Positions 1-64,000 of a stretch of 64,000 nt of DNA are shown in pieces. Every line of letters begins with the position of its first letter. The first letter of the stretch is position 1. Location of the stretch: positions 4,235,501 through 4,299,500 of the forward strand of contig LR882958.1 of the NCBI GenBank assembly GCA_904830895.1, in the 5' to 3' direction. Origin of the DNA: Planktothrix rubescens CCAP 1459/22. Its GTDB lineage: Bacteria; Cyanobacteriota; Cyanobacteriia; Cyanobacteriales; Microcoleaceae. Position numbers and translations under genes: made by a program. The notes below the pieces were generated by a model. The model did not search any database, was not told where the DNA came from, and saw nothing but the letters and a program-made list of their open reading frames with translations.

Positions 1-3000
1 CAACCAGTGTCTTAATTTGTTTGGGGTAATTTCCCTTTGCTAAACCCCAGAGTTGTTGAAGAAAATCGCTATTTTCTAAAGTAAAAATCCGAGATAAATC
101 AATATAATTAATTTCCCTAACCGTTTTTTCTGATAACGGAATAATCAATAAACTTCCGCGCACATAGGTTTTTTCTAATGGGGGAAGATCCAAAAATTGA
201 TCTAAACTTTTTTCCAATTTAGATAAAATTTCCCATCCCAAAGATAAATAAGAAACTTCCTGTTGAGTTTTAGAGGTGACAGGAGGACGATAAATTTCTA
301 TTTTTTGAGCAGATAATAAATTTAATAACCGTTGGGAAATCTCCTTTAAGCGTTGATCTTGACGACGCTTTTTAGACTCTTTTTGGACTTCCTGATATAG
401 AGTTACCATTGACCCTAAAAAACTATCTCCTCCTTGTTTAATCGACTTTCCCCCAATCGGAATCATTACATAACTTTGAAATCCAATTTGACCCAATCCC
501 ACAATTCGAGTCATAATTGATGCTTTTAAAATAATCAGAATATTCAACGCACTTAAACAGGATTCTTGTAAAGAAATTTTGGCTAATTCCTGAGATTGTG
601 CTGGAGATAAAGGGTGATTATCTTGATCAACTTTAGGGGTAAAATAGATTGCTTTATCCGATAGATAAAACTTAATGAATTTTTCCCCTTGATCTAAATT
701 TCCCCCGCGACCTCTATAGATAACTTGAATAATTTCCATTAAATTTTGTTCGATTTGAAACCCTGGAATTTCTACTAAAATATATCGGGTATTCGGGAAG
801 GATAAACCGCGAGATGCGGAAGCAGTCATAAAAATGACATTAACGCTATCCTTATATTTTTGAATGTTGGCGATTTCATCCTCGGAAAGACTCGCATGAA
901 TTTCTAAATAATCTTTTTTTACTTCAAACGTAGGGAGTTGCTTCGCAATTAGATCTATTAGTTTTTTGAGTTTATCCTTATTTTGAATATAGACAATAAT
1001 TTGACCTTGATTTTGATTTAACCGTTGCAAAATATCGGTTTTAATCCTATCGATCATTTGATTAATTAACGTTGAATCATCTTCGTTATTCTCTTGGTCA
1101 TTTACTGAGTGAATCAAAACCTGATAATCTATTGTTAATTGGGAAGCGGGATAGGAATTTGCATTAATTAAAGTTGCTGGGTATTGATTTAAAAATTTAA
1201 ACTGATCCACCCATAAACACTGTTGTTGGGTTTCGGAAACCTGTCGAACAAAAATTTTATCTGCTTGGACGTTTTGATCGGATAAATGACTTTCAACAAC
1301 ATCTTTTAGGGTTAAAGAAGCATCCGCAGTAATCACTTTAATATTAAACCCATAATCAGGATTTAATAAGTCGTATTCTTCGATAAAAGTTTTAATTCCA
1401 TGTAAAAAAGCAACCCCTTCTGATGATCCGGTAATTTCATCAATCATAATAAAAATATTTCTCAACCGTTGCGATAATGCTTTGATTTTTTCAGGAATGA
1501 CACGACGGGTAGAAGAATTATAAACACTGCTAAAAATTCGTTTTAAATGTTTTAAGGTATTTCCTGATCTTGTTTCTTTTAACGCTTGAATTGATGCGGT
1601 CGCAATAATATTATTAGGAAATTGATCGGGATGAATAAAACAAGTATGAATTGCTTCCGATAAACTCGCTAAAACTCCCGCTTGATTTCGCGGTTTTACT
1701 TCTAAAACTTCTTCGGAATTTCGCCCAAATCGTTGAGAGGATTTATACTGATAATCTCGCTCTAAACTAGCATTTAAAAACTTAACTTTTCCGATTTGTA
1801 CATCTTCGGAAAATAGATGATAATAAGATTCAACCGCACAACCGCCTTTTTGATCATTTAAAATTATCGCATTGGTATTTAAACAAATAATGTGATCTTT
1901 TAATTTATGGGTAACAGGGTCGCAAAATTTTTCGATAATATCCCGATTTACTTGAATCCGAGGACTGACATAAAATAATAGTGTTCCTGCTTCTAAATGC
2001 TGTAAAATATAGTTAGCAATAGCTGTGGTTTTACCAATTCCTGGGTTTCCAGTTAGGAATAAATAGGGGATTTTGGGGTCGGAGAGCGATCGCTGAATTA
2101 ACTCAGCATGAGCATCTCTTAGAGATAAGTTTGGTTGGGTTAAATTAAGCGATCGCTGTAAGGTTTCAGGAATATTATCAGCAGTATTAAAAAAGTCTGA
2201 TTCCCCAACTTTTAAGACTTCTTGATGAGCAATAGAGGTAATTTGATTAGGTTGTGCTTCAATAATTTTTCTAACAAAATCACCAGCATTTTTAAAACTT
2301 TTTGACCCATTACTTTTGATCACATTCAAAACCTTTAGTCGGTTTTCTTTAATATTGACTTCTACTTTACCTCGGTAGATATCATAACAAGTTTTTAAAA
2401 TCTTTAATGATGATTCTGAATTCAGAGAAATTCCATTAATCAGGCGATCGCTATATCCAAAACAGTTAAATTTTACGATATCACTAGATTTTAAATAACG
2501 ACTTTGTAACAAAAAATTATAAAAACTCCAAGCATAACTACAAGATTGAACAACTTTTACCCCTTCTTTATCTTTGGTCGAAAAAGCAGAAAAATATTGG
2601 TATAACTTTTGAGAAAAAACCTGATAGTTATTTTTCTCTCCCATATCAATTTCTAACCCACAAAATTGAGATTTTGAGCGAATATAATTCAACTCTTTTT
2701 TTAATAAATTTTTCAGAGTATCAATATTTTTAATATCCTGAATCGCATAGATCGCAGAAGTAGTAAAAGTTGATAAATCTACCACTAAAATTCGATATTG
2801 ATCACGATAGCGAGTCAATAATAACGTATCTGCTCTTAAAAACTCTCCTGTGCGTTTATAGTGAATAATATCAACATTATTAAACCCTTGAGTTTCTAAA
2901 ACATCTCGATAAGCATCATTTTCAGTCTTTTCGATCAGATTAAGACAGTTATCATTATAAAAATCGCACTGAAAATAGACAATCTCAATTTCTCGATCAT

Positions 3001-3307
3001 ATTTCCATCCCGTTGCTTCCCTATATTCTCGAATAAAAGTCACCCCGGAAGTCCAACCTTTTTGCAAAAACAATTTCACCCAAGTCGAAATCGTTTGGCG
3101 ATCTGATCGATCAAAATAATGATTTTCATTCGCTAATTTTTCACTAATTTTATATAGATAAATCTGACTTAGGGGAGTGACATAAATATCCTGATAGGAT
3201 TGTTTAAATTGTCTTTGTTTAAAATAGGTTAAAATTCCTAAATTAAACCCAATTTCAAAGATTCGACCTAATTGTATTCCGAGTTGTATTCCCAATGAAG
3301 ATTTCAT
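1..3307 (-). CDS. Large SF2-like helicase/ATPase, partial (3' end outside window)
   Basis: The frame opens at ATG 3307 and runs uninterrupted to the window edge (1102 residues visible), so the C-terminus is missing. A GAGG ribosome site lies about 9 bases before the ATG. Visible helicase motifs, in order: Walker A GNPGIGKTT (Lys about 426), Walker B IMIDEIT (Asp about 623), a TADAS motif III-like block, QIIVYIQNKDKL (motif IV-like), TASASRGLSFP (motif V) and QVIYRGRGG (motif VI). This is the layout of superfamily 2 helicases, so ATP-driven nucleic-acid unwinding or translocation is expected. The N-terminal 400 residues match nothing I recognise; a block near residues 155-176 (RADTLLL then RILVVDLS) vaguely recalls a PD-(D/E)XK core but lacks the lysine. 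It starts 25 bp after the upstream 1044-aa gene, so the two form an operon. Helicase call is firm; biological role unknown. Confidence 0.75.
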   Translation of the reverse strand, partial: MKSSLGIQLGIQLGRIFEIGFNLGILTYFKQRQFKQSYQDIYVTPLSQIYLYKISEKLANENHYFDRSDRQTISTWVKLFLQKGWTSGVTFIREYREATGWKYDREIEIVYFQCDFYNDNCLNLIEKTENDAYRDVLETQGFNNVDIIHYKRTGEFLRADTLLLTRYRDQYRILVVDLSTFTTSAIYAIQDIKNIDTLKNLLKKELNYIRSKSQFCGLEIDMGEKNNYQVFSQKLYQYFSAFSTKDKEGVKVVQSCSYAWSFYNFLLQSRYLKSSDIVKFNCFGYSDRLINGISLNSESSLKILKTCYDIYRGKVEVNIKENRLKVLNVIKSNGSKSFKNAGDFVRKIIEAQPNQITSIAHQEVLKVGESDFFNTADNIPETLQRSLNLTQPNLSLRDAHAELIQRSLSDPKIPYLFLTGNPGIGKTTAIANYILQHLEAGTLLFYVSPRIQVNRDIIEKFCDPVTHKLKDHIICLNTNAIILNDQKGGCAVESYYHLFSEDVQIGKVKFLNASLERDYQYKSSQRFGRNSEEVLEVKPRNQAGVLASLSEAIHTCFIHPDQFPNNIIATASIQALKETRSGNTLKHLKRIFSSVYNSSTRRVIPEKIKALSQRLRNIFIMIDEITGSSEGVAFLHGIKTFIEEYDLLNPDYGFNIKVITADASLTLKDVVESHLSDQNVQADKIFVRQVSETQQQCLWVDQFKFLNQYPATLINANSYPASQLTIDYQVLIHSVNDQENNEDDSTLINQMIDRIKTDILQRLNQNQGQIIVYIQNKDKLKKLIDLIAKQLPTFEVKKDYLEIHASLSEDEIANIQKYKDSVNVIFMTASASRGLSFPNTRYILVEIPGFQIEQNLMEIIQVIYRGRGGNLDQGEKFIKFYLSDKAIYFTPKVDQDNHPLSPAQSQELAKISLQESCLSALNILIILKASIMTRIVGLGQIGFQSYVMIPIGGKSIKQGGDSFLGSMVTLYQEVQKESKKRRQDQRLKEISQRLLNLLSAQKIEIYRPPVTSKTQQEVSYLSLGWEILSKLEKSLDQFLDLPPLEKTYVRGSLLIIPLSEKTVREINYIDLSRIFTLENSDFLQQLWGLAKGNYPKQIKTLV

Positions 3308-3332
3308 TGATTATTCCTCAATTATTGATAGT

Positions 3333-6300
3333 TTATGAATCATAGATCGCACTTCTAACAACGGTTAAAAATGCTAAAGTATTAAAATTAATATTTTTGG
3401 GGGAGTAAGTAAAGTTTGAAAGTGTTCCTAATCCTTGATCTCCGATGAGTTTACTATAAGGATTTAATTTTAAGACGATATTAGTATTTTTATTATAGCT
3501 TTTTTCATAACGGGAAAAATGAAACAAGAGAATATAGTTTAAAATCGTTTTTTGGAGAGGAGAAGAATCATCTAATAATCCTGAAATCACATCTCTTGTA
3601 TGTTCATCATCATACATATTTAACAGGGTGCTATAGCAAACTACACTATTAAAAAAGGTTCGGTTTTGATCAACCGTAACTCCGGTAAACAAATTTAAAA
3701 ATACTTTAGTCCTTTGACTGGGATCATTAGAGAGTTTTTTCAATTCTTCTACATCGGGAATATAGAAAGATTCTTGATTTTTAGTTTTTAAATTCAAAGC
3801 AGGATAGGTATCCATAAAAATCGGATAAAGTTTGAGATCAGATTTTCCATCTTTGAGGTATTTAATCACCGTTTCCGACATAAAAAATAGGGAATCTGGG
3901 TCAGATTCTGAGCGAATTAATCCTAAACGTCTACTGTAGGGTGCTTTCGCAACATATAAGAAGTGTCGGTATCCTTTTTCTTCATATAATTTAGTGATTT
4001 CATCTCGAATTACGGTTGGTTGTTGATACAATTGTTCATGCTTTTCGTTACTAGAAAAGGTTTTAAAGTTATTGATTTGAATGACATCGGGTTTATCGGT
4101 ATCTGTTTCAATTAAAACAATCTCACCGTAAATATTAGAAATTCGTTGGTTTTTATCCGGTTCATTCCAAACCGCATCACTCACCCAACTGGAAACAACA
4201 ACAATTGCTAATTTATCTAATTGTGGTTTAAAATCACTATTAAATTTAAACCGTTTGGGAAGTAGGGAATAGAGGGAAGATAAAGCATTTCTAACTCGAT
4301 AGTTAAAACCTTTATCCTCCCTATTCTTAGTATTTAATCCCTGATCATTTGCTAAACAATCTCGTCTTAAAATATGTGCTAAAGATCGAGTTAAAGTCCT
4401 TAAATATTTCTCATCTTCGCTATCATCAATAGTACTTTGTACATGAAATCGTAAGATAGGAATAAACAAATTTTGGTCTTTGAGGGGATTTTGACAAACG
4501 CTAATACACAAATAGGTTAATAAACTAAAGACTTGGCGATAAATTCTTGCTTCAGGAGATTGATTATCTTTAAATATAGTTGCTCTCAGCTTGGTAATAT
4601 TATAATAAATTGCTATTAGTTTTTTCTCTTTAAAATGTTCCTCGTATAGAGAAAGAGGTTTGAATTTTTCGCCTGGTTTTTTTATGTCTTCAGCGTTTAA
4701 TTCTCGGATCGGATAAAACACCACAGGTAGTGCTTTAATCCCATCAATATTATACCTGAGAGCAAATTTCTGTTCTTCCTCTACGGTAAAATAACGAACA
4801 TCATCAAAGGTAAAAGTTACTTCTAAAGATGCTAAAGAGTCTTGACTTAGTTGATTTTCTCCGACTTTTAAATAAGCTAATGCTTCCCTCGCTGATGAGC
4901 GTGAACGACTGGTATCATCATCTTCTAGGTTAATTTTAAAAAAGTTTTGACTATTAATAATATCTATCGGTTTTTGGTGAAGAATATCCTTGTGTAAACG
5001 CAATTTAACTGTTTTTTGTTCATAATTTAAAACTGTTTTTTGGATTAAAAAATCTTTCAAAAATGATTTTAAACGATTGACTTTGCGATTGACTTCCCAA
5101 GCAGAATCAGCAATTTTATTTTTGATGGTCGATAAGAGTTGAGTAATTGCTTCTGGGTTGGTTTGATTGGACTGAAAACCTCTTAAAACTTCCTGTTCAA
5201 ATTGAACAATAGGGTTATATTCTTCGTCGGGTGTGTTTCCTGTTTCATCAATCGCAAAAATCAGATAATACAAACAAACGTTTTTTAAAACTCTAGTTTT
5301 AAAACTTTTTGCTTTGTTAGAATTTTGTAAATCTTCTCGATGTCGCGGACTGGTGGGATCGATTTCTGCGATATGATAATCTAAGGAAGATTTTTCATTA
5401 TAAGCACTAACTGAACCATTCAGCTTTAAACGGATTCCCAAATTAAATTCTTTGAAATTATTACTATTGCGGTTATAACTTTCACCAATTACTCCTTCAT
5501 AATTAGGAATAATGGGTAAACTATCAAACGCATCGGATTGAGAAAATACGGTTCTGAGATTAACGGTTTCTCCTAAATAAGTAATGTCATAATGGGCGTT
5601 ATCTAAATTGGGATCATTGATATATTCAATCACTATTTTTAAGCGATTAATTAAGGTTTGTAATAGCATTAAATCAGGAGAATTTGCGTTAGAATGAGTT
5701 TTTTGCCATCCTTTTTTGAGATACTCTAAATAGTCGATTTTCAGATCGCGTAAAAGACGAGGTAACGCTTCTTGATCGATAATGCTTCTGAGGTTATTTA
5801 AACTAGAGTCGGGTCGATCTGATAGTTCATTCAATAACCCATTGAGATCCTGTCTTTCTGATGAATTTTCATCGGTAATAGTATTAATATGATGTCGAAT
5901 ATATGCGCATAAATTGTCTTGAAAATCTGCTAATCCTGTAAACCGAATATTAAAATGATGTGCTTTAATATTTGCATGACTTCCACTGCTACGATTGGGG
6001 GTAAAACTATTTTCAAGGGTTAGGCGTTTGGAGGTAAATGGGGGTTGTTTGCTAAAATCATAGTTGAAGGGAAGGGAATCTTTTTCCTGATTAAATTCTC
6101 CCAAATCGCTACAAATCTTAACTAGGATATTTTCAGGAGATTCGGGTTGACAAGCTAGATTTAATTTTTCTTTTAATAACTGTTGAATTTGTCTAATTTT
6201 ATCACAGAATTTAGCAGTATCTTCAAAATTAACGGTGGCGGCGCGAATTCCAGTGGTTTGGGTTAAGGGATTGAGGGTTTTATTTTCAGTTGCTATTTTA

Positions 6301-6467
6301 TAGGCGAAATCATAAGCACGAATTAGGAGACGATTTCGATCGGGAGAAAGTTGAAAAATAGGGGTAGTTGTTGTTTTAAGTTCTTTTAGAATAGCATCTA
6401 ATAAGGGAATATAATCTAATTTGGGAAGGGAATCGAAGGTTTCTTGTAGAATATGTTGATCAGTCAT
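3333..6467 (-). CDS. Unrecognised ~1044-aa protein, possible inactive RNase H/PIWI-like C-terminus
   Basis: I chose ATG 6467 over an in-frame TTG six bases upstream; neither has a strong ribosome site. No signal peptide or membrane segment is visible. Residues 1-300 look mainly helical and 300-700 mixed. The last about 290 residues read like an RNase H fold: a hydrophobic strand (KLAIVVVSS, about 752), a second strand (YGEIVLIE), a helix (IRDEITKLYEEKG), a strand HFLYVAKAPYSRR (about 838), then GVTVD (about 928), LQKTILNYILLF (about 976) and NPYSKLIGDQGLG (about 1007). The order and spacing resemble the PIWI domain of Argonautes, but the catalytic acidic residues are not evident. It precedes the helicase gene by 25 bp and is divergent from Uma2 (50 bp apart). 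Protein existence is firm; the PIWI reading is inference only. Confidence 0.6.
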   Translation of the reverse strand: MTDQHILQETFDSLPKLDYIPLLDAILKELKTTTTPIFQLSPDRNRLLIRAYDFAYKIATENKTLNPLTQTTGIRAATVNFEDTAKFCDKIRQIQQLLKEKLNLACQPESPENILVKICSDLGEFNQEKDSLPFNYDFSKQPPFTSKRLTLENSFTPNRSSGSHANIKAHHFNIRFTGLADFQDNLCAYIRHHINTITDENSSERQDLNGLLNELSDRPDSSLNNLRSIIDQEALPRLLRDLKIDYLEYLKKGWQKTHSNANSPDLMLLQTLINRLKIVIEYINDPNLDNAHYDITYLGETVNLRTVFSQSDAFDSLPIIPNYEGVIGESYNRNSNNFKEFNLGIRLKLNGSVSAYNEKSSLDYHIAEIDPTSPRHREDLQNSNKAKSFKTRVLKNVCLYYLIFAIDETGNTPDEEYNPIVQFEQEVLRGFQSNQTNPEAITQLLSTIKNKIADSAWEVNRKVNRLKSFLKDFLIQKTVLNYEQKTVKLRLHKDILHQKPIDIINSQNFFKINLEDDDTSRSRSSAREALAYLKVGENQLSQDSLASLEVTFTFDDVRYFTVEEEQKFALRYNIDGIKALPVVFYPIRELNAEDIKKPGEKFKPLSLYEEHFKEKKLIAIYYNITKLRATIFKDNQSPEARIYRQVFSLLTYLCISVCQNPLKDQNLFIPILRFHVQSTIDDSEDEKYLRTLTRSLAHILRRDCLANDQGLNTKNREDKGFNYRVRNALSSLYSLLPKRFKFNSDFKPQLDKLAIVVVSSWVSDAVWNEPDKNQRISNIYGEIVLIETDTDKPDVIQINNFKTFSSNEKHEQLYQQPTVIRDEITKLYEEKGYRHFLYVAKAPYSRRLGLIRSESDPDSLFFMSETVIKYLKDGKSDLKLYPIFMDTYPALNLKTKNQESFYIPDVEELKKLSNDPSQRTKVFLNLFTGVTVDQNRTFFNSVVCYSTLLNMYDDEHTRDVISGLLDDSSPLQKTILNYILLFHFSRYEKSYNKNTNIVLKLNPYSKLIGDQGLGTLSNFTYSPKNINFNTLAFLTVVRSAIYDS

Positions 6468-6517
6468 TGTCAAAATATGTCATAATTGTATGAGTCATAT
6501 CCATATTACAATCTTTT

Positions 6518-7120
6518 ATGGTAACTGTAAAGTCTGAATTAACCACAAAACCCCTAAACCTAGCTGAATATCTCAATTACAACGATGGTACAGATACTTG
6601 CTATGAACTGGTTAACGGAGAACTAATTCCCATGAGTTTAGGAACAGGAAAACACGGAGAAATTGCTGATTTTCTTAACAGCGTGTTTCGAGCAGAAATC
6701 CAACGCAATCAACAAGCGTGGGTTTCTAAACAAATGATTATTGGTATTCAATCTCCCCGTGGGGGAAGATGGGATACAGTTAGAATTCCTGATGTTGTTA
6801 TTTTACCACTAGAACAATGGCGAGAATTACAAAATAAAGAAGCGGTGATTACACTGAATCAACCCGTACCTTTATTAATTGTTGAAGTGGTGAGTGAGTC
6901 TACTAAACGAACGGATTACCGCGCCAAAAAAGCGGAATATAGTGTTTTGGAAATTTCTGAATATTGGATAGTTGATCCTTTGGAAAATCAAGTCACAATT
7001 CTGACATTAGTTGATGAATGGTATGATAGCTTGGAGTTTACTGGAGGTGCTCAAATTCAATCAAAAACTTTTCCTAATCTGGAACTAACAGCCGAACAAA
7101 TATTACAAGATCAGATATAA
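6518..7120 (+). CDS. Uma2 family (DUF820) endonuclease-like protein
   Basis: A 200-aa protein of the Uma2/DUF820 family, very abundant in cyanobacteria. The PD-(D/E)XK-type core is visible: RIPDVVILP, then [23 protein letters not shown], then SEYWIVDP near the C-terminus. The fold predicts a nuclease, although most members have no shown activity and their role is unknown. The length is typical. The start ATG 6518 lies 50 bp from the divergently transcribed operon of the 1044-aa protein and helicase, so the short gap must carry promoters for both directions. It is one of three Uma2 genes in the window, and nothing ties it functionally to its neighbours. Confidence 0.88.
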
Positions 7121-7171
7121 TATCTGATCTATTTCTGTCTAATTTTCCTATACTGGTTATTATTAACTGTT

Positions 7172-8206
7172 ATGATTACTACTACAAACTCCGCATCAAT
7201 TCCCCTACTAGGGTTATCTTTAGAACAACTCACCGACTGGGTAAAACAGCAGGGACAACCTGCTTATCGAGGGAAGCAATTATATGATTGGATTTATCAC
7301 AAAGGCGCAAAATCCCTAGGGGAAATTACGGTATTTTCTAAACAATGGCGGGAGACAGTTGGGGATGTTAATATTGGTCGTTCTAGTATTCATTATAAAG
7401 CGATCGCTCCTGATAAAACCATTAAATATTTATTAAAATTAGCCGATGGTCAAATTATTGAAGCGGTGGGAATTCCTAGCGAAAAACGCTTAACGGTTTG
7501 TGTTTCTTCCCAAGTTGGTTGTCCGATGGGGTGTGATTTTTGTGCGACGGGAAAAGGCGGCTTTACTCGCAATTTAGAACCCCATGAAATTATAGACCAA
7601 GTGTTAACAGTCCAAGAGGATTTCCAACGACGAGTTAGTAATATTGTATTTATGGGAATGGGAGAACCTTTATTAAATACAGAAAACGTGATTGCGGCGA
7701 TTAAATCCTTGAATCAAGATGTGGGAATTGGACAACGAATGATCACCGTTTCTACGGTTGGTTTACGGGGAAAAATTCGGGAATTTGCAGAATATGATTT
7801 ACAAGTAACTTTAGCCGTGAGTTTACACGCTTCCTATCAAAATATTAGAGAAGAATTAATTCCCAGCGCCAAAAATTATCCCCTATCCCAATTATTTGCA
7901 GAATGTCGAGAGTATGTTAAATTAACGGGAAGAAGAATTAGTTTTGAATATGTCCTTTTAGCGGGATTAAATGATTTACCCGAACACGCTATAGAATTAG
8001 CAAGTCAGTTAAGAGGATTTCAAAGTCATGTTAATTTGATTCCCTATAATCCGATTCACGAAGTCGATTATAAACGACCGAATACCCAAGGAATTAATGA
8101 TTTTATGGATATATTAAAAGAGCGTAAAATTGCTGTGAGTGTGAGATATTCCAGGGGTTTAGAAGCGGATGCAGCTTGTGGACAATTACGCGCTTCTCAG
8201 GCTTAG
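7172..8206 (+). CDS. rlmN: 23S rRNA (adenine-2503-C2) / tRNA A37 methyltransferase RlmN
   Basis: A radical-SAM enzyme that puts a C2 methyl group on A2503 of 23S rRNA and, in many bacteria, on A37 of some tRNAs. The N-terminal accessory domain ([17 protein letters not shown]) is followed by the [4Fe-4S] motif CPMGCDFC (Cys117, 121, 124), the SAM-contacting GMGEPLLN, and the C-terminal ADAACGQL, whose Cys336 is the catalytic cysteine resolving the covalent RNA intermediate. All key residues are present and 344 aa is the usual length. A strong hairpin follows the stop, so it probably forms its own transcription unit. Confidence 0.97.
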
Positions 8207-8221
8207 ATTTTCAAGAGTATA

Positions 8222-8267
8222 TTTTTATTATAGTGGTATATTTTCCCCTATACCGCTATAATAAAAA
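8222..8267 (+). terminator. 19-bp-stem hairpin after rlmN
   Basis: Two 19-base arms (8222-8240 and 8249-8267) are complementary except for one G-T position, with an 8-base loop TTTTCCCC. The arms are A/T rich at the base and end in T/A runs, so it can act in either direction. It sits 15 bp after the rlmN stop and 25 bp before the permease start, which suggests it separates the two transcription units. Confidence 0.7.
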
Positions 8268-8292
8268 CCCAAAATACAAGATCTAATATACA

Positions 8293-9510
8293 ATGAATTC
8301 TATACAATCCCCGCCCAGCCATCAACCGCCTGAAACCATTGCTTTAAGCACAAAGGAATGGTTACAAAAAAACTTATTTAATACTTGGTATAATATCCTA
8401 ATTACGATTGGAATTGGTTCCCTGTTATTATCAATGCTAACGGGGTTTATCTCTTGGGCTTTTACTACTGCTAAATGGGCTGTAATTCCGGCTAACTTAC
8501 CCCTATATTTTGTCGGACGTTTTCCCTCGGATCAATATTGGCGATTGTGGATAATGTTAGGAATGATTGCGATTTTTTCTGGGATAACCTGGGGATTTTT
8601 AGCTAGAAATACTAGAATTTTATTTAGTAAAAATATCTTAATTGGGATTAGTTTAATCGGAATTTTAGCGGTTATTACTCCCACTCCAATAGTTTTTCGT
8701 CTGCTATTAATTGTGATGCTATTATTATTGGTAGCGGGTGCTTGGGGGGGTAAAACCATTGGAAATACTCAACCAAAACTGGGAGAGTGGTTGCCATTTT
8801 CTTGGTTTTTATTACTATTAATTTGTGTTTGGTTGATTGGCGGTGGACTGGGATTAAAAGTAGTCGAAACCAACTTATGGGGAGGACTGATGTTGACATT
8901 ATTGATGTCAATTATTAGTATTTTATTATGTTTTCCCATCGGAATATTATTAGCATTAGGACGACAAAGTAGTTTACCTGTAATCAGAATTTTATCAACG
9001 GTTTATATTGAAGTAATTCGAGGATTACCCTTAATTACTATTCTATTTATGGGTCAAATTTTACTGCCTTTATTTCTCCCCGAAGGAGCGCGACCCGATC
9101 GCATTTTACGCGCTATTATTGGATTAACTATGTTTAGTTCAGCCTATTTAGCGGAGAACATCCGAGGAGGGTTACAAGGTATTCCCAGAGGTCAAACTGA
9201 AGCCGCCAAAGCATTGGGATTAAATACACCTTTAACGGTGAGTTTAATTGTTTTACCCCAGGCCTTAAAAGTGGCAATTCCTTCAATTGTCGGTCAGTTT
9301 ATTAGCCTATTCCAAGATACAACCTTACTGTCAATTGTGGGATTAATGGAATTATTAGGAATGAGTCGATCTATTTTAGCCAACCCTAAGTTTTTAGGAC
9401 GTCATTTAGAGGTTTATATTTTCGTTGGGATTTTGTATTGGGTGTTTTGTTATGGGATGTCGATAGCTAGTCAAAAATTAGAACAACAATTGAATACGGA
9501 GCATAAATAA
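8293..9510 (+). CDS. Polar amino-acid ABC transporter permease (HisM/BztC/NatH type)
   Basis: An inner-membrane permease of the polar amino-acid uptake family. It is 405 aa, longer than the about 230 aa of simple HisM/GlnP permeases, because of an N-terminal extension with extra membrane segments (about 35-55, 80-105, 115-155); this is the layout of BztC/AapM/NatH. The core permease domain lies at about 200-395 and holds the EAA loop (ENIRGGLQGIPRGQTEAAKALGL), which docks the ATPase, and an SIVGLMELLG segment. No substrate-binding protein or second permease is beside it; a matching ATPase gene lies at 25142, 15.6 kb downstream. In Anabaena natH and bgtA are adjacent (from memory), so this separation may be derived. 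Confidence 0.88.
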   Translation: MNSIQSPPSHQPPETIALSTKEWLQKNLFNTWYNILITIGIGSLLLSMLTGFISWAFTTAKWAVIPANLPLYFVGRFPSDQYWRLWIMLGMIAIFSGITWGFLARNTRILFSKNILIGISLIGILAVITPTPIVFRLLLIVMLLLLVAGAWGGKTIGNTQPKLGEWLPFSWFLLLLICVWLIGGGLGLKVVETNLWGGLMLTLLMSIISILLCFPIGILLALGRQSSLPVIRILSTVYIEVIRGLPLITILFMGQILLPLFLPEGARPDRILRAIIGLTMFSSAYLAENIRGGLQGIPRGQTEAAKALGLNTPLTVSLIVLPQALKVAIPSIVGQFISLFQDTTLLSIVGLMELLGMSRSILANPKFLGRHLEVYIFVGILYWVFCYGMSIASQKLEQQLNTEHK

Positions 9511-9739
9511 ATAAATAAACCCTTTTTGTTTGGGGTGAATAGAATAGAATAGTTTTGGGCGAATAGTTTTGGGCAAATAGAATTCGCGGCTACACAAACA
9601 AAGTCCGCCTGCGCGGACTAAATGATCATGCAGGTAATTCAAGCATATTTTGTATTTTATCCTTCTTTTTTTGGGTTAGATAATAATTCTTGTAAAACGG
9701 GAGTTTCTGAGTCCAATTTATTTGGGTTTAGTTGGTTTA
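9511..9739. other. Intergenic stretch with a short palindrome
   Basis: No convincing gene. After the permease stop come short repeated phrases (GAATAGTTTTGGGC twice) and then a GC-rich palindrome at 9602-9619. A forward reading frame covering 9622-9903 has no recognisable features and overlaps a degraded toxin fragment on the other strand, so I do not call it. Confidence 0.5.
9602..9619. repeat. Palindromic repeat, AGTCCGC...GCGGACT
   Basis: Perfect 7-bp arms around a CTGC loop. Preceded by GAATTCGCGGCTACACAAAC; I recall similar sequence between genes in related cyanobacteria, so it is probably a dispersed repeat rather than a dedicated terminator. Confidence 0.55.
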
Positions 9740-9855
9740 GAGTCGTAAGTCTATTCTATACTTTTGCGATCGCGCAAACGATTAAACCATTGATCAAAAG
9801 GTATTTTTCCATCGGATGCAACATAACGCCTAATTTCCTTGGGTTGTGTTTCCAT
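9740..9855 (-). pseudogene. Fragment of a RelE/HigB-like addiction-module toxin gene (copy A)
   Basis: Reading from ATG 9855, the first 30 codons (METQPKEIRRYV, DGKIPFDQWFNRLRDR) match the intact start of the copy at 16922. A loss of about 4 bases after the GATCGC site shifts the frame and a stop follows within a few codons. Sequence identity with copy B ends at about 9740. It is clearly a dead fragment. Confidence 0.7.
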
Positions 9856-9933
9856 ACTTTTGTTAGATTTGCAGATAGCTTGAGCAAGTATTCTATAATT
9901 TAGAGTAGGATTAAATCTCTATTAATATTAGTT
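9740..9933. repeat. Direct repeat, left copy (194 bp)
   Basis: About 194 bp nearly identical to 16803-17000, differing by scattered substitutions and a 4-base deletion. It contains the 5' part of a toxin gene (minus strand) and its upstream region, and ends exactly at the start codon of the Clp-N gene, so it now supplies that gene's upstream sequence. The two copies, 7.06 kb apart in direct orientation, enclose the three-gene kinase cassette. Confidence 0.85.
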
Positions 9934-10731
9934 ATGACAGAACTATCTAAAAGTTTAACTCTGACTTGGGAAATTGCGGCTCAAGAGGCAATACAGTCCG
10001 GTGCTGAAGAAATTAGCCCCAGTCATTTACTGCTGGGTTTGTGTAAACTGTGCGATCGCCCCATTCCTGAACTTGAAGCAGAAATTCAGGGACTTGTCCA
10101 GAGATTGCATGATGTTGATCCCAAACAGTTACGCCGTCAGTTGCGATCGCTCATAATCAACCCCAACCCCGTCACCCATCCTCGCTCAGAAATCCATCGT
10201 AGCGAAGAATCCAAACAAGCTTTTCAACGGGCGGCGGAAATTGCTGAAAGTAAGGAAAATAACCTCGTCTTACCTGAATATCTCTTACAAGCTATCCTAG
10301 AGCCGATTAATTCCCCTCTAGCTGATAATCTAGATCAATTAGGGCTACCGGATTTGTATGAACAAATATTTCGCGGTGAGATTGATAACGATGATCGCCT
10401 TCGTCGGGAAGCGGTGAGATCGGTATTAAAGCAAATTGGTAAGTCGGACGTAGAATTACAAGATTTGCTGATATCGCACCCAACTTCTAATCCTTCTGAT
10501 GCTTTAGAAATATTGCAAAAAAGTGGAGACTATAATCCCCAAATTAGGGAAAAAATACATCAAGCTGGGATACGCGCATTAGAAGAATTAACACAAAGTC
10601 CCAAGGTACACAAGATAATTACCGAGATAAGCATAGATGCACTAATTGTAGTGTTTGCACCTTTAGGTATTGCTGTAAAAGCAATTAAGATTTTGTTAGA
10701 GAAATCAGAATTAAAGGATAACGATAGATAG
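9934..10731 (+). CDS. Clp N-terminal-domain protein without an AAA+ ATPase
   Basis: A 265-aa protein whose first about 150 residues are a double Clp N-terminal repeat: LTLTWEIAAQEAIQSGAEEI then SPSHLLLGLC, and a second half with ESKQAFQRAAEIAE and LVLPEYLLQAIL. In ClpA/ClpC/ClpB this domain binds substrates and adaptors. No Walker motifs follow; residues 150-220 are charged and helical, and residues about 227-253 (ISIDALIVVFAPLGIAVKAI) are hydrophobic and could be amphipathic or membrane-associated. The gene is followed 61 bp later by a kinase gene on the same strand, so it is probably co-transcribed. Clp-N-only proteins next to Ser/Thr kinases suggest a recognition or scaffold role; this is inference. 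Confidence 0.8.
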   Translation: MTELSKSLTLTWEIAAQEAIQSGAEEISPSHLLLGLCKLCDRPIPELEAEIQGLVQRLHDVDPKQLRRQLRSLIINPNPVTHPRSEIHRSEESKQAFQRAAEIAESKENNLVLPEYLLQAILEPINSPLADNLDQLGLPDLYEQIFRGEIDNDDRLRREAVRSVLKQIGKSDVELQDLLISHPTSNPSDALEILQKSGDYNPQIREKIHQAGIRALEELTQSPKVHKIITEISIDALIVVFAPLGIAVKAIKILLEKSELKDNDR

Positions 10732-10792
10732 ACAAAAAAAATAGAGCAATTGACCATTAGTTAATTATTTCTCACTTACCCCAACTCTAACC

Positions 10793-13700
10793 ATGTTTGA
10801 GCCAGAATTAGAAAATGCACCATCTACACCCAACTTATACAGTGGGCTATCAGTAGATTTATCGGCTCTCCAACAAGCTGAAGCAAACGTTCCTGATCAG
10901 TGGCAGGTGGGTCAGTCGATAGTTGACTTGTACAATGTTGAGGCTGATATTGGTCAAGGTGGTTTTGGTCAAGTTTATAAAGTTCTGCACACAGGTTGGA
11001 ATATTAGTCTAGCGGTCAAGACTCCTAAAGTAGACAAACTAACAGAAAAGGAAGTCGAAAACTTTATCCGAGAGGCAGAAACTTGGGTAAAACTGGGGTT
11101 ACATCCCCATATTGTCACCTGCTTTTATGTTCGCAAATTGGGCAAAAGTCCCCGCGTGTTTGCCGAATTTGTGGGTGGAGGAAGTCTACACGATTGGATT
11201 TACAGCAAAGATGGAGAAATTCCTAGACTTTATCAGGGGGGACAGGCGGAGTCATTCAGGCGAATTTTGGATATAGCAATTCAGTTTGCTTGGGGATTGC
11301 ATTACTCCCACGAACAGGGGTTAATTCATCAAGATGTGAAGCCTGGTAATACGATGATGACTGCTGATGGCACAGTCAAGGTGACGGATTTTGGTTTGGC
11401 AAGGGGAAAACCTGTTGTAGTGAGTGTAACAGAAGCATTACCAGACCAAACCTTACAGGTAGATGGTAGTGGTAGTACGCCAGCCTATCGTTCTCCAGAA
11501 CAAGCTAACGGTTCTATTTTAACTCGCCGGACTGATTTATACAGTTGGGCGTTGTCAGTTTTGGAAATGTTTAAAGGAGGAAGGCGATGGGATAATGTGG
11601 GAGTTAAAGTTGCTTATGCCCGTGAGTTCTACATCATCGAAAGCGAACCACTGCAAGAGAATACGCCACCTTTGCCGCAAAGTGTAGCCGAACTGCTGTG
11701 GGTGTGTTTACGAGAAGACTCAGAGCGTCGTCCTCGGACAATGCTGGATGTGGCAAATACACTGAAAGCCATTTATCAGCAGGAAACGGGTGAAGTCTAC
11801 CCCCGTCCTGAGCCAGAAACAGGTAAAGACATTGCCGATAGCCTCAATAACCGTGCTGTATCGCTGTTGGATTTGGGACAGGTAGAAGAAGCGATGCACC
11901 TGTGGGATAAGGCGTTAGAGGTGAACCCACTGCATCCCGAATCGACCTACAATCGGGGTTTGATTTTGTGGAGAGGGTGCCGAATTACAGATGATATTTT
12001 AGTCAAGGATTTGGAGAAAGTACGGGATGCAAATTTTGGGAATTGGAATGCTCATTATTTGTTGGCTTTGGTGCATTTAGAGCGGAATAATTGCAAGGCG
12101 GCGATTAATTCTTTGAATCAGATTTCAAAGGATAAAATCCAGGAGTCGGAAGTACAAGAAGCCTTAGCAGTAGCACAAGAGAGATTAGCTAACTCGAATC
12201 GTCTCAAAAATGCCTTTCAAGGTAATCCAGAATTTTCTGTGCCAATATGGGAAGTAGACATAAGTTCTGATAATCAATTTGTTCTTTGCGTACCTAATTA
12301 TTTGGGGACTATGTATCTGTACACAAATACAGGCTTATTAGATAGCAGAGTTGGGGAAAGATTTAAAGATACAATCGGCAAAGCTTTTATTTTAAATATA
12401 GAAACAGGAACTTTACATCGATCTGTTGGTAATCAAACATTACATCAATTGAGTTTATTCGGATGTCTCAGCCCAGATGATAAGTGTGTCTTATTAAGCC
12501 AAGATAGTAGTTTATGCCAAAATTCCAATTTAGAGTTGTGGGATATCAAAAATAATTTTTTCCCTCTAATCACATTTAAAAATCACAATTCAGATATCAA
12601 ATCAGAATCTATTAGTTCATATATCAAATCAGTATCTATTAGTGGTGATGGCAAGTATGTGATATCAGTCAGTAAGGAAAATGTTAAATTATGGAATTTC
12701 CAAACAGCTAGTCTGGTAGATACTTTAGAAATTGGCTGTGATTCAGGCTGTCTAAGCCAAGATAGCCGCTATATTTTATTAGGAACTAATGACCACACTC
12801 TCAAGCTCTGGGATATTGAAATAGGGGAGTCCGTCAAGACTTTTGAAGGACATGAGTCTTGTATTAGCTCAGTCGCCCTAAGTTTAGATAATAAATTAGC
12901 TTTATCTGGTAGTTGGGATGGAACACTAAAGTTGTGGGACATCGACACAGGCCGTTGTTTGCTGACTTTTATAGGGCATAATGACAATGTTCAATCAGTT
13001 TGTATTAGTTCAGATAGTCAGTTTGTATTATCTGGAAGTAGTGACAACACAATAAGACTATGGAATTTACCCACAGGACGCTGTTTACACACTTTCAGTG
13101 GACATACAGAAGTTGTTATGTCTGTAGACTTGACCTCAGATGATCAATTAGCTGTTTCCGGTAGTTGGGATGGGCAACTTGGAGTCTGGCAAATCAACGG
13201 TAAGATAAACCTACTTGCCCCAATTAGATTGACTAAAATAATTGACACTAAAACCATTATTACAATTAATAAACTTTATGAAGAAACATTTAAACAAGCT
13301 GAAAACGCATTATCTAGGGGAGATACTTTAGAATTTGCTCAACATTTGAGAAAACTTCGTAATTTACCCGATCATGGTAGCAGTCAAAAAGTATTTCAAG
13401 CTTGGACTATTCTCTATAAACATTTTCCTCGCAAGACATTTTTAAGAGGATGGGAAATAGCTAATTTGTTAGGTTCAAATTCTATAGTTACTTCTGTTTA
13501 CCTAACACCTGACGGGCAATATGCTCTATCTGCTAGTCGTGATGATAAAATAAGACTTTGGGATTTAAATACTGGTAAGATTATTCGAGTCTTTGAGGAA
13601 CATAGTGATTCTGTAAATTCAATTTGCTTAAACTCAAATGGTAAGTATGTTTTATCGGGAAGTGATGATAAAACATTAAAATTCTGGAGTGTGGAAACGG

Positions 13701-15136
13701 GAGAATGTTTGCAAACTTTTGAAGGTCACACTGACTCTGTAACGTCAGTATGTATTACATCAGATAGTCAATATGTTATTTCTGGAAGTAAAGATTGGAC
13801 ATTTAGACTATGGGAGGTTTCTACAGGTCGCTGTCTCCGTGTTCATAAAGGACATAAAAATGAGGTTTATGCAGTCTGTCTCAGCCCTGATGATCGATAT
13901 GTTGTATCAGCTAGGGGGCAACTAAAAATTTGGGATGTCGCAACAGGTAATCATGTAGCTACCTTGTTTGGACATATTCCAGCAAATGTAACCTCAATTT
14001 GTATAAGTTTGAACAGGAAATATCTTCTTTCTGGAGGTGAAGACGATGTAGTAAGATTTTGGGATTTACAAACAAACCATTGCCGTGAATTTAGAGGTCA
14101 CAAAAATTCAGTCACAGCAGTTTGTCTAAGTTCTGATAGTCGATTTGCTCTTTCTGGAAGTAAAGATAGAACAATCAAGTTGTGGGACACAGAAACAGGT
14201 AAATGTGTACATACATTTGAGGGGCATTCTGAAACGGTAACATCAATTTACTTGAGTTCTGATGGTCGTTTGATTTTATCTGGAAGCGCAGATAAGACTT
14301 TGAAACTTTTGGTCTTAGATTGGGAATTAGAAGAGCGTCAGCCTGGGGACTCTGATGACGAATCTTGGGTGTACTTAACAACTTTCCTGAAAAAGAAAGT
14401 TCCCTATTCAGCTAGTTTAGCAAAAGATCAAAATCTTTCAGAAGAAGAAATAGTATTAGCACTGACTCGTAAAGGAACTCCAAAATGGACAGAAACAGAT
14501 TTGCGAGAATTATTCAATATATTGGGGTGTGCTGGATATGGATGGCTTCAGCCTAAATCTGTATTGGAAAAGCTGGAATTTGTCTCACAAATTTGGTTAG
14601 AGTTTCAAGTTTTAGAAGAAATTGAAGATCGAAATCACAGAAAAACTATCAAAGCTAGATTGAGACTATTACGTCTAATAGGCTCTTTTATATTAATGCT
14701 AATTTTGAAATTCATTTTTACAATAACCTTACCTATAGCATTTGGGATCGCTCTTGTTTTTCACTTGGCAAGTCCTTTTCTATGGAAATTGCTTAATTTA
14801 ATATTACATAAGATATTTTGTTTTGTTAAATTAATCTTAAAACTACGAATGGAACAGACTACATTTCCTTATTTTTGCGTAAGCTTCTTTATTACACTTC
14901 AAAATCTAGGAGTCTTATGGTTGATATTTTTAAGCTTGCCATCAGTATTTGTTTCTATGTTGTTGAGTGCATTTGTATCGGACAGGCTGAAAGATCAGGA
15001 TAAGCCTTTTTTCTACGTCTTATCTATTTTAGTTTTCTCAATTACTAAATTATTTTTCAATAATCTCATCCTTTCTTTTTGGCTGACACCATTTTTGTCA
15101 TTAGCGATACTTGGGAAAATTGGTAAAAAATACTAA
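10793..15136 (+). CDS. Ser/Thr protein kinase with TPR, two WD40 propellers and membrane C-terminus
   Basis: 1447 aa. The kinase domain lies at about 45-330: glycine loop GQGGFGQVY, VAIK-type Lys76 (LAVKTPK), catalytic Asp181 in HQDVKPGN (HQD, not HRD, so a non-RD kinase), and DFG Asp199. A TPR pair follows (LNNRAVSLLDLGQVEEAMHLWDKALEVNP, about 350-410). About six WD40 units lie at about 482-800 and seven clear ones at about 899-1172, each with a typical SGSxDxTxKLWD end, so two beta-propellers are likely. The last about 150 residues hold several hydrophobic segments, which anchor the protein in the membrane. Such proteins bind partners through the propellers and signal by phosphorylation. 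It probably shares an operon with the Clp-N protein and the FHA-kinase. Target unknown. Confidence 0.92.
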   Translation: MFEPELENAPSTPNLYSGLSVDLSALQQAEANVPDQWQVGQSIVDLYNVEADIGQGGFGQVYKVLHTGWNISLAVKTPKVDKLTEKEVENFIREAETWVKLGLHPHIVTCFYVRKLGKSPRVFAEFVGGGSLHDWIYSKDGEIPRLYQGGQAESFRRILDIAIQFAWGLHYSHEQGLIHQDVKPGNTMMTADGTVKVTDFGLARGKPVVVSVTEALPDQTLQVDGSGSTPAYRSPEQANGSILTRRTDLYSWALSVLEMFKGGRRWDNVGVKVAYAREFYIIESEPLQENTPPLPQSVAELLWVCLREDSERRPRTMLDVANTLKAIYQQETGEVYPRPEPETGKDIADSLNNRAVSLLDLGQVEEAMHLWDKALEVNPLHPESTYNRGLILWRGCRITDDILVKDLEKVRDANFGNWNAHYLLALVHLERNNCKAAINSLNQISKDKIQESEVQEALAVAQERLANSNRLKNAFQGNPEFSVPIWEVDISSDNQFVLCVPNYLGTMYLYTNTGLLDSRVGERFKDTIGKAFILNIETGTLHRSVGNQTLHQLSLFGCLSPDDKCVLLSQDSSLCQNSNLELWDIKNNFFPLITFKNHNSDIKSESISSYIKSVSISGDGKYVISVSKENVKLWNFQTASLVDTLEIGCDSGCLSQDSRYILLGTNDHTLKLWDIEIGESVKTFEGHESCISSVALSLDNKLALSGSWDGTLKLWDIDTGRCLLTFIGHNDNVQSVCISSDSQFVLSGSSDNTIRLWNLPTGRCLHTFSGHTEVVMSVDLTSDDQLAVSGSWDGQLGVWQINGKINLLAPIRLTKIIDTKTIITINKLYEETFKQAENALSRGDTLEFAQHLRKLRNLPDHGSSQKVFQAWTILYKHFPRKTFLRGWEIANLLGSNSIVTSVYLTPDGQYALSASRDDKIRLWDLNTGKIIRVFEEHSDSVNSICLNSNGKYVLSGSDDKTLKFWSVETGECLQTFEGHTDSVTSVCITSDSQYVISGSKDWTFRLWEVSTGRCLRVHKGHKNEVYAVCLSPDDRYVVSARGQLKIWDVATGNHVATLFGHIPANVTSICISLNRKYLLSGGEDDVVRFWDLQTNHCREFRGHKNSVTAVCLSSDSRFALSGSKDRTIKLWDTETGKCVHTFEGHSETVTSIYLSSDGRLILSGSADKTLKLLVLDWELEERQPGDSDDESWVYLTTFLKKKVPYSASLAKDQNLSEEEIVLALTRKGTPKWTETDLRELFNILGCAGYGWLQPKSVLEKLEFVSQIWLEFQVLEEIEDRNHRKTIKARLRLLRLIGSFILMLILKFIFTITLPIAFGIALVFHLASPFLWKLLNLILHKIFCFVKLILKLRMEQTTFPYFCVSFFITLQNLGVLWLIFLSLPSVFVSMLLSAFVSDRLKDQDKPFFYVLSILVFSITKLFFNNLILSFWLTPFLSLAILGKIGKKY

Positions 15137-15236
15137 GTAAACCCTTGTATTTAAATTGATTGAACTGTTTTAAGCATCAACGAAAATTGTCGAATATTAT
15201 ATACTCGGTATCTTAGTTAATGCCGTAACCTAGCCA

Positions 15237-16577
15237 ATGGAAGCCCAAGTCATCTTTGAAGTCACCTCTGGTAGTCTCCAGGGACAAAAATTTGTCTTTG
15301 ACAATATCATCACAACCCTTGTGGGTCGTCACCCTGACTGCTACCCCAAATTACCCGAAGACGATACAACTGTTTCTCGCTACCATTGCGTCCTCGATAT
15401 TAACCCCCTAACCCAACCACCACAGGTCAGAATTCGGGACGATGGAAGTTGCACAGGGACTTATCTCAACGGCCAAAAAATTGGCCAACGTTCAGCTACT
15501 CAAACCCCTGAAGAAAGTTGCCAAAATAACTATCCATTTCATCCTCTCAAAACAGGTGATGAAATTTGCATCGGTAAAACAACCCTGCGGGTTAGTATTG
15601 AAATTCTCAGTAATGAATTCAATGCTAGTCCATTTATCATTTCGTCACCCAGCCAAGCTTTCTTCAATTCACCCCCACAAATTCCGGGTTATATTATTAG
15701 CAAAGAATTAGGACGGGGTGGGTTTGGTGTAGTCTATTTAGCTGATGATGAAAAAACAGAAAAACCTATCGCATTGAAAGTAATTCGCCCCCAGAAACAA
15801 GCGGATGAAAATGCCCGAAAAAAGTTTCTCAGGGAAATCAAAGTTAGCCAGTATTTTAACCATCCCCATATAGTTCAGGTACTCGATGCTGGAGAAGTCG
15901 AAGATTTGTTATTTCTGGCTCTCGAATTTTGTCCCTATGGCACAGTAAATGACTTGCTCAAACAATATCAATATCGCTTACCTCTTGACTTGGCTTTGCA
16001 TATTATCCATCAAATTTTGGATGGGTTAGACTATGCTCATAATCTGGAACTATCTCCTAAACAACTCCCTGATGGTACTATTAAACCGATTAAAGGTATC
16101 GTTCACCGTGACCTTAAACCCGGGAATATTCTCTGTGTTTCAGAAGGCGAAAAACCAACGGTTAAGATAGCAGATTTTGGCTTGGCAAAGGCATTTGATT
16201 TGGCAGGTTTGAATAGTGATACTTGTACACCCGATAATTCTAATTCAGAAAATCCCTCGGTTTCTGGAACATACGTTTTTATGTGTAGACAGCAAGTATT
16301 AGATTTTAAATATGCCAAACCAGAGGTCGATGTTTGGGCTGTGGTGGCTTGTCTTTACAATATGCTTACAGGTTTGTACCCGCGTAACTTTTCTAAAGGT
16401 GAAAATTTCTTGAAAGTGGTATTAAATAGCCAGCCGATTCCTATTCGCAAGCGGAATACTTTAGTTCCCAAGCCTCTAGCAGAAGTCATTGATTTAGCAC
16501 TAATTGATCAACACAATCTCTACTTCAGAACTGCTGCCGAGTTACAGCAAGCGTTACAGCCCACATTCCGCAGATAG
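15237..16577 (+). CDS. FHA-domain Ser/Thr protein kinase
   Basis: 446 aa. An N-terminal FHA domain (about 5-120) has the phosphothreonine-binding signature VGRHPDC, SRYHC and GTYLNGQKIG. The kinase domain (about 150-440) follows: LGRGGFGVVYLADD, Lys181 in IALKVIR, Asp292 in the canonical HRDLKPGN, DFGLAKA, and an activation segment containing GTYVFMCRQQ. No membrane segment is visible, so it is cytosolic. FHA-kinases often bind autophosphorylated partner kinases, and the WD40-kinase 100 bp upstream is the natural candidate (inference). The gene ends about 225 bp before the second copy of the direct repeat. Confidence 0.93.
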   Translation: MEAQVIFEVTSGSLQGQKFVFDNIITTLVGRHPDCYPKLPEDDTTVSRYHCVLDINPLTQPPQVRIRDDGSCTGTYLNGQKIGQRSATQTPEESCQNNYPFHPLKTGDEICIGKTTLRVSIEILSNEFNASPFIISSPSQAFFNSPPQIPGYIISKELGRGGFGVVYLADDEKTEKPIALKVIRPQKQADENARKKFLREIKVSQYFNHPHIVQVLDAGEVEDLLFLALEFCPYGTVNDLLKQYQYRLPLDLALHIIHQILDGLDYAHNLELSPKQLPDGTIKPIKGIVHRDLKPGNILCVSEGEKPTVKIADFGLAKAFDLAGLNSDTCTPDNSNSENPSVSGTYVFMCRQQVLDFKYAKPEVDVWAVVACLYNMLTGLYPRNFSKGENFLKVVLNSQPIPIRKRNTLVPKPLAEVIDLALIDQHNLYFRTAAELQQALQPTFRR

Positions 16578-16676
16578 GGGTCAAATTTTCCACTAATTAT
16601 AAAAAATAGGAACCCATTCCAATTTTTCGGTGAACTTCCGAGGCTTTACCTATCAAATTATATAGCTAGTTTACCG

Positions 16677-16922
16677 CTATTTAACTAAACATAAATAATT
16701 GCTATTTTTTAATAGAAATAGAATTCCATAATCAATTTTTAATTCATAAACGCCCTCTCCTATAAAACGACAATCTCCTAAATTTCCGAGTTGTAATTTT
16801 TTGAGTCGTAAGTCTATTCTATACTGAGCTTGGCGATCGCGCAAACGATTAAACCATTGATCAAAAGGTATTTTTCCATCGGATACAACATAACGCCTAA
16901 TTTCCTTGGGTTGTGTTTCCAT
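16677..16922 (-). pseudogene. Truncated RelE/HigB-like addiction-module killer protein (copy B)
   Basis: 81 codons from ATG 16922 match the family whose members are about 100 aa: IPFDQWFNRLRDRQAQYRIDLRLKKLQLGNLGDCRFIGEGVYELKIDYG. After IDYG the expected core (GYR.Y... GGDKSTQ) is lost. The next frame reads YFY, stop, KIAIIYV, then SGK, so frameshifts and stops have removed the C-terminal strand that carries active-site residues. No antitoxin gene follows. Its first half and upstream region are duplicated at 9740-9933. Confidence 0.65.
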
Positions 16923-17000
16923 ACTTTTGTTACATTTGCAGATATCTCTAGCAAGGATTCTATAATTTAGAATGGGATTAAACCTCTATTAATGTTAGTC
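16803..17000. repeat. Direct repeat, right copy (198 bp)
   Basis: Matches 9740-9933 over its whole length. It covers the 5' half of the broken toxin gene and the region upstream of it. Beyond 17000 a few more bases (ACAGAA) also match the start of the Clp-N gene, hinting that the ancestral duplicated unit extended slightly further. Confidence 0.85.
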
Positions 17001-17078
17001 ACATACAGAAAACTTCCCCATAATCACTGAATTTATTATAAAGTCGATGAAGTTATTCAGAAGGCAAACATTCAGGTT

Positions 17079-18554
17079 ATGCAAATTAGTCAAGAATTTC
17101 AAAAAAGCCGGTGGAAACTTGGGCTAGTTATTCCGATAAGTTTAGGAGCTATTGCTCTCCTGAATTTAATACTGAGTCTGATTTTTTACCTTAACAGTCA
17201 AGCTGTAGTCAAAACAATGAATTGGGTTAACCATACCAATGAAGTCAAGATGCGTATAAGATCATTAGAAAAGTTTTTAGTCGATGCTGAGACTGGACAG
17301 AGGGGGTTTATTTTCACAGGTGAGGAAGAATTTTTGGAATCCTATACTGATGGACTTAAAAATCAAGAATCCGTGAAAATAGAATTAAAAAACTTGATTT
17401 CAGATCATCCAGAACAACTGCAAAGATTAGCTCAAATAGAGTTATTAATCAAGGATAAATTTGATGAATTAGCTATGACGATTAACCTCAAACGGAGTGG
17501 TAAGGAGCAAGAGTTAAGAAACCTTGTTCTCTCAGACAAAGGAAAAAAAATAATGGATGAACTCAGGGTCAAACTTATTGAAATGTACAAAGTCGAAAAT
17601 CAGCTACTCGAAGATCGACAAAAAGAATTGCAACAGGCAGAACAACTTTCCAGGATTGCCATATTTACCGGAACTATTATTATCCTAGGACTAATTGGTA
17701 TCAGCATTCGGTTTATTCAACAAGAAATAATACAGCCAATCGAGAGAATCTCCCTTGATATTACCAGTAGCTCCTCCCAGATTGCCACCACCATCGAAGA
17801 ACAAGAAAGAATCACCTATCAACAATCAATCTCAGTCAATCAAACCACCGCTACGGTCAATGAATTAGCAACATCATCTAGGCAAATGGCAAATCAAGCA
17901 GAAACCACCTCTGCCAGTGGCAATCAAGTATTATCATTGACCAAAGAAGGCTACCAAGCAGTAGAACTCTCTGTACAAGGAATTGCTACCCTAAAAACCA
18001 ATTCCGAGAGAATTGTTCAGCAAACCCAAGACTTAGAAAAACAGACCATTGAAATCGGCACAATCTCAAATTTAGTCAGCAGTATTGCCATGCAGACGAA
18101 TCTCCTGGCGTTAAATGCAGCCATTGAAGCTGTACGGGCAGGGGAACAGGGTAAGGGATTTGGTGTTGTGGCTTCAGAGATCCGTAAACTAGCAGATCAG
18201 AGCAAACACTCTGCTTACCAAATTAATGTTCTTGTACAAGAGATTAAAAATTCCATTAATTCAACGATTAAAGTAACAACAGAAGGAACTCACACAGTCA
18301 ACGAAATCATGCAAATGGCTGAAACAACGGTCTTAACTTTTGACAAAGTATCATCTTCTGTTAATAATATGGTCTTAAATTCACAGCAAATCGCCATGAA
18401 TATTAACCAACAAGATATCGCTATTCAGCAGATTGTTGAGGTGATCAACATGATTAATCAAGGGGCAGGGGAGACGGCTGCTGGGATTAGTCAAACTAAA
18501 ATTAGCACTCAACAACTCAATCAAGTAGCAAAAATCCTCACGGATTTAATGTAA
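17079..18554 (+). CDS. Methyl-accepting chemotaxis-like protein with CHASE3 sensor
   Basis: 491 aa. One membrane segment lies near 16-38, followed by a CHASE3-type extracytoplasmic domain ([28 protein letters not shown], about 55-185) and a second membrane segment (about 192-212). The rest is the methyl-accepting coiled coil, with the conserved hairpin tip [42 protein letters not shown] at about 340-385. No clear HAMP domain is visible between membrane and signalling region. Such receptors drive CheA; in filamentous cyanobacteria they serve phototaxis or gliding. No che genes are nearby. Its upstream region contains the right copy of the direct repeat. Confidence 0.92.
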
Positions 18555-18689
18555 CTAATATTCCATCCCTGAATGTTTCCTACAAATACTTGTTCGGGTG
18601 GCTAATCACTTCTTTCTATCCCCAATTCGTAATATTTCTCAACGAGGTAAACAGATAAGTACCTAAACAAAATTAATTACACATCTTCT

Positions 18690-18752
18690 ACCCTGTTCCC
18701 TCCCCCCCCCAGCCCTGCCGTGCACGGGGGGTTTGGGGGGGCTGTTCCGGTG
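18690..18752. repeat. G/C-rich repeat between convergent genes
   Basis: A run of C (CCCTCCCCCCCCCC) faces runs of G (ACGGGGGG, TTTGGGGGGG) about 15-25 bases away, and CAGCCC pairs with GGGCTG. It lies between the stops of convergent genes, so it may terminate both transcripts. It looks like a dispersed cyanobacterial repeat. Confidence 0.45.
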
Positions 18753-18773
18753 TTCCCTGCTATAACACATTGA

Positions 18774-21700
18774 TTAGTTTTTCCCTTGGGCTAATATTTG
18801 TTGAATTGTACTTGTGAGTTGACTGAGTTTAACAGGTTTAGTCAAATAGTCATTAGCACCTGCTTCTAAGCATTTTTGTTTATCGCTGGTCATTGCTAAG
18901 GCTGTGAGGGCAATAATAGGTATATTAGCTAGTTTGAGATCGCTGTCCTCACGAATCCGTTGAATTGCTTCTAAACCATCCATAACAGGCATCTGAATAT
19001 CCATTAAAATTAAATCTGGCCTGTGTAATTTAGCCTGATCAATTGCCTCTTGACCATTTTCCGCTAAGATGATTTGGTATCCTTTTGCCTTCAGATAACG
19101 AGAAATCGTAATAATATTAGCTTCATGATCTTCTGCTAACAGAATTATAGGAAATTTTTCTGAGACTTGGGTTGTAGAATTTGGGTCTAAATTGACTGCG
19201 GTTTCCTGGGAAGATTGAGGAGATTTTAATAGTAAATCTTGACAAGGAAGACGGAAGGCAAAACAACTACCGAGATCAATTGTACTCTTAACTTTTACCT
19301 CCCCACCGTGCATTTCCACAATTTTTTTGACCAGGGTAAGTCCCAAACCTGTCCCCATATATTGACGATTTAAAGCACTATCAATTTGCACAAAGGGTTG
19401 AAACAGTTTAGCGAGATTTTCATGAGCAATACCAATACCCGTATCGGTGACGGCAAAACTAATATAGTGATTGCTTAAAGCGGTTTCCGTTGAAGATTCA
19501 AGTTTAACGGTTAAGGAGACTCCACCGCCTTCGGGAGTAAATTTAATCGCATTATTCAGTAAGTTAATTAAAACTTGACGGATGCGCCGTTCATCTATTA
19601 ATAAATTAGGCAGATAAGGGGAAATTTCGGTCTGAATTGAAATGCGTTTTTTTAGGGCCTGTTGTTTAATAAAGATCAAACTTGACTCGCACAATTCTGT
19701 TATAGGGGTAGGGGTGCAGTTGAGTTCAATTTTGCCCGATTCAATTTTAGCAACATCGAGAATATCATTAATTAATGCCAGGAGATGAGTCCCACTTTTT
19801 TCAATAGTTTGTACTGACTGATGTTGTTTTTGATTCAGGGGGCCAAATATTTCCTCCTGCATGGCTTCAGACATTCCTAAAATAGCATTTAAGGGAGTTC
19901 GTAATTCATGGCTCATATTAGCAAGAAACTCATCTTTCATGCGGGTCGCCCGGGCTAGTTCCAGATTGGTTTGTTGCAGTTGGGCTTCGTATTGTTTGCG
20001 ATCGCTAATATCCGATAAAATTCCTTGACGACCAATTATTGTTCCTTGTTCATTTTTAATTGCCGTCGCACTAATTCTCACCCACACATAATGACCATCT
20101 CGGTGAAGATGTCGAATTTCAAGATTATGGGCTGTTTCCCCGCCTAGGATATATTGGTGATTATTTTTAATCAGGATTTCCAAATCATCAGGATGAACCA
20201 GATCCACAAAGGATTTACCGATCCATTCACTCGGTTTCCAACCAAAAAGCGTCTCGAATTGGGGGGAAAGGTAGGTATATAAGCCATCAAGATCAAAAGA
20301 CCAAATTACATCATTTGCTCCTTCTACCAGTCCTCGGAATTGAGCTTCACTCTTAGCTAATTCAGCTTCAATTTTCTTGCGATCGCTAATATCAAAGCGA
20401 ATCCCTAGATACTGAAACGGTTTTCCCTGGCTATCTAAAAAGGGGACAATGGTACTGTCTACCCAATATAAATCCCCTTTCCTAGTTCGATTGCAAATTT
20501 CACCCCGCCAAACCTTACCCTGGATAATCGTGCGCCACAATTGTTTAAAAAAGTCAGAAGGATGGTAGCCAGAATTAATCAAGCGATGGGTTTTTCCGAT
20601 CAGTTCATCACGGGAATAACCTGAAATTTCACAGAAACGATCATTGACGTAAATAATTACTCCTTTGGTATCAGTAATAGAGACAATGGCAGATTGATCT
20701 AAGCCCTGTTTAAAGGCAGATAATTCTTGAAGTAACTTTTGCCGTTCCAGTTCTACTTCTTTACGTTGGCTAATATCTTTAGCAATGGCTAAAAAGCCAA
20801 TAATTTGCTGATTAATATCCTTGAGGGCATTGATAGATAGGGATACCGGAAAGTCAGAACCATCTTTGCGAATATAAATCCATTCTTGATCATTGATTAT
20901 GCCTCCTTTACAGAGTGCAATAAAAACTTCAAAGCTTTGCTCAATGGGACGATTAATCTTTTGGGAAAGGATTTCAGCGTAAATTTTCAATTCTTTGCGA
21001 TCGTGGATTCTTGTGAGGGTGACTTTACCAATAACCTCCTCTGCACGATAACCGAGCATTTTTTCTGCCCCAGCATTAAAGGTCTGAATCACGCCTTGAA
21101 GATCGGTGGAAATAATAGAATAATCAGCCCCATCGAGAATAGCTTTTTGAAGAATATTGAGGTTTATGACTTCCTTAGTCTGTTGTCGCACCAGGCTTTC
21201 CAGGGAAAGGTTAAATTCTTCTAATGATGATTGTGCCTGGCGTAGCTCTTGATTCCGTTGTTCCAGAGCTTCCGTTACCCTGAGTCTTTCTATTTCTGCC
21301 TCGGCTCTGGTGGCAAAAACCCGTAAAATATCAATGATATTGACTAGATTGGATGAATTTTTGAGGGTATTATTCCAGATCGCAATATAGCCCAGAGACT
21401 CCCCGGATTGATTTTGTAGGGCAAGACCCAGATCACTTTTAGCATAAAGTTCTTCAAAATCTTCATTGACATGATCAGCTTGAAATTGGTGATTTGAGAA
21501 ATCGACTAACTTACAAAAGACCCCGTTACGCAATTCTGTAATTACAATCCGATCAAGTTCAAAGGCTTTGCTAATATGTTCAGCCATAGCTGGGAAAAAG
21601 TCTTCTCCGGTGACGGCGGATGTACCTTCAATCAAGTTTTCCAGAATGTCAGAATCCTGTTTACGTTGAGTAATATCGGTAGCCGTGCCCACATAACCAA

Positions 21701-23579
21701 TGATTTCCCCGTTAATATCACGTTCTACGATCGCCTGTCCAAATACCCAAGTGATTAAACCATCGGGACGTTGATAGCGGTATTCTAACTGAAAGGGACG
21801 ATTTTCATGAACGACAAAATACCACTCCGAGACGATTTTGTCTCGATCCTGGGGATGTATGGCTTGAGTCCAACCCCCACCGATGGCTTCCGAGGGGGTG
21901 AGTCCGGTCATGGAACACCAAGATGTATTCACATAAATGCAGTTTCCCTCGGTATCGGTACGAAAAATCCCAACGGGAACAGCAGCAGCCAGGGTAATAT
22001 AGCGATTTTGACTCTCAATCAGGGCGGCTTCGATTTTGCGTTTTTCTGCCAGTTCGGTTTCGATTTGTTGGTAAGCGGTGGCTTGTTGAATTGCGATCGC
22101 CACTTGGGTAGCCAGTTGTTGTAACAGGGTAATTTCTTCTGTTGACCATTGGCGCGGCCCATTGCTTTCGGAAGCAACTAACAATCCCCACAGGGTTTGT
22201 CCTAGCAGAATCGGAACAATAATTTTTGCCCGAATTTGCAAGTTTTCTAGGCTCTGACGATGGCAGTCGGTCATGGGAGTGGTGTAGATATCTGGCACTA
22301 CCCGAACCCGTCCGTGAGTATAGACATCGATCCAATCCGAAAAACAGGGATCAGTAGTCTGTGTTCCTAGATCATAAAAATCTTGACTGCTGCTGGCTTC
22401 TGCTGCAACGATTACATGGGTATCGGTTTGCAATTGCCAAATCACTGTCCGATCACAATTGAGGTGAGATCGGATTTGTTCCACCGTTGTCTTCAGAATC
22501 TCTGACAAATTCAGAGAGGAACGAATTTGAGTGGCAAGATTAGTGATTAACTCCTCTTGTTTGGCTTTTGCCTTGAGGATAGCCGTTCTTTCTTCGACTT
22601 GACGTTCTAATTCTAAATTCCGATGGGTTAAAAGTTCTATTTTCTCCGCTTCTAACTGTGATACCTTCTGTTCTAAAACTTCGGCTAATTTGTATAATTC
22701 CAGGGGGTTGAGGGCTTGTAAAATACTGGTCTGGGTGATAATTCCCAGCAGTTCACCCTTCTCACCCGTTACCACCAAGTGCCGAATCAAATGTTGTTCC
22801 ATTATCTGTTGCACTACCCAGAGAGAATCATCTTTTCTGACTGGGAAAACCGATATATTCATCACCTGATCGGCCATACAGGTTTCTAAATCAAGGTTTA
22901 ATGCCTGACACTGGACTAAATCTCGCTCAGTTACAAAGCCAATGGGGATAAATAGGCTATCTTGTTCTTGTACAATCACCACGGAACTGACACGATGCTT
23001 TGCCATCAATTCGGCGATCTGTAATATGGGACTATTGGGAGACACGGACACAACGTTCGCAATCATCACTTCTGCGACCAGACGTAACCGCAATAAATCT
23101 GTCGGACGGGATGTTTGTCTTAGGGTTTCGTGGGTGAGCAGTCCAACTATTTGATCTTGGTCGTTGAGAATGGGTAAATGGCGAATCCGGCGCTGTTTGA
23201 GCAGGTTAATCACAAAAAACAAATCCGTAAAAGCCGACTCATAGAGGGTGACAACTGGATGGGCCATGACCTCCCGGACGAGCAGACTCTCTAAGGAGCG
23301 TTTCTCGGTACTCAGGCGTACCACATCTCTCTCGGTGAAAATGCCTAATAATTTCTGATTCTCAGCAATTAGGACACAACTTGACCGAGCTTCAAGGTGT
23401 AATTCCTCTGGTCGGTTATTGCCGATGGTGGACGTCGAACAAACTGTATGCAGTCCACTCATTTGTGCGATCGCATCCCTAACGGTCGTATCCGGTGCAA
23501 TAATCAGGGGATTACGCACGATGGCAGATGTTAGTTCCGTTTGGGTGATAGCACTTGCCGATGTCAACGATGTCAACAT
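18774..23579 (-). CDS. Hybrid sensor histidine kinase with CBS, GAF, PAS and receiver domains
   Basis: 1601 aa, cytosolic (no membrane segments seen). Domains in order: two CBS pairs (about 15-155 and 165-295), a coiled coil (300-340), GAF (345-500), PAS (525-640), a partial GAF-like region (645-750), PAS (810-930), PAS (950-1065), PAS (1075-1190), HisKA with His1224 in MSHELRTPLN, HATPase (about 1325-1440, with DTGIGI and GTGLGL), and a receiver with phospho-acceptor Asp1527 in LMDIQMPVMDG. CBS pairs usually bind adenine nucleotides, so the kinase may read energy state; GAF and PAS add further inputs. All catalytic motifs are present. Its start lies 17 bp after the stop of the upstream REC-kinase gene, so they form an operon. 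Confidence 0.95.
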   Translation of the reverse strand: MLTSLTSASAITQTELTSAIVRNPLIIAPDTTVRDAIAQMSGLHTVCSTSTIGNNRPEELHLEARSSCVLIAENQKLLGIFTERDVVRLSTEKRSLESLLVREVMAHPVVTLYESAFTDLFFVINLLKQRRIRHLPILNDQDQIVGLLTHETLRQTSRPTDLLRLRLVAEVMIANVVSVSPNSPILQIAELMAKHRVSSVVIVQEQDSLFIPIGFVTERDLVQCQALNLDLETCMADQVMNISVFPVRKDDSLWVVQQIMEQHLIRHLVVTGEKGELLGIITQTSILQALNPLELYKLAEVLEQKVSQLEAEKIELLTHRNLELERQVEERTAILKAKAKQEELITNLATQIRSSLNLSEILKTTVEQIRSHLNCDRTVIWQLQTDTHVIVAAEASSSQDFYDLGTQTTDPCFSDWIDVYTHGRVRVVPDIYTTPMTDCHRQSLENLQIRAKIIVPILLGQTLWGLLVASESNGPRQWSTEEITLLQQLATQVAIAIQQATAYQQIETELAEKRKIEAALIESQNRYITLAAAVPVGIFRTDTEGNCIYVNTSWCSMTGLTPSEAIGGGWTQAIHPQDRDKIVSEWYFVVHENRPFQLEYRYQRPDGLITWVFGQAIVERDINGEIIGYVGTATDITQRKQDSDILENLIEGTSAVTGEDFFPAMAEHISKAFELDRIVITELRNGVFCKLVDFSNHQFQADHVNEDFEELYAKSDLGLALQNQSGESLGYIAIWNNTLKNSSNLVNIIDILRVFATRAEAEIERLRVTEALEQRNQELRQAQSSLEEFNLSLESLVRQQTKEVINLNILQKAILDGADYSIISTDLQGVIQTFNAGAEKMLGYRAEEVIGKVTLTRIHDRKELKIYAEILSQKINRPIEQSFEVFIALCKGGIINDQEWIYIRKDGSDFPVSLSINALKDINQQIIGFLAIAKDISQRKEVELERQKLLQELSAFKQGLDQSAIVSITDTKGVIIYVNDRFCEISGYSRDELIGKTHRLINSGYHPSDFFKQLWRTIIQGKVWRGEICNRTRKGDLYWVDSTIVPFLDSQGKPFQYLGIRFDISDRKKIEAELAKSEAQFRGLVEGANDVIWSFDLDGLYTYLSPQFETLFGWKPSEWIGKSFVDLVHPDDLEILIKNNHQYILGGETAHNLEIRHLHRDGHYVWVRISATAIKNEQGTIIGRQGILSDISDRKQYEAQLQQTNLELARATRMKDEFLANMSHELRTPLNAILGMSEAMQEEIFGPLNQKQHQSVQTIEKSGTHLLALINDILDVAKIESGKIELNCTPTPITELCESSLIFIKQQALKKRISIQTEISPYLPNLLIDERRIRQVLINLLNNAIKFTPEGGGVSLTVKLESSTETALSNHYISFAVTDTGIGIAHENLAKLFQPFVQIDSALNRQYMGTGLGLTLVKKIVEMHGGEVKVKSTIDLGSCFAFRLPCQDLLLKSPQSSQETAVNLDPNSTTQVSEKFPIILLAEDHEANIITISRYLKAKGYQIILAENGQEAIDQAKLHRPDLILMDIQMPVMDGLEAIQRIREDSDLKLANIPIIALTALAMTSDKQKCLEAGANDYLTKPVKLSQLTSTIQQILAQGKN

Positions 23580-23596
23580 GATCTGAATCAGGCTAG

Positions 23597-24679
23597 TTAG
23601 GTAATATTATTGGGGAAGGTAATTTCAAAAATTGCTCCTTGGGGTTGATTATTTTCCACCCTAATTGTGCCACCATGAGCTTCGACAATCATTTTACAAA
23701 AAGCTAATCCCAATCCGATTTGAGAGACACCTTGCATCAGAGTCCCAATTTCATATTTCTCGAAAATACATTGTTTTAAATTATCGGGTACGCCTTGCCC
23801 ATAATCAGCTATTTTAATTTTTGTCCCTCCTTCGGGGAGATGTTCAGCACTGATGATAATCTGACTTTCTTGGGGAGAGAACTTAATAGAATTAGAGAGT
23901 AAATTATCTAAAACTCGCTGACACATCGCTTGATCTATCTTAATCGTGCCATCAAAATCAGGAATTTGGGTGATGATTTCAATCTTTTTTTGAGAGGCGT
24001 TAAATTCAAAATCTTTAACCAATTCCCGCAGCATATTTCCCAGATTAACTGGGCTGAGATTGAGAGCAATTTTACCCGATTCTATCCTCGCCATCAGCAA
24101 TAAATCATCAATTAAGCCTGATAACTTTTGCCCTGATAATTTTATTGTAACTATTTTCTCTTGTTTTGCCTCTGGTGATAGCTTGGGATGGGTCAACATC
24201 TCCAATCCTAACAAGATCCCAGCTAGGGGATTTCTAAGATCATGAACTAACATCTTGACCAGATCTTCTCGCAATTTCAGCAGGGTTTGTAGATTGTCGT
24301 ATTGTTGCTTAATCCGCAGCATCGAATGAACTCTAGCGCGAAGTTCCAGACCATTAACGGGTTTGCTCAAAAAATCATCAGCACCGGCACTTAAACATAG
24401 AGCCAGGTCTTCTTTCTCCGTTAATGCCGTCACCATAATAATCGGAATTGACTGCCATTGGGGATTGGCTTTAATCCGGGAGCAAACCTCAATCCCGTCC
24501 ATTTCTGGCATCATCACATCTAATAAAATTAGATCCAGTGGGATGATTTCTAGGGATTCGAGGGCTTCCTGTCCACTAGAAGCATAGTGTAACTCATAAT
24601 TCTGACTGCTTAACAGTGATTCCAGGACATCAAAATTACGAGGTTGATCATCGACCACTAAAATAGAAGGCTGATTCAA
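23597..24679 (-). CDS. Response-regulator/histidine-kinase fusion (REC-HisKA-HATPase)
   Basis: 360 aa. An N-terminal receiver has Asp54 in LILLDVMMPEMDG and the usual acidic pair VVDD. A short linker leads to HisKA with His146 in MLVHDLRNPLAG, then HATPase with NSIKFSP, the ADYGQGVP G1 box and GLGLAFCK G2 box. This REC-first order is common in cyanobacteria, where phosphorylation of the receiver tunes the attached kinase. It is the first gene of a two-gene operon with the 1601-aa hybrid kinase and may act in the same phosphorelay (inference). The IS200/IS605 relic begins 37 bp beyond its start side. Confidence 0.94.
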   Translation of the reverse strand: MNQPSILVVDDQPRNFDVLESLLSSQNYELHYASSGQEALESLEIIPLDLILLDVMMPEMDGIEVCSRIKANPQWQSIPIIMVTALTEKEDLALCLSAGADDFLSKPVNGLELRARVHSMLRIKQQYDNLQTLLKLREDLVKMLVHDLRNPLAGILLGLEMLTHPKLSPEAKQEKIVTIKLSGQKLSGLIDDLLLMARIESGKIALNLSPVNLGNMLRELVKDFEFNASQKKIEIITQIPDFDGTIKIDQAMCQRVLDNLLSNSIKFSPQESQIIISAEHLPEGGTKIKIADYGQGVPDNLKQCIFEKYEIGTLMQGVSQIGLGLAFCKMIVEAHGGTIRVENNQPQGAIFEITFPNNIT

Positions 24680-24716
24680 TTGTGGTTCCCTTAAGCACTT
24701 AACATACTCTTAATTT

Positions 24717-25076
24717 TGACATCCTCACCGACCTGAAGGTACGGTGATTCTTCACCACGCCACTTGTTTAAGGAGGTCGCTGAACGGGGTTGACGCTTCA
24801 CAGACTGTCGCTACTCTTTGAGTAGTCTTACACTGTCTCCACGTCCGTTTAAAGTGTCAGAATGCCCTTCCGCCACTTCAAGAAAAGATTTAATTTTGAG
24901 TGCGTTCAAGGGTGGACTGATACCATTGCCTTACTTCCGCTTCCCCTTTCTCATCGTCAACCCCGCAGGACTTTCAACCTTGTTATTTGTTTCGGAGTAT
25001 CTTTGATAGGGTGGGTTTTTTCACACCAACTTAATTTTAGCACAAAGCCGTCCTAGAAGGACGGGGTTTTAAACCC
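24717..25076 (-). mobile_element. IS200/IS605-family remnant (non-autonomous, both ends kept)
   Basis: About 360 bp bounded by two subterminal hairpins: TCACCG-ACCT-GA-AGGT-A-CGGTGA at 24725-24747, and CCGTCC-TAGAA-GGACGG at 25048-25064 followed by GGTTTTAAACCC. On the minus strand a decayed frame reads LEVAEGHSDTLNGRGDSVRLLKE then stop, then a continuation to SPYLQVGEDV; this resembles the C-terminal tail of cyanobacterial TnpB proteins. No tnpA, and nothing of the TnpB catalytic core, is left. Hairpin ends without a transposase suggest an internally deleted, trans-mobilised element. Also contains a CTACTC-TTT-GAGTAG hairpin at about 24810-24824. Confidence 0.7.
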
Positions 25077-25141
25077 AAATCTTCGATAATAATGTATAGA
25101 ACAATGAATCTACTGCTGAATACTAACCCCAATTTAAAGCC

Positions 25142-25921
25142 ATGACACAAATACAACCTAATACCAACCCCAGTTCATCATCAATGTCAGATACTGCTAT
25201 TATTGCTACCGATGTACATAAATGGTATGGCAATAATTTCCACGCCCTTAGAGGGGTTAGCCTTTCGGTGAAACGGGGGGAAGTGGTGGTGATTATGGGG
25301 CCTTCTGGTTCGGGAAAATCGACTTTTATTCGCACATTTAATGCCTTAGAAGAATTTCAACAGGGTAGTATTGTCATAGATGGAATTAATTTATCCCATG
25401 ATTTAAAAGATATTGAAGAAATTCGCAAAGAAGTGGGAATGGTATTTCAACAGTTTAATTTATTTCCCCATTTAAGTATTTTACAAAATGTTACTTTAGC
25501 TCCGATTTGGGTCAGACGTTGGCCGAAGGCAAAAGCCGAAGAAGTAGCTTTACAATTATTAGAAAGAGTCGGGATTTTAGAACAGGCAAAAAAATATCCT
25601 GGTCAATTATCTGGCGGCCAACAACAACGAGTTGCGATTGCTAGAGCCTTAGCAATGCAGCCTAAAATTATGTTATTTGATGAACCTACTTCTGCTTTAG
25701 ACCCTGAAATGGTGCGGGAAGTTTTAGACGTGATGCGAACTTTAGCCGAGTCGGGAATGACGATGGTTTGTGTTACCCATGAAGTCGGATTTGCGCGGGA
25801 AGTTGCCGATAGAATTGTGTTAATGGCCGATGGAATTTTAGTCGAAGAAGCAACCCCAGAAGAATTTTTTACCAATCCTCAAGAAGAACGAACTCAAAAG
25901 TTTCTGTCTCAAATTCTTTAA
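25142..25921 (+). CDS. Polar amino-acid ABC transporter ATP-binding protein
   Basis: 259 aa. Walker [10 protein letters not shown] (Lys59), Q-loop [10 protein letters not shown], signature [16 protein letters not shown], Walker [13 protein letters not shown] and the switch-histidine region CVTHEVGFA mark a GlnQ/HisP/BgtA-type ATPase that powers uptake of polar amino acids. Length is typical, plus a Ser/Asn-rich 20-residue N-terminal lead; a second in-frame Met at residue 15 is an alternative start. No permease or binding protein is adjacent. The BztC/NatH-type permease at 8293 is the likely partner, now 15.6 kb away on the same strand. Confidence 0.93.
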
Positions 25922-25930
25922 TGTATTAAA

Positions 25931-26057
25931 ATATAGCAATCCTAAATCAGTTGTAATATTTCCATCTATCTCGACCCCTCCCAACCCTCCCCTTACTAAG
26001 GGGAGGGCTAGGGTGGGGTTCTATATTCTGATCGCAAATCATTTAAGATTGCTATAT
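25931..26057. repeat. MITE-like element with terminal inverted repeats and inner hairpin
   Basis: Arms ATATAGCAATC(C/T)TAAAT at 25931-25948 and its complement at about 26040-26057 face each other. Between them a strong hairpin CCCTCCCCTTA/TAAGGGGAGGG (25985-26007) is extended by flanking CCCCTCCC/GGGTGGGG. No coding capacity. It sits between the ABC ATPase and crtD. Confidence 0.65.
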
Positions 26058-26082
26058 ATTAAGTAACTAGGGATCTACTAAG

Positions 26083-27609
26083 GTGAACACAGAACGAGTG
26101 ATCGTGATTGGGGCTGGAATTGGGGGATTAACCGCCGGGGCATTGTTGGCCCATCGAGGATATTCGGTTTTAATCTTCGACCAAGGAATTGTCCCAGGAG
26201 GGTGTGCTTCTACCTTTCAACGTCGGGGGTTTACCTTTGATGTCGGAGCGACTCAGGTAGCCGGACTCGAACCGGGTGGGATTCATCACCGTATTTTCAA
26301 GGAGTTAGGAATTGAATTACCCGCCGCGACTCCCTGTGATCCCGCTTGTGCCGTTTTTTTACCCGAAGAAACTGAACCGATTCAGGTGTGGCGAGATCCC
26401 CAAAAATGGCAACAGGAAAGACAGCGACAATTTCCCGGGAGTGAACCCTTTTGGCAGTTAATGACTACCCTATTTCATGCTAGTTGGCGGTTTCAATCCC
26501 GTGATCCCGTGCTCCCTCCTGGGAATTTATGGGATCTGTGGCAATTGATCCAAGCGGTTCGCCCCGATACCTTGATTACCCTGCCTTTTACCCTGATGAC
26601 CGTGGCTGATGCCCTACGGTTGTATAATTTAGACGGTGATCGGCGGCTGAAAACCTTTTTAGATCTGCAACTGAAGTTATATTCTCAGGTAGACACCGAG
26701 GAAACGGCCTTATTGTACGCGGCAACGGCTTTGGGAGTTTCTCAGGAACCGCAGGGTTTATCTCATCTTCAAGGAAGTATGCAGGTATTAAGCGATCGCC
26801 TAGTCCAAGCCCTAGAACGAGATGGGGGTAAACTGTTAATGCGGCATACCGTTGACGCCATTGAAACAGAACCGGATCAAGCGATCGCCGTGAAAATTAG
26901 GAATCAAAAAACCGGGGAAATTATTCATGAAACCGCCGATCTTATGGTAGCTAATATTACCCCACAAAACTTAATTAAATTGTTAGATAAAAACCACAAA
27001 AATCATCGGCAATTTTCAATTTTATTACCTCTCTATCAACGACGAATTAAGCAACTTCCTCCGGCGTCGGGAGCATTTGTGATCTATTTAGGAGTACAAG
27101 CGATCGCCATACCCCCAGAATGCCCGCCCCATCTACAATTCCTCTATGATCAAGGGGCTATTGGTGAAAATAATTCTCTTTTCGTTTCCGTAAGTCACCC
27201 CGGAGATGGACGCGCCCCCGCCGGACAAGCCACGATTATCGCTTCAAGTTTTACTGAAACCCAACAATGGTGGGATTCTCAGGACTATCAAGGTTTAAAA
27301 CAACAATATATGGACAAGGCGATCGCCCGTTTAGGGTCTTACTTTCACCTAACTCCAGAAACTATTCTCCATCAAGAAGCCGCCACACCTCGCACCTTTG
27401 AACGCTATACCGCACGGGATCAAGGAGTTGTTGGCGGAGTCGGTCAACGGGTTTCCACTTTTGGGCCCTTTGGTTTGGGGAATCGTACCCCGATCAAAAA
27501 TCTTTGGTTAGTAGGAGATTCTACCCATCCTGGAGAGGGAACAGCCGGAGTTTCCTATTCGGCTTTAACCGTTGTTCGTCAAATTGAATTGACCCAAAAA
27601 TCTGTCTAA
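26083..27609 (+). CDS. crtD: C-3',4' desaturase CrtD (carotenoid biosynthesis)
   Basis: 508 aa, starting at GTG 26083. FAD/NAD-binding N-terminus VIVIGAGIGGLTAGALLAHRGY and the phytoene-desaturase/CrtISO-family pattern GGCASTF, FDVGATQ and a C-terminal NLWLVGDSTHPGEG. The run AGLEPGGIHHRIFKELGI and CDPACAVFLP fits the CrtD branch, which desaturates the C-3',4' bond during myxoxanthophyll synthesis, better than CrtH. The distinction between CrtD and other family members is from memory of sequence style. It stands alone, between a MITE-like repeat and a gene-poor stretch. Confidence 0.8.
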   Translation: MNTERVIVIGAGIGGLTAGALLAHRGYSVLIFDQGIVPGGCASTFQRRGFTFDVGATQVAGLEPGGIHHRIFKELGIELPAATPCDPACAVFLPEETEPIQVWRDPQKWQQERQRQFPGSEPFWQLMTTLFHASWRFQSRDPVLPPGNLWDLWQLIQAVRPDTLITLPFTLMTVADALRLYNLDGDRRLKTFLDLQLKLYSQVDTEETALLYAATALGVSQEPQGLSHLQGSMQVLSDRLVQALERDGGKLLMRHTVDAIETEPDQAIAVKIRNQKTGEIIHETADLMVANITPQNLIKLLDKNHKNHRQFSILLPLYQRRIKQLPPASGAFVIYLGVQAIAIPPECPPHLQFLYDQGAIGENNSLFVSVSHPGDGRAPAGQATIIASSFTETQQWWDSQDYQGLKQQYMDKAIARLGSYFHLTPETILHQEAATPRTFERYTARDQGVVGGVGQRVSTFGPFGLGNRTPIKNLWLVGDSTHPGEGTAGVSYSALTVVRQIELTQKSV

Positions 27610-27995
27610 GAATGACAGAGAGATTCATAACTAAAAAAGTAATAGTAATTGCCGTTTCGGAACTATGAGCTAGTTTCTTCATAAGATGATGTGTTCGGTT
27701 GCTCCTCTTTTCGGTACATTTCCTCGACTCCTGCAAGGTTTTTGGGCTATTGTACACTAATTTCTTGCACCATTATCCCTTTCTGCCCTTTCCTCCTCCC
27801 GACTCTCTCGGCTTTTTATCTTTTTTCAGCAAGCCCTAATTACCGGGGATATGAACAGTTTTGGACGGGTATTTATTGGAACTGGGGGAAATGGATTCAT
27901 TTATGGGGAACCTAAACCTTGATTTGATATTTTCCCGTTAAATAACGCAAAATGACTTTATGCGACATCAATGAAATTGTGTCAAAATCGAAGTC
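27610..27995. other. Gene-poor stretch with a possible transposase relic
   Basis: No intact gene. On the minus strand just after crtD, a frame containing SSETAITITFLVMNLSVILRQ resembles the C-terminal tail of cyanobacterial DDE transposases; it is broken, and the upstream frame (MYRKEEQPNTSS) is short. I see no clear ends. The remainder, upstream of the 1436-aa helicase gene, has no feature I recognise. Confidence 0.3.
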
Positions 27996-30900
27996 ATGCT
28001 AATCTACACGACCCCGACATTCGACGCACAAGCGAAACAGCAAGGCATCCAGAGTCAGGTGGCGGAATTACTCGTCATCCTCAAGACTCAAGGCACAGTG
28101 GCGGTACAGGCGCTGTTTGAGTGGAATTATCCCTACCTAAAGCGACCCGTGCGGAACTTGCGTTTACTAGGAAAAATTCTCTGGGTAAATAATGACCCGA
28201 TTTTATGTTTATTAGCGGTTCTTCCCCGGGGAGGAAACGAGTATGAGGCATTTCTGAGAAATCCAGATGACTACGGAATTAGTCATCTGGATTCGTTAAT
28301 TGATTCCAAAGAATTAGAAAATAGTATTAATGCCCAACGGGAAGAACAAAAATCCTTTCGCCGTCGCCCCACTTTACCCGAAGATTTACGTCAAATTTGG
28401 TTAAAAGGGCCAGATTGGATTAAAAATACCACCGATGCGGTGATTTGTGAAAGTGAAATTTGGGTAACACAATTTAAACAACCAGACACTCAACTGCAAT
28501 GGCGGACTTATTATGACATTGTGGATAGTTTGGTGGAGAAAAAATCAGGAATTGAAACCACAACAACTGACTTTTTAGGAATTGAAATTGCCGGACAACC
28601 GGAGCAAAATCGTTATATTATTTATAGTTGGATTCTCACCTCCGATACTCCTAACCGTAGCGTTTTATTTTTACTTTCTACCTTTAATCATTATCCCACT
28701 TCCCAGGATATTCTGGAAGTCGGTCAAATCACTCGTCTGTTTAATTCTAATCCAGGAGAAACTAATGGGGAAGCATCCTCAAAAAACCCTAACCCAACTA
28801 ACGTTTTAGCCCAGGAATTAAGTTTAGAAGATTTAGCCCGTTATACCCGACGTTCCTATCCCGATTATTTATTAGGAGATTCAGAAATCTGGTTAGAAAT
28901 TGAGCAGGAATTTGGGATTAATTGGGCTTTATCAATGGAGGAAGAAAAAATTCTCCATGAGTTATCTACCCCGGAAATTAGCCATAGTTCCCTACCAGTT
29001 TTTATTAATGGACGGGCGGGGAGTGGTAAATCAACCATGTTATTTTATTTGTTTGCCGATTATTGTTATCGCTATCAAAAATATTATTTACAACATCGTC
29101 AACGATTAAACTCGGTTCCCCATCCTTTATTTTTAACCTATAATGAACAATTATTAGGAAAAGCCAGAGAAGGGGTAAAAAAACTGCTCAAAAGTCACCA
29201 TAAATTTTTATTAGAAACCGATGGACAGGTAAACAAACCTTCGATTGATATTTGTTTTAAATCCTTTCAACAATTTTTATTAAGTTTACTTCCCCCAGAA
29301 GAAAGCGATAAATTTGATCCCGATAAATATATTAATTTTCATGATTTTAGACAACGGTGCAGCCGTCGATATAGTCGTTATTCCCCCGAACTTTGTTGGC
29401 ATATTATTAGAACATTTATTAAAGGTTATACCCTAACCGGACAAAATGAAGGGTATATGACCCCCGATGATTATGAAGAAATTCCCCGACGAGAACGCAG
29501 TTTATCTTTTGATATTTTCCAAGCAATTTATAAGCAAGTTTGGCCTTGGTATTATCAATTAACCACTCGCGAGGGCTATTGGGATGATCAAGATTTAATT
29601 AGAAAAGTCTTACAATTCAGTGGGGATAATTTACCCGTTTATACGGCTATTTTTTGCGATGAAGCCCAGGATTTTACCAGTTTAGAACTGCGCTTAATTA
29701 TGCAGTTATCTATATTTTCCCATTGTGATTTATACCCCCCGGTTTGGTGTTTACCCTTTGCCTTTGCGGGTGATCCATTTCAGACCCTAAACCCCACGGG
29801 ATTTCGCTGGGAAAGTGTTAAGGCGACCTTTTTTGATCAAGTTATTGCTGCCCTTGACCCGACCCGACAACTTAATTTATCCATGACTTTTTATGAGCTT
29901 GAATCTAATTATAGATCAAGTCCTTCTATTGTGAAAGTCACGAATTTAATTCATCTATGGAGACATATTTTATTCAAAATTCAAGAGTTAAGACCCCAGG
30001 AGTCTTGGCAATCTTATATGGAGTCTCCAACCCCGCAAAAGTTTATCTTTGAACAGAATAATTTTTCCGCAGAATCCTTGAAACAACATATTCAGAAATC
30101 CCCGATTTTTATTGTTCCCTGTGAAGCGGGAGGGGAGTTAGACTATATTAGACTAGATGAATTTTTATCTCCTTTATTTCCCGATGCCACGGAAGAACAT
30201 CCCCCTAAGAATATTTTAAGTGCAATTCAAGCAAAAGGATTAGAATTTCCCTTAGTTATTTTATATAAATTTGGGGATCAATTTGCTAAGGAATTTAATC
30301 AAAAACCTTTAATTGATTATGTGCAAGGGACGGGGAATCATCCCTTAGAATTGGAATACTTTTTTAATAAACTTTATGTTGCAGCTAGTCGTGGAATGTC
30401 GGATTTAATAATTATTGATACAGAAATTGGCGATCGCTGTTTATGGCAATATGCGACGGTTGGAATATTAGCAGAAACCTCATCATTCAACTATCATGAA
30501 TATTGGTTAAATCAAGTTAAAAAACCGGAGCATTGGCAAACTTATATTGGGGGAGTCCGTTGGGGGGATAATTTAGATGAATTACAACGGGATAACCGCG
30601 CCTCCCAAGCTCAAAAATTTGAAGAAAATGGTCGAAATCAAAAAAATGCCGCCGACCTCCGACGGGCGAAACAATTTTATCGAGAATTAGGATATTTAGA
30701 AAAAGCTGATTTATGTGAAGCCTTTGCTTTAAAATTCGATAAACGCTTTCGAGAAGCGGGGCGTTTATTCCTAAAAAGAGGTCAGGAATTAGAGGCTTGG
30801 GAGTGTTTCTGGGATGGGATGTGTTGGCAAGCTTTAGCGGAATGGTATCATCAATTTCCCCAGAAAAAATCTTTGGAACAACCTTTAGTAGAATTCATGG

Positions 30901-32306
30901 CTCAAACCTCAAAAACCTTACCGAATATTCGACAATTTACTCATTTTTTAGAGGAGAGTTTGAGTAGTCAAATGATTAAGGAAAACCGCTTAGTCAAGGC
31001 TTGGAAATCGGCGGTACAGGATTATAGTCGTCAAGTTAGAATATTAATGCGGGAAAAAATCCTAGACCCTGAAGAATGGCAACGGTTTGGAGAGGTTTTA
31101 GAGGGATTAGATGAAGCTAAATATAATGGGGTTTTGGAATTAGGAGGAGATTGTTATTATCGGGCTAAAAACCTACGCCGGGCTGTTCGATGTTGGCAGG
31201 AAAGCGGGGCAAATCAAAAGCGAGAATATTATCTGGCTCAAGCTGAATTATCTGGATTTCCTGAAGGTTTACCCTATTTGGAAAAAGCCTTAGATTTTGA
31301 ACGAATTATTGTGGAATGGGAGAAATCTGGGAAGTCAGGAAATCAACAATGGATTAAACATTTAGATTGTTTAGGACGGGCTTTAGAACGACAAAATCGC
31401 CTGCGAGATTGGATTAATTATTTAATTAGAATTAAACGTTGGATTGATGCGATCGCTGCGATCGAAAAATGTGGTAAACTAGAGGCGATTCTATTTAGGT
31501 TTGAACTAATCCGCCAAATTTCCCGTTCTAATTTAACCCCTGAACAAGCCCGAGATTTTCGGGGTCGCTATTTAGCTTTAATTGAAAAAGCCCTATCGGT
31601 CTCCAACTGGCGACAAAAGTTAGCGGTCGTTGAGGTAGGAATTGCTTTAGAAAAAATTGGGGAATTAGTCCCAACTCTCAAATTTTATGAACGATTTTTT
31701 AATAGTAATGAACCTCCTTTAAAACAGTTTGCTCAAGAACGCTGGTTAGCAACCAAACTCAAACAAAAAGAATATTCCCTAGTCGCCGAACCCATTCGGG
31801 CGCAGGAAATTCAACAAGATATTACTCGCCGGGCGAAGGAATGGAACATCGACCCTGCCACCCTCAATTCCGACCCTCCCCGGGTCGATTTAATCGAAAA
31901 TCACAAATTACTCCAACTCTCGCCCCCAGACCCCTCCCAGGCGAATCCTGACCCCATGGATGATCAGGTTCAAGGTCTACCCCCCGGCACAAAAATCCGC
32001 CTTTTAGGGCCAGAAGCCGATGGCTTTAGTTTCCAAATTGGTCATATTCAAGTCAAACGAGCCAAACGGAATAATATTTTATGGGTACTTTTGACGGATA
32101 TTTATAGTTCTAAAGCCCTACAAATTGATGTCGATGGAATACAAGGAAAAGTCAGAATTGGAGAATTAATGTTAGAAGTGGCGGACGGTCATCAACTTTC
32201 TTTTAATAGTATCACGGGAGATTATCGAGGCACGGTTTTCTATCGAGATGAACAGCCCAGGGTAGAGTTGCATATTCGGGGAATTTCTAGTATTATCTCC
32301 CTTTGA
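27996..32306 (+). CDS. Giant UvrD/Rep-like (SF1A) helicase with extra N- and C-terminal modules
   Basis: 1436 aa. Residues 1-110 are a small domain (YTTPTFDAQAKQQG ... RLLGKILWVNNDPILCLLAVLPRGGNEY) that recalls RelE-fold toxins, at low certainty. The helicase core: Walker A INGRAGSGKST (Lys345), DEAQDF (Asp555), FAFAGDPFQTLNP, ESNYRSSPSIV (motif IV), SAIQAKGLEFPLV (motif V) and NKLYVAASRGM (motif VI). All motifs are intact, so it should be an active 3'-5' translocase. Residues about 850-1230 are helical repeats with paired Trp/Tyr and Leu, TPR-like. The last about 110 residues look beta-rich. The size and added modules set it apart from housekeeping UvrD/PcrA (about 750 aa) and suggest a conflict or RNA/DNA surveillance role (inference). 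No partner gene adjoins. Confidence 0.85.
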   Translation: MLIYTTPTFDAQAKQQGIQSQVAELLVILKTQGTVAVQALFEWNYPYLKRPVRNLRLLGKILWVNNDPILCLLAVLPRGGNEYEAFLRNPDDYGISHLDSLIDSKELENSINAQREEQKSFRRRPTLPEDLRQIWLKGPDWIKNTTDAVICESEIWVTQFKQPDTQLQWRTYYDIVDSLVEKKSGIETTTTDFLGIEIAGQPEQNRYIIYSWILTSDTPNRSVLFLLSTFNHYPTSQDILEVGQITRLFNSNPGETNGEASSKNPNPTNVLAQELSLEDLARYTRRSYPDYLLGDSEIWLEIEQEFGINWALSMEEEKILHELSTPEISHSSLPVFINGRAGSGKSTMLFYLFADYCYRYQKYYLQHRQRLNSVPHPLFLTYNEQLLGKAREGVKKLLKSHHKFLLETDGQVNKPSIDICFKSFQQFLLSLLPPEESDKFDPDKYINFHDFRQRCSRRYSRYSPELCWHIIRTFIKGYTLTGQNEGYMTPDDYEEIPRRERSLSFDIFQAIYKQVWPWYYQLTTREGYWDDQDLIRKVLQFSGDNLPVYTAIFCDEAQDFTSLELRLIMQLSIFSHCDLYPPVWCLPFAFAGDPFQTLNPTGFRWESVKATFFDQVIAALDPTRQLNLSMTFYELESNYRSSPSIVKVTNLIHLWRHILFKIQELRPQESWQSYMESPTPQKFIFEQNNFSAESLKQHIQKSPIFIVPCEAGGELDYIRLDEFLSPLFPDATEEHPPKNILSAIQAKGLEFPLVILYKFGDQFAKEFNQKPLIDYVQGTGNHPLELEYFFNKLYVAASRGMSDLIIIDTEIGDRCLWQYATVGILAETSSFNYHEYWLNQVKKPEHWQTYIGGVRWGDNLDELQRDNRASQAQKFEENGRNQKNAADLRRAKQFYRELGYLEKADLCEAFALKFDKRFREAGRLFLKRGQELEAWECFWDGMCWQALAEWYHQFPQKKSLEQPLVEFMAQTSKTLPNIRQFTHFLEESLSSQMIKENRLVKAWKSAVQDYSRQVRILMREKILDPEEWQRFGEVLEGLDEAKYNGVLELGGDCYYRAKNLRRAVRCWQESGANQKREYYLAQAELSGFPEGLPYLEKALDFERIIVEWEKSGKSGNQQWIKHLDCLGRALERQNRLRDWINYLIRIKRWIDAIAAIEKCGKLEAILFRFELIRQISRSNLTPEQARDFRGRYLALIEKALSVSNWRQKLAVVEVGIALEKIGELVPTLKFYERFFNSNEPPLKQFAQERWLATKLKQKEYSLVAEPIRAQEIQQDITRRAKEWNIDPATLNSDPPRVDLIENHKLLQLSPPDPSQANPDPMDDQVQGLPPGTKIRLLGPEADGFSFQIGHIQVKRAKRNNILWVLLTDIYSSKALQIDVDGIQGKVRIGELMLEVADGHQLSFNSITGDYRGTVFYRDEQPRVELHIRGISSIISL

Positions 32307-32323
32307 ATCAGTCATCAGTGTAG

Positions 32324-32343
32324 AGACGTGCCATGGCGCGTCT
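32324..32343. repeat. Near-palindromic REP-like element AGACGTGC-CATG-GCGCGTCT
   Basis: 20 bases, palindromic but for one T/G pair, after the helicase stop. A relative with the same outer core (AGACGCGC...GCACGTCT) is at 58496-58515. Probably a dispersed repeat that can also terminate transcription. Confidence 0.6.
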
Positions 32344-32422
32344 GTAACAGTTATCAGTTTTAGAGTAATTAGTTTTAGAGGCAGGTTGATTTGTGATTTG
32401 GGTGATTAATACGGATATGATA

Positions 32423-32438
32423 GAGCCCTGAAGGGCTC
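32423..32438. repeat. Perfect hairpin GAGCCCT-GA-AGGGCTC
   Basis: Seven-base arms, two-base centre (effective loop four or more), 36 bp before the rhodanese gene. No T run follows, so it is more likely a repeat or leader hairpin than a terminator. Confidence 0.5.
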
Positions 32439-32473
32439 ACTACGAATTTGATTCAAATATTAGGTACATTTTT

Positions 32474-32836
32474 ATGTCAGAACAATTTTTTACACAAGCG
32501 ATTCCAGAAATTAGTGTTAAACAATTAGAAAATTTACTTAAAACAGTTCCCGAAACTGATCTTCAGTTAATTGATGTGCGGGAACCTCAAGAAATTGAAA
32601 TGGCAAAAATAGAAGGATTTATTAACTATCCTTTAAGTCAATATAGTGCATGGTCAGATCAAATTTTAGTTCAACTTGACCCGCACCAAGAAACCCTAAT
32701 TCTGTGTCATCATGGCATGAGATCAGCCCAAATGTGTCAATGGTTGATTCAGAAAGGTTTCACCCAGGTAAAAAATATTAATGGGGGAATTGATGCTTAT
32801 TCAGTTTTGGTTGATTCCCAAATTCCTCGATATTAA
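32474..32836 (+). CDS. Single-domain rhodanese-like protein
   Basis: 120 aa. The rhodanese fold is marked by LIDVREPQEIEMAKIEGFINYPLSQY and the active-site loop CHHGMRS with Cys78, which carries the persulfide in sulfur transfer; the C-terminal NINGGIDAYS is also typical. No signal peptide. It resembles small cytosolic rhodaneses of the GlpE type. The desaturase gene follows after 36 bp on the same strand, so they may be co-transcribed, but no functional link is evident. Confidence 0.92.
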   Translation: MSEQFFTQAIPEISVKQLENLLKTVPETDLQLIDVREPQEIEMAKIEGFINYPLSQYSAWSDQILVQLDPHQETLILCHHGMRSAQMCQWLIQKGFTQVKNINGGIDAYSVLVDSQIPRY

Positions 32837-32872
32837 ACTCATCGGAAAAACATCCATATTATTTCAACAATA

Positions 32873-33982
32873 ATGATAGAAACCCAAATCAAAAAGTCAG
32901 ATTTTGTTCTTTCTCCCTACATGAAAAGTAATAATTTATGGGGAACTTATCAAATCTTAAATACCGTTATTCCCTATCTGTTCTTATGGATTTTAGCAGT
33001 TAAAGCCGCGGCTATTTCCCTATGGTTGCTACCACCGATTATGGTGTTAATGATCCTGTTTTCAGTCCGTTGTTTTTCCCTAATGCACGATTGCGGACAT
33101 TACTCCCTATTTAGTTCAAAAAAGGTGAATCGAGTCGTGGGTTTTATGTTTGGTGTCATCAACGCCATCCCCCAATATCCCTGGTCAAGAGGACACGCCT
33201 ATCACCACAAAACCAATGGGGATTGGGAACGTTATCGTGGCCCCTCGGCTTTGATTTCTACACAGGAATTTGCTAAACTGAGTCCATCGGATCAAGGGTG
33301 GTATGAAGTTCTTAGACATCCATTAATGATTTTCCCAGGAGGTTTTTTCTACCTAGCAATTAAACCCAGATTAGCATTAATTCTAGGAACCTATGGTTTT
33401 TTTGTTCATGTTTTAACTTCCTTAAAACAATATCCTAATATTAGTTTCAGGCAGCGTTTCTCATCCTATAAATCCAGAAATTGGTATACTACGGGTGAAT
33501 TTTGGGATCTACTTTTTAACAATATTTGTGTGGTTGGGGGCTGGATTATCCTCAGTAATTATCTGGGATGGGGGTTCTTCTGGACAGTGTATTCAATCAC
33601 CCTAACCTGTTCGGCGGCGTTGTTTATTTGTGTGTTTTTTGTACAACATAACTTTGAGGGTTCCTACGCCCACAAAACCGAAGGTTGGGATTATTTACGA
33701 GGTGCAATTGAGGGCAGTAGTTATCTGGAATTACCCCCAATTTTAAAATGGTTTTCCGCCGATATTGGCTATCATAATATCCATCATCTTTGTGAAAGAA
33801 TCCCCAATTATAACCTCGAAGTTTGTCATAATCAGAATATACATTTACTCGCCGGGGTAAAAACCCTGAGAATTTCAGATATTCCTGATTGTTTTAAGTT
33901 TATCCTCTGGGATTCTGACGCTAACCGTCTAGTCTCAATCCGCTCATTTCGTCAAGCTGCTGCTTTAGATTCTAAAAACTAA
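32873..33982 (+). CDS. Membrane fatty-acid desaturase family protein
   Basis: 369 aa with the three histidine boxes of di-iron membrane desaturases: HDCGH (72-76), HAYHH (108-112) and HNIHH (about 299-303). Hydrophobic segments at about 30-68, 88-100, 150-175, 205-230 and 235-255 give the usual membrane topology with His boxes on the cytoplasmic face. Boxes 1-3 are complete, so it should be active. The sequence is not close to DesA, DesB or DesC as I recall them, and carotenoid hydroxylase/ketolase relatives share this fold, so the substrate is open. Confidence 0.85.
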   Translation: MIETQIKKSDFVLSPYMKSNNLWGTYQILNTVIPYLFLWILAVKAAAISLWLLPPIMVLMILFSVRCFSLMHDCGHYSLFSSKKVNRVVGFMFGVINAIPQYPWSRGHAYHHKTNGDWERYRGPSALISTQEFAKLSPSDQGWYEVLRHPLMIFPGGFFYLAIKPRLALILGTYGFFVHVLTSLKQYPNISFRQRFSSYKSRNWYTTGEFWDLLFNNICVVGGWIILSNYLGWGFFWTVYSITLTCSAALFICVFFVQHNFEGSYAHKTEGWDYLRGAIEGSSYLELPPILKWFSADIGYHNIHHLCERIPNYNLEVCHNQNIHLLAGVKTLRISDIPDCFKFILWDSDANRLVSIRSFRQAAALDSKN

Positions 33983-34036
33983 ATAGCACCAGTGATTAAC
34001 TCAGTTTAAATCCCCTTAATATGGAGACTCTTGATT

Positions 34037-35113
34037 ATGGTAGATCAATCTGTTCAATCTAATTTTTCCGATGCTATTGATCAAGGATATTACTTAGATC
34101 GAGATTGCACAACTTTATCCCGTCATGTTCTCCAACAACTCCATAGTTTTTCCCATGATGCTCAGGATATTAGCGCCTTAATGAATCGCATCGGATTGGC
34201 GGGAAAACTCATCGCCCGTCGCCTATCTCAGTCGGGTTTAGTAGATGATGCGTTAGGGTTTACCGGGGCCGTAAACGTGCAGGGAGAGTCCGTACAACAG
34301 ATGGATGTTTATTCCAATTCCGTGTTTATTTCGGTGTTCAAACAAAGCGGTTTAGTCTGTCGTTTGGCATCGGAAGAAATGGAAAAACCCTTTTATATTC
34401 CCGAAAACTGCCCAATTGGACGCTATACTTTACTCTATGATCCCCTCGATGGTTCATCCAATTTAGATACTAACTTAAATGTCGGATCAATATTTGCGAT
34501 TCGTCAACAGGAAGGTAATGATGAAGATGGGAAAGCGGTTGATTTATTGCAAAGTGGACGCAAACAAATTGCCGCCGGATATATTCTTTATGGGCCCAGT
34601 ACGATGCTAGTTTATTCCATTGGAACAGGGGTTCATGCGTTTATTCTTGACCCTAGTTTGGGAGAATTTATTCTAGCAAATGAAAATATTAAAATTCCCA
34701 ATCATGGGCCGATTTATAGTGTGAATGAAGGTAATTTTTGGCAGTGGGATGAATCCATTCGAGATTATGCTCGTTATGTCCATCGTCATGAAGGATATAC
34801 AGCCCGTTATAGTGGGGCTTTAGTGGGAGATGTTCACCGAATTTTATATCAAGGCGGTGTGTTTTTATATCCTGGGACTGTTAAGAAACCAGAGGGAAAA
34901 TTACGGTTATTATATGAGTCTGCACCCATGGCATTTTTAATTGAACAAGCTGGAGGAATGGCTTCAACTGGAACCCAAGAAATATTAGATGTAATTCCAG
35001 AAAAACTGCATCAACGCACCCCTTTAATTATTGGTAGTAAAGAGGATGTGATGTTAGTTAAATCATTCATTGAAGATCGTAAACGCAGGGAACAAGAAGG
35101 GGGTCTTGAGTGA
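34037..35113 (+). CDS. fbp: Fructose-1,6-bisphosphatase class I
   Basis: Hydrolyses fructose-1,6-bisphosphate to fructose-6-phosphate in gluconeogenesis and the Calvin cycle. The metal and substrate site [19 protein letters not shown] is intact, and the sugar-binding stretch ([13 protein letters not shown], then GGVFLYPGT) and C-terminal EQAGGMAS are present. 358 aa from ATG 34037. I preferred this over TTG 34031 because GGAG at 34023-34026 is correctly spaced for the ATG. It is the class I enzyme, distinct from the GlpX-like bifunctional FBP/SBPase also found in cyanobacteria. Convergent with the dnaJ-like gene. Confidence 0.96.
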
Positions 35114-35125
35114 ATTTGAATTCTA

Positions 35126-36115
35126 TTAAAATCTTAAATTTTGACGGGGTTTAAAGGTTTCAATTTGACGTAATTGTTCATATAATTCTCGTTCTTGGGG
35201 AGTAATGGTTTTAGGGAGAACCACTTGAATTTCAATTAATTGGTCTCCCCTTTCTCCTTGAGGATTCGGATAACCTTTATTTGCTAATCGTAACCGTTGA
35301 CCAGAAACAACTCCCAAAGGTAAACGCATTTTAACTAAACCATCTAAAGTCGGAATATCAATTTCTCCTCCTAATATAGCTTCCGTGGGAGTGACTGGAA
35401 TTTGACAATAAATTTCTGATTTTTCTACTCTAAAAAAGGGATGGGGAGTAATATTAATTTTTAAAAATAAATCCCCGCCATTCACACCTTGATTTTTTAA
35501 TCTAATTTGTTGACCCTTAACCATTCCGGGCGGTAAATCCACTTCTAAAGACCGTCCATCCTCTAAACGAATTCGTTCTTTCCCTCCGGTATAGGCTTTT
35601 TCTAAAGGTAAGGTTAATCGCGCCTCAATATCCCGTTTTGTTTCCCTAGGAGTCGGTTTATAAACTGCTTTTGTTCGAGGAGAATTATAGGGGTCAGCCG
35701 CCGTCATTTGAGCCGCCTTCGGGTCAACAGTTCGGACTTCTCGCCGCCGTCCTAATAATTGGTCAACAAAGGTATCAAAATCCGAAAAATCTTCATAATC
35801 TACATCTTCAGTTTGAGAAATTGTCCGACGACTTCCCCAATTTTTGATTCCTGAAAAAGCATTTTTTTGCCAATCTTGAAACCCTTTTTGTTTCCAAAAT
35901 TGACTATAATCATCATATTGCGCTCGTTTTTCAGGATCGGATAGAATATTATAGGCTTCGCCAATATCTTTAAAGGTTTCTTCCGCTTCCTTATCCCCAG
36001 GATTTAAGTCGGGGTGATATTGTCTCGCTAGTCTACGATAAACCTTCTTAATTTCATCGACAGATGCTTCACGGGAAACCCCTAAAATTTGATAATAATT
36101 CCGAAAATTTTGCAT
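35126..36115 (-). CDS. DnaJ-type co-chaperone (CbpA-like, no zinc finger)
   Basis: 329 aa. The J domain at 5-72 holds the HPD tripeptide ([10 protein letters not shown]) that stimulates DnaK ATPase. A linker without the CxxCxGxG zinc repeats leads into the two C-terminal substrate-binding barrels (about 155-310: [45 protein letters not shown]). Domain layout matches CbpA/DnaJ type II. The gene lies 79 bp downstream of dnaK on the same strand, forming a dnaK-dnaJ pair and pointing to this Hsp70 as its partner. Confidence 0.93.
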
Positions 36116-36194
36116 AAGTTAAATTTGGGTTAAAGGGTTGATTTTTAAGTTTGCAGAAATCAGGTTTCTCAAATAAACCCGGTTTCTGGGTTTG

Positions 36195-38222
36195 TTACAA
36201 CCAATCATCATCATCCCAATTATCCGTTTGAGAATAGCGACGGGAACGGGATACACCGCTACCACCGCCTAAACTACTACCATTATTACTACGTTGGTCA
36301 TAACGGGGATAACTGCGAGTTTGAGGTTCGTAGGGGTCAACGCGACGTTTTTCACCGGAAAAAGTTCGGCGAATTGAACCGAATAAATCATCTTCATCGT
36401 CCTCCGTCACAAAAGCTGAAACTTCCCGATTTAACTCATATAAAGCGTCCTGTAAATCCACACTAATTTGATCAATTCCTCGATCATCATCCCGTTCTAA
36501 ACTATCTCTTAAAGAGCGAATTAAGGTTTCAATTCTTGACCGTTGACGTTGGGCAAATTGCATTCCGTAATCTAGGGCTACTTCCCTTAATTGTCGTTCA
36601 GCTTGATAAGTTAACGCTTGGGCGCGGTTGCGTTTTTCGACTTTTTCTCGTTGTAAACGGTCAACTTCTGCATATTTTTCCGCATCCTTAATCATGCGAT
36701 TAACTTCATCTTGAGACAGGGTAGAAGCTCCCTGAATAATCACACTTTGTTCCCGTCCAGTGGTTTTATCTAAAGCGGTAACTTGTAGAATCCCATTTGC
36801 ATCAATATCAAGCGCCACTTGAACTTGCGGAACCCCCCGCGGCGCCGGGGGAATTCCAGTTAATTTAAACCGTCCTAAAGACTTATTATCAACGGCTAAT
36901 TCTCGTTCTCCTTGTACGATATGAACTTCTACCAAAGTTTGGTTATTTTCAGATGTTGAAAAAATATCAGAACGCCTTACGGGAATTGTGGTATTACGGG
37001 GAATTAATTTTTTCATCACCCCCCCAATAGTTTCTAATCCTAACGATAAGGGAGTCACATCTAATAATAAAATATCCCGCACATCTCCAGCTAAAATTCC
37101 CGCTTGAATAGCCGCACCAACGGCCACAACTTCATCAGGATTAACCCCTTGATTCGGTTCTAAATCAATTAAACTTCTCACTAATTGTTGCACCATTGGC
37201 ATTCGGGTAGAACCACCAACTAAGATCACATCATCAATATCATTAGAGGTTAATCCAGCATCGGCTAAAGCCTGTTTTACTGGACGGCGTAACCGTTGAA
37301 TTAAATCTCCACATAACCCCTCAAATTCCCCTCTAGTTAGGCGGATTTCCAAGTGTTTAGGGCCGTCTTCTGTGGCTGCAATAAAGGGTAAATTAATATC
37401 AGTAACTCCCACCCCAGAAAGCTCTATTTTGGCTTTTTCGGCGGCTTCTGTTAACCGTTGTAAAGATTGGCGATCGCGTCTTAAATCCACCGCTTCTTCT
37501 GATAGAAATTGTTCTGCTAACCAATCAACAATTTTCTGATCAAAATCCGTTCCGCCCAGTTGGGTATCCCCACAGGTAGATTTAACTTCAAATACCCCTT
37601 CCCCGACCTCTAAAATTGAGACATCAAAGGTTCCACCGCCTAAATCAAAGACTAAAATAGTCCCATAATCTTGCCGTTCCAAACCATAAGCTAAAGAAGC
37701 CGCCGTCGGTTCATTTAATATGCGTTTAACGTCTAATCCGGCAATGCGTCCGGCATCTCTGGTAGCTTGTCTTTGAGAATCATTAAAATAGGCAGGAACC
37801 GTAATTACAGCCCCGGTAATTTCTTCCCCCAAATACCGAGTCGCTTCTTCGACTAATTTTTTTAAGATCATTGCTGAAAGTTCCTCCGGGGCAAAATCCT
37901 TATTTACCCGGGGACATTTGATCCGAATATTATCGGTTTCATCCCGTCGCATCGTGTAGGGAACCCGTTTTGAGGCAGCAGTGAGATCAGAATAGCGACA
38001 ACCCATCAGTCGTTTGACCCCATAAAAGGTATTTTGGGGATTCAAAACCGCTTGTCGTCTAGCCATCTGTCCCACGATGCGTTCTCCTTCTTTGGTAAAC
38101 CCAACGACGGAGGGAGTGGTTCGCATCCCTTCAGAGTTAGCAATCACAACGGGTTTTCCGCCCTCCATGACCGCAACCACGGAGTTCGTTGTTCCCAAGT
38201 CAATGCCGACTACTTTGCCCAT
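36195..38222 (-). CDS. dnaK: Chaperone DnaK (Hsp70), probably the DnaK1-type paralogue
   Basis: 675 aa. The nucleotide-binding domain shows [59 protein letters not shown] and VGGSTRMP. The substrate-binding domain begins at about 390 ([19 protein letters not shown]). The C-terminal lid is followed by a basic, Ser/Gly/Arg-rich tail ending in DDDDWL, unlike the acidic end of the main cyanobacterial DnaK2. The length and tail suggest DnaK1 (inference). Co-oriented with the dnaJ-like gene downstream. No CIRCE inverted repeat was seen upstream. Confidence 0.95.
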
Positions 38223-38392
38223 GCGTTGCTTATCTCCTTGTCTATATGGTTTCCGGCTAGATCACTCCTATTCTATCGTGTTGTAACGCATTGTAACGTC
38301 TGACCTCGGCGGTGAAACCCAAAGGGGTAATAGAATTGATCCTCTCAGACCTGAAGCCTGTCCTGATGAAAACTGATAACTGATAACTGATT

Positions 38393-39448
38393 TTAGCTTT
38401 CTTCCTCAGAAGATTTCCGTTTTAACGGTTTAGCAATCGGTTCTCGACGCGCCGGAGGTGGCGCCTCATCCGATGAGAATTTAGGCTTATAGGGAGAATG
38501 AGATCCAGTGTTAAACTGACCTTGACCGGATGGTCTTCTGGGGCCACCTTTCGAGAAAGGAGGTCGGCGTTTTTTAGTCGGAATCATGCCAATATCATGG
38601 CTTTCTTGGATGACTAAATAATCTTCTTTTAACTGAACGTGCAAATCCCAGAAATGACCGATGGCTCTCATCCCAGCAATTCCTATCAGTTTCAGTTTAA
38701 AAAACTTAGGTTTATCATTATCTTTGCGGGGAGCTTGGCGAATTTTAACAATCACATACTTTTCAACTTCTTGAGATTGATAAACAACCTCACCTCGAAT
38801 AGAAAAATAGCCCTGCTGAACATTCACTAAATCACCGGTTTTATCCTCTGATACTGCTAATTGAGTTTCAGAAGTAACGTCGGTAGAATCCTTGGTTCTC
38901 AGGGTTTGAGGTTCCCAAACCCCCATAATTTGAACGTGCAGATTATCTTCTTCTTGGCGGGTACGGGGATAAACCACCCAAATATGATCTTGATCTAAGT
39001 CAATATGTTTTTTCACTAAACTCATGACTCGACCCAATAACACCGCATCAAGCAGTTTCCCTTCACTGGTTAGTAAGGTTCCCTGGGTAAACTGATCCGC
39101 AGAAGCAATATATCGGCCATGAACTAATCCAATGGCTCGATATTGACGGGCTTCGCTGGGGGGCGGAATCGGACGATGCCAGAGTCGCTCGAACGAGTCG
39201 AGGGCATCTGGCTCTAATTCTGCGGTTTGATCTATTTGATCCGGTTCAGACGTGCTAGGGCTGGTCTGGGGCGTATCTTCTGGGGTTTCCGGCGTTTCTG
39301 GGGTTTCTGGCGTTTCTATAGTTACACTTTCACTTTCGTTCGGTGTATCAATGGAAACATCTTGAGACTTATGCACGGCTGGCTCACTAGCTGGAGTTGA
39401 GCTTGAAGAACGTTTGGATCGAGAGGAACGATTTGGAGAAGGACTCAT
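38393..39448 (-). CDS. Conserved-looking hypothetical protein with disordered ends
   Basis: 351 aa from ATG 39448, chosen over GTG 39469 because AAGAGG lies four bases ahead of it. Residues 1-95 are Ser/Pro/Glu/Thr-rich and contain a PET tripeptide repeat; the last about 60 residues are rich in Lys/Arg/Pro. The centre (about 105-290) is a folded domain: LVHGRYIASADQFTQGTLL, LDAVLLGRVMSLVKKHIDL, HIWVVYPRTRQ and GEVVYQSQEVEKYVIVKIRQ. I do not recognise it. The basic tail could bind nucleic acid (inference). A hairpin-rich leader with a TATAAT box precedes it. Confidence 0.7.
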   Translation of the reverse strand: MSPSPNRSSRSKRSSSSTPASEPAVHKSQDVSIDTPNESESVTIETPETPETPETPEDTPQTSPSTSEPDQIDQTAELEPDALDSFERLWHRPIPPPSEARQYRAIGLVHGRYIASADQFTQGTLLTSEGKLLDAVLLGRVMSLVKKHIDLDQDHIWVVYPRTRQEEDNLHVQIMGVWEPQTLRTKDSTDVTSETQLAVSEDKTGDLVNVQQGYFSIRGEVVYQSQEVEKYVIVKIRQAPRKDNDKPKFFKLKLIGIAGMRAIGHFWDLHVQLKEDYLVIQESHDIGMIPTKKRRPPFSKGGPRRPSGQGQFNTGSHSPYKPKFSSDEAPPPARREPIAKPLKRKSSEEES

Positions 39449-39479
39449 AACACCTCTTAGCGGAGACACATCCCTTATG

Positions 39480-39835
39480 GGAGCAAGGACACGGCGAGTA
39501 AAAACCCTTTTTCTTTAAAAATTGATCCAGGGCTTTATACTAAACTTAAGTCAAGAATCAACAGTATCAGGACATTTCAACATTTGCACCCTTTCTTGAG
39601 AAGGAGGCAACGGTTGCGATCAAGATTGATATGGGTTAACTTGCTTATAACATAAGTCTGGGAGCTTAAAAACTCAGTGTCTTCAGACCTGAGAGTGTCA
39701 ATGTACTGAATCCCCATCCGGATTGGATAAACCCAGGAGTTTCTACAGTTAGAGTCCATAGGAGCGTTACCACTCCTACCTCTGTTTCAGAATATGGCAT
39801 TATTTTTGCCTCACACCGCTCCTTGATCACTCCAT
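39480..39835 (-). ncRNA. Candidate structured leader or small RNA
   Basis: 355 bases with no credible gene. On the minus strand it forms several hairpins: one at 39759-39778 with arms TAGGAGYG and a GTAA (GNRA-type) tetraloop, another at 39673-39693 (CTCAGGTCT/AGACaCTGAG), and complementary AATCC/GGATT near 39709-39725. The GNRA loop exists only in the minus orientation. With the TATAAT box upstream, this reads as either a long structured 5' leader of the 351-aa hypothetical gene or a separate RNA. It fits no RNA family I can name with confidence. Confidence 0.35.
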
Positions 39836-39839
39836 CCTT

Positions 39840-39845
39840 ATTATA
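39840..39845 (-). promoter_or_regulatory. Putative -10 box TATAAT
   Basis: A consensus TATAAT on the minus strand, with TTGCGT 15 bases upstream as a weak -35. It would start transcription near 39833, into the hairpin-rich region ahead of the hypothetical gene. TTGCGTAAGTCCTGTCA here also resembles IS-end debris common in cyanobacteria. Confidence 0.4.
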
Positions 39846-40000
39846 GATCTGACAGGACTTACGCAAGCACGCCATATATTAGGATGCCAAAAGTAGGCGA
39901 TCGCATACCAATGATAATAGCAATCGCCCCAAGAAGTTATGATTATTTATTTAAAAATAAACCCAAAAGAATCAAAATTAACCGGATTTTAAATACTGCT

Positions 40001-40771
40001 ATGACAACAACCTTTCCCACCGAACAACCCACAACTCACTTACCTGACCATACAGAACTCCCCGACTCAGACGGTACATTTGTGAAAAATTTTCAAGAAC
40101 ATCCTCAAAGTATTTTACTCACCGATTCTATTAACCCGGTTCTGCAAAAAATTCATCCCGATGGATACTATTGTATTGGTCAAGATAGTGGGATTTATTG
40201 GCGCATAACTGACCCACCCCAACGGGGAGCAGAAGCACCAGATTGGTTTTATGTTGCTAATGTTCCCCCTAGTTTAAACGGTCAAATGCGACGTTCCTAT
40301 GTGCTTTGGCAGGAATATGTTGCCCCTTTAATTATTTTAGAATTTGTCTCTGGAGATGGTTCAGAAGAACGGGATAAAACCTCTTTATGGACGGCGGAAT
40401 CAGAAGGTAAAAAACCGGGTAAATTCTGGGTTTATGAGCAAGTCATTCATCCGGCGTTTTATGGGATTTATGAAGTGCAAAAATCCAGTATTGAAGTGTA
40501 TCATTTGGTTGAAAATCACTTTCAACCTTTGCCAAAAAATGAACGAGGACACTATCCTATTGCTTGTCTAGGTGTTGAATTAGGAATTTGGCAAGGTGAA
40601 TATCAAAATGTAGAATTGCCTTGGTTGCGCTGGTGGGATAGTGCCGGGAATTTGTTATTAACAGGAAATGAACGGGCAGAAATGGAAGCTCAACGGGCAG
40701 AAATGGAAGCTCAACGGGCGGAACGTTTAGCCGCGCAATTACGAGCATTAGGAGTTACACCCGAAGATTGA
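40001..40771 (+). CDS. Uma2 family (DUF820) endonuclease-like protein with coiled-coil tail
   Basis: 256 aa from ATG 40001; the open frame extends 39 codons upstream but that part looks non-coding. It belongs to the Uma2 branch with DWFYVANVPP, YVLWQEYVAPLIILEFVSGDGSEERD and KFWVYEQ, and ends in a repeated heptapeptide AEMEAQR (twice, then AERLAAQ) forming a short coiled coil. The nuclease fold is predicted but function is unknown. A terminator hairpin follows the stop. Confidence 0.82.
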   Translation: MTTTFPTEQPTTHLPDHTELPDSDGTFVKNFQEHPQSILLTDSINPVLQKIHPDGYYCIGQDSGIYWRITDPPQRGAEAPDWFYVANVPPSLNGQMRRSYVLWQEYVAPLIILEFVSGDGSEERDKTSLWTAESEGKKPGKFWVYEQVIHPAFYGIYEVQKSSIEVYHLVENHFQPLPKNERGHYPIACLGVELGIWQGEYQNVELPWLRWWDSAGNLLLTGNERAEMEAQRAEMEAQRAERLAAQLRALGVTPED

Positions 40772-40793
40772 GCATTTTTGTGAAAAAAACTGT

Positions 40794-40816
40794 AGGGGTT
40801 TACTATCTAAACCCCT
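40794..40816 (+). terminator. Hairpin terminator after Uma2
   Basis: Nine-base perfect arms AGGGGTTTA / TAAACCCCT with a CTATC loop, preceded by GAAAAAAACTGT and followed by an A-rich run, so it could serve both strands. Confidence 0.6.
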
Positions 40817-40934
40817 GCAATACAAAAAATTATATATAAAAATAATACAAAAATTAACTACCTATAAAAAATAATTTGATATAATCAAAGTTAAGGATTT
40901 TACTGTTGTATAAAGTTTTATAAATAGTATAACC

Positions 40935-42029
40935 ATGGCTTTAATTCCAGATTCTTCTATTGGCGCTTTAGTCGGGAATAACTCATCTGAATTAATTTCC
41001 CTATTCCCAGGACAGTTATCCAACTATCCCGGCGGGGTGTTAGGACTCGATGGGAATGATACTGTATTCGGTCTCGGTGATAATGAGTTGATTTTAGGGA
41101 ACACAGGTTTTGACCAGTTATGGGGTGGGGAGGGTTCCGATACCCTATTTGGTGGTAAGGATGGGGATATCCTTGAGGGAGAAGCGGGGAATGATGTCCT
41201 GTTTGGCAACCTAGACGCCGATACTCTTTTTGGGGGCGAGGGGTTTGATAGTTTATTTGGGGGGAAAGGCGATGATGTCTTAAACGGTGAAGGGGGAAAT
41301 GATACCTTATCAGGGGACTTAGGGGCTGATACCCTCACCGGAGGCATTGGTCAGGATGTGTTTTTGCTACAACAACAAGGTCAAGGACGGGACTGGATTA
41401 GGGATTTTGAACGGAATATTGATTTGATTCAACTGCCTAATAACGTCGGCGAAGTGCAAGTCCAAGCGGTAGGAAGTAATCAAACTCGCCTGGTTGTCAG
41501 TGCTACTAACGAAGAACTCGCCCTTTTGGATGGGATTGTACCATCGGACTTACAGGCGAGTGATTTCATCGGTCAGGGATTTACTTTGAAAAAAGATAAT
41601 GTCTCTCCTCCTCCCTCTGACTTTGTGCAACAGGTCTTAAACTTAACTAATGATTTCCGCAGTCAAAATGGTTTACGTCCCCTAACTCTGAACACTAAGT
41701 TAAATGCAGCCGCCCAGGAACAAAGTCAAGGTATGGCGCAGCAAGACTTTTTTAACCACATCGGCTTAGATGGTTCCACCCCCGCAACCCGCGCCCAAAA
41801 CCAGGGATACAGTTTTTCTTTTATCGGCGAAAATATTGGTGCCGGGTATCAAACCCCTGGGGAAGTAGTTCAGGGATGGATTGATAGTCCGGGGCACCGG
41901 GAAAACTTGCTTAACCCCAATTACGCTGAAATTGGCATTGGCTATTTCTATTTAGAAAATGATACGGGGTTTGAAAATTGGAACCACTATTGGACACAGG
42001 TATTTGGGACAGTAATGGGTAATGGGTAA
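40935..42029 (+). CDS. Secreted RTX (hemolysin-type Ca-binding) protein with CAP/SCP domain
   Basis: 364 aa. About ten glycine- and aspartate-rich nonapeptides (GGxGxDxLF type) span residues 35-140 and bind calcium to form a parallel beta-roll. A bridging region (about 145-225) ends in FTLKKDN. A CAP/SCP/PR-1 domain fills residues 232-360: VLNLTNDFRSQNGLRPLTLN, then HIGLDGSTPATRAQNQGY, IGENIGAGY and GWIDSPGHRENLLNPNYAEIGIGY. No N-terminal signal peptide, which fits type I secretion; unusually the RTX block is N-terminal. Role outside the cell unknown. Confidence 0.92.
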   Translation: MALIPDSSIGALVGNNSSELISLFPGQLSNYPGGVLGLDGNDTVFGLGDNELILGNTGFDQLWGGEGSDTLFGGKDGDILEGEAGNDVLFGNLDADTLFGGEGFDSLFGGKGDDVLNGEGGNDTLSGDLGADTLTGGIGQDVFLLQQQGQGRDWIRDFERNIDLIQLPNNVGEVQVQAVGSNQTRLVVSATNEELALLDGIVPSDLQASDFIGQGFTLKKDNVSPPPSDFVQQVLNLTNDFRSQNGLRPLTLNTKLNAAAQEQSQGMAQQDFFNHIGLDGSTPATRAQNQGYSFSFIGENIGAGYQTPGEVVQGWIDSPGHRENLLNPNYAEIGIGYFYLENDTGFENWNHYWTQVFGTVMGNG

Positions 42030-42070
42030 TTACGAATTACGAATTACGAATTACGAATTACGAATTACGA
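42028..42070. repeat. Heptamer tandem repeat (AATTACG)x6
   Basis: Six perfect copies of AATTACG, beginning inside the TAA stop of the RTX-CAP gene. This is the short tandemly repeated repetitive (STRR) type of filamentous cyanobacteria; copy number is prone to slippage. Confidence 0.9.
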
Positions 42071-42102
42071 AGGGGTAATTTATGAATTGCCTTTACCATC
42101 AA

Positions 42103-43977
42103 TTACAGGCGCTTTAATAATATTCCTGTTTGCCAATAATAGGCTTCTTGTTTAACCGCCAAAACTTGGAAAAAGGGTTTCCATTTTTCCCGGAAAGAAT
42201 TCACGTCATAGAAAACCAAAGACCGGGTATCCCGTCCTAGGGTAAACATGGCAAAATCTTGATTAATATATTCAAAATAGTTCTGAATACAGGCTTGTTT
42301 TTGTTCTGGAGGCCAGACATTATTATTAGAAAGCCATAATTCAGGAGATTCTTTGATTTTATCAAAAATATAACTTTCTTGAATTGTAATAAAAGCTAGT
42401 CCTCCGGGTTTTAAAATCCGACGCAGTTCTAACAGCCAAGCATCGGCTAAATCGTCAATATGGGTGAAGACTGAACCCGCATAAATCAAATCAAAATAGC
42501 GGTCTTCAAAGGGTAAATGGGGTAGGGTTGTTCCAACAAAAAAATGAAAGGGGGGACTCATATTTTGTTGACACCAAGCAATACAATCGGCACTAATATC
42601 GGTTCCCCAAATTTCACAAATTTCTGATAAATCGGCTAACTCTCGAAGAATGCGTCCCGATGCACAACCAAAATCTAAAATTCGGCTTCCGGTTTTGAGG
42701 AAATATCCACACTCTCGCAATATACTTAACATGACTTGAACTTGCGTTTTTCCTGAGTTGAGATAATATTCGTCATTCTCTACAAAAACTAACCTTAAAT
42801 CTTCAGGAGGAAGGGGAAATTGCCATTTTCCAGTTTGGGGATTTTTGCCTAAAGTCGTGGGTTTAGATAAGGAGTATGAGGGATATTGTCCCGATTTTGG
42901 ATAATATTTTAACCAATCAATTGGTTCGAGTTGATGGGGGGATGGGGTAGAATCAATCTCGATATTTTCATCTAATTTTTGTTTCGCTAAACTATAATCT
43001 GGATTCAGTTTTAAAGCAGTTTCAAAACAAGGAATAGCATCGGATTTTTGTTGTAAATTTAGATAGGCTAAACCTAAGTTATAATAGCAGGAAGGTTCGG
43101 TGGAATTTAGTTCTAAAGCTTTTTGATAGACGGAAATAGCGTCTTGCCATTGCTGCAATTGAATAAACCCATCCCCTAAATTTTTATAAGACCAAAAGAA
43201 ATCCGATTTAATTTGATTAGCTGTGGTATAAACTTTAATGGCTTCTTGCCATCTTTCCAAATTAAATAGAGAATCGGCTAAATTAATATAACACCAGAAA
43301 AAACTCGGATCAATAGAAATTGCTTGCTGACAAATGGGAATAGCTTCTTCCCATCTTTCTAAATGAATTAATACTTTGCCTAAACTAGCATACGACCAAA
43401 AAAAGTCGGGTTTTAATTCAATCGCACGGCGATAAATAGGAATAACAGTTTCCCATTGTTCTAAAGTGGTTAATGCTTCTGCTAATTTTTGATAAACTCC
43501 CCAAAAGTTCGGGTCTAATTCAATCGCTTTTTGATAAATAGGAACCGCTTTTTCTAATTGGTGAGTTTGGGTTAAACATTCCCCTAAACCATTACAAGCC
43601 CAAAAACAATTGGGGTCGAGTTGAATCGCTTTTTCATAAATCGGAATCGCAGCTTCCCAGCGCTGTAATTTAATTAAGGCTTCTCCTAAATTATTATAGG
43701 CCCAGAAATCATTAGGACTTAATTCAATTACATTTTGATAGGCTGTAATTGCTTGTTCAAATTCTTGGGTTTTCAGGGAAAGATTGCCAATTTTTTGATA
43801 TCCTAAGAGAAATTTAGGTTCAAGATTAATTAGTTTTTGGTAACAAGCGATCGCTTCGGTAAAATTCTCACTTTCTTGAAATTTAATCGCCTGTTGATAT
43901 AATTCCGTAATCAGGTCAGCATAGGGATGAGTTGATTCAGTCATAATCAGACTATCTTCTGGATTAGATGGGGTCAT
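42103..43977 (-). CDS. TPR-repeat protein fused to SAM-dependent methyltransferase
   Basis: About 624 aa from ATG 43977; a GTG 12 bases upstream and an ATG at 43944 are alternatives. Residues 15-340 are about nine tetratricopeptide repeats, many with an unusual FFWSY/FFWCY start. A class I methyltransferase domain follows (about 395-624): RILDFGCASGRILRELADL (SAM site), WGTDISADCI, PFEDRYFDLIYAGSVFTHI and ELRRILKPGGLAFITIQE. No signal peptide or membrane segment. The TPR block probably selects a protein or glycan partner; substrate unknown. It is convergent with the RTX-CAP gene. Confidence 0.9.
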   Translation of the reverse strand: MTPSNPEDSLIMTESTHPYADLITELYQQAIKFQESENFTEAIACYQKLINLEPKFLLGYQKIGNLSLKTQEFEQAITAYQNVIELSPNDFWAYNNLGEALIKLQRWEAAIPIYEKAIQLDPNCFWACNGLGECLTQTHQLEKAVPIYQKAIELDPNFWGVYQKLAEALTTLEQWETVIPIYRRAIELKPDFFWSYASLGKVLIHLERWEEAIPICQQAISIDPSFFWCYINLADSLFNLERWQEAIKVYTTANQIKSDFFWSYKNLGDGFIQLQQWQDAISVYQKALELNSTEPSCYYNLGLAYLNLQQKSDAIPCFETALKLNPDYSLAKQKLDENIEIDSTPSPHQLEPIDWLKYYPKSGQYPSYSLSKPTTLGKNPQTGKWQFPLPPEDLRLVFVENDEYYLNSGKTQVQVMLSILRECGYFLKTGSRILDFGCASGRILRELADLSEICEIWGTDISADCIAWCQQNMSPPFHFFVGTTLPHLPFEDRYFDLIYAGSVFTHIDDLADAWLLELRRILKPGGLAFITIQESYIFDKIKESPELWLSNNNVWPPEQKQACIQNYFEYINQDFAMFTLGRDTRSLVFYDVNSFREKWKPFFQVLAVKQEAYYWQTGILLKRL

Positions 43978-44073
43978 GTTTTTCAGCACAGTTGTTTACC
44001 ATTATAGATTCTATCATTTTCATCATCATCTTCATAACCCAGATTTAAAGGAGGAGGTTCATAGCTCCAACTT

Positions 44074-44835
44074 TTAGAAAGGTAAACGTGGAATTGGAGG
44101 AGTTGGAATTGACGGGGTGGGAATCCCATTTTGAGAACAGGTAAACCCAGGTAAAAGACGGGAACAAACAGAAGATAATGCTCCTTCTGGAGTAACGGGA
44201 ATATTAAAACCCGTGAATAATTTACCTAATAAAATGGAGCTAATTTCTTCCGATGTCATGGAAAAAACTTGACTTAAAATTCCTTGTAAAATAGGTAGTT
44301 TTTGTCCTTCAGTTATCTTGATAGGTTCGCCAGTTTGATCGGCAAGAGTTACTTCTACAGTCCCTTCTAAAACCTTAATATCACCAGTCTTCCCATCGGT
44401 AGTTTCTAGGATATAAATTGTTCCTTGAACACCAACAGTAAACCCAGCAATACATCCATTAATGGGGCCACTAACTAAGATTTTTCCCTGTTGAATTTCG
44501 ACACATTGACCGACGGTAATCTGGGAATTTGTATCCATTCTTCCCGACGCCCCATTATTAAATATAACTCCAGCGCGAGAGTCTTTTGTTACTACAACTT
44601 GTCCAAATTCTGCTTTATCTTCTACCTTAGCTTGATTCTCTTGAATAAAAACTTGATCTCCATCAATAATTTCTTGAATGATGGCAAGATCAATTTGGGC
44701 AAGAGTTGGTAGTTGAAAGAGTCCCAGACTCAAAATCAGAAACAATCCGGCGATGAAATTTATTAGATTTCGTTTCCGATTACGAGGAGGTTGTAACCCA
44801 ATAATTGATGTATAAAAAACAGGAATAGTGAACAT
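44074..44835 (-). CDS. Exported FecR-domain protein
   Basis: 253 aa. A membrane or signal segment at about 25-46 (LINFIAGLFLILSLGLFQLPTLAQ) precedes a FecR-like beta domain (about 75-185: VVTKDSRAGVIFNNGASGRMDTNSQITV, GKILVSGPI, FTVGVQGTIYIL, IKVLEGTVEVTL). The C-terminus is Pro-rich. Unlike FecR proper it has no sigma-factor partner; in cyanobacteria such proteins occur near CHAT-TPR genes, and here a CHAT-TPR gene starts 136 bp away on the other strand. A periplasmic sensing or scaffold role is inference. Confidence 0.8.
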   Translation of the reverse strand: MFTIPVFYTSIIGLQPPRNRKRNLINFIAGLFLILSLGLFQLPTLAQIDLAIIQEIIDGDQVFIQENQAKVEDKAEFGQVVVTKDSRAGVIFNNGASGRMDTNSQITVGQCVEIQQGKILVSGPINGCIAGFTVGVQGTIYILETTDGKTGDIKVLEGTVEVTLADQTGEPIKITEGQKLPILQGILSQVFSMTSEEISSILLGKLFTGFNIPVTPEGALSSVCSRLLPGFTCSQNGIPTPSIPTPPIPRLPF

Positions 44836-44971
44836 AAGTTAAGCAGAAAATGAGAAACTTTCAACGATCAGAAACTCTTGATTACGGATTAGGTTAAAAT
44901 AATCTGTATAATTAATCGTAAACCTTTAATAACCTTATCCTCAAGATTTGATTTTAACTAGGAATTGACTC

Positions 44972-47701
44972 ATGATACACATTAATATACGCAAAAATCA
45001 ATTTTTTGGGATTTGGTTTTGCCTCCTAATTCTGGGGTCTTTTTGGGTTTCAGGAATTGTTGTCCCAGCGATGGCAGGGGAAGGACAATCCGCAGAAATG
45101 ATCAATTCTAATTCTAAGGCGGAAGATATTTTTAATCAAGGGATGACACGCTATCGAGAAGGGACAGTTGCGGGGTTTCGGGGGGCGATTCAAAAGTGGG
45201 AAGCAGGGTTACGTCTGTGGCGAGAAGCTAATAACCCTCAGCAAGAATTGATCACTCAAAATTTTTTATGTTCTGTTTATAGTAATTTAGGAGAATATTC
45301 CCAGGCGATTAATTGTTATAATCAATTACTGGTTTTAACTCAAACTCTGGAAGATCTGCAAACCCAAGGCACAACCTTAATTTCTATTGCTAAGATTTAT
45401 AGTCAATTAGGGGAGTATCAAAAAGCCTTAGATACTCTCAATCAAACTTTTCCTTTATGGCAAAAAACTAATTTTAAAACCGGAGAGATTGCCACTTTAA
45501 ATGAGATGGCTTTGATTTATTTTAATTTAGGGGAATTTCAACAAGCTCTTAATTATTATAATCAAGCCTTGGCGGGGGTTAAGTCTTTAGGAAATCCGAC
45601 TAATGTGGCGGCAATTTTAAATAATATTGCCCAGGTAGAATCGGAATTAAATCAGTTTGAAATTGCCCTAAAACATAATCAACAAGCGTTAGGTTTATGG
45701 GAAGAAGTGATTAATAAATTTGGAGATAGTACGGCGATTAATGTACAGCGAGGCAAAGGAGCAACTTTAAATAATATTGGATTTATTTATGCCAATTTGA
45801 ACCAATTAGATTCAGCTTTAGAAACCTATAATCAAGCCTTAAATTTATGGCAAAAAATAGGCGATCGCACCGGAGAAGCCAGCACCTTAAATAATATCGG
45901 GTTTATTTATTTTCAACAAAATAAGTTAGATCAGTCTTTAGAATTATATCATCAATCTTTAAAAATTCGTCAGGAAATTGGCGATCGCCCAAAAGAAGCC
46001 CTATCTCGGTATCGAGTGGCAACAGTTGAACGAAAACAGGGTAATTTTGCCGATGCGATCGCTCAAATGGAAACGGCTTTAACTATTATTGAAGATTTAC
46101 GAACCCAGATTAATAATCAAGATTTAAGATCTTCTTTTTTAGCATCTAAACAGGATTATTACCAATTCTATATTGATTTATTAATGCAACTGAATCAACA
46201 ACAACCCAATCAAGGATGGGATGGAAAAGCCTTACAAATTAGTGAACGAGCAAAAGCTAGATCCCTATTAGATATTTTAGCTGAAGCTCAAGGAGAAGTT
46301 ACCTCTGGAGTTGACCCAAAACTGTTAACTCAAAAACAAACCTTAAAACAAAAATTATCGATCTTAGAAGCACAGCGAGTTAAACTTTTAAGTCAGTCCC
46401 ATACCGATAAACAGAAACAGGAACTTAACCAAGAAATTGAAAACTTACTCCAAGAATATAGCCAAGTATTAGATAATATTCAGGTAAATAATCCCCATTA
46501 TGCCGCCCTAACTCAACCCCAACCCTTAACTTTAACTGGGATTCAAAAGTTATTAGATGACCAGACAGTTTTATTAGAATATTCTCTTGGCAAAGAACGT
46601 AGTTATTTATGGGCGGTAACTCCTACCTCGATCAAAAGTTATGAATTACCCTCGGAAGAAACTATTAAAACAGCCGTTAAAACCTTTAGAGATAATCTAA
46701 TTTTCCCCAGTAAAAGAGTCAGGCGATCGCTCTACGAAGAAACTGGAAAAGCCTTGATTCAAATTGCTTTTCCCTTAATCCCATCCTTAAAAAATAAACG
46801 ATTATTGATTGTCGCCGATGGAGCATTACAATATGTTCCTTTTGCCGCCCTTCCCGAACCCGAAACACCTGGGGAGAGCGAGGTTATTCCTTTAATTATT
46901 AATCATGAATTATTAACCCTACCTTCGGCTTCAGTTTTGGGAATTATCCGGGCAGAAAATCAAAATCGGAAACCCTCAGATAAACTCTTAGCTGTATTAG
47001 CTGATCCCGTATTTGCTCCCACAGATGAGCGCTTAAAATCTGTTGTTTTTCAAGGGATTAAAGCCCTTCCGCCAGATTTAGAACGTTCCGCCAGAGAATC
47101 GGGAATTTTATTTGATCGTTTGCCCTTTACCCAAGAAGAAGCAACCCAAATTTTAGCCTTAGTTCCTGAAGAATATCGTTTACAAGAAGTGGGCTTTAAT
47201 GCTAGTCGAGAAAACGCAACAAATCCCCAATTAAGTCAATACCGTTTTGTGCATTTTGCCACCCATGGTTTACTCAATAGTGAAAATCCTCAATTATCAG
47301 GTTTAGTTTTTTCTTTAGTTAATCAAAATGGAGAATCTCAGAATGGATTTTTACGACTTTATGATATTTTTAACTTAAATTTACCTGTAGAATTAGTCGT
47401 ATTAAGTGCTTGTGAAACCGGATTGGGTCAGGATATCAAAGGAGAGGGATTAGTAGGTTTAACCAGAGGATTTATGTATGCGGGAGCAAGTCGAGTGGTA
47501 GTGAGTTTATGGAAAGTTGATGACCAATCAACGGCCGAATTAATGGTTAAATTTTATCAAGGAATATTAGGGGAAGGATTAGCTCCTGGGGCGGCTTTAC
47601 GACAAGCTCAAATTCAGATGCAAAACGATTTGGAATGGGTACCTCCCTACTATTGGTCAGGGTTTACTTTACAAGGAGAATGGCGAGGAATTCAATATTA
47701 A
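44972..47701 (+). CDS. Exported TPR-CHAT domain protein (caspase-like peptidase fold)
   Basis: 909 aa. A signal peptide or anchor (about 10-36, ending AMAGEG) is followed by about eight TPRs (45-360, for example GATLNNIGFIYANLNQLDSALETYNQALNLWQ), a coiled-coil linker (420-500) and a CHAT domain (about 560-905). The caspase-type dyad is intact: His765 in HFATHG and Cys814 in LSACETG, with GEGLVGLTRGFMYAGASRVVVSLWKVDD between the two sides of the fold. CHAT proteins are cysteine peptidases of the caspase/separase clan; TPRs bind partners. Divergent from an exported FecR protein, suggesting a joint envelope module (inference). Confidence 0.93.
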   Translation: MIHINIRKNQFFGIWFCLLILGSFWVSGIVVPAMAGEGQSAEMINSNSKAEDIFNQGMTRYREGTVAGFRGAIQKWEAGLRLWREANNPQQELITQNFLCSVYSNLGEYSQAINCYNQLLVLTQTLEDLQTQGTTLISIAKIYSQLGEYQKALDTLNQTFPLWQKTNFKTGEIATLNEMALIYFNLGEFQQALNYYNQALAGVKSLGNPTNVAAILNNIAQVESELNQFEIALKHNQQALGLWEEVINKFGDSTAINVQRGKGATLNNIGFIYANLNQLDSALETYNQALNLWQKIGDRTGEASTLNNIGFIYFQQNKLDQSLELYHQSLKIRQEIGDRPKEALSRYRVATVERKQGNFADAIAQMETALTIIEDLRTQINNQDLRSSFLASKQDYYQFYIDLLMQLNQQQPNQGWDGKALQISERAKARSLLDILAEAQGEVTSGVDPKLLTQKQTLKQKLSILEAQRVKLLSQSHTDKQKQELNQEIENLLQEYSQVLDNIQVNNPHYAALTQPQPLTLTGIQKLLDDQTVLLEYSLGKERSYLWAVTPTSIKSYELPSEETIKTAVKTFRDNLIFPSKRVRRSLYEETGKALIQIAFPLIPSLKNKRLLIVADGALQYVPFAALPEPETPGESEVIPLIINHELLTLPSASVLGIIRAENQNRKPSDKLLAVLADPVFAPTDERLKSVVFQGIKALPPDLERSARESGILFDRLPFTQEEATQILALVPEEYRLQEVGFNASRENATNPQLSQYRFVHFATHGLLNSENPQLSGLVFSLVNQNGESQNGFLRLYDIFNLNLPVELVVLSACETGLGQDIKGEGLVGLTRGFMYAGASRVVVSLWKVDDQSTAELMVKFYQGILGEGLAPGAALRQAQIQMQNDLEWVPPYYWSGFTLQGEWRGIQY

Positions 47702-47761
47702 ATCTATCTATGATATGGTCATTATTATGGAATAGCCAACAGAAATTAGATCGGGACAAGA

Positions 47762-48139
47762 TTAGTCAGAATTATTTTCTATTTGACTTTGTTGCTCGTA
47801 TTGCTCAATTACATTTTCAATGATTTTATTACTAACATCTGATAAATTTGATTTAGAATAAATGGTGGCTAGAATTATATTTTGTTCGGTTTTTAGATAA
47901 TAAATGACGCGATAACCACTACTTTTTCCTTTTTGAATATTGCTATTTTTGAGACGAACTTTGAATACTTGATATTTAACGCCTACTATTCTATCACCAG
48001 GGGTTTGACCTGATTGAAGTTGCTCGATTAAGGGTTGAATATCGGTACGAATTGAACGATAGGATTTAGCAAGTTCTCGCAAATCCCTTTTAAAGCGATG
48101 AGTTAGAGAAATTTCGATGGGTAAGGGTTCACTCTGCAT
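47762..48139 (-). CDS. RelE/ParE-family toxin
   Basis: 125 aa from ATG 48139. The ParE/RelE fold is suggested by ISLTHRFKRDLRELAKSYRSI, RIVGVKYQVFKVRLKNSN and GYRVIYYLKTEQNIILATIYSKSN. The gene overlaps the end of the upstream antitoxin gene by 11 bases, the classical translational coupling of type II toxin-antitoxin modules. RelE relatives cut mRNA at the ribosome; ParE relatives poison gyrase; I cannot tell which. The last 25 residues are a Gln/Asn-rich extension. It lies downstream of, and convergent with, the CHAT gene. Confidence 0.8.
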   Translation of the reverse strand: MQSEPLPIEISLTHRFKRDLRELAKSYRSIRTDIQPLIEQLQSGQTPGDRIVGVKYQVFKVRLKNSNIQKGKSSGYRVIYYLKTEQNIILATIYSKSNLSDVSNKIIENVIEQYEQQSQIENNSD

Positions 48140-48374
48140 CAATACCCTCCCACATTTCTGAAACAGAAATCGTCTGCCCTGTTAATGCTTCCTGCAACCC
48201 TTGCTGAATCCCTTCTATAACAATTTCGGTTGGGGTTTCATCAGGGTCTGGTTCGTCTTCATCGGACAGTAATAGAATAATCCGAACACGCTGTGGTTTG
48301 GTTACTTCTAGCAATTTATCAAGTGTAAGTTCCCCATTTTCATTAATTGTGGCTGTGGTTTCAATTGCTTTCAT
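48129..48374 (-). CDS. Antitoxin of the adjacent RelE/ParE-type module
   Basis: 81 aa, acidic. The N-terminus MKAIETTATINENGELTLDK is the AbrB/DUF2281-like start common in cyanobacterial antitoxins, followed by RVRIILLLSDEDEPD and a C-terminal helix that would bind the toxin. Antitoxin first and overlap with the toxin start support the pairing. The family call is by style only. Confidence 0.72.
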   Translation of the reverse strand: MKAIETTATINENGELTLDKLLEVTKPQRVRIILLLSDEDEPDPDETPTEIVIEGIQQGLQEALTGQTISVSEMWEGIDAE

Positions 48375-48714
48375 GGTAGGTGATGAAGTTGTTTAAATAA
48401 AGCTAGTTCAATATTTATTTGAGTTCAGAAATCTAATCTTTATACAACCTCCTCGGTAATCTTTTAGGTGTCTTTTTTAAAATAATACTGCTTAGAATAG
48501 CTTATCATATCTTTGATTAATTGTTGATTAAGGCCCATCCCAGATTCCGCAGGTCTGTGTGATAGTAGCAATATTGATTCCCTCTTGGCAACTTCTGAAG
48601 TAATTAAACAGTCTTGGAGGAGTAAGTGCCCGTCATTTGCTAATTTGGTGTGGAAACTCACCATACGGAATATAGATTTTTTGATCGAGATAGTGCATCT
48701 TAGTGATCATTATA
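48375..48714. other. Intergenic stretch, no supported gene
   Basis: About 340 bases between the antitoxin start and the DUF928 gene. It holds the divergent promoters by position, though no consensus boxes were convincing. A 66-codon minus-strand frame at 48464-48664 (LLLSHRPAESGMGLN) has no recognisable family and could be IS debris. Confidence 0.4.
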
Positions 48715-49521
48715 ATGGATATTTTAAAGAGGCATAATCCCATGGTTATCAAGTCTGTTGGTTCTTTGAGTCTGATTCTAGGCATTCTGTTGCCGACTGG
48801 CGCAAGTCTAGCGATTATGGCTTCACAGGGGAATAATCCGGTTAATGTTCCCATGCAAATCAGTTTAAACTTTCCCCCCGCACCCGATGGAGACGGGCCA
48901 GTGAGTACGGCTGGGGGAGGAACCCGAGGGGGTGAAACCCTTTCTGTCAGCGAATGTGGCCTTGGGAATACAAAAATGACCGCCTTAGTCCCCAGTCAGA
49001 AGACCTTAACGGTTTCTGCCCGTCCCACATTTTTTGTTTATGTTCCTGAATCTAAGGTAAAAACGGGTGAATTTGTTCTGATTAATAAAGAGGGCAAAGA
49101 TGTTTACAAAACAGTCGTGCAACTTCCTTTAAAACCAAGTATTTTGCAAATTCAACTCCCCGAAAATGTAACTTTAGAAACTGGAAGTCAATATAAATGG
49201 AGTTTTTCTATTACCTGTGAAAATGATGGACAGGAATTTGTTGATACCTTAAAGGTTTCTATTCAGCGAAATGAACTCAATCCTATATTCAAAAATGAAA
49301 TAGAAAAAGCTCAAAGTCCATTAAAAAAAGCCGAACTTTATGCTCGGGAAAACCTCTGGCAAGATACCTTAATGATCATGGCTCAGATGCGAAATACTGA
49401 ACCGGAATTATGGAAAGAACTTCTGACATCTATTAAGATTAATCAACAGATTGCCGAAGCTCCCTTTGCACCAGAAACAACGGTGAGTAATTCTGATCAT
49501 CAATCTAAATCTACACCCTAG
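48715..49521 (+). CDS. Exported DUF928 family protein
   Basis: 268 aa from ATG 48715 (GTG 48703 and ATG 48742 are alternatives). Signal peptide about 10-35 (SVGSLSLILGILLPTGASLA). The DUF928 pattern is clear: GGGTRGG, LVPSQKTLTVSARPTFFVYVPES, LPENVTLETGSQYKWSFSITC and the helical tail KKAELYARENLWQDTLMIMAQMR. The family is cyanobacterial and often linked to CHASE2/CHAT genes; function unknown. The CHASE2-cyclase gene follows after 32 bp, so they are an operon. Confidence 0.9.
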   Translation: MDILKRHNPMVIKSVGSLSLILGILLPTGASLAIMASQGNNPVNVPMQISLNFPPAPDGDGPVSTAGGGTRGGETLSVSECGLGNTKMTALVPSQKTLTVSARPTFFVYVPESKVKTGEFVLINKEGKDVYKTVVQLPLKPSILQIQLPENVTLETGSQYKWSFSITCENDGQEFVDTLKVSIQRNELNPIFKNEIEKAQSPLKKAELYARENLWQDTLMIMAQMRNTEPELWKELLTSIKINQQIAEAPFAPETTVSNSDHQSKSTP

Positions 49522-49553
49522 AAAGGTAAAGCATATATTCTAAAATAAGCTTA

Positions 49554-51818
49554 ATGAGGGCAAAAATCAGACAATTAGTGTGGGAGTGGCGCGGTGTTTG
49601 GATTACAACCCCAGTCATGGCAGGTTTAGTAATTCTACTGCGTTTTTCTGGGATTTTACAGTCCTGGGAATGGGCAGTTTATGACCAATATATGCGTCTA
49701 CGTCCCCCGGAACCTAGGGATAAAAGAATTGCGATTGTCGGGTTAGATGAAGCCGATATGAAATATATTGGCCAAGGTTATGTACCCGACCAAATTTATG
49801 CTCAATTAATCGAGAAATTAGTAGCCATGAAACCGACAGTTATTGGCTTAGACATTTATCGAGATTTACCCTTTGAACCCGGTCATAAACAGTTAATTAA
49901 AATCTTAGCAGAAACTCCCAATTTACTAGGAATTGAAAAAGTTGTAGGGGATAAATCCTTAGAATCCGTTGCCGCCCCTCCAATTTTGAAAGAAAAAAAT
50001 CGAGTAGCAGCTAATGATTTAATTTTAGATGAAGATAATATTATTCGGCGGGCGTTATTACTTATTAATAATACTCAGGGACAACCTTCCTACAGTTTAG
50101 GATTGTTTTTGGCAATGTTTTATTTAGATGCTCAAGGAATATCTCCAGAAATAGTCCCAGGAACTAATAATTGGTGGAAATTTAAAGATACTATTTTTAA
50201 ACCATTGTCTAAAAATGATGGGGGCTATGTAAGGGCTGATGCTGGAGGATATCAAATATTTTTAAATTATCGGGGATATAATCGCAGTTTTGAGATTGTT
50301 TCTTTTCAGGATATTTTAACCGATAAACTTCCTAAAGATTGGGGAAAAAATCGAATTATTTTAATCGGTTCCGTTGGGGAAAGTTTCAAAGATTTAATGT
50401 CCACTCCCTATACCTTGTCAGCAAACCAACGCATGGCGGGGGTGGAAGTTCATACCCATATTGCCAGTCAAATTATTAGTGCAGCCTTAGATAGTCGTCC
50501 GTTAATTAAGACGTTACCCGATACTTTAGAATGGATTTGGATATTTATTTGGTCAGCAGCAGGAGCAATTTTAACCTGGAAATTTCGGGCAACGTCTAAA
50601 GTACAATTATTAATTATTCGACAGGTTTTTATTTCAATTTTATCCACGACAATTTTACTGGGAAGTACCTATATTTTATTTATTCAAGGATGGTGGATTC
50701 CGGTGGTTCCTCCCTTTTTAGCTTTAGCGGGTTCAGCCATCGCCATTACCGCTTATATTGCCCGTTCCGCTTCGGATATTAGGAATATTTTTGGACGTTA
50801 TTTGAGTGCTGAAATTGTCTCTAATTTATTAGAAAGACCCGAAGGTTTAAAACTCGGAGGAGAACGCCGAAAAATCACCATTTTAACCTCGGATTTACGC
50901 GGATTTACGGCTCTTTCAGAACGTTTACAACCTGAAGAAGTAGTTAAAATTTTAAACTTTTATTTGTCCTGTATGGCCGATGTGATTACTACCTATCAAG
51001 GAACTATTGATGAGTTTATGGGGGATGGAATTTTAGTTTTATTTGGAGCTCCTACTTTACGGGAAGATGATGTTCAACGGGCGATTGCTTGTGCGGTAGC
51101 CATGCAATTAGCTATGCAGAAGGTGAATGAACAATTAGAAAAGTGGAATTTATCTCCTTTAGACATGGGAATTGGAATTAATACGGGGGAAGTTGTGGTA
51201 GGAAATATTGGGTCAGAAAAACGCACAAAATATGGAGTTGTAGGAAGTCAAGTTAATTTGACCTATCGGATTGAATCCTATACAACTGGAGGACAAATTT
51301 TAATCTCTGAAATGACATTAAATCAAGCGGGTCGGAATTTGATTAAGATTGAAAATCAAAAATTAGTTCAGCCCAAGGGAGTCAAAAAGTCTATTACTAT
51401 TTATGAAGTCGGGGGGATTTTAGGTAACTATAATCTATTTATTTCTAAACAAGAACAGCATTTTTATCCAATTCCAACTCCTATTTTATTACAATATTTT
51501 ATTTTAGAAGGAAAACATATCAGCGACAGTATTTTAATGGCAAGTTTAGTGGAATTATCGGAAAAAGGAGGTTTAATTGTTACGGAGGCGAATAATCATA
51601 TTATTCCTGGGGCTTTAGCAAATTTAAAACTTAATATTAAATTAAAATCAGAACAATGGAGTGATGATATTTATGCAAAAGTCCTAGAAAAATCGGCGAA
51701 ACCGGGAGCTTTTTATGTGGGGTTTACGGCTAAACCTCCAGAGGTAGAACAATATCTGAATCAACTTTATCAAACGATTAATGTGTTAAAAGTTGACCCC
51801 CATAGCCCCCCTAGTTAA
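49554..51818 (+). CDS. CHASE2-domain class III adenylate/guanylate cyclase
   Basis: 754 aa. A membrane segment near 20-32 is followed by an extracytoplasmic CHASE2 domain (about 35-300), three membrane helices (about 320-415) and a class III cyclase domain (about 435-610). Metal-binding Asp447 (TSDLRGFT) and Asp491 (EFMGDGIL) and the GINTGEVVVGNIGS region are present, so it should be active; cAMP is likelier than cGMP but not provable here. A C-terminal module of about 130 residues (after YEVGG) is extra, beta-rich and unidentified. Co-transcribed with DUF928. A cyclic-nucleotide-gated channel gene lies about 1.5 kb downstream. Confidence 0.94.
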   Translation: MRAKIRQLVWEWRGVWITTPVMAGLVILLRFSGILQSWEWAVYDQYMRLRPPEPRDKRIAIVGLDEADMKYIGQGYVPDQIYAQLIEKLVAMKPTVIGLDIYRDLPFEPGHKQLIKILAETPNLLGIEKVVGDKSLESVAAPPILKEKNRVAANDLILDEDNIIRRALLLINNTQGQPSYSLGLFLAMFYLDAQGISPEIVPGTNNWWKFKDTIFKPLSKNDGGYVRADAGGYQIFLNYRGYNRSFEIVSFQDILTDKLPKDWGKNRIILIGSVGESFKDLMSTPYTLSANQRMAGVEVHTHIASQIISAALDSRPLIKTLPDTLEWIWIFIWSAAGAILTWKFRATSKVQLLIIRQVFISILSTTILLGSTYILFIQGWWIPVVPPFLALAGSAIAITAYIARSASDIRNIFGRYLSAEIVSNLLERPEGLKLGGERRKITILTSDLRGFTALSERLQPEEVVKILNFYLSCMADVITTYQGTIDEFMGDGILVLFGAPTLREDDVQRAIACAVAMQLAMQKVNEQLEKWNLSPLDMGIGINTGEVVVGNIGSEKRTKYGVVGSQVNLTYRIESYTTGGQILISEMTLNQAGRNLIKIENQKLVQPKGVKKSITIYEVGGILGNYNLFISKQEQHFYPIPTPILLQYFILEGKHISDSILMASLVELSEKGGLIVTEANNHIIPGALANLKLNIKLKSEQWSDDIYAKVLEKSAKPGAFYVGFTAKPPEVEQYLNQLYQTINVLKVDPHSPPS

Positions 51819-51897
51819 TGCAGGGCTGTTTCAAACCCAAGTCAAAGATTGAAACGTATCAACACTATTCTAAAGTTTTCTAGGCAAAAAAACTGTT

Positions 51898-52905
51898 CTA
51901 GGATAACTGATTTATTGCATCATCTAATAATTCCCATCCTTGAGCAACGGTTTCAATTCTGGCCAAATGATCCCGTAATTCATGCGCCCCAGGAAACCCT
52001 TTAGCATACCAGGTTAAATGTTTTCGAGATTGATAAATTCCCCGTTCACCCTTATATTCCCACAACGCTTGGAGGTGTTCTTTTGCACATTGCAACCGTT
52101 CAATTACGGAGGGAAGGGTTTTAAATTCTCCGGTTTTCAAAAAATAGTCAATTTCTCCAACTAAAAACGGATAACCCAGAGTTCCTCGTGAACACATTAC
52201 CCCATCAGCGCCCGTTTCTTGTAAACATTGAATCGCCGTTTCTACGGAAAAAATATCGCCATTGGCAATCACTGGAATCCTTAACTGTTCCTTAACCTGT
52301 CGAATCCAGTCCCATTTTGCCTGACCGTGATAACCTTGGGCGCGGGTGCGGGCGTGAATGGTGATCATTTTTGCCCCCGCATCCTGCATTCTACGGGCAA
52401 AATCTAAAATTGTGATTTCTTCATCACTCCAACCAATCCGGGTTTTTACGGTGACGGGCACATCCACGGCCGCCACCACTGACCGAATAATAGTTTCTGC
52501 CATTTCCGGTTGTCGCAATAACGAAGAACCGCCCCCATTTTTCGTAATTTTATTAACAGGACAACCCATATTAATATCAATAGTATCGGCTCCTTCTTGA
52601 ACGGCTTTTTGGGCGGCTTCGGCTAAAAAATCGGGGCGACAATCGAATAATTGAATACTAATTGGGCGTTCCTTGGGGTCAACTTCCATGATTTTTGGAA
52701 GTCCCCGAACATGACAGACTTCGCTGGCGTGAACCATTTCGGTGTACATCATGGAGTCGGGGGCGTAGCGACGCACTAAGCGCCGAAAGACCAAATCTGT
52801 GACACCGGATAGGGGGGATTGGAGGACACGACTGTTGACTTCTACAGTACCAATTTTTAGGGGTGTGGATAAACGTTGTTTCAATTCTGGGGAAAGAACA
52901 ATCAT
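51898..52905 (-). CDS. dusB: tRNA-dihydrouridine synthase DusB
   Basis: 335 aa flavoenzyme that reduces uridines in the tRNA D-loop. FMN-barrel motifs: LQSPLSGVTDLVFRRLVRRY, SIQLFDCRPD, DTIDINMGCPVNKITKNGGGSSLL (with the catalytic Cys), TVKTRIGWSDEE, TIHARTRAQGYHG and PVIANGDIF. Length is normal. Convergent with the cyclase gene and divergent from the small membrane protein. Confidence 0.95.
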   Translation of the reverse strand: MIVLSPELKQRLSTPLKIGTVEVNSRVLQSPLSGVTDLVFRRLVRRYAPDSMMYTEMVHASEVCHVRGLPKIMEVDPKERPISIQLFDCRPDFLAEAAQKAVQEGADTIDINMGCPVNKITKNGGGSSLLRQPEMAETIIRSVVAAVDVPVTVKTRIGWSDEEITILDFARRMQDAGAKMITIHARTRAQGYHGQAKWDWIRQVKEQLRIPVIANGDIFSVETAIQCLQETGADGVMCSRGTLGYPFLVGEIDYFLKTGEFKTLPSVIERLQCAKEHLQALWEYKGERGIYQSRKHLTWYAKGFPGAHELRDHLARIETVAQGWELLDDAINQLS

Positions 52906-52983
52906 GGTTAAAAGGGAACAAAGTAAGTCCGAGTATCTCTATAATAGAATGAGTTAACGGTTTAAATCATTTTGGATTTTATT

Positions 52984-53268
52984 ATGAATTTTCCCTCAAA
53001 TAATCCTGACCCGTTTCATCAAAATGGCAACGCGAATAAATTGCACTTTCCCCAACCCGAACCGAGTGAAGTTTCTGAAGAAATTGAAGATGTTGAAGCC
53101 AAAAAACATGACCCTAGAACCTTAGAAATTATTCAACGTTCGTTTATTATTTTAACGGTGATTGGGTTGGTTTTTGGGGTGTTTATGGCGGCGGGGGTTT
53201 TGTATTTGATGCAGAGATTTAATATTACTGGTCGTCCGGCACAATTGGAACAGCCGATTAATAGATAA
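52984..53268 (+). CDS. Small single-span membrane protein
   Basis: 94 aa from ATG 52984 rather than TTG 52972. A polar, acidic N-terminus (about 1-55) is followed by one membrane segment (about 58-80, FIILTVIGLVFGVFMAAGVLYLM). I do not recognise it, but codon use and position between two divergent and convergent genes make it credible. No functional hint from neighbours. Confidence 0.65.
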   Translation: MNFPSNNPDPFHQNGNANKLHFPQPEPSEVSEEIEDVEAKKHDPRTLEIIQRSFIILTVIGLVFGVFMAAGVLYLMQRFNITGRPAQLEQPINR

Positions 53269-53330
53269 ATCATCAGTGATTAGCATTTTTTCTCTAATTT
53301 CGGGCTAATCACTGGATTAATTTAGGATAA

Positions 53331-54701
53331 TTAATCTCTAACTTGATATCGTTTTTCGGCAATTTCTTTAACTTTTTCTGAAAATTGTGGATAATTTTCT
53401 AAAACTTTATTAAAGTCTTCTTTATATAAAACAAATAACTCACAATAAGTTAAGGTTTTCACTGAAGCCGTGCGACGACTATCATAAAGTAAGGCAATTT
53501 CACCAAAAAATGAACCCGCCACCATGACGGTATAAACTTTTCCGGTTTTTTCAGAAAAGGCTTGTAATTGTCCTCGTTTGACAAAGTACATTTCATGGCC
53601 AATTTGTTCTTCTCGAATTACATAGTCATTAGGGGGTAAAATTCTCGGTTTTAATTTAATTACTAAATCTTCAATAAAACAGGGTTCAGCGTCCTGGAAA
53701 ATAGGAACTTTTTCTAATAGTTCTTGATAGAGATAGCAATAGATTTGTGTTTTAATAGAGTGAGGAAGTTCATCTAATAATTCAAAATCTAGGGATATAT
53801 CTCGATTATATTCCCACATATATTGGTAATAGTCTAAGACATTTTTTTGTAAAGAGCGGGGGATTTTTCTTTCCCACATATAGGATTGAACTTGACCTAA
53901 TTTATCTCGAAATCGGTTTTTACTTGCATCTAAATTAGAAATTATTGCTGCTACATTCCCAATGATGAAAGCATACAGTGATACACCCAAAAACATCACT
54001 GTAAATGTAAAGATAAGTTCGATATTATTTTTAGGCGTAATATCACCATAACCTACGGTTGTTAAAGTTGTGATTGACCAATATAAGGAATGTAAATATT
54101 GTGTTGTTGTATTTTCTAAATACAGATCATTAATTTGTAGCCAAGATTTTCCTGATTGTCCAGTTATATTCCCAATAAAAAACCACAAACAGGCTATCCA
54201 ATGGTCAATTAGAAATACAATAATTAATAATTCAATCATCCGAATAACGGCAGAATTAAAATAAACATTATTATCCCATTTTCTAAATATCAAGAAACAT
54301 TGAGGAAACCTTAAAAATCTAGGTATTCTAGCTAAACTTATTAAAATTAGAGAGGTATTTGGTAAAAATAAATATATCAAAATATCTATCGGTAAACTCG
54401 CTAATATATTAGATTTAAAATCCGTATTTCGATAATAATAGCTGATTTTTTGTTTATCTTTAATGACTTCTCCCTCATCAATATAGCCAACATGAAATCT
54501 CAAAAAAATATCTGCAATTAAAATAAAATCTGCTAGACAATCTATTAGAAACCAAAAATCAAAAATTATGGCATGAAACGCCATACGAAAGGGAATAACA
54601 AAACAATTATATAGGGTGACAAAAACCAGTAAGGCTTCCCAAACAGTCAAGGATTTTGATTCCGGGTGTAAAGACGGGATACGAGACAGGAAAGATAACA
54701 T
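53331..54701 (-). CDS. Cyclic-nucleotide-gated K+ channel
   Basis: 456 aa. Six membrane segments (about 20-245), a pore with the K+ filter TTVGYGD (about 213), then a C-linker (about 250-310) and a cyclic-nucleotide-binding domain (about 320-440) with the phosphate-binding cassette FGEIALLYDSRRTASV. The basic S4-like helix (ARIPRFLRFPQCFLIFRKW) has several Arg/Lys, as in HCN/EAG channels. It should pass K+ when cAMP or cGMP binds. A class III cyclase is encoded nearby, giving a possible source of ligand (inference). Confidence 0.93.
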   Translation of the reverse strand: MLSFLSRIPSLHPESKSLTVWEALLVFVTLYNCFVIPFRMAFHAIIFDFWFLIDCLADFILIADIFLRFHVGYIDEGEVIKDKQKISYYYRNTDFKSNILASLPIDILIYLFLPNTSLILISLARIPRFLRFPQCFLIFRKWDNNVYFNSAVIRMIELLIIVFLIDHWIACLWFFIGNITGQSGKSWLQINDLYLENTTTQYLHSLYWSITTLTTVGYGDITPKNNIELIFTFTVMFLGVSLYAFIIGNVAAIISNLDASKNRFRDKLGQVQSYMWERKIPRSLQKNVLDYYQYMWEYNRDISLDFELLDELPHSIKTQIYCYLYQELLEKVPIFQDAEPCFIEDLVIKLKPRILPPNDYVIREEQIGHEMYFVKRGQLQAFSEKTGKVYTVMVAGSFFGEIALLYDSRRTASVKTLTYCELFVLYKEDFNKVLENYPQFSEKVKEIAEKRYQVRD

Positions 54702-54796
54702 TGAAATAATAAATTTAATCTTTAATAAAATTATATCGCTATTTTTATGCTAAAATTAGCACAAGCTAAATATTACAGTTAATCCAAATTTAACTC

Positions 54797-55783
54797 ATGA
54801 TTCAAACAACGCTGACCTCGTTTTCACAAAAACTCGGTTTTCCCCTCACAAAACAACCGATTACAATATTACAAATTAATTTAGGAAAACGCTGTAATCT
54901 AGCTTGTAACCATTGTCATGTCGAAGCTGGGCCAAAACGTACCGAAGAACTGAACCCTGAGATTAGTTTACAATTAATTGAATTAATTAATCGGTTTCCC
55001 CAAATTCAAACGGTAGATTTAACCGGAGGGGCACCAGAAATGAATTATGGATTTAAACCTTTAGTAGAAGCAGCAAGAAAAAGCAAAAAACAAGTAATTG
55101 TTAGGTCTAATTTAACCCTTTATTTTGTCCCAGGTTATGAAGATATCCCCGAATATTGTGCAGATAATCAATTAAGAATTGTTGCATCTTTGCCTTGTTA
55201 TTTAGAAAATAATGTAGATAAAATGCGAGGGAAAGGAGTATATCAGGATTCAATTCAAGCTATTCAATGGTTAAACCGTTTGGGCTATGGTAAAACACCG
55301 GAATTAATCTTAGACTTAGTTTATAATCCCGCCCTACCAACCTCCGAAAAGTTCACCTTACCGCCGGAACAATCTCAACTTGAAAAGGCGTATAAAGATT
55401 ATTTAAAACAACAGTTTGATATCAATTTTAATCAACTATTAACGATTACAAATTTACCCATCGGGCGCACAAAGTCTTATTTACAGCAGAAAAAATTAGA
55501 ATCTTCCTATTTAGAATTTTTAGAATCTAATTATAATCCCGAAACAGTGTCTAATTTAATGTGTCGTCATCAATTATCTATTGATTATCAAGGTTATATT
55601 TATGATTGTGATTTTAACCAAATGGAAAATATTCCCGCCCGCAATGCTTCAGGAAAAATCTTAACGGTCAGTGATTTATTAGATGCTAATAATTTAGATT
55701 TAATTGAAACGGTAAAAACAGCTTCCTATTGTTATGGATGTACCGCCGGATGTGGTTCTAGTTGTGGGGGATCTTTAGTTTGA
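54797..55783 (+). CDS. arsS: Arsenosugar biosynthesis radical SAM protein ArsS
   Basis: 328 aa. The radical-SAM cluster site CNLACNHC (Cys33, 37, 40) is followed by DLTGGAPEMN, VRSNLTLYFVPG and the DUF3641-type C-terminus with GYIYDCDFNQM and CYGCTAGCGSSCGG, which bind further iron-sulfur clusters. ArsS acts after ArsM in forming oxo-arsenosugars from methylated arsenic. No arsM is in this window. The TVP38-type membrane protein gene 138 bp downstream is a common companion of arsS in cyanobacteria (from memory). Some ArsS proteins carry Sec near the C-terminus; here the TGA is a plain stop. Confidence 0.9.
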   Translation: MIQTTLTSFSQKLGFPLTKQPITILQINLGKRCNLACNHCHVEAGPKRTEELNPEISLQLIELINRFPQIQTVDLTGGAPEMNYGFKPLVEAARKSKKQVIVRSNLTLYFVPGYEDIPEYCADNQLRIVASLPCYLENNVDKMRGKGVYQDSIQAIQWLNRLGYGKTPELILDLVYNPALPTSEKFTLPPEQSQLEKAYKDYLKQQFDINFNQLLTITNLPIGRTKSYLQQKKLESSYLEFLESNYNPETVSNLMCRHQLSIDYQGYIYDCDFNQMENIPARNASGKILTVSDLLDANNLDLIETVKTASYCYGCTAGCGSSCGGSLV

Positions 55784-55832
55784 AATTATAGCAGTTAGTG
55801 TTCTAATTTTAACATAGTTAAGCCTAATTTAA

Positions 55833-55856
55833 CCACAAAGACACAAAGACACAAAG
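55833..55856. repeat. Octamer tandem repeat (ACACAAAG)x3
   Basis: Three near-perfect octamers between arsS and the TVP38 gene; another STRR-type repeat. Confidence 0.75.
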
Positions 55857-55921
55857 AAGATAAAGAAGTTGTCAAAACTAACCTGCTCAGGGCTATAATT
55901 TTAAATACTTGGGAGAATAAA

Positions 55922-56539
55922 ATGGGCGTTCAAGACTTATTAAAAAATCTCTTAGATTGGGTGGCAAATTTGGGCTTTTGGGGGCCAGCAGCATTTATTA
56001 TTATCTACAATTTAGCTACAATATTATTTGTCCCTGGTTCTCTATTAACCTTGGGTGCGGGAGTTGTTTTTGGGGTATTTTGGGGTTCAATTTATGTTTC
56101 TATTGGTTCAGTAATTGGAGCTACCTTTGCTTTTTTAATTGGACGATATTTTGCCAGGGATTGGGTTGCTAAGAAACTAGAAAATCACGAGCAATTTAAA
56201 GCTATTGATCAAGCGGTGGGTCAAGAGGGATGGAAAATTGTGGGTTTAACTCGTCTTTCTCCAATATTTCCATTTAATTTACTTAATTATGCTTTTGGAC
56301 TAACGAATGTTTCTTTAAAAGATTATTTTTTAGCTTCTTGGATTGGGATGTTACCCGGTACAATTTTATATGTTTATGTGGGATCTTTAATCGGAAGTTT
56401 AGCCCAGTTAGGAATGGGGGAGCGATCGCGTACCTCGGTAGAATGGTTATTCTATGGAATGGGGTTAATCGTAACGGTAATCGTTACAATTTATATCACT
56501 AAAATTGCCCAAAATGCTCTAAATCAAAAAATTAAATAG
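55922..56539 (+). CDS. TVP38/TMEM64 (DedA/VTT domain) membrane protein
   Basis: 205 aa, four to five hydrophobic segments (20-45, 50-80, 135-165, 172-197). The VTT-domain signature is complete: FVPGSLLTLGAGVVFG, AFLIGRYFARDWV and RLSPIFPFNLLNYAFGLTNVSLKDYFLASWIGMLPGTILYVYVGSL. Members are likely lipid scramblases or ion-linked transporters. Position after arsS suggests a link to arsenic handling (inference). A strong hairpin closes the gene. Confidence 0.92.
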   Translation: MGVQDLLKNLLDWVANLGFWGPAAFIIIYNLATILFVPGSLLTLGAGVVFGVFWGSIYVSIGSVIGATFAFLIGRYFARDWVAKKLENHEQFKAIDQAVGQEGWKIVGLTRLSPIFPFNLLNYAFGLTNVSLKDYFLASWIGMLPGTILYVYVGSLIGSLAQLGMGERSRTSVEWLFYGMGLIVTVIVTIYITKIAQNALNQKIK

Positions 56540-56559
56540 GTGGAAGTTTCCACCTATTT
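56534..56559. terminator. Bidirectional terminator hairpin
   Basis: Perfect 12-base arms AAATAGGTGGAA / TTCCACCTATTT around GT (effective loop about four), with a T run on the plus side and an A run on the minus side. Lies between two convergent genes. Confidence 0.85.
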
Positions 56560-56572
56560 TTACTTAGATTAA

Positions 56573-57124
56573 TTAGGCTTCTGGTGGTGTAGATTCGGCA
56601 TCAACATTGAGAGTTTTTGCTGTTGTTTCCAGTTGAGAAGCAATATCAGATTTAATCGAACGTTTATACAATTTTCCGGCATACTCATCTAAAGTTTCCG
56701 TTAACTTATCTACCCAAGTATGCTCAACTAAGGCAATAATAGCTGAACTTCCAGGGGTTAAAGATTCAGAAAGTTCTTTCAGATCTTCTTGAGGAAATCC
56801 CAAATCAATAAAATGAGTAATTAAGGCTCCAACTCCCGCCCCACCTGCGGTTAAAGCAATTATTCCTAACGCTCCAATCGGGTTGAATAGGGCAATTAAT
56901 CCCGCCGTAATTCCGCCAATAATTGCTCCACCTTTAGCATCGGTATCTCCGGTTTCACTAATGGCAACTTTCCCTTTTTCATTTTTAACCATAACCGCAG
57001 CATTGACAATAGAAATAATCCCTTGTATTTGCAATTCCTTGAGTTCTTTTAGAACTTCTTTGGCTTTTTCTTGCTCAGGGTAAGCAACAACAACTAAAGT
57101 TGTTAAATCTTCCGAATAAGTCAT
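56573..57124 (-). CDS. DUF1269 family protein
   Basis: 183 aa. DUF1269 pattern: LVVVAYPEQEKAKEVLKELKEL, then a glycine-rich helix GGAIIGGITAGLIALFNPIGALGIIALTAGGAGVGALI (about 65-105), then GFPQEDLKELSESLTPGSSAIIALVEHTW. The glycine-rich part may sit in or on a membrane. Family function is unknown, although members are often stress-linked. Confidence 0.88.
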   Translation of the reverse strand: MTYSEDLTTLVVVAYPEQEKAKEVLKELKELQIQGIISIVNAAVMVKNEKGKVAISETGDTDAKGGAIIGGITAGLIALFNPIGALGIIALTAGGAGVGALITHFIDLGFPQEDLKELSESLTPGSSAIIALVEHTWVDKLTETLDEYAGKLYKRSIKSDIASQLETTAKTLNVDAESTPPEA

Positions 57125-57310
57125 GTTTTATTCCTCAAAATTTATGGTTTACACAAATTAGGTCTATACGGATCGCAATCCTAATTCCCTCCACCTTACC
57201 ACAACCCCAATAACAAAGTCGATTAAAACCATGATAAATTAACAAAAGGAGTTGTGATATTTCATTGTAAACAAAAAGACCAAACTTTAACGGTTAAGGA
57301 TTTTTATTGT

Positions 57311-58402
57311 ATGAGCTTGAGCGTGATTTTGTTACTGATAGCGGGTTTAGTCTTACTGGTTTTGGGTGCGGAACTATTAGTCCGTGGAGCTTCAACCATT
57401 GCTTCAATTTTGGGAATTCCTTCCTTACTTGTGGGCCTAACAATTGTTGCTTACGGAACCAGTTCTCCAGAAATGTCAGTTAGTATTCAATCGAGTTTAG
57501 CAGGTCAAGCGGATATCGCCTTGGGAAATGTTGTCGGGAGTAATATTTTTAATGTGTTAATCATATTAGGAATTTCGGCTTTAATTGCTCCTTTAATGGT
57601 AGCTAATCAGTTAATTCGGTTAGATGTTCCGATTATGATTGGGGTGTCTGTTTTGACCTTAATGTTTGGCAGTGATGGTACAATTAGTCGGGTTGATGGA
57701 ACGATTTTATTTATTGGGGCAATTGTTTATACTCTGTTTTTAATTTATGAAGCCAAGAAACAAAAAAATGATGAATCAAACGAAAATGAATCCCGGAGTA
57801 AGATTGAAAATACTCCAAAAAACTGGATCATTAATATTGGCTTAATTATTGTCGGATTAGTCTTGCTTGTTCAAGGATCTAATTGGCTAGTTGAAAGTTC
57901 AATTTCCATCGCTAGAGCCATTGGAGTCAGTGAATTAGTCATCGGATTAACTATTGTAGCCGCAGGAACTTCCCTGCCAGAATTAGCCAGTTCTGTTGTG
58001 GCTACGATTAAAGGAGAACGGGATATTGCTGTGGGTAATGTCATCGGTAGCAATATTTTTAATATCCTGGCAGTTTTAGGACTCTCCTCTGCTATTTCCC
58101 CAGCCGGAATCAATGTTTCTACTGCGGCTTTAAATTTTGATATTCCAGTTATGATTGCAGTGGCAATTTCCTGTTTCCCGATTTTTTATACGGGCAAATC
58201 TATTGACCGTTGGGAAGGTATACTTTTCTTAGCCTATTATTTTGCCTACGCTACCTATTTAATTCTCGATTCTTCAAAACATTCTCAACTTCCCATGTTT
58301 AATTTGGTGATGATCGGTTTTGTAATTCCAATTACAATTATTACTTTAATTGTCACCACAGTCCGCAGCTATCAAACCAAACGCAAACGTTTAAACTCTT
58401 AA
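57311..58402 (+). CDS. Calcium/sodium antiporter (CaCA superfamily)
   Basis: 363 aa from ATG 57311, preceded by AGGA at a proper distance; an upstream GTG 57254 sits too close to its AGGAG and would add a polar lead. Two inverted halves each carry the alpha-repeat ion site: GLTIVAYGTSSPEMSVSIQSSLAGQADIALGNVVGSNIFN and GLTIVAAGTSLPELASSVVATIKGERDIAVGNVIGSNIFN. Ten or so membrane segments. YrbG-like; exchanges Na+ or H+ for Ca2+. All conserved residues are present. Confidence 0.94.
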   Translation: MSLSVILLLIAGLVLLVLGAELLVRGASTIASILGIPSLLVGLTIVAYGTSSPEMSVSIQSSLAGQADIALGNVVGSNIFNVLIILGISALIAPLMVANQLIRLDVPIMIGVSVLTLMFGSDGTISRVDGTILFIGAIVYTLFLIYEAKKQKNDESNENESRSKIENTPKNWIINIGLIIVGLVLLVQGSNWLVESSISIARAIGVSELVIGLTIVAAGTSLPELASSVVATIKGERDIAVGNVIGSNIFNILAVLGLSSAISPAGINVSTAALNFDIPVMIAVAISCFPIFYTGKSIDRWEGILFLAYYFAYATYLILDSSKHSQLPMFNLVMIGFVIPITIITLIVTTVRSYQTKRKRLNS

Positions 58403-58493
58403 GCATACCTAACTCCCCTTTTCTGCTAGGGGAGAGATTATTATCTGTAAACAAATAAAACAGCCTGATTATTGGGTCTTAACTTAAGAAGAT

Positions 58494-58517
58494 AAAGACG
58501 CGCTAGAGCACGTCTTT
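58494..58517. repeat. Palindromic repeat AAAGACGCGC-TAGA-GCACGTCTTT
   Basis: Nearly perfect arms of ten bases. Related to the element at 32324-32343, sharing AGACGYGC and GCRCGTCT. It lies between convergent genes and could terminate both. Confidence 0.65.
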
Positions 58518-58526
58518 ACAACAGAA

Positions 58527-59609
58527 TTAATTCCCTAAACAAATCCCCATACTTTGGGCCGTTTCTACTAAAATATCATCAGCATTAACAGCCCGATATT
58601 GAGCGATCGCATCCAAAATCGGAATACTCGATACATTCCGATCTCGCCAAACGACAACCCGATCATAATTCTCCTCAAGAATCAAATCCACCGCCGCCAC
58701 TCCAAAAGCAGAAGCGATAATTCGATCAATGGGTGAAGGAGTTCCCCCCCGTTGAATATGACCGAGAACAGTAACCCGCGTTTCTGCACCACTGCGATCG
58801 CAAATTTCATCGGCCAGATATTGTCCAATGCCCCCTAAACGAGCTTGTCCCATACGATTAATCATCGTCACAGGTTCTCCCGTTTCCGTTTTAACCGCCT
58901 CTGCAACAACAACTAAACAATAGTTTTTCCCTTGTTTTTGTCGTTCTGCAATATGCTGACAAATGCTATCCAAACTATAAGGAATTTCAGGAATCAGAAT
59001 AATATCCGCACCGCCAGCAATTCCCGCATGGAGGGCAATATGTCCCGCATCTCGGCCCATGACTTCTAAAATCATCACGCGACTGTGACTAGCGGCGGTA
59101 AAATGCAGGCGATCTAATGCTTCAGTGACGATATCAACGGCGGTACTAAACCCAATAGATAAATCCGTGCTACCCACGTCATTATCAATGGTTTTAGGAA
59201 TCCCAATTAAGTTGATATTTCCCTGTTGGGCAATGCGTCGCAAAATCGCTAAACTGCCATCTCCACCGATACCAATTAAAGCATTCAGTCCTAAGAGATT
59301 ATAGCCTTCGATAATCTCCTCGGAGCGATCCAACAAACTTCCATCCGGCATCGGAAAGGCAAAGGGATCACCCTTATTGGTGGTTCCCAAAATTGTCCCC
59401 CCGGCGGTGAGAATATTATCAACTTTATCAATAGTCAGAGGAACACTGTTAACAGGACGAGTCATTAACCCTTGGGTGGCTTCTCGAATACCGAAGACTT
59501 CCCACCCCAAGATTCCTGCCGCCCGATAAACCACAGCCCGAATTGCTGCGTTTAAACCTGCACAGTCCCCCCCACTGGTTAAAATACCAATGCGTTTGTG
59601 TTCTACCAT
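58527..59609 (-). CDS. pfkA: ATP-dependent 6-phosphofructokinase
   Basis: 360 aa. GILTSGGDCAGLNAAIRAVV (ATP site), ALIGIGGDGSL (GGDGS marks the ATP rather than PPi type), GIPKTIDNDVGSTDLSIGFSTAV (catalytic), EVMGRDAGHIALHAGI and VLGHIQRGGTPSPIDR are all intact. It commits fructose-6-phosphate to glycolysis. Slightly longer than the E. coli enzyme (320 aa), as in many cyanobacteria. Stands alone. Confidence 0.96.
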   Translation of the reverse strand: MVEHKRIGILTSGGDCAGLNAAIRAVVYRAAGILGWEVFGIREATQGLMTRPVNSVPLTIDKVDNILTAGGTILGTTNKGDPFAFPMPDGSLLDRSEEIIEGYNLLGLNALIGIGGDGSLAILRRIAQQGNINLIGIPKTIDNDVGSTDLSIGFSTAVDIVTEALDRLHFTAASHSRVMILEVMGRDAGHIALHAGIAGGADIILIPEIPYSLDSICQHIAERQKQGKNYCLVVVAEAVKTETGEPVTMINRMGQARLGGIGQYLADEICDRSGAETRVTVLGHIQRGGTPSPIDRIIASAFGVAAVDLILEENYDRVVVWRDRNVSSIPILDAIAQYRAVNADDILVETAQSMGICLGN

Positions 59610-59739
59610 GTTTGGCGAATTCTGGATTTACAGATGCAAATTTTAGATTACATCCGATTGGCAAATGATTGACAAATCTTTGCTCATCTTTAATATTTTA
59701 ATCAGGAATCGGCAGGCAGAATAACCGGATATACGCGGA

Positions 59740-60300
59740 TCAATCTGCTGAAATCATGGCTTCAATGGGAATCTGGATATCTGGAAATGCTAGGGGTGTA
59801 ACTTCACCTTCGGTTAAGGTGATTTTGGAGCCATATTCGCTATCCCTGGGGTCACGATAAATAATTAGTTCCCGGCGCTGTAAGTTAACTAACCAATATT
59901 CGGAGATTCCCGCTTCCGCGTAGATCTGATATTTAACAGTAGAGTCTTTTTCTAAGCTGGAGTTGGAGTATTCTATCACCCAGAAAATATTCTCAGGATA
60001 GGGATGATGACTGAGATATTCCCGCCCCAAACGTTCCACAATAGCGATATCAGGTTCGGGTTCGGAGTCATTGGCAAGGGTAATGGGTTTAGCTGGGCTG
60101 ACTAAAGCGCGATCGCCAAGTATCCGCATGAGGTACTCGCCAGCAGTTCGACTATAGTAGGCGTGGGGTTCTCCTTCTGGGGACATTTGAACAATTTCTC
60201 CATGTAGTAGTTCAACGGGGCGCTCGTCGAGTAGACCCATTTCGACAATGCGGTGATAGTCGTCTAGTTTCCATTTTGCGATCGATATAGTCATCTTCAT
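59740..60300 (-). CDS. Uma2 family (DUF820) endonuclease-like protein
   Basis: 186 aa from ATG 60300 (TTG codons lie just upstream; ATG 60294 is also possible). Uma2 core: PEPDIAIVERLGREY, IFWVIEYSNSSLEKDSTVKYQIYAEAGISEYWLVNLQRREL. The catalytic Glu and Lys positions are present. Its 5' end and upstream sequence are echoed, decayed, at 61350-61406, beyond the DUF2726 gene. Function unknown. Confidence 0.87.
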   Translation of the reverse strand: MKMTISIAKWKLDDYHRIVEMGLLDERPVELLHGEIVQMSPEGEPHAYYSRTAGEYLMRILGDRALVSPAKPITLANDSEPEPDIAIVERLGREYLSHHPYPENIFWVIEYSNSSLEKDSTVKYQIYAEAGISEYWLVNLQRRELIIYRDPRDSEYGSKITLTEGEVTPLAFPDIQIPIEAMISAD

Positions 60301-60348
60301 CAACAATTAGGAGTGGGTATTTTTAAGATAGCGGATTTAAGTTCCCTA

Positions 60349-61197
60349 TTATACTATCTCTTTTATCAATTTCATAAATTCGCTCCTTCCTTGATTATCT
60401 GATATTTTTCTAATTCTATAAAGTTTTTGTCCTGCTAAACCAAAAATCTTGTCTTTATAATTGTCCCTTTTTTGTTGTTCAAATGAATCATGATAAGAGC
60501 TATCTAACTCGAAGAATTTAGTCGGTTTATAGTTATTATGCTGATCGAATACTACACAATCAATAATTCCTCTAAAGAAAAAACTTCTCTCCTCTTGAGA
60601 TAAACCGTTCTTAATTTTTTCAAAGTCAATAACGCAACTTAGTGCAACGTTCGGATAAACAACGAACATCTGAAATACCTCTCTAACCCCCATAAAAAAC
60701 TCAATCTCTTGATTTGACTTGAAAAGACTTGTCGTGCAGTTAACACTGGCTATATCTCTATTCTGTGTAACCCTGATTTGGTTGCTTTGGGAATGCTCTA
60801 AAATTTTTGGCAATGACTCTTGATGAATGTTTATAATTTCAGCACATATCTCATGTTTAGGGCAAAGTTTAGCATATTCATATGCTTTTTCCCCAAATCC
60901 TTGTTTGCTGTATATTTTCACTAATTCAACAACAATTCTGCAAGATCTATCCTCAGATAATTTATAAATTCTACCTTTGTCAAGTAAAAGAATATTTTCT
61001 AAAACGGATTGAATATTATCGTTTTCAATACCTTTGTCTAACTCCTCAAAAAATTCATCTTCAAATGTCTTGACTGCTCTCATTACTAATTCATCTGAGG
61101 ATGCAGCTTTAGAATACTGATAAACAAGTTCTAGCAATTCAGACCATTGCTTGTGAAACGTTAGTTTATAAATACGCTCGTAGTCAATATTGGTCAC
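60349..61197 (-). CDS. Protein with DUF2726-type, restriction-endonuclease-like C-terminus
   Basis: 282 aa from GTG 61197. Residues 1-150 are helical and repeat-like (WSELLELVYQYSKAA, KIYSKQGFGEKAYEYAKLCPKHE). Residues about 168-270 resemble DUF2726: EIEFFMGVREVF, GIIDCVVFDQHNNYKPTKFFELDSSYHD, QKRDNYKDKIFGLAGQKLYRIR. The D...ELD...K layout is that of a PD-(D/E)XK nuclease fold. Codon use is more A/T rich than its neighbours and it lies between two decayed repeats, suggesting recent arrival. Nuclease activity is a family-based guess. Confidence 0.7.
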   Translation of the reverse strand: MTNIDYERIYKLTFHKQWSELLELVYQYSKAASSDELVMRAVKTFEDEFFEELDKGIENDNIQSVLENILLLDKGRIYKLSEDRSCRIVVELVKIYSKQGFGEKAYEYAKLCPKHEICAEIINIHQESLPKILEHSQSNQIRVTQNRDIASVNCTTSLFKSNQEIEFFMGVREVFQMFVVYPNVALSCVIDFEKIKNGLSQEERSFFFRGIIDCVVFDQHNNYKPTKFFELDSSYHDSFEQQKRDNYKDKIFGLAGQKLYRIRKISDNQGRSEFMKLIKEIV

Positions 61198-61949
61198 TAT
61201 GTATTTTTTCCTAAAATTAAAAGATGACAGAATTATTTTAACAAAATTAAGTACCTAGTCAAAATTAATTACTCATTCTCAAATCCAAAAAGATTTATTT
61301 AGCAAGGGTTACAGCGAAAGCGACTAGGTAAACAATTTTGTGCGGGTACTTATAGAGCTATCTTTATCAACAATCTTGACTTGGGTATTCATAACATAGC
61401 GGATTAGGGTGCGATGCGATCCAGGCAAATACAATGATTTTGCTCTATTAATGATATTTAAAAAACATTAGTTGTTACAAAAGTAAGCTAAAGAAAGATA
61501 AATGAGATTGGTATTATAACCTTGCAGTACATGAATTATTAGCTATTAGCTATCAAAATAGGTTTGAAATCTAATATTTTTTGCGATTTAACAACAAAAC
61601 CAAGGTTGTTCGGTATCTTTGACAAGCTGATTGGAATCTGCTGGAGTGGGACATCTATTATCTTTATTTCTCCCTTTGCAATATGCTGTGGGCCAGCAAA
61701 AAGTGCGCCAAGCAAAATAATACGATTAACACCCATGTATGTATTTCCTCGGGCATCAGTGTAACCACCCTGATTAAAGACTAGCACTGGACTTCCCCTA
61801 TTTTAAACCCTGTATATGTTAATCTGTGCCAAGATTGTAATATTTCAGGCTAAAAATTTGTTCATCTTGACTTCCCTCGGTGAATTCTTGGGAAGATTCG
61901 ACCTTTACCCTATTAATTAGAATAATACTCTGATTCAGGAGATTTAATT
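61198..61949. other. 750-base gene-poor stretch
   Basis: At 61350-61406 lies a decayed copy of the Uma2 5' end and upstream region (matching 60285-60339: ATCAACAAT, TGGGTATT, TAGCGGATT in order). A minus-strand 82-codon frame at 61539-61787 with GTG start (GGYTDARGNTYMGVNRIILLG) might be a small gene but has no recognisable relatives or clear ribosome site. The rest is A/T rich without features. Confidence 0.4.
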
Positions 61950-62471
61950 ATGCCACTTGATTTGCCTTTGGTTTTAGTATTTGTGATGATTGCAGGGCTT
62001 ACACCTGCCTTAAAAACGATTTCAAATCCTCCTATTTCTCCATCAGATTCATTCCAATATCCTCCATCTGTAATCCTATCTCAAAACTCGGAATTGACCG
62101 TCAGTGATGTTAAATTAGTGAGATTTGGAGAGAAACCAGTAATTCGTTATTCGATTGAGGGAAAAGTTAAAAATAATAGTTCAACACCGATACGATCACT
62201 AAAAGTTGTTTATCAAGAATATCAACAACAAAATGATCAATTAGTTGAAATAGAAGCCGGGGAAGCAACGGTTAATCCCACGGAACTAAAACCGGGAGAA
62301 ACCGGGATATTTGGTCGAGTTGTCAAGAATCCATCGGAAGTTATTTTAATTGAAAGTATTGTTGCTATGGGTCAGAAAAAAATAACCATTAACCAATGCT
62401 ATGCCAATAATTTGGAACGTCGAGAAATGTGTCGTAGACAATTGAATCCTCAAGCAGTTTATCCTTTATAA
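61950..62471 (+). CDS. Exported protein of unknown function
   Basis: 173 aa, with AGGAG six to ten bases ahead of ATG 61950. N-terminal hydrophobic segment (LPLVLVFVMIAGLTPAL) is a signal peptide or anchor. The mature part (about 45-140) has the feel of an FxLYD-like beta-sandwich: VRFGEKPVIRYSIEGKVKNNSSTPIRSLKVVYQEYQ and ELKPGETGIFGRVVKNP. The C-terminus has two Cys. No family identified with confidence. Confidence 0.72.
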   Translation: MPLDLPLVLVFVMIAGLTPALKTISNPPISPSDSFQYPPSVILSQNSELTVSDVKLVRFGEKPVIRYSIEGKVKNNSSTPIRSLKVVYQEYQQQNDQLVEIEAGEATVNPTELKPGETGIFGRVVKNPSEVILIESIVAMGQKKITINQCYANNLERREMCRRQLNPQAVYPL

Positions 62472-62548
62472 AAAAATATTTGGATCTACCTTACTTGGGT
62501 TAATAAATTGAGCTTATTTGGTAAATTAGTGGGCAATGAGGAAAATTT

Positions 62549-63616
62549 ATGACCGATTCAAATGCCTTTTCACCTAACTACATAACTGCACGAGAACGAT
62601 TTAGAGCAGCATCTTCATCTTTAGGTTATTCTCATACTGCTTATCCTATTAATCAGGTCAGTCCAAAGGGTGAAGAATTAACCATTGATGTTGCAATTAG
62701 TAGTGCTGAGAAATTCAAACGAGTTGTAGTTATCTCTAGTGGTTTGCATGGCGTAGAAGGCTTTCTAGGTTCTGCAATACAACTAATTTTGTTAGAGAAA
62801 CTTAAATCGATTCCATTGTTACCAGCAGATACTAAACTTGTCCTAATTCATGCTCTAAACCCCTATGGTTTTGCATGGCGAAGACGTTGGAATGAAAATA
62901 ATATAGATTTAAACCGTAATTTTTTGTTGTCTGGAAAAGTTTTTGAGGGCAGTCCTCAAGACTATTCTAAATTTAATTCTTTTCTCAACCCAACCTCTCC
63001 TCCATCACTATTTGAACCCTATTTAATTAAGGCTATCTGGCTTATTTTCAGATATGGAATGACCAGTTTAAAAAATACTCTCCCGGTAGGACAATATGAT
63101 TTTCCCAAGGGTCTTTTTTGGGGAGGTCATGCTCCATCCAAAACTCAAGAGATTTTAGCAACTAATCTACCTCTATGGATTAATAATGCTCCAGAGGTAA
63201 TGCACATTGACTTTCACACTGGGTTAGGAGCTTGGGGGACTTATAAACTCTTTCCTAGAGCATCAAAATCGTCTGACCAATTAGTTAAACGATTTGGAGC
63301 GGACGCAATACAATATCTGAGTTCAGAGAGTGTATCATACGAAATTCGTGGGGGTTTGGGAGCGTGGTGTCAAAGCCTTTTACCTGATAGCAACTATGAA
63401 TGTCTGACAGCAGAGTTTGGCACATACTCACTCATTCAAGTCCTAAAGGCATTGCGGGCTGAAAATCGGGCTTATTTCTGGGGTAAACCGCACCAGAATT
63501 ATGAATGGACAAAACACCAATTGCTAGAAATGTTTGCACCTGAATCTCCAAAGTGGCGAGAGCAATGTTTAACTCAGGGAATTGATATTTGTAAACAAGC
63601 TTTGATGAATGAATAG
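62549..63616 (+). CDS. M14-family-like metallopeptidase (DUF2817)
   Basis: 355 aa. Zinc-carboxypeptidase landmarks: SSGLHGVEGFLGSAIQ (HxxE zinc ligands), HALNPYGFAWRRRWNENNIDLNRNFL (substrate-binding Arg/Asn), and VMHIDFHTGLGAWGTY (third zinc ligand). A Glu near the end (LTAEFGTYS) can be the general base. This is the DUF2817 branch of M14. No signal peptide, so cytosolic. The ceramidase-like gene starts 57 bp after the stop. Confidence 0.9.
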   Translation: MTDSNAFSPNYITARERFRAASSSLGYSHTAYPINQVSPKGEELTIDVAISSAEKFKRVVVISSGLHGVEGFLGSAIQLILLEKLKSIPLLPADTKLVLIHALNPYGFAWRRRWNENNIDLNRNFLLSGKVFEGSPQDYSKFNSFLNPTSPPSLFEPYLIKAIWLIFRYGMTSLKNTLPVGQYDFPKGLFWGGHAPSKTQEILATNLPLWINNAPEVMHIDFHTGLGAWGTYKLFPRASKSSDQLVKRFGADAIQYLSSESVSYEIRGGLGAWCQSLLPDSNYECLTAEFGTYSLIQVLKALRAENRAYFWGKPHQNYEWTKHQLLEMFAPESPKWREQCLTQGIDICKQALMNE

Positions 63617-63673
63617 GACTTGCTCTTACTCTCTTTTTTGATTCATCAAGATAAGCTATTGAGGAAGTTAGTT

Positions 63674-63976
63674 ATGGATTATATTGATTTGTACTGTGAA
63701 CGTTTGGCTCCAGGTTTAACAGGTGAACCTCTCAATGCTTTGTCAAATGTTGCTTTTTTTATTGCAGCTTTGGCTATCTTAAATTTAGCCCGTCATCAAC
63801 AAAAGATTGCAACTGAAATTTGGCTGCTCATAGGATTAATGCTTGCTATTGGAACCGGAAGTACCCTATTTCATACCTTTGCCACTCAATGGTCAAATAG
63901 GCTTGATGTTATACCTATTCTTTTGTTTCAACTGTGCTTTCTCTGGCTATACACTCGTCGAAATTTTGAGAATTAA
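63674..63976 (+). CDS. Short ceramidase-like membrane protein, probably truncated
   Basis: 100 aa from ATG 63674 with GAGG in front (the frame is open further upstream but unlikely coding). It starts like bacterial ceramidase-family proteins: DLYCERLAPGLTGEPLNALSNVAFFIAALAIL, then GTGSTLFHTFATQWSNRLDVIPILLFQLCFLWLY, with the expected His and Asp of the zinc site. Family members are about 200-220 aa with a second His-rich half; here TAA comes at half length. It may be a truncated gene, or the remainder may continue in another frame past the window edge. Confidence 0.65.
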   Translation: MDYIDLYCERLAPGLTGEPLNALSNVAFFIAALAILNLARHQQKIATEIWLLIGLMLAIGTGSTLFHTFATQWSNRLDVIPILLFQLCFLWLYTRRNFEN

Positions 63977-64000
63977 ACCCTTATTTACAGGGATTTTAAT

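Follow-up and report, generated by a model that had tools for sequence, protein, structure and literature searches.

Two large adjacent genes at the left end of the window, by which we mean the whole stretch of 64,000 nucleotides analyzed here, look like the two parts of a so far undescribed DNA-handling machine, which occur almost always together in many cyanobacteria. The first, gene A (3333-6473, minus strand), encodes a protein of an unnamed family, with 1046 residues from a TTG start or, as in the initial annotation, 1044 from an in-frame ATG at 6467, two codons past the TTG. The second, gene B, starts with an ATG at 3307 on the same strand, 25 bp downstream of A, and codes for a superfamily 2-type helicase. 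It occupies 1..3307 of the window with 1102 of its 1228 residues, and extension of the sequence to the left completes it (L002:13122-16808), its end lying 380 bp beyond the window edge. The open reading frame calls thus bear out the initial description of two large co-oriented genes 25 bp apart, with a Uma2 gene (6518-7120) diverging from A. A literature search with six accessions recovered no paper.

A and B behave as one unit in inheritance, loss and transfer. In 58 of the 61 loci counted, which exclude L006 and the short loci L038-L043, A precedes B on the same strand; this disposes of the possibility that their homologues always lie apart. The spacing is 130 bp or less in 49 of these loci, and the genes overlap by 1–14 bp in 11 of the 47 loci measured. 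Across the phylum sample, A was also found in 48 of the 49 genomes carrying B. Distance matrices of the two proteins correlate at r 0.990 over 42 pairs, the best of 1000 permutations reaching 0.40, and the trees of these 42 pairs share 32 of 39 splits. Given that the pair is conserved in dozens of species, a chance pairing of open reading frames is excluded. Gene A was detected in 43 of 386 genomes, with the genome of the window counted and a match in G269 (71 residues, stops in frame) discounted as chance. B was found in 48 of the 104 sampled genomes of the window's order, or close to half (the order size being a hand count from the genome list), and had no match in the other 56; the 7-kb two-gene unit of this prevalence includes a larger unknown that is missing from the libraries used. 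Decayed copies of the pair were encountered several times, and contigs exceeding 2 Mb, which we took as chromosomes, hold 15 copies in which no obvious break is seen. Both genes are under purifying selection: across the 6 pairs formed for each by 4 Planktothrix-type sequences, dN/dS ranges over 0.14-0.22 in A and 0.15-0.22 in B. A accompanies B on 10 of the 11 plasmid records that carry B; six B-carrying plasmids from cyanobacteria are typed as conjugative, and diverged versions of B occur on four proteobacterial plasmids (Acinetobacter, Cupriavidus, Acetobacter). No match to B was obtained in 50,697 phage records, and no relative in five scans of viral contigs.

The motifs of B typify a superfamily 2 helicase, an assignment that follows from its invariant core motifs and a Helicase_C match above the Pfam cut-off (PF00271, residues 758-865, 713..1036 on the minus strand; E 6.7e-7, 30 bits versus 23.5), which recurs in all six diverged B members examined. 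In an alignment of 44 B sequences, from which members shorter than 1000 residues were left out save the Acetobacter B at 998 residues, the Walker A, DE box, motif V and motif VI are invariant or nearly so. All 44 sequences share G420 and P422-T427 of the Walker A or motif I element GNPGIGKTT (residues 420-428; 2024..2050, minus strand), D623-E624 of the Walker B or motif II element (1436..1441, minus strand), and Q861, Y864, R865, R867 and G868 of the motif VI element QVIYRGRG (residues 861-868; 704..727, minus strand). The complete set of ATPase motifs originally ascribed to this protein is thereby confirmed.

The helicase core begins near residue 400, and the roughly 390 residues preceding it are without a library match, much as the initial annotation had it. 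This region contains a cluster of conserved positions between residues 154 and 258 (2534..2848, minus strand), namely G154, D160, D/E177-x-S179, K247, K251 and Q254-xxx-Y258, each seen in 44 of 44 sequences, with position 177 being an aspartate in 37 and a glutamate in 7. The constellation resembles a degenerate PD-(D/E)XK site with a serine in place of the usual lysine: D160 and D/E177 are present, the expected xK is xS179 in every sequence so that the succession of D and (D/E)xK is absent, and the invariant lysines K247 and K251 sit elsewhere than in the usual position. A relationship with RecB/Cas4 found no support, an hhalign comparison with 20 Cas4 sequences giving no signal (11.8 versus 12.4 for shuffled sequences). 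The C-terminal part of B was checked for a nuclease by Pfam only.

The A protein shows no substantial match in Pfam, PADLOC, NCBIfam, PHROGs or the PDB sequences, and its earlier placement outside any recognizable family therefore stands as regards the libraries used. Among 45 A sequences, excluding broken or cut copies of less than 900 residues, the codons at 4338..4343 (minus strand) specify Gln711-Gly712, with the Q found in 44 and the G in all 45, while K754 is kept in 42. Several defense systems catalogued in PADLOC, such as DISARM, Druantia and Hachiman, combine a helicase with a large partner. However, their protein models leave A and B unmatched beyond weak hits, for example those of mad8 and MkoA in the P-loop region of B, in keeping with the earlier remark that neither protein corresponds to such systems.

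The reading we favor, in which our confidence is evenly poised, is that A and B form an obligate two-protein machine acting on DNA, most likely one that limits mobile DNA, be it plasmids or phages. A would recognize or hold the target and recruit B, whose C-terminal two-thirds would translocate and unwind, while its N-terminal 390 residues, with D160, D/E177, K247/K251 and the QxxxY motif, may cut or bind DNA, possibly being a diverged domain of PD-(D/E)XK type. Such a division of labor would resemble that between a recognition protein and a helicase-nuclease in DdmDE and ApsAB. The initial suggestion of a defense function is as yet unsupported as such: it is favored by the carriage on plasmids, the patchy presence, the decayed copies and some restriction or defense genes nearby, and opposed by the lack of a clear signal among neighbors and by the fixed neighborhoods. 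For the favored reading as a whole, the co-inheritance and the helicase features also speak in favor, and the lack of phage or viral matches and the negative Cas4 comparison against. The nearby genes include a DISARM drmD about 9 kb from one copy of the pair and, close to some copies, HNH and WYL genes, DUF4011-MTES, DUF499, an Eco57I methylase, a type I R-like gene and a C5 methylase. If the pair does restrict mobile DNA, it would help account for the obstacles that transformation and conjugation meet in these cyanobacteria. Point mutants of the invariant residues given above would allow both genes to be tested directly.

The purifying selection and vertical inheritance suit a cellular role equally well, and a DNA-repair or replication-restart module, in which B would be the helicase with an N-terminus that perhaps binds DNA rather than cutting it and A a structural partner, is the foremost alternative, though an unlikely one. 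This possibility accords with the stable neighborhoods of ordinary-looking genes in two lineages (12 loci in family f6, 7 in family f1) and with the want of a clear defense island: a survey of 36 contexts, which took in the two closest genes to either side (135 proteins) and is not an enrichment test, showed no clear defense signal among the matches listed, and at a PADLOC threshold of 1e-15 the best 25 of 86 families were each matched by 2–4 of these neighbors. It is harder to reconcile with the 56 sampled genomes of the order in which B is unmatched, the repeated decay and the presence of the pair on conjugative plasmids.

We consider it improbable that A is a divergent MID-PIWI or Argonaute-like protein using a nucleic-acid guide, with B as its helicase-nuclease. 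By eye, the crude order of strands and helices in A 670-890, with Q711-G712 followed by K754, resembles the MID-PIWI junction, given what we take to be the layout of the Argonaute MID domain. The partner is also of the type reported for DdmDE and ApsAB (PMC12409362, PMC11096173). DdmDE is a plasmid defense system of the pAgo DdmE and the helicase-nuclease DdmD, and it too was presented as two genes linked to plasmids, with a large SF2 helicase and a second protein initially without recognized domains (PMC12409362). The anti-plasmid ApsAB, reported in some cyanobacteria, likewise couples a helicase-nuclease, ApsA, with a second, Argonaute-like protein, ApsB, whose MID motif Y[X]3K..QG..K shares the conserved QG with A (PMC11096173). 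However, going by these descriptions alone, the nucleases of DdmD (PMC12409362) and ApsA (PMC11096173) are C-terminal, whereas the putative site of B is N-terminal (154-258), and ApsA has GFGKS, DELH and QAVGRVER where B has GNPGIGKT, DEIT and QVIYRGRG; a search of the 386 genomes for ApsA-like motifs gave one exact match, in G286. The YxxxK part of the ApsB motif is not conserved in A. Moreover, A shows no detectable pAgo relationship in profile tests: with hhalign, A 600-1046 scored 17.5 against 13 pAgo MID-PIWI sequences (a set leaving out L106) versus a shuffled mean of 14.9 (sd 3.1, 40 shuffles), and 12.9 against pPIWI-RE versus 15.3 for shuffled sequences, while pPIWI-RE as the positive control scored 31.7 versus 15.4. 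With crude secondary structure included, A came 12th, 30th and 31st among 31 profiles at three settings, against 1st, 1st and 2nd for the control. Secondary structure alone was uninformative, because the control itself ranked only 6th, and in untrimmed comparisons of A with pAgo and pPIWI-RE even the control went undetected. Thus, the PIWI reading of A is unsupported by profile tests that the positive control passed.

The pPIWI-RE systems also place a helicase and a protein of about 1000 residues in one operon, with sizes similar to those of the pair (cyanobacterial examples L093-L096). They differ in having three genes, arranged as REase, DinG, pPIWI-RE (PMC3702460), as against two with A preceding the helicase. 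The conserved iron-binding cysteine-rich region that the same account places after strand 2 of DinG-type helicases was not found in B, the 44 sequences showing no cysteine in columns conserved to at least 93%. RNaseH_pPIWI_RE (PF13032) was likewise absent among the matches listed for 30 + 7 A proteins and had no match in the window's genome. It is similarly doubtful that a guide-binding, MID-PIWI-like A and a lysine-displaced nuclease at the N-terminus of B represent an Argonaute-type restriction of plasmids or phages, assembled independently beside pPIWI-RE and DdmDE/ApsAB; were it so, many cyanobacteria of the window's order would have this system, and Proteobacteria would share it by way of plasmids.

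Least probable of these alternatives is a module serving mobile elements through plasmid maintenance, transfer or entry exclusion and later fixed in some chromosomes, which would fit the six conjugative cyanobacterial and four proteobacterial plasmids and the resolvase, integrase or transposase genes near some plasmid copies, but not the 15 unbroken copies taken as chromosomal.

Two further neighbors were rejected as components of the pair. An AAA_21 ATPase gene 106 bp downstream recurs in the three Planktothrix-type loci with sufficient flank (L002, L003 and L005) and clusters with no locus outside this type, and is hence not part of the core. Uma2 is the commonest Pfam family among the neighbors (within the best 25 of 166 families), but it is background in the window's genome, where 97 matches to it make its presence beside A uninformative. 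The 44 bp between A and the Uma2 gene (6474..6517) are AT-rich with short palindromes, and might serve as a shared promoter or operator.

Gene A, which belongs to an unnamed family, lies on the minus strand of the window at positions 3333-6473 and encodes 1046 residues from a TTG start, or 1044 from an ATG at 6467. The gene for the SF2-type helicase B starts at 3307, 25 bp beyond A, and is cut by the left edge of the window. The window corresponds to C1:4235501-4299500 in the whole genome, and extending the sequence leftwards, as the initial annotation had asked, recovered a complete B of 1228 residues whose end lies 380 bp left of the window. The closest named relatives are Planktothrix-type genomes, with 92-94% identity in A, and in four such genomes dN/dS values (Nei-Gojobori) were 0.14-0.22 for A and 0.15-0.22 for B. 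A gap of 44 bp with short palindromes (window 6474-6517) separates A from the divergent Uma2 gene, and both start regions must fall in it. On the other side, left of the window, an AAA_21/AAA_15 ATPase gene of 386 codons, in the orientation of B, begins 106 bp after it (L002:11855-13015 in the fetched region); a relative also follows B in L003 and L005, and is absent from this place in the other loci compared.

In a sample of 386 cyanobacterial genomes, with that of the window counted, A was matched in 44, or 43 once a discounted match of 71 residues (G269) is set aside, and B in 49. All 43 genomes with A also have B. For the six genomes seemingly possessing B only, a joint A profile detected a diverged A directly upstream of B in five, one of them truncated (L131, 344 residues); the remaining one, G306, lacks A and carries B in broken form. 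Thus, A is present in 48 of the 49 genomes with B. With the exception of G027, these 49 genomes come from the Cyanobacteriales, the order of the window, which accounts for 104 genomes of the sample as counted by hand; within the genus Planktothrix, 9 of 10 genomes have B. A screen of 72,556 plasmids recovered B in 11 records, 10 of which also contain A. Six of the B-bearing plasmids are cyanobacterial and typed as conjugative; another, from Stanieria, has a fragment of B and no A; a diverged branch comprises two plasmids from Acinetobacter, one from Cupriavidus and one from Acetobacter, in each of which A adjoins B. B had no match among 50,697 phage records, and five scans of viral contigs found no relatives.

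Of 61 loci inspected (47 + 14), 58 have A upstream of B in the same orientation, with A broken in two of them (L046, L080). Independent counts are lower, since the set includes near duplicates, namely the four Planktothrix-type loci and the plasmid pair L086/L088. The three exceptions are G131 (L062), where both genes are intact on different contigs, and two loci without A, namely G306 (L136) and a Stanieria plasmid with a fragment of B (L115). The spacing is at most 130 bp in 49 loci with single intact-looking or cut frames, and the genes overlap by 1-14 bp in 11 of 47 loci. Wider spacings of 225-1991 bp occur in L055, L056, L058, L066 and L070, and one of 471 bp in L134; in L063 the genes are 7.5 kb apart, with an Eco57I-type restriction-methylase gene (L063 6679-9843) and three small ORFs in the interval. 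Broken or partial copies were noted in G127, G051, G306, G304 (in part owing to contig ends), L131 and the Stanieria plasmid. G326 has an A with stops and a second, intact pair, and G199 a B fragment adjoining A together with the diverged, intact-looking pair of L134. In G261 (L006, contig C100) residues 2-606 of A are fused in-frame to residues 718-1228 of B in a single ORF of 1116 residues, which is either a deletion or an assembly artefact. Across 42 pairs the distance matrices of A and B correlate at 0.990 (maximum of 1000 permutations, 0.40), and their trees have 32 of 39 splits in common. Such a correlation fits an obligate complex; shared descent alone would give a high value too. The helicase and its partner are kept, moved and lost together, in part on plasmids.

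Across 44 B sequences, conservation is complete or almost complete in Walker A (420-428), D623-E624, motif V (T828, R833-G834, S836-P838) and motif VI (Q861..Y864-R865.R867-G868). The N-terminal part has G154, D160, S179, K247, K251, Q254 and Y258 in all 44, and position 177 is D in 37 and E in 7. The resulting pattern, GxxxxxD ... (D/E)xS ... KxxxKxxQxxxY, may represent a RecB-like PD-(D/E)XK pattern that has lost its usual lysine, with lysines placed in the following helix. The xK of the canonical form is absent from the 44 N-termini, and a comparison with a profile of 20 Cas4 proteins scored 11.8, no better than shuffled columns (12.4); we therefore keep this relationship as putative. Helicase_C was matched with 30 bits in the 1102 residues of B within the window, above the curated Pfam cut-off of 23.5, and by E-value in all six diverged members. 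B profiles drew mainly DEAD-box and SF1 helicase pieces from the PDB (E 0.001 and worse), and weak matches among PADLOC models of defence-system proteins: 15 of 21 members matched mad8, at 2.6e-5 in the best case, and 3 matched MkoA, while others were confined to single members, reaching 8.5e-7.

The best conserved residues of A, in 45 sequences, include Q711 (44), G712 (45), K754 (42) and D766 (42), as well as Y947, H985, L1003, P1005 and A1034 (45 each). The window's A matched no Pfam family up to E 1, and none in NCBIfam or PHROGs. When 30 members were scanned singly against Pfam, the 25 families listed of 31 each hit one member at E of at least 0.008; seven diverged relatives gave a best E of 0.04. 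Six PADLOC matches were each seen in one member (best 0.0066), and A profiles found no convincing match among PDB sequences.

Restriction of mobile DNA appears the most likely purpose of the pair, a reading to which we give about even confidence. A would recognise or hold the target and recruit B, which would translocate, its N-terminus cutting or binding. The main rival, that the pair serves cellular DNA maintenance, seems rather unlikely. DdmDE and ApsAB are reported to combine a helicase-nuclease with an Argonaute-like protein (PMC12409362, PMC11096173), and A was therefore tested for such a relationship. Residues 600-1046 scored 17.5 against 13 cyanobacterial pAgo proteins, versus 14.9 for 40 shuffled-column sets (sd 3.1, maximum 28.4), while the positive control, pPIWI-RE, reached 31.7 versus 15.4 (sd 2.4); against pPIWI-RE itself A scored 12.9 versus 15.3. 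With crude secondary structure included, A ranked 12, 30 and 31 of 31 profiles under three settings (control 1, 1 and 2); secondary structure alone was uninformative, placing A 4th and the control itself just 6th. Of the ApsB motif, as given in PMC11096173, A has the QG, and YxxxK is not conserved. In light of these scores, ranks and the YxxxK outcome, an Argonaute-like nature of A is a possibility that the sequence comparisons do not support. A place for the pair within DdmDE/ApsAB is not shown. None of the PADLOC models for DISARM, Druantia or Hachiman matched the pair, and tests on the pair ruled out that it is a pPIWI-RE system. Separately, PF13032 was found in 4 of 146 cyanobacterial genomes, with pPIWI-RE operons at L093-L096 (all three genes full-length in L093 and in L094, a broken last gene in L096, a contig end in L095); G131 holds such an operon as well as A and B.

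The pair occupies a fixed place in two lineages, one represented by 12 loci (family f6), the other by 7 (family f1). The f6 neighbours are Fur, kinase and apparently stomatin-like genes, the first two borne out by Pfam; those in f1 are Uma2, borne out by Pfam, and probable PheT and peroxiredoxin-like genes. The two ORFs closest to the pair on either side, taken from 36 contexts, amounted to 135 proteins, in which the commonest Pfam families, as raw tallies without matched control and among the 25 listed of 166, were Uma2 (8), PIN (5), M50 peptidase (4), AAA_21 (3) and PDZ (3). At 1e-15, the 25 PADLOC families listed of 86 matched 2-4 neighbours each. Uma2 next to the pair is background, as the window's 5.7-Mb genome has 97 Uma2 matches. 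Single loci, likewise without matched control, have DISARM drmD about 9 kb from A (Nostoc N6 plasmid), DUF4011-MTES (Acinetobacter PK01), and, in cyanobacteria, DUF499, an Eco57I methylase, a type I R-like protein and a C5 methylase nearby. At the Acinetobacter piscicola locus, also a single case, a methyltransferase gene lies nearby, and HNH endonuclease and WYL regulator genes follow the pair on the same strand (L111 20917-22917).
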